The notes beneath the pieces are model-generated. The model was not told the DNA's origin. It worked only from the letters and a program-made list of their open reading frames with translations, and searched no databases. Positions 1 to 12,706 of a DNA stretch of 12,706 bases are shown here, piece by piece (positions within the stretch are counted from its first letter, which is position 1; the number at the start of each line of letters is the position of its first letter). The position numbers and the translations under genes are program-made. The DNA comes from Acidobacteriota bacterium (GTDB lineage Bacteria; Acidobacteriota; Terriglobia; Bryobacterales; Bryobacteraceae), in assembly GCA_947505565.1 (NCBI GenBank), contig CANNLB010000009.1:1-12706 (forward strand), read 5' to 3'.

Positions 1-28
1 GGGCGGCAAGCCAGTGAAACTCCAGTAG
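1..28 (+). CDS. Possible 3' tail of an upstream gene
   Basis: In frame 2 the first bases read GGKPVKLQ and then a TAG stop at 26-28, which would fit the last residues of a gene entering from the left. Eight codons are too few to identify a family or even to be sure the frame is used. If real, it ends 14 bases before fabI, consistent with the close packing of the genes that follow. Confidence 0.25.
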
Positions 29-42
29 TTCGCGGTAAACTT

Positions 43-819
43 ATGCATATGTCAGGTTTGCTAGCTGGAAAGACCGCGCTCGTCGCCGGAGTCGCGAATC
101 GTTGGTCGATTGCCTATTCGATTGCCCAGGCGTTCCGCCGAGAAGGCGCGACGCTTCTCTTGACGTATCAAGGGGAACGGTTGAAGAGTCAAGTGGAGGA
201 ACTGGGAGCCGAACTCGGGGCCGCCCGGATCCTTAACTGTGACGTCACAAATGACGCCGAGCTGGCGGCGCTCGTCGCGGTTCTGGAAGCCGAATTTCCG
301 AAACTCGATATCGTCGTCCACAGCATCGCCTTCGCGAATAAAGAGGACCTCAGTCGACCGTTCCTCGAAACCTCCCGCGATGGCTTCTTGCTCTCGCAGA
401 ACGTCAGCTCCTACTCCCTAGTCGCGATGGCCCGGGCGCTCACCCCGCTCATGACCGACGGCGGTTCCATCATGACGCTTACCTATCTCGGTGCCACCCG
501 CGTCGTCGAAAACTATAACGTCATGGGTGTCGCCAAGGCCGCCCTCGAAGCCTGCGTTCGCTACCTCGCCGCCGACCTCGGTCCCCGGAATATTCGCGTC
601 AACGCCATCAGCGCTGGGCCCATCAAGACCGCCTCCGCCCGCGGCATCAAGGATTTTTCAAAGGTGCTCGACGGCGTCGCCCAACACGCGCCGCTCCGTC
701 GGAATTGCGACCCGGCCGAAGTCGGGGACACCGCTGTGTTTCTTGGTTCCAACCTCGGTCGTGGCGTGACGGGAAATACCATCTTCGTCGACGCTGGATT
801 TCAAATAATGGGTCTTTAA
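43..819 (+). CDS. fabI: Enoyl-[acyl-carrier-protein] reductase (NADH), FabI
   Basis: It catalyses the last step of each type II fatty-acid elongation cycle, reducing trans-2-enoyl-ACP with NADH in the cytoplasm. The 258-residue length is normal for FabI, a divergent short-chain dehydrogenase. The nucleotide-binding region with the GVANRWSIA segment lies at residues 16-24. The catalytic signature matches E. coli FabI: Y148, Y158 and K165 in YLGA..(x)..YNVMGVAK, equivalent to E. coli Y146/Y156/K163. AISAGPIKT (188-196) and the C-terminal FVDAGF are also typical. The position matching the E. coli triclosan-contact Gly93 is Ala96 (HSIAFA), as in many other FabI proteins. ATG at 43 is used, but ATG at 49 (MSGLLAGK) fits the family N-terminus equally well; neither has a clear Shine-Dalgarno. 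It is the first complete gene of the seven-gene run, and the next gene follows within 9 bases. Confidence 0.96.
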   Translation: MHMSGLLAGKTALVAGVANRWSIAYSIAQAFRREGATLLLTYQGERLKSQVEELGAELGAARILNCDVTNDAELAALVAVLEAEFPKLDIVVHSIAFANKEDLSRPFLETSRDGFLLSQNVSSYSLVAMARALTPLMTDGGSIMTLTYLGATRVVENYNVMGVAKAALEACVRYLAADLGPRNIRVNAISAGPIKTASARGIKDFSKVLDGVAQHAPLRRNCDPAEVGDTAVFLGSNLGRGVTGNTIFVDAGFQIMGL

Positions 820-828
820 TTGAAACTT

Positions 829-1772
<944 letters not shown>

Positions 1773-1776
<4 letters not shown>

Positions 1777-2537
1777 ACAACATCATAACCATCTGGCAAA
1801 AAGAAGTGAAAAGCTACTTCGTTTCGCCCATCGCCTACGCGCTGCTCACGATTTACGCCGTAGTGTCCGGGTTCTTTTCCTACGTCGCTGTCGGCTATTT
1901 CCTTGATCGCTCCATCGGTGCCCAGGCCGGCCGCGGCGGCCCTATGGACGTCAACGAATGGGTCATCCGCCCCGTCATGATGAACGTCGGCGTCATCTCC
2001 CTGTTCCTGATTCCAATGATTACCATGCGCCTGTTCGCCGAAGAGAAACGTTCGGGCACCATCGAACTCCTCATCACCTCGCCCATTCGCGACTACGAAA
2101 TTGTGCTAGGCAAATGGCTCGGCGCGCTGACAATGTACGCTTGCATTCTGTCCTTGACCCTCGTCAACCTCAGCGTTCTGTTCCTGTTCGGCAGTCCGGA
2201 CTGGCGCCCCGTCGCGACGAGTTTCCTCGGCATGTTGCTCCAGGGCGGCTGCCTGCTTTCCATCGGCTGCTTCATCTCGAACACGACGAAAAATCAGATT
2301 CTCGCCGGCGCGGCCACTTTCGGCGTCTCCCTACTCATGTGGACCTTCGACTGGTTCACCGGCTTCAAAGCCGACGCCTGGGCCAAGGTCTTGGCCTACC
2401 TCTCTTTGACCTCTCATTTTGAGCCGTTCTCAAAAGGAGTCATCGACTCCAAAGACGTCATATTCTACGTTTCAGTCATCGTCCTGGGGCTCTTCCTCAC
2501 TACGCGATCGCTCGAATCGTTGCGGTGGAGGGCATAA
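1773..2537 (+). CDS. ABC-2 type transporter permease, GldF-like
   Basis: This inner-membrane subunit of the ABC system has 254 residues. About six hydrophobic segments are visible, near residues 20-44, 66-86, 112-138, 147-168, 174-193 and 228-246. Between the second and third is the charged cytoplasmic stretch RLFAEEKRSGTIELL followed by SPIRDYEIVLGKW, the conserved ABC-2 coupling region of GldF/NosY-like permeases. The block SHFEPFSKGVIDSKDVIFY (214-232) is also characteristic. Its start overlaps the ATPase stop, its stop overlaps the next ATG by one base, and a GGAGGT precedes it. In the gliding Bacteroidetes, GldA, GldF and GldG form one complex; here the proteins are homologue-like, and a gliding role should not be assumed. 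Confidence 0.92.
2527..2532 (+). promoter_or_regulatory. Ribosome binding site that decides the GldG-like start
   Basis: GGAGGG lies four bases upstream of the ATG at 2537. It favours that ATG over the in-frame GTG at 2525, which would overlap the permease by a further four codons and would contain this site. Confidence 0.7.
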
Positions 2538-3865
2538 TGGCGAGCCGTCAAGTTCGATACACCGCCTACGCGGGCACCTACATTGTCGTCTTCGTCGCGA
2601 TTCTCGCGGGAATTAACTTCCTGGCCAATCGCTACAACAAGTCCTTCGATTCAACCACCAACAAGCGCTTCTCCCTCTCCGATCAGACCGAGAAAATCGT
2701 CAAAGGCTTGGCCACCGAAGTCAAAATTACCGTCGTTGATAAGACCGATCGGTTCCTCGCCTCCCGCGACCTTCTCGACCGCTACAGCAACCTCTCCTCC
2801 AAGCTCCGCGTCGATTACATCGACCCCGAAAAGAGCCCGCAGTTGGCTCGGGCTTTGGGTGCGCGCAGCTTCGGACAAGTCTTTGTCGAAAACGGCATCA
2901 AGCGGGAAGAGGCTCGGGCCCTGACAGAGGAAGAGATCACTGGCGCCATTATCCGTACCCTCAAAACGGGCGATCGCATGGTCTGCACCCTCTCCGGTGC
3001 CGGAGAATCCAGCTTCGACGAGATGACCGGCGACGGCCTCGGCCTCGCCAAAACGGCCCTCGAACGCTATAACTACAAGACCCAGGTCATCAAAACCCTC
3101 CAAAAGGCTGAGATTCCCGCCGATTGTTCCACCATCCTGGTCGCCGGCCCACGCTTCGACTATCCGGAACCCGTCGTCGCCGGCATTAAAGCCTTCGTCG
3201 AAAAGGGCGGCCACGCGATGTTCCTGCTGGCACCTGCACTGAAGACGGAGAAAGACGACGGTGCCGTCAACGAAAAGCTGGTGGCCCTGCTCGATAGCTG
3301 GGGCGTCACGGTCAACAACGATGTCGCCATCGACGAAAGCGGCTCCGGTGTTGATTCCGGATTTAATAAGTTCGTCTTCATAATCGACAAATACGCGTCC
3401 CACCCCATCGTCCGCGACATGCGCGACGTCGGCGTCGCGTTCCCGCTCGTCCGTACGCTCACCACCAAGGACAAAGTGGAAAAACTCATCGCCACTTCCG
3501 AAAAGAGCTTCGCCACCACGACGCTCGATCTGAAGAAACTCTCCGCCGATCCGCCCGCCGGAGCTAAAGGCCCTCTCACGATCGCTGCCGCCGCCTCCAT
3601 CGGTAAAGCTCGAATCGTTGTCTTCGGATCCGCCTCTTGGGCCACCAATTCGTTCTTCCGCTATCCCGGCAACCGCGACCTGTTTTTGAACGCGTTCAAC
3701 TGGATGTCCTCCGACGAAGAACTGATCTCGATTCGCCCCAAAGAACCCGAAGATCGGCGTCTCAGCGTGAAGCCGGGCCAAAGCTGGGTCTTCCTGTTCG
3801 CCAGCTTCTTCCCGCCGATCCTGATCCTCATCGGCGGCATCATGGTTTGGTTGCGCCGGAGATAA
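2537..3865 (+). CDS. GldG-like ABC transport auxiliary protein
   Basis: This is a membrane-anchored extracytoplasmic component associated with ABC-2 systems (GldG / ABC-type uncharacterised transport family). It has 442 residues from the ATG at 2537. There is an N-terminal membrane segment at about 14-30, then the family hallmark FDSTTNKRFSLSDQT (37-51), a large soluble domain, and a C-terminal membrane segment at about 418-437 ending in WLRRR. The segment LVAGPRFDYPEPVVAGIKAF (201-220) followed by an EKGGHAMFLLAP strand is also typical. The two-anchor layout with the bulk outside the cytoplasm matches the family. TAATG overlaps the permease stop by one base, and the next gene begins 3 bases after its stop, so it belongs to the same transcript. 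The molecular role of the soluble domain is not known. Confidence 0.9.
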   Translation: MASRQVRYTAYAGTYIVVFVAILAGINFLANRYNKSFDSTTNKRFSLSDQTEKIVKGLATEVKITVVDKTDRFLASRDLLDRYSNLSSKLRVDYIDPEKSPQLARALGARSFGQVFVENGIKREEARALTEEEITGAIIRTLKTGDRMVCTLSGAGESSFDEMTGDGLGLAKTALERYNYKTQVIKTLQKAEIPADCSTILVAGPRFDYPEPVVAGIKAFVEKGGHAMFLLAPALKTEKDDGAVNEKLVALLDSWGVTVNNDVAIDESGSGVDSGFNKFVFIIDKYASHPIVRDMRDVGVAFPLVRTLTTKDKVEKLIATSEKSFATTTLDLKKLSADPPAGAKGPLTIAAAASIGKARIVVFGSASWATNSFFRYPGNRDLFLNAFNWMSSDEELISIRPKEPEDRRLSVKPGQSWVFLFASFFPPILILIGGIMVWLRRR

Positions 3866-3868
3866 CAG

Positions 3869-5161
3869 ATGCCGAATCGAGGATTGCTCGTTGCTGTCGC
3901 GCTGCTGGCGGTTCTCGCTGGCGGCATCTATTGGTCGAATGTTGACGAAGAAAAGAACGTCGGGGCACCCGCCAAGGACGCCCCGCCGAAGATTCTCGAA
4001 ATCCCGGAAGACCAGTTCGCCAAAATTGAAATCAAGCGCCGCGACGGCACCGGCGCCGTCCTCGAACGGCAGCCGGCCGGATGGCGGCTCACCGCCCCGA
4101 AGGCCCTCCCCACCGATACCCGCGCTGTCCAAACGCTCGTCTCCGCCCTGGCGCTCGTCGCCTCCGAACGCCTCGTCGACGAAAAGCCCGCCGACCTCAT
4201 GCAGTACGGCTTCGCCTCCCCGCAGGTCGAAGTCCTCATCGTCCGCAAGGACGGCAAGAAGCATAAGCTGCTCCTCGGCGAGACGTCGCCCCTCGGCACT
4301 TCCGTCTTCGCCCGCGTCGATGGCGACCCCCGGCTCTTCACGGTCGCCGCCGCCTCCAAAGCCGCTGTCGACAAGGTCTGGCAGGATCTGCGCGACCGCC
4401 GCCTCCTCACCTTCTACGACGCGAAGCTCGTTCGCATCGAACTCAACGGCATGGAGTTCCTCAAGGCCGACGGTCATTGGTCCATGACCAAGCCGCAAGC
4501 TTGGCGACCCGATTCCTTCGCGGTCGAAGAGCTGATTCGGAAGATGATCGAAGCCAAAATGGAGATCACCCCGGAAGAGGAGGCACTCACCTTTGCCGGC
4601 AAGTTCGCCTCCGCCGCGCCCTACGCCATCGCCCGGGCTACCGACGATAAAGGCACTCAACAACTCGATATCCGCAAGGACAAAGATGGGAACTTCTTCG
4701 CTAAGTCTACCGCCGTCGAAGGCTTCTTCAAGCTGCCACCCGAGGCCGTCGATACCTTCGCCAGAAAGGCCGAAGAGTTCCGCAGCAAGAAGCTCTTCGA
4801 GTTTGGATTCGCTGATCCGTCCAAGGTGGAGCTCAAACACGACGGCAAATCGTGGAGCTTCGTAAAGAAAGGAGCCGACTGGCTCTCCGGCGATAAGAAA
4901 ATCGACCCCGGCTCCGTCCAGCAACTTGTCGATCGCCTCCGCGAACTCGCCGCCACCGGCTTCGCCCCCATACGCGGCAGCAAACCGTTGGCCGAATATT
5001 CCCTCACGGTGCCCGGCAAACCCGCCGAAGTCGTCGCCGTCTCCCAGCAAGGCGATACCTACTTCGCCACCCGCGCCGGCGACCCCACCGTTTACACCCT
5101 CGACCCCAAGGTCGTCGAGGAACTTCATCAACTCGCCGCCGCCGCTAAATCGCTTCCATGA
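3869..5161 (+). CDS. DUF4340 domain-containing membrane-anchored protein
   Basis: The 430-residue protein has a single N-terminal membrane segment (about residues 5-22) and an extracytoplasmic remainder, so it is probably anchored rather than released. It resembles the DUF4340 family that commonly follows GldG-like genes. The soluble part appears repetitive. Blocks around 71-180 (GWRLTAPKA, then LMQYGFASPQVEVLIV and SPLGTSVFARVDGDPRLF) recur in weaker form around 303-420 (KLFEFGFADPSKVEL, WSFVKKGADWL, DTYFATRAGDPTVYTL). GGAG seven bases before the ATG supports the start, and its stop overlaps the pncB start by 4 bases (ATGA). It probably works with the ABC proteins on the periplasmic side. 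The function is not established for the family, and the assignment rests on pattern recognition plus context. Confidence 0.82.
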   Translation: MPNRGLLVAVALLAVLAGGIYWSNVDEEKNVGAPAKDAPPKILEIPEDQFAKIEIKRRDGTGAVLERQPAGWRLTAPKALPTDTRAVQTLVSALALVASERLVDEKPADLMQYGFASPQVEVLIVRKDGKKHKLLLGETSPLGTSVFARVDGDPRLFTVAAASKAAVDKVWQDLRDRRLLTFYDAKLVRIELNGMEFLKADGHWSMTKPQAWRPDSFAVEELIRKMIEAKMEITPEEEALTFAGKFASAAPYAIARATDDKGTQQLDIRKDKDGNFFAKSTAVEGFFKLPPEAVDTFARKAEEFRSKKLFEFGFADPSKVELKHDGKSWSFVKKGADWLSGDKKIDPGSVQQLVDRLRELAATGFAPIRGSKPLAEYSLTVPGKPAEVVAVSQQGDTYFATRAGDPTVYTLDPKVVEELHQLAAAAKSLP

Positions 5162-6495
5162 ATGCGCTCCTCACCGACCTCTACCAACTCACGATGGCCG
5201 CCGGCTACTTCGAAGCCGGTAAACATCACGAGGTCGCCACGTTCGAGCTCTTCGTTCGGCGGTTGCCCTACAACCGAAATTACTACCTGACGGCCGGCCT
5301 TCCCCAAGCGATCGAGTATCTGCTCAATCTGCGCTTCGAACCCGAAGAGATCGCTTGGCTCCGCGCCTTGCCGCAGTTTTCCCGCGTCAGCCCCGAGTTC
5401 TTTACCTACCTTTCTGCCCTCCGCTTTACCGGCGACGTCTTCGGCGTCTCAGAAGGCACCCCCGTCTTTCCGAACGAACCCATTCTCACGATTCGCGCTC
5501 CATTGATTGAAGCGCAGTTGGTCGAAACCTATCTGCTCGCCACGATCGGCTTCCAAACCCTCATCGCCAGCAAAGCCGCTCGTATCGTGGAAGCGGCCGG
5601 CACCGCCAGCGTCGTCGAGTTCGGCACCCGTCGGGCGCACGGGACGGAGTCCGGCCTGCTCGCCGCCCGCGCGGCCTACATCGGCGGCTGTATCGGCACG
5701 AGCAACGTCGAAGCCGGCTACCGCTTCGGCATCCCTGTCTGCGGCACCTCCGCTCACTCCTGGGTCATGAGCTTCCCCAGCGAACTGGACAGCTTCCGCC
5801 ACCTCCAGCAACTGCTCGGCGAAGGCACCACCTACCTCATCGATAGCTACGATACCCTCGAAGGTGCCCGCAAAGCCGTCTCCCTCGGCCGACCCATCGC
5901 CGGCGTCCGTCTCGATAGCGGCAACCTGTTGGAACTCTCTCGCGCCGTCCGTGCGATTCTCGACGATGCGGGCCTGCGCGACGTCACGATCATGGCGACC
6001 AGCGACCTGAACGAATATCGCATCGTCGAACTCACCGCCGCCGCCGCGCCCATCGCCATCTACGGCGTCGGGACCGATCTCGCCACCTCCGCCGACAGTC
6101 CCAGCCTCGGAGCCGTCTATAAGCTTGTCGAACTCGAAGCCAACGGCGTGAAACGCTACACCGCCAAATACAGCGAGGAAAAGCACACCCGGCCCGGTGC
6201 CAAGCAGCTCTTCCGCTACAGCAACCGTGACCTCGTCAGTTGCGCTTGGGAAGCCTCCCCCCCGGACGGACCCGCCGAAGCCCTGCTCCGCCCTGTGATG
6301 TCTCAGGGAAAGCTCCTCGCGCCCCTCCCCGACGCGCAGCAAGCCCGCGCCAAGGCCCGCGAGAACGTCAATAAGTTGCCCCGCGCCTTGAAGAGCCTCT
6401 ACGCTCCCGAAGAGCACCCCTGGCGCGTCGAATATTCAAAGGAACTTCTCGCCCTCGACGCCCGCGTGCGCCAGAATCTCCGCGGAGACGACTAA
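5158..6495 (+). CDS. pncB: Nicotinate phosphoribosyltransferase
   Basis: It converts nicotinate and PRPP to nicotinate mononucleotide (EC 6.3.4.21), the entry step of the Preiss-Handler NAD salvage route in the cytoplasm. The 445-residue protein begins with the family-typical MNALLTDLYQLTMA. It carries VEFGTRRAHG (153-162), GCIGTSNVEAGYRFG (177-191) and GTSAHSWVMSF (196-206), whose His200 matches the conserved histidine phosphorylated in this enzyme class. Further on are the phosphate-binding RLDSGNL (251-257) and YGVGTDLATS (302-311). ATG overlaps the upstream stop (ATGA) and no Shine-Dalgarno is visible, so translation is probably coupled. Directly downstream is the nicotinamidase that would supply its substrate. 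Confidence 0.96.
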   Translation: MNALLTDLYQLTMAAGYFEAGKHHEVATFELFVRRLPYNRNYYLTAGLPQAIEYLLNLRFEPEEIAWLRALPQFSRVSPEFFTYLSALRFTGDVFGVSEGTPVFPNEPILTIRAPLIEAQLVETYLLATIGFQTLIASKAARIVEAAGTASVVEFGTRRAHGTESGLLAARAAYIGGCIGTSNVEAGYRFGIPVCGTSAHSWVMSFPSELDSFRHLQQLLGEGTTYLIDSYDTLEGARKAVSLGRPIAGVRLDSGNLLELSRAVRAILDDAGLRDVTIMATSDLNEYRIVELTAAAAPIAIYGVGTDLATSADSPSLGAVYKLVELEANGVKRYTAKYSEEKHTRPGAKQLFRYSNRDLVSCAWEASPPDGPAEALLRPVMSQGKLLAPLPDAQQARAKARENVNKLPRALKSLYAPEEHPWRVEYSKELLALDARVRQNLRGDD

Positions 6496-7028
6496 TGAAC
6501 ACCGTCTTCTTCGACGTCGATACCCAACTCGATTTCCTATACCCCGCCGGTGCGCTCTACGTCCCTGGGGCCGAAACCCTTCTCCCCGCGCTCACTCGCC
6601 TCACGGACTTCGCCGCCTCCCACGCCCTGCCCATTATCTCCACCATGGACGCCCACTCCGCCGACGATCCGGAGTTCAAAGCCTGGCCTCATCACTGCGT
6701 CGCCGGCGCCCTCGGTCAGCGCAAGCCGCAGGCGACTCTGCTCGGCACCCGAGGCCACCAGTATTTCATTGAAAAGCAGCACGTCAACTGCTTCACAAGC
6801 GCGGCGCTGATGCCGCTTCTGGCCCAATTGCAGGCCGACCATTACGTCGTTTATGGTGTGGTGACGGAAATCTGCGTCCGCCACGCCTTGCGCGGTCTGC
6901 TGGCCACCGGCAAGCGGGTAACTGTGCTCGCCGATGCCATCAAAGAACTGGACCCCGCCGCGGCCCAAGCCTCCCTCTACGAACTAGTCGCCGCCGGTGG
7001 CGAAGTCTCCTCGACGGCGACGTTCTAA
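6495..7028 (+). CDS. pncA: Nicotinamidase, isochorismatase family
   Basis: It hydrolyses nicotinamide to nicotinate and ammonia. The 177-residue protein shows the full Asp-Lys-Cys triad of the fold: D9 in DVDTQLDF, K94 in IEKQHVNCF and C127 in GVVTEICVRHA. The metal-site residues D52 and H54 (STMDAH) and H67 (WPHHC) are in place, equivalent to E. coli PncA D52/H54/H86. The WPxHC block and the adjacent pncB favour nicotinamidase over other isochorismatase-family hydrolases. It is slightly shorter than E. coli PncA. A GGAG lies seven bases before the ATG, which overlaps the pncB stop by one base. It is the last gene of the seven-gene run; its stop abuts the stop of the convergent rsfS. Confidence 0.88.
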   Translation: MNTVFFDVDTQLDFLYPAGALYVPGAETLLPALTRLTDFAASHALPIISTMDAHSADDPEFKAWPHHCVAGALGQRKPQATLLGTRGHQYFIEKQHVNCFTSAALMPLLAQLQADHYVVYGVVTEICVRHALRGLLATGKRVTVLADAIKELDPAAAQASLYELVAAGGEVSSTATF

Positions 7029-7472
7029 CTACGTCAGGGGATTGCTCTCCACCGGCAGCGTCAGCTTCTTCGCTCCCCGGTAGAGTCGGTCTAAATCGTA
7101 ATAAGCGCGCGCCTTCTCAGAGAAGACGTGCACCACCAAATCACCGTAATCGAGCAGGATCCATTCACCGGTCTGATAACCTTCGATGCTCACGGGGCGC
7201 TCCCCCGCCTCTCGCTTCAGATCACTCTCAATCTCATCGGCGATCGCCTGATTCTGGCGATTGTTCCGGCCATGACAGATAAAGAAAACATCTGCCATCG
7301 TCGTAATGCCACGCAAATCAAAGGCTACTAAATCTACGGCCTGCTTGGCTTGCGCCGCTTCCGCCGCCAGGAACCAGGTGGGACTGAGTTCTCCTGCTTC
7401 TTCCTGGATCACTGCCATTTCGGCTTTCGGGTTTTCACTCTCGGGTGAGTTCCGCGTATCGTTTGACTGCAA
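7029..7472 (-). CDS. rsfS: Ribosomal silencing factor RsfS (Iojap family)
   Basis: RsfS binds ribosomal protein uL14 on the 50S subunit and blocks subunit joining when nutrients are scarce. The conserved core runs from about residue 33 to 137 and includes DLVAFDLRGITTMADVFFI (47-65), GYQTGEWILLDYGDLVVHVF (98-117) and ARAYYDLDRLYRGA (121-134). The start is notable. TTG at 7470-7472 has AGGAG at a five-base spacing and gives 147 residues with a polar N-terminal extension of about 30. An internal ATG (7416-7418) would give 129 residues, closer to the usual family size, but has no comparable Shine-Dalgarno. In many bacteria rsfS follows nadD; here it sits tail to tail with pncA/pncB instead, so the link to NAD metabolism is positional only. 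A divergent gene starts about 40 bases from its start. Confidence 0.93.
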   Translation of the reverse strand: MQSNDTRNSPESENPKAEMAVIQEEAGELSPTWFLAAEAAQAKQAVDLVAFDLRGITTMADVFFICHGRNNRQNQAIADEIESDLKREAGERPVSIEGYQTGEWILLDYGDLVVHVFSEKARAYYDLDRLYRGAKKLTLPVESNPLT

Positions 7473-7477
7473 ATCGA

Positions 7478-7482
7478 CTCCT
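7478..7482 (-). promoter_or_regulatory. Ribosome binding site supporting the TTG start of rsfS
   Basis: On the minus strand AGGAG precedes TTG (7472-7470) by five bases, which makes the rare start codon more credible than the downstream ATG at 7418. Confidence 0.65.
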
Positions 7483-7510
7483 GTCGGTATCGTACTACAC
7501 TACTATTATC

Positions 7511-8356
7511 GTGGATTTTTGGCGAATAGTGGTCATCGGTTTGGCCTGTTTCTCCTCTCTGCTTGCTGTGGACTCTCCGGCAGTGGAGAATGCACGTGCC
7601 CGATTGGCCAATTTACAGGGTTTATTGGCCGCCGGGGCCGCCTCCGCACGCCAAGTCGAACAGGCGGAAATCGCCGTGGCCCACGCCAAAGAAGATCAAA
7701 TAATCGACCAAACCGTCTACGGCGAGATCGCGATCGATGAATTGACCGAGACCCAGGCCGAAGAAATCAAAGCTGCCGCCCAGCGCCGCCTCGCCCGCGA
7801 ACGCGCAAAATTGGCCGATGCCGCCAAGCTCGTCAGCGCCGGCGTTGCCCCCCGTTCCTCGCTCCTTCCCTTCGAAGACCTTGTCGATCGTGCCCGCCAT
7901 GTTGTCTCCGCCGCCGAAGACCGCGCCCGCACCGTCAACGACCTGATCGCCCAGATCCGCGCCGAAGAAGCCGCCAGCGTCCCGCCCCCGGGAGCAACAA
8001 TGGATGCTCCCATCCAAGGCCCCATGCCCGTCGTCACCCGTTTCATCGGCGGCATGAAATTCGCCCTCGCCACCGACTTCAAGCAAATCGTCCTCGCCTT
8101 CGAAAAACAGTTCAACCGCAAGCTCCCCATCAGCGCCCGCGGCCAAACCGCGCTCCACCGCTCACTCGGCTTCGACCATCGCGACCGCGTCGACATCGGC
8201 GTCAATCCCGACGACCCCGAAGGCCGCTGGCTCATCAGCTATCTGGAAAAAGCCCAGATTCCTTTTTTCGCCTTTCGAGCCTCCATCCGCGGCCAAGCCA
8301 CCGCCCCCCACATCCACATCGGGCCCCCCAGTTTACGCCTCCGCAACCTCGACTAG
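7511..8356 (+). CDS. Secreted protein: TolC-like helical region plus putative LAS/M15-like metallopeptidase domain
   Basis: I do not recognise this as a named gene. From GTG at 7511 it has 281 residues. Residues 1-20 (Arg5, then a hydrophobic stretch ending FSSLLA) look like a Sec signal peptide. Residues 25-155 are Ala/Glu/Arg-rich helices in which two segments resemble each other and the outer-membrane efflux (TolC) repeat: LLAAGAASARQVEQAEIAVA (38-57) and LVSAGVAPRSSLLPFEDLV (107-125). After a Pro-rich linker (158-173), residues 175-281 contain H216, H223 and D228 (FDHRDRVDIGV) and a late APHIHIGPPS (H267, H269). That order is reminiscent of the His-Asp-His zinc ligands of LAS/M15 cell-wall peptidases, but the H-to-D spacing is not the textbook one. 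A longer GTG start at 7445 would overlap rsfS and bury the signal peptide. hpt follows one base after the stop. Confidence 0.72.
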   Translation: MDFWRIVVIGLACFSSLLAVDSPAVENARARLANLQGLLAAGAASARQVEQAEIAVAHAKEDQIIDQTVYGEIAIDELTETQAEEIKAAAQRRLARERAKLADAAKLVSAGVAPRSSLLPFEDLVDRARHVVSAAEDRARTVNDLIAQIRAEEAASVPPPGATMDAPIQGPMPVVTRFIGGMKFALATDFKQIVLAFEKQFNRKLPISARGQTALHRSLGFDHRDRVDIGVNPDDPEGRWLISYLEKAQIPFFAFRASIRGQATAPHIHIGPPSLRLRNLD

Positions 8357-8357
8357 T

Positions 8358-8888
8358 ATGAACAACCCACAGACCAGCGTCCTTATCTCCGATGCCCACA
8401 TCCAGGATCGTGTCCGCGAACTAGGCCGCATGGTCACCAAAGACTTCCCCGACGGCGAACTCATCGTCGTTGGCATCCTCAAAGGGGCCTTCATGTTCGT
8501 CGCCGATCTCACCCGCGCCATCGAACGTCCTTTGAAGCTCGACTTCATGGGCATCTCCAGCTATGGGCGCGGCAAAACCTCCTCCGGCGAAGTGAAGGTC
8601 ACCAAGGACCTCGACATGCAAATCGAAGGGGCCAACGTTCTCATCGTCGAAGATATCGTCGATACCGGCGTTACCCTCAGCTACCTCGTCGGCGTGCTCA
8701 ACCAGCGCAAGCCCCGCGCCATTCGCATCGCCGCCCTCCTCGACAAACCAGAACGCCGCTTACGGCCCGTTCATGTCGCCTACTGCGGGTTCCAAATACC
8801 CGACGAGTTCGTCGTCGGGTACGGCCTCGATTTTGACGAAGACTATCGAGGCCTCAAGGACATCTGCATTCTCAAAGAAGGTGCTTAG
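8358..8888 (+). CDS. hpt: Hypoxanthine(-guanine) phosphoribosyltransferase
   Basis: It salvages hypoxanthine and/or guanine with PRPP to give IMP or GMP in the cytoplasm. The 176-residue length is standard. Key elements are LKGAFMF (41-47), the flexible-loop SSYG (67-70), the PRPP-binding loop VLIVEDIVDTGVT (94-106) with the acidic ED pair, and the purine-pocket end PDEFVVGYGLDFDEDYRG (148-165). It starts one base after the stop of the secreted protein gene and lacks a visible Shine-Dalgarno, suggesting coupled translation. In many bacteria hpt sits next to tilS/ftsH; here that context is absent. Its TAG overlaps the stop of the convergent CDGSH gene by four bases. Confidence 0.95.
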   Translation: MNNPQTSVLISDAHIQDRVRELGRMVTKDFPDGELIVVGILKGAFMFVADLTRAIERPLKLDFMGISSYGRGKTSSGEVKVTKDLDMQIEGANVLIVEDIVDTGVTLSYLVGVLNQRKPRAIRIAALLDKPERRLRPVHVAYCGFQIPDEFVVGYGLDFDEDYRGLKDICILKEGA

Positions 8889-9115
8889 ACCCTCGGCTTC
8901 GGCGGCGGCAGATCGCGCGCTTCGCAAACGCTCGAGAAGCCGCCCGAGGCATGAGCACCGTCGCAAAACGGCTTGTTCGCGCTCAGTCCACAACGGCACA
9001 AACCGATCGCCGCGCGTCCTCCTAGGCCAAACTCCTGCCCAGCTGCATCGACGATCATGATATCGCCTTCGATCCGGATCGGACCATTGTTGAAGATAGT
9101 TACTTTAGTAGCCAT
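8885..9115 (-). CDS. Small CDGSH-type iron-sulfur protein
   Basis: The 76-residue protein carries one CDGSH 2Fe-2S motif, CRCGLSANKPFCDGAH (40-55), with the three-Cys one-His ligand set C40, C42, C51 and H55. The rest is a short beta-rich N-terminal part (GPIRIEGDIMIVD) and a Pro-rich tail. Such stand-alone bacterial CDGSH proteins are thought to act in redox or Fe-S handling, but the partner here is unknown. The ATG at 9115 is preferred because it gives the usual MATKVTIFNNGPIRI start. An upstream in-frame ATG at 9148 would add the Cys/His-containing MGRMCHHCRQR and cannot be excluded. The gene overlaps the hpt stop by four bases, tail to tail. Confidence 0.9.
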   Translation of the reverse strand: MATKVTIFNNGPIRIEGDIMIVDAAGQEFGLGGRAAIGLCRCGLSANKPFCDGAHASGGFSSVCEARDLPPPKPRV

Positions 9116-9291
9116 GCGTTGCCTACAATGATGACACATGCGTCCCAAAAACCGCTCCGAGTGCGCGCCGCAGATCCCCGCGGCATACCCACCCGGCGTC
9201 GTCGTCAGTCAACCCCGCTCCTCCATGGACGGCGACGCGGTATCGGCACCTGCCGTCTGTCAATCGCCGCGCTTTGGCGGAATGGTCGGTT

Positions 9292-9317
9292 GGTGCTACA
9301 GCTCAGAAAGCTGCACC
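9292..9317. repeat. Imperfect inverted repeat (possible hairpin)
   Basis: GGTG and CAGCT (9292-9295, 9299-9303) pair with AGCTG and CACC (9309-9313, 9314-9317), leaving a three-base bulge and a five-base loop. There is no following T-run on either strand, so it is not a standard intrinsic terminator. Confidence 0.45.
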
Positions 9318-9374
9318 CCGCCCGTTTGCTGCTAAAGTGCGGAATACCGAAGCCTGTCGCCAGACAAGAAAAGT

Positions 9375-9387
9375 TCCAACGGTTGGA
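9375..9387. repeat. Short near-perfect inverted repeat
   Basis: TCCAAC and GTTGGA flank a single G, a compact dyad that could be a protein-binding site. The overlapping arms GGATCTC (9385-9391) and GAGATCC (9416-9422) form a second, looser inverted repeat with a 24-base loop. No function can be assigned. Confidence 0.4.
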
Positions 9388-9451
9388 TCTCTCGAAAACA
9401 ACGGATAAGGTTCACGAGATCCATCCCGGCCACTATAGCCCCGGAACGGAT

Positions 9452-11611
9452 CTAGCGAGATAATCCGCTGGACTTCAAGACTCTCGCCCAAAGCGTGGTT
9501 GAAAGAACTTTGTTGAGTTCGCCGTCCAAATACTGAGCCAATTGCAGTCTTTCCTCGGCCGCGCCCTTGAAAATGCTGGCGTCTTTCTGTACCTGAGAAT
9601 AGAGTTCATTCAGCTCCTCGAGTTTCTGCAGGCGTTGCTCGCTCGCGAACCGCTGGGTTTCCACCTCTCGGCGCAGCGACTCAGTCATCGTCTGGAACTC
9701 TTCGAGCGCGCGGGCTCTCTCCTCGGCTGCGCCTTCATGTAGGCTTGCGTCGGTCTGCAATTGCCTGTAAAGCCTGTTAAGCTCCTCGAGTGCCCGCAGG
9801 CGTTGTTCGCTCGCGATACGGTAAGGTTCCGCCGCCTGTTGGGCAGATGCGTTCAATCGCTGTAACTCCTCCACGTCGCTCGCTCGCTGCTCGGCCGCGT
9901 CTTTATACAAGCTAACGTCCCTCTGGGACTGCCGATAGAGTTCATCGAGCTCCTCGAGTGCCCGCAGGCGTTCTTCGCTCGCGATACGGTAAGGTTCCGC
10001 TTCTTTGCGCCGCGATTCGTTTAACCTATGGAGCTCTTCAACATCGCACTCCCGCTGTTCGGCCGCATTTCTATAGGTCCTGGCTTCCCCCTGCGCCTGC
10101 CGAAGGAGTTCGTTAAGTTCCTCGAGTTCCTGCGCGTGTCGCTCGCTCGCAACTGGGTAACGGTCCGTCCGCTCGCGGAGAGCTTGATTTAATCCATGTA
10201 ACTCGTCCAGATCCCGCTCCCGCTGTTCAGCCGCATCTTTATAGAAGCTGACTTCGTTCTGCGCTCGCCGACAGAGTTCGTTCACTTCCTCGAGTTCCCG
10301 CAGGCGTTGCTCGCTTGCAATCCGGTGGTTTTTCGCCTCTTCGCCAAGCGACTCGTTCAATCGATGTAACGCGTCCACATCGCGCGCCCGCTGCTCGGCC
10401 GCATTCTTGAATACGGTTGCGTCGCTCTGAGCTCGCCGACAGAGTTCGTTTAGCTCTTCGAGTCCCCGCCGTCGCTGCTCGCTCGCGAGACGGTAGGTTT
10501 CCCCCTCGTTGCGGAGGGAGGCATTCATTCGATGCAACTCATTCGCATCGCGCTCCCGCTGGTCCGCCGCCTTCTTGTACTCGCTGGCGTCCTTCTGGGA
10601 TTGCAGATACAGTTCAGTCAGTTCCTCCAATGCCCTCAAGCGCTCTTCGCTCGCGATACGGTAAGTTTCTACCTCGTTGCGGAGAGACTTGTTCAATCCA
10701 TGTAACTCCTCCACATCGTGCGCCCGCTGTTCGGCCGCCTGCCGAATAATGCGCAATTGGGTCTCTTGCTCTTCCATGACGGCAAGTAGCCGACCGACCC
10801 CGACTTCGCTGGAAGTCTCTTCGACGGGTGCTTCTTCCGCCAGCGACTCCCACCAGTTGTCCGCCTCGACGTACCCTCCCGCCCGCAGTAATCCGGGGCA
10901 GGTCGCCTCCAGAAGTTTTCCGGTCTCTCGAGTAAAATGATTGCGCCAATCCCCGCTAACACCCTTTCGGCGGTGGCTGTGCTCATTCTCCTCGCCCGGT
11001 TGACGCCCGCCACTCGTCGCCACAAACGAATGCCGTGCCACCACCTCGGTCACCACTTCGTCGGGGATCTGCCAGTTCAGAAACGCAAAAATCCGACGGA
11101 ATTGGCCCTGCTCATCCGCAATCAGCGCCGCGTAGTCCAGCCGAAGTTCGTCAGGCTCGGTCCGCTCATGATCCACCCACGAACGAAACTGCTCCGCCCA
11201 TGACAAAAAGAAGTGGATTCCCATCCGAATCCGATCGCCGCGCGAGGCATGCCGCAGTGGGAGGCGCAATAACGACGTCGTCTCGTTGGGAACATGACTA
11301 TTCGCCAGCGACTTAACGAAAGAAACGATGACGTCGCGCGGATCGCGGAGGACGATCAAGCACTTGTCCGTCTCCCGGGGCTCCAGTCGGCTCTGCCATT
11401 CCGCGATTCCCGCCGTGTAAAGCGGGCTCACTACCCCGGCCGATTCAACCGTCGGCCAGCCCGCGGACGGTACGTCCCGACCGGAATCCAGAAGTTTAGC
11501 TTGGCTATAGGCAACGATAGTCGGGTCGGTTAATACATCCCGGACCCACTGACTCCCGCATTTGTAAAAAGTGCAGTGATAGATACGACTAGCGTCGTGC
11601 TCGCCCAGCAT
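9452..11611 (-). CDS. Sulfotransferase with a long C-terminal tandem-repeat coiled coil
   Basis: Residues 8-245 form a PAPS-dependent sulfotransferase domain. The 5'-phosphosulfate loop reads TFYKCGSQW (14-22, catalytic-type Lys17). The 3'-phosphate segment is IVLRDPRDVIVSF (86-98, with Arg89 and Ser97), and the closing RKGVSGDWRNHF lies at 215-226. It would transfer sulfate from PAPS to an unknown acceptor, perhaps a glycan. Residues 290-681 are seven tandem 56-residue coiled-coil units without gaps. A partial eighth unit leads into the tail LNKVLSTTLWARVLK, which resembles the short tails of some coiled-coil glycosyltransferases. There is no signal peptide, so it should act in the cytoplasm. 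The ATG at 11611 lacks a good Shine-Dalgarno; a GGAG is about 18 bases upstream. The gene is isolated by gaps of about 300 and 390 bases, and its base composition looks less GC-rich than its neighbours, suggesting acquisition. Confidence 0.88.
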   Translation of the reverse strand: MLGEHDASRIYHCTFYKCGSQWVRDVLTDPTIVAYSQAKLLDSGRDVPSAGWPTVESAGVVSPLYTAGIAEWQSRLEPRETDKCLIVLRDPRDVIVSFVKSLANSHVPNETTSLLRLPLRHASRGDRIRMGIHFFLSWAEQFRSWVDHERTEPDELRLDYAALIADEQGQFRRIFAFLNWQIPDEVVTEVVARHSFVATSGGRQPGEENEHSHRRKGVSGDWRNHFTRETGKLLEATCPGLLRAGGYVEADNWWESLAEEAPVEETSSEVGVGRLLAVMEEQETQLRIIRQAAEQRAHDVEELHGLNKSLRNEVETYRIASEERLRALEELTELYLQSQKDASEYKKAADQRERDANELHRMNASLRNEGETYRLASEQRRRGLEELNELCRRAQSDATVFKNAAEQRARDVDALHRLNESLGEEAKNHRIASEQRLRELEEVNELCRRAQNEVSFYKDAAEQRERDLDELHGLNQALRERTDRYPVASERHAQELEELNELLRQAQGEARTYRNAAEQRECDVEELHRLNESRRKEAEPYRIASEERLRALEELDELYRQSQRDVSLYKDAAEQRASDVEELQRLNASAQQAAEPYRIASEQRLRALEELNRLYRQLQTDASLHEGAAEERARALEEFQTMTESLRREVETQRFASEQRLQKLEELNELYSQVQKDASIFKGAAEERLQLAQYLDGELNKVLSTTLWARVLKSSGLSR
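9569..10744 (-). repeat. Seven tandem 168-bp repeats encoding 56-residue coiled-coil units
   Basis: Going down the minus strand the units lie at 10577-10744, 10409-10576, 10241-10408, 10073-10240, 9905-10072, 9737-9904 and 9569-9736. All are exactly 168 bp. Each begins (K/R)xAAEQRxRDVEELHRLN-like and continues RIASEQRLRALEELNELYR-like after 28 residues. 56 residues equal eight heptads, so the coiled-coil register is kept across every junction. The two halves of a unit share A3, E5, Q6, R7, R9, E12, E13, L14, L17 and Y28, showing an older duplication of a 28-residue element. At DNA level 9781-9832 and 9949-10000 match at 51 of 52 bases. Confidence 0.93.
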
Positions 11612-11700
11612 CTGTTTTTAAACCAAAGCTCCAGCCTATGATCGTACTACGCTTATCGATCCTTCGAATCTTAAGTCCAAACACGGGTCCAGGCGCAAAG

Positions 11701-11706
11701 TGTCAA
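11701..11706 (-). promoter_or_regulatory. Possible -35 box upstream of the sulfotransferase gene
   Basis: On the minus strand this reads TTGACA, a perfect sigma70 -35 match, about 90 bases before the ATG at 11611. At 17-base spacing the -10 would read TGTTTG, a poor match, so the promoter is tentative. Confidence 0.25.
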
Positions 11707-11722
11707 TTCGTTTTCTGTAGCG

Positions 11723-11738
11723 TGGCCCCTTCGGGCTA
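11723..11738. repeat. Short hairpin in the divergent intergenic region
   Basis: TGGCCC and GGGCTA pair (one G-T) around a four-base loop CTTC. It lies upstream of both flanking genes and has no T-run, so a terminator role is unlikely. Confidence 0.4.
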
Positions 11739-11991
11739 TCTGGAAATCGGAGGGGTTAATCCTGGAAAATGAGCGCAATAAAGGCTTCCAGAAAACCCGC
11801 CGGAGCGCGGGAACCATCCCGGAATCCCACCACGGCACAACCAAGCGCGAGGCCTGGCCGTGTCGGGGAATTACCCGCCACCCTCCAACGTCTGCCCCGG
11901 GATCATCAAAATGCGGAGGGCGCGAAAGACGAACCCACCACTCAAAGACAGGGTCTAAAGAATCGGATCCGCAGTCGTGTCGAAACCGCGC

Positions 11992-11997
11992 CATAAT
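11992..11997 (+). promoter_or_regulatory. Possible -10 box directly before the right-edge gene
   Basis: CATAAT matches the -10 consensus at five of six bases and ends six bases before the ATG at 12004. Transcription would start at or next to the start codon, giving a leaderless or near-leaderless mRNA, in keeping with the lack of a Shine-Dalgarno. No good -35 box is seen at the expected distance. Confidence 0.3.
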
Positions 11998-12003
11998 CTT
12001 CCC

Positions 12004-12706
12004 ATGGGTCGTTGTCTCTTTGTGCTTGGGCTGGTAAGTCTGCTCTACGGGCAGCCGATGAGCCCCGATGCTATTCTCATCGGGCGCACCCGGTACCACA
12101 TGATCGAGACCCTCCGGCGCATCCCGAACTATACGTGTCTGGAAACCATCGAACGCTCCGTCCGCCGCTCCGATTCCAAACGCGCCTCCGTTGTCGATGC
12201 CCTCCGCCTCGAAGTCGCCGTCGTCGATGGCAAAGAACTCTTTTCCTGGCCCGGCGAGCGCCAGTTCAAGGAACGCGACCTCCGCGAACTCGCCCCCGGC
12301 GGAGCCATCGGCAACGGCAATTTCGCCCTCCACGCCAAATCCGTCTTCGGCGGCGGCTACGTCACGTTCACGTTCCGCGGCCGCGAACAACGCAACGGCC
12401 GCGAAGTCGCCCGCTTCGACTACGACGTCCCTCGAAACTTCAGCGGCTACCAGATCCGCGTCGGCGACGCCTCCGCCGTCGTCCCCTATCACGGGCAAGT
12501 CGTCGTCGATTCCACCACCCTCGACGTCATCGATCTCGAAGTCGTCGCCGACGACCTACCGCCCATCCTCATGCTCAAACGAGCCACCGACTTCATGCAC
12601 TATGGCCGCCAGCGCATCGGAGAAAGCGATTTCCTCCTGCCCCTCTCTTCGGAAATGAGCATGGTCGGCCTCGACGGAGCCGAAAGCCGTAACAAAGTCA
12701 GCTTCT
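12004..12706 (+). CDS. Secreted hypothetical protein, incomplete at the right edge
   Basis: An open frame starts at ATG 12004 and runs 234 codons to the window end without a stop, so the C-terminus is missing. Residues 1-17 (MGRCLFVLGLVSLLYGQ) look like a signal peptide. The mature part contains RRIPNYTCLETIERS (38-52), VVDGKELFSWPGE (73-85), GGAIGNGNFALHAKSVF (99-115), SGYQIRVGD (147-155), GQVVVDSTTLDVIDLEVVADDLPP (164-187, in two blocks) and DFLLPLSSEMSM (209-220). I associate this pattern with uncharacterised secreted proteins common in Bryobacter/Solibacter-type Acidobacteria, perhaps with a LolA-like beta fold, but I cannot name a function. Strong C/G third-position bias supports coding in this frame; other frames over the same stretch give Arg/Pro/Ser-rich shadows. 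Confidence 0.8.
   Translation, partial: MGRCLFVLGLVSLLYGQPMSPDAILIGRTRYHMIETLRRIPNYTCLETIERSVRRSDSKRASVVDALRLEVAVVDGKELFSWPGERQFKERDLRELAPGGAIGNGNFALHAKSVFGGGYVTFTFRGREQRNGREVARFDYDVPRNFSGYQIRVGDASAVVPYHGQVVVDSTTLDVIDLEVVADDLPPILMLKRATDFMHYGRQRIGESDFLLPLSSEMSMVGLDGAESRNKVSF

Follow-up and report, generated by a model that had tools for sequence, protein, structure and literature searches.

The window analysed here, a 12,706-nucleotide stretch of an acidobacterial contig, contains a gene for a sulfotransferase with a tail of seven tandem 56-residue units, carried on a segment inserted between two genes that adjoin in related genomes. The tail differs from those of the closest orthologue and of a paralogue by whole 28- or 56-residue steps. 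We interpret it, with moderate confidence, as a coiled-coil stalk between the sulfotransferase domain and a C-terminal anchor, constrained in its register and free in its length. The coordinates of the features are collected in Table 1.

Table 1. Features of the window (positions on the forward strand; residues refer to the sulfotransferase).
Feature	Position	Strand	Basis
Inserted segment of ~2.87 kb holding the sulfotransferase gene; site empty in G012, G009, G017	9137..12002	.	Alignment of relatives
Sulfotransferase gene with long repeat tail, 719 residues	9452..11611	-	ORF; PF00685 at 66 bits
Sulfotransferase domain core (residues 83-238)	10898..11365	-	PF00685 match; sequence relatives among solved sulfotransferases
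Tandem array of seven 168-bp units (56 residues each; residues 292-683), every unit a doubled 28-mer	9563..10738	-	Self-identity, Tandem Repeats Finder, unit alignments, shuffles
Predicted break in tail helix (residues 485-490, in unit 4); orthologue Tyr-Pro at same place	10142..10159	-	AlphaFold model, alignment
C-terminal end with degenerate final 28-mer (residues 684-719), candidate anchor	9455..9562	-	Hydrophobicity; putative function

Residues 83-238 of the window protein match Sulfotransfer_1 (PF00685) at 66 bits, against a curated cut-off of 22 bits, which bears out the assignment made in the first-pass annotation. The solved structures related to the enzyme by sequence are SULT-type sulfotransferases (12 distinct sequences), and a fold search returned SULT2B1 entries as the top non-coiled matches, ranked after three long coiled-coil entries. 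Enzymes of the Sulfotransfer_1 family use PAPS as their sulfate donor. The PAPS-binding motifs, which we take to be the 5'-phosphosulfate loop, RDPRD...S and RKGxxGDWxNxF, were recognised by eye in residues 13-28, 85-104 and 212-230; most of the motif residues are invariant across five aligned relatives. The protein is probably an enzyme that adds sulfate groups. An APS kinase scored above its family cut-off in 18 of the 19 genomes of the genus (16 with E below 1e-59), and none was found in G000, a genome that is 59% complete.

The tail had previously been described, at window positions 9569-10744, as seven gap-free 56-residue units, each a doubled 28-mer. This range corresponds to residues 290-681 of the reading frame, or 392 residues (7 x 56), and the phase of the AAEQR motif places the units at residues 292-683 (9563-10738). 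A period of 168 was found independently over 9780-10738 with Tandem Repeats Finder. Self-identity of the tail is 53% at a lag of 56 and 28% at a lag of 28, and it is at most 17% for those of the 20 best-scoring lags that are not multiples of 28. Because any coiled coil scores at multiples of seven, these values were compared with shuffles inside heptad columns, which keep the composition of each column; this gave z = 19.2 at lag 56 and z = 5.8 at lag 28, and the best lag was reached by none of 200 shuffles. Even at low gap cost a gap appeared in only one of the 21 unit pairs, the other 20 aligning gap-free, so the description of the units stands and indels between them are largely absent.

The two kinds of 28-mer half are themselves distinct, with a mean identity of 14.8 of 28 residues for A with A, 16.2 for B with B and 8.7 for A with B, and every 28-mer (14 of 14) has its nearest relative in its own class. 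The latter result supports the two-level history proposed earlier, in which a 28-mer was doubled and the resulting 56-mer was then amplified, an order of events that we infer from the unit sequences. Pairwise identity between units is 41-75% in protein and 57-76% in DNA, and since the units have diverged to this extent, collapse or expansion of the repeat by a short-read assembler seems unlikely. Unit 4 is the most divergent of the seven and contains the sole predicted break of the tail helix; a degenerate extra 28-mer begins at residue 684, after the seventh unit.

Hydrophobicity along the tail peaks at a period of 3.50, and an AlphaFold model of the window protein has helices at residues 271-484 and 491-714 with a single break at 485-490, in agreement with the coiled coil that the first-pass annotation had placed at residues 290-681. 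The model is that of a monomer, built on a five-sequence alignment, and is of modest confidence (mean pLDDT 66, pTM 0.32). These data support a tail that is predicted to be helical and that would oligomerise as a coiled coil; the prolines in the tail, three in the window protein and six in the orthologue, count against a stalk. The rise of a helix is 0.1485 nm per residue, at which the seven units would span ~58 nm and residues 271-714 ~66 nm.

The closest relative, L002, from an acidobacterial MAG of Lac Pavin, is 90% identical to the window protein in the enzyme and appears, judged by coordinates, to be the same contig as G006:C133. It has nine units against the seven of the window protein. 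Mapping of the 28-mers resolved this into two separate differences of exactly 56 residues each, with 28-mers 10-11 and 14-15 of L002 being the best partner of no window 28-mer. The same genome (G006) encodes a paralogue, L025, with 69-70% enzyme identity; a tree built from 12 enzyme domains places it next to the two long-tailed copies, as their sister (supports 1.000 and 0.991). Between the first marker and the last there is one 28-residue step in L025, 14 in the window protein and 18 in L002. The comparison of repeat number that had been suggested as a check therefore returned differences in whole 28- or 56-residue steps for both L002 and L025. That such changes keep the coiled-coil register holds for the orthologue (two steps of 56) and the paralogue (one 28-residue step) and fails in G015, whose sulfotransferase tail contains steps of 48 and of 56, one of each. 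Where G015 has the step of 48, the related P0005 has one of 56, so register is broken in the G015 gene, whose reading frame is disrupted by a stop and a frame change. Sulfotransferase copies L013, L014 and L030 (G013, G015 and G010) carry in-frame stops or frame changes, the product of either decay or assembly error.

Selection on the length of the tail, as opposed to its register, had also been proposed, and this part of the earlier account finds no support in the comparisons: the long-tailed orthologues have seven and nine units at 90% enzyme identity, L025 has one step against 14, and the other measured tails of the family range from about 48 to 334 residues, some members having only 48-90. 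To judge from the aligned sequences, the tail appears to be constrained in register and not in length, and selection may act on the register. By simple counting, dN/dS between the window gene and L002 is 0.34 in the enzyme and 0.55 in units 1-4, few changes underlying the latter value (9 synonymous, 17 other); it was below 1 in the unit comparisons made between the orthologues, again on small counts. Units 5 and 6 are more diverged than units 1-4 in this comparison, and the tail is open throughout in both long copies.

In all three relatives that were aligned (G012, G009 and G017), the genes flanking the window sulfotransferase are direct neighbours, and window positions 9136 and 12002-12003 meet with an overlap of 0 to 3 bp; the window therefore carries an insertion of ~2.87 kb with the sulfotransferase gene. 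By coordinates alone, the flanking genes are equally close in G001, G010, G015 and G016. The insertion is recent and appears to be shared by G006, in which it is split over two contig ends. A stretch of ~71 bp after the window gene is 78% identical to one beside the paralogue in G006:C501. The insertion (9137-12002) sits between the start regions of two divergent genes, one for a CDGSH-type iron-binding protein and the other at 11977-12705, and the start region of both is consequently altered. Neither flank of the insertion, each searched on its own, contains direct or inverted repeats, and we make no claim of a transposon origin; plasmid records gave no match.

Among 14 sulfotransferase regions, five (L034, L035, L037, L038 and L039) have nearby a gene that we presume from its sequence to be biotin-carboxylase-like, together with genes for a biotin carrier and an IstB-like ATPase, both identified by scanning the L034 copies against Pfam. 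The carboxylase-like gene also lies near the sulfotransferase in a sixth region, L036. We take the regions with the carboxylase-like gene, carrier and ATPase as the older sulfotransferase locus. An HGSNAT-like identity for the membrane protein beside this locus was set aside after searches of Pfam and NCBIfam gave no match and PDB two chance-level ones. In G009 (L007, contig C39) the sulfotransferase frame continues into a membrane protein, as a result of either gene fusion or a lost stop; a TAG stop lies within the corresponding longer frame in L006 (G001:C250) and L008 (G017:C22).

Averaged over 18 residues, hydrophobicity at the C-terminal end of the window protein rises to 0.58, whereas the highest value among 368 such windows of the coil is 0.38, and this short, Trp-containing segment is likely to be a membrane or complex anchor. 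The most hydrophobic segment of the end has a net charge of -1, not a positive one, which argues against an anchor, and the AlphaFold model is of low confidence here. A C-terminal SxxWRxG(F/Y)xP(L/V) motif is present in 10 of 19 family proteins, and its strict form is absent from the window protein itself. A methyltransferase gene of G017 with a coil-like stretch (by eye) adjoins a Wzt_C transporter gene (L151, 16505-19043), in the manner of WbdD with Wzt. When 11 C-terminal ends were compared with that of this methyltransferase, only the paralogue L025 clearly passed (0 of 2000 shuffles as good), one GT9 end was suggestively alike (30 of 2000), and a shared end with the window protein was rejected (897 of 2000).

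A search of 151 genomes with the window tail gave matches in five, including three large proteins of the genus, of which that from G009 was scanned for domains and has PS_pyruv_trans (PF04230) and Glyco_transf_9 (PF01075) domains. The tails of these pyruvyl-transferase/GT9 proteins are built on a 28-residue unit in G009, G001, G015 and G017 and on a 49-residue unit in G006 and G012; at a contig end of G000 there is a fragment resembling the 49-residue type, which carries an in-frame stop. The length difference between the proteins of G009 and G017 is 140 residues, or five units of 28. All 12 tails examined score best at a lag divisible by seven; they are not independent, are in some cases cut by contig ends, and have a coiled composition that alone favours multiples of seven. 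Genes of this type lie at L073 8303-12385, L074 5956-9618, L072 3787-7275 and L099 6685-10944, and their repeats often coincide with contig ends (L072, L097, L100 and L101). Under a strict control that keeps repeats and register, the likeness of the window tail to these tails was weak (5 and 11 of 500 shuffles as good), and homology was not retained; an earlier, stronger result is discounted because its control destroys the repeats. By the same measure, the G015 sulfotransferase tail is clearly similar to the pyruvyl-transferase/GT9 tail (0 of 500 shuffles in both comparisons). A protein search with the tail alone returned none of 7999 scored candidates at E 0.001, which we take to reflect a limit of the method for coiled repeats and not absence. 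It is conceivable, though we give the idea little credence, that an evolvable ruler is common to several glycan-capping enzymes of the genus, with sulfotransferases and pyruvyl-transferase/GT9 proteins on stalks that are reset by whole-heptad units (28, 49 or 56 residues) and repeat number setting the glycan chain length or reach of each lineage.

In our preferred reading, a PAPS-dependent sulfotransferase would sit on one end of a coiled-coil stalk some 60 nm long, and the hydrophobic segment at the far end would be its likely anchor in a membrane or complex. An older, short-tailed gene would have been duplicated, and in one copy the long stalk would have grown through rounds of unequal exchange of a unit of 56 residues (8 heptads), itself a doubled 28-mer. 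We infer that amplification followed gene duplication; alternatively, the difference could stem from loss of units in L025 and not from gain in the window copy. Changes by whole heptads would survive because others break the coiled-coil register, and length would drift within that rule, while the stalk would set the reach or the oligomeric state of the enzyme. The acceptor is probably a cell-surface glycan, sulfated at the inner membrane. Several observations point to a surface glycan. One is P0010, a protein on short contigs whose N-terminal part is Wzt_C, a glycan-binding domain, and whose C-terminal part resembles a sulfotransferase and matches the window enzyme domain at 30% identity (E 1.6e-20). 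The others are the occurrence of Wzt_C in 19 of 19 genomes of the genus against 2 of 14 controls, the similarly tailed glycan enzymes, and the adjacent transporter and methyltransferase of G017.

The same observations bear on a narrower reading, that of a WbdD-like molecular ruler in which the sulfotransferase would add the cap to a growing polysaccharide and chain length would follow coil length, so that repeat number tunes the polymer. This would fit the order of parts, which in published work on WbdD is likewise a catalytic domain, a coiled coil and a C-terminal end, and it would fit P0010, as Wzt_C is described there as binding capped glycans in the WbdD pathway. It is also consistent with the distribution of Wzt_C in the genus and with the transporter of G017 beside a coil-bearing methyltransferase whose end resembles that of L025. 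The window protein's own end does not resemble that of the methyltransferase, however, the PF00685 score of P0010 (20.1) is below the cut-off of 22, and the stalk would be about three times as long as the 20 nm given for WbdD. A domain scan found no glycan gene, and with it no transporter or glycosyltransferase, among eight other window ORFs (four further likely genes lie outside the scan), and neighbours in the relatives' gene regions were mostly unrelated in the part of their ORFs scanned. As no polymerase or exporter was found adjacent and length is not conserved between close orthologues, we prefer the broader register-constrained stalk and keep the ruler as an unlikely rival.

The variation in unit number could also reflect a tail whose length has no function, a tandem repeat that expanded in a duplicated gene, through slippage or unequal exchange, and was tolerated because frame and register were kept. 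The differing unit numbers of close orthologues, the greater divergence of units 5 and 6 and the family members that manage with tails of 48-90 residues are all in line with this. Against it stand the open frame over the whole tail in both long copies, the dN/dS values below 1 (on small counts) and the same behaviour in the second enzyme family of the genus, and we consider this explanation rather improbable. Least probable to us is binding of the acceptor by the repeats, each copy raising catalytic efficiency with no role as a spacer, as in NeuO, for which one study reports a linear rise in efficiency with the number of tandem heptads (PMC3046976). About 39% of the residues in the window tail are charged, in favour of such binding. 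Their net charge is -22, against the positively charged heptads described for NeuO, a charge not conducive to the binding of acidic polymers; moreover, the 168-bp repeats, at 57-76% identity, are not a short, near-identical, slippage-prone DNA repeat. The enzymes with 1, 14 and 18 steps of 28 residues form a natural length series on one type of catalytic domain, suited to a direct test of the ruler idea.

Among known systems, SULT2B1 and SULT2A1 (PF00685) correspond to the catalytic domain, which matches above the family cut-off and was related to them by sequence and fold, but the solved SULT relatives matched by sequence have 284-350 residues and are too short for such a tail. A literature search, mostly of titles and the beginnings of abstracts, found no description of a sulfotransferase with a tandem coiled-coil tail, which is not proof of absence from print. 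The pyruvyl-transferase/GT9 proteins of the genus also bear tandem coiled-coil tails with variable numbers of units that are multiples of seven, on other catalytic domains (PF04230 and PF01075 in the G009 protein) and with a weak likeness to the window tail. NeuO, a polysialic acid O-acetyltransferase in which a variable heptad number changes activity, is likewise a transferase with heptad-based repeats; according to that study, its repeats are N-terminal, originate in a 7-bp DNA repeat and double as an on-off switch of the gene, whereas those of the window protein are C-terminal, diverged and 168 bp long (PMC3046976). NeuO is a precedent for a glycan enzyme tuned by a variable number of heptads and also a warning, since a triple coiled coil proposed for it was excluded by its crystal structure (PMC3046976). 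In WbdD of Escherichia coli O9a, three papers describe a coil that keeps capping enzyme and polymerase apart and determines the length of the chain (PMC5082667, PMC11231755, PMC3482155). Both proteins have an N-terminal transferase, an extended, in our case predicted, coiled coil and a C-terminal end, the last being hydrophobic and putatively membrane-binding in the window protein. Unlike WbdD, the window protein is a sulfotransferase and not a kinase-methyltransferase, is built of tandem 56-residue units, differs in length between close orthologues, and has no ABC exporter or polymerase genes among the scanned window ORFs, Wzt_C lying elsewhere in the genome. A review stresses coiled coils whose length is conserved through a spacer or ruler role (PMC5082667); here the register is preserved and length varies in discrete quanta, and the second enzyme family of the genus behaves alike.
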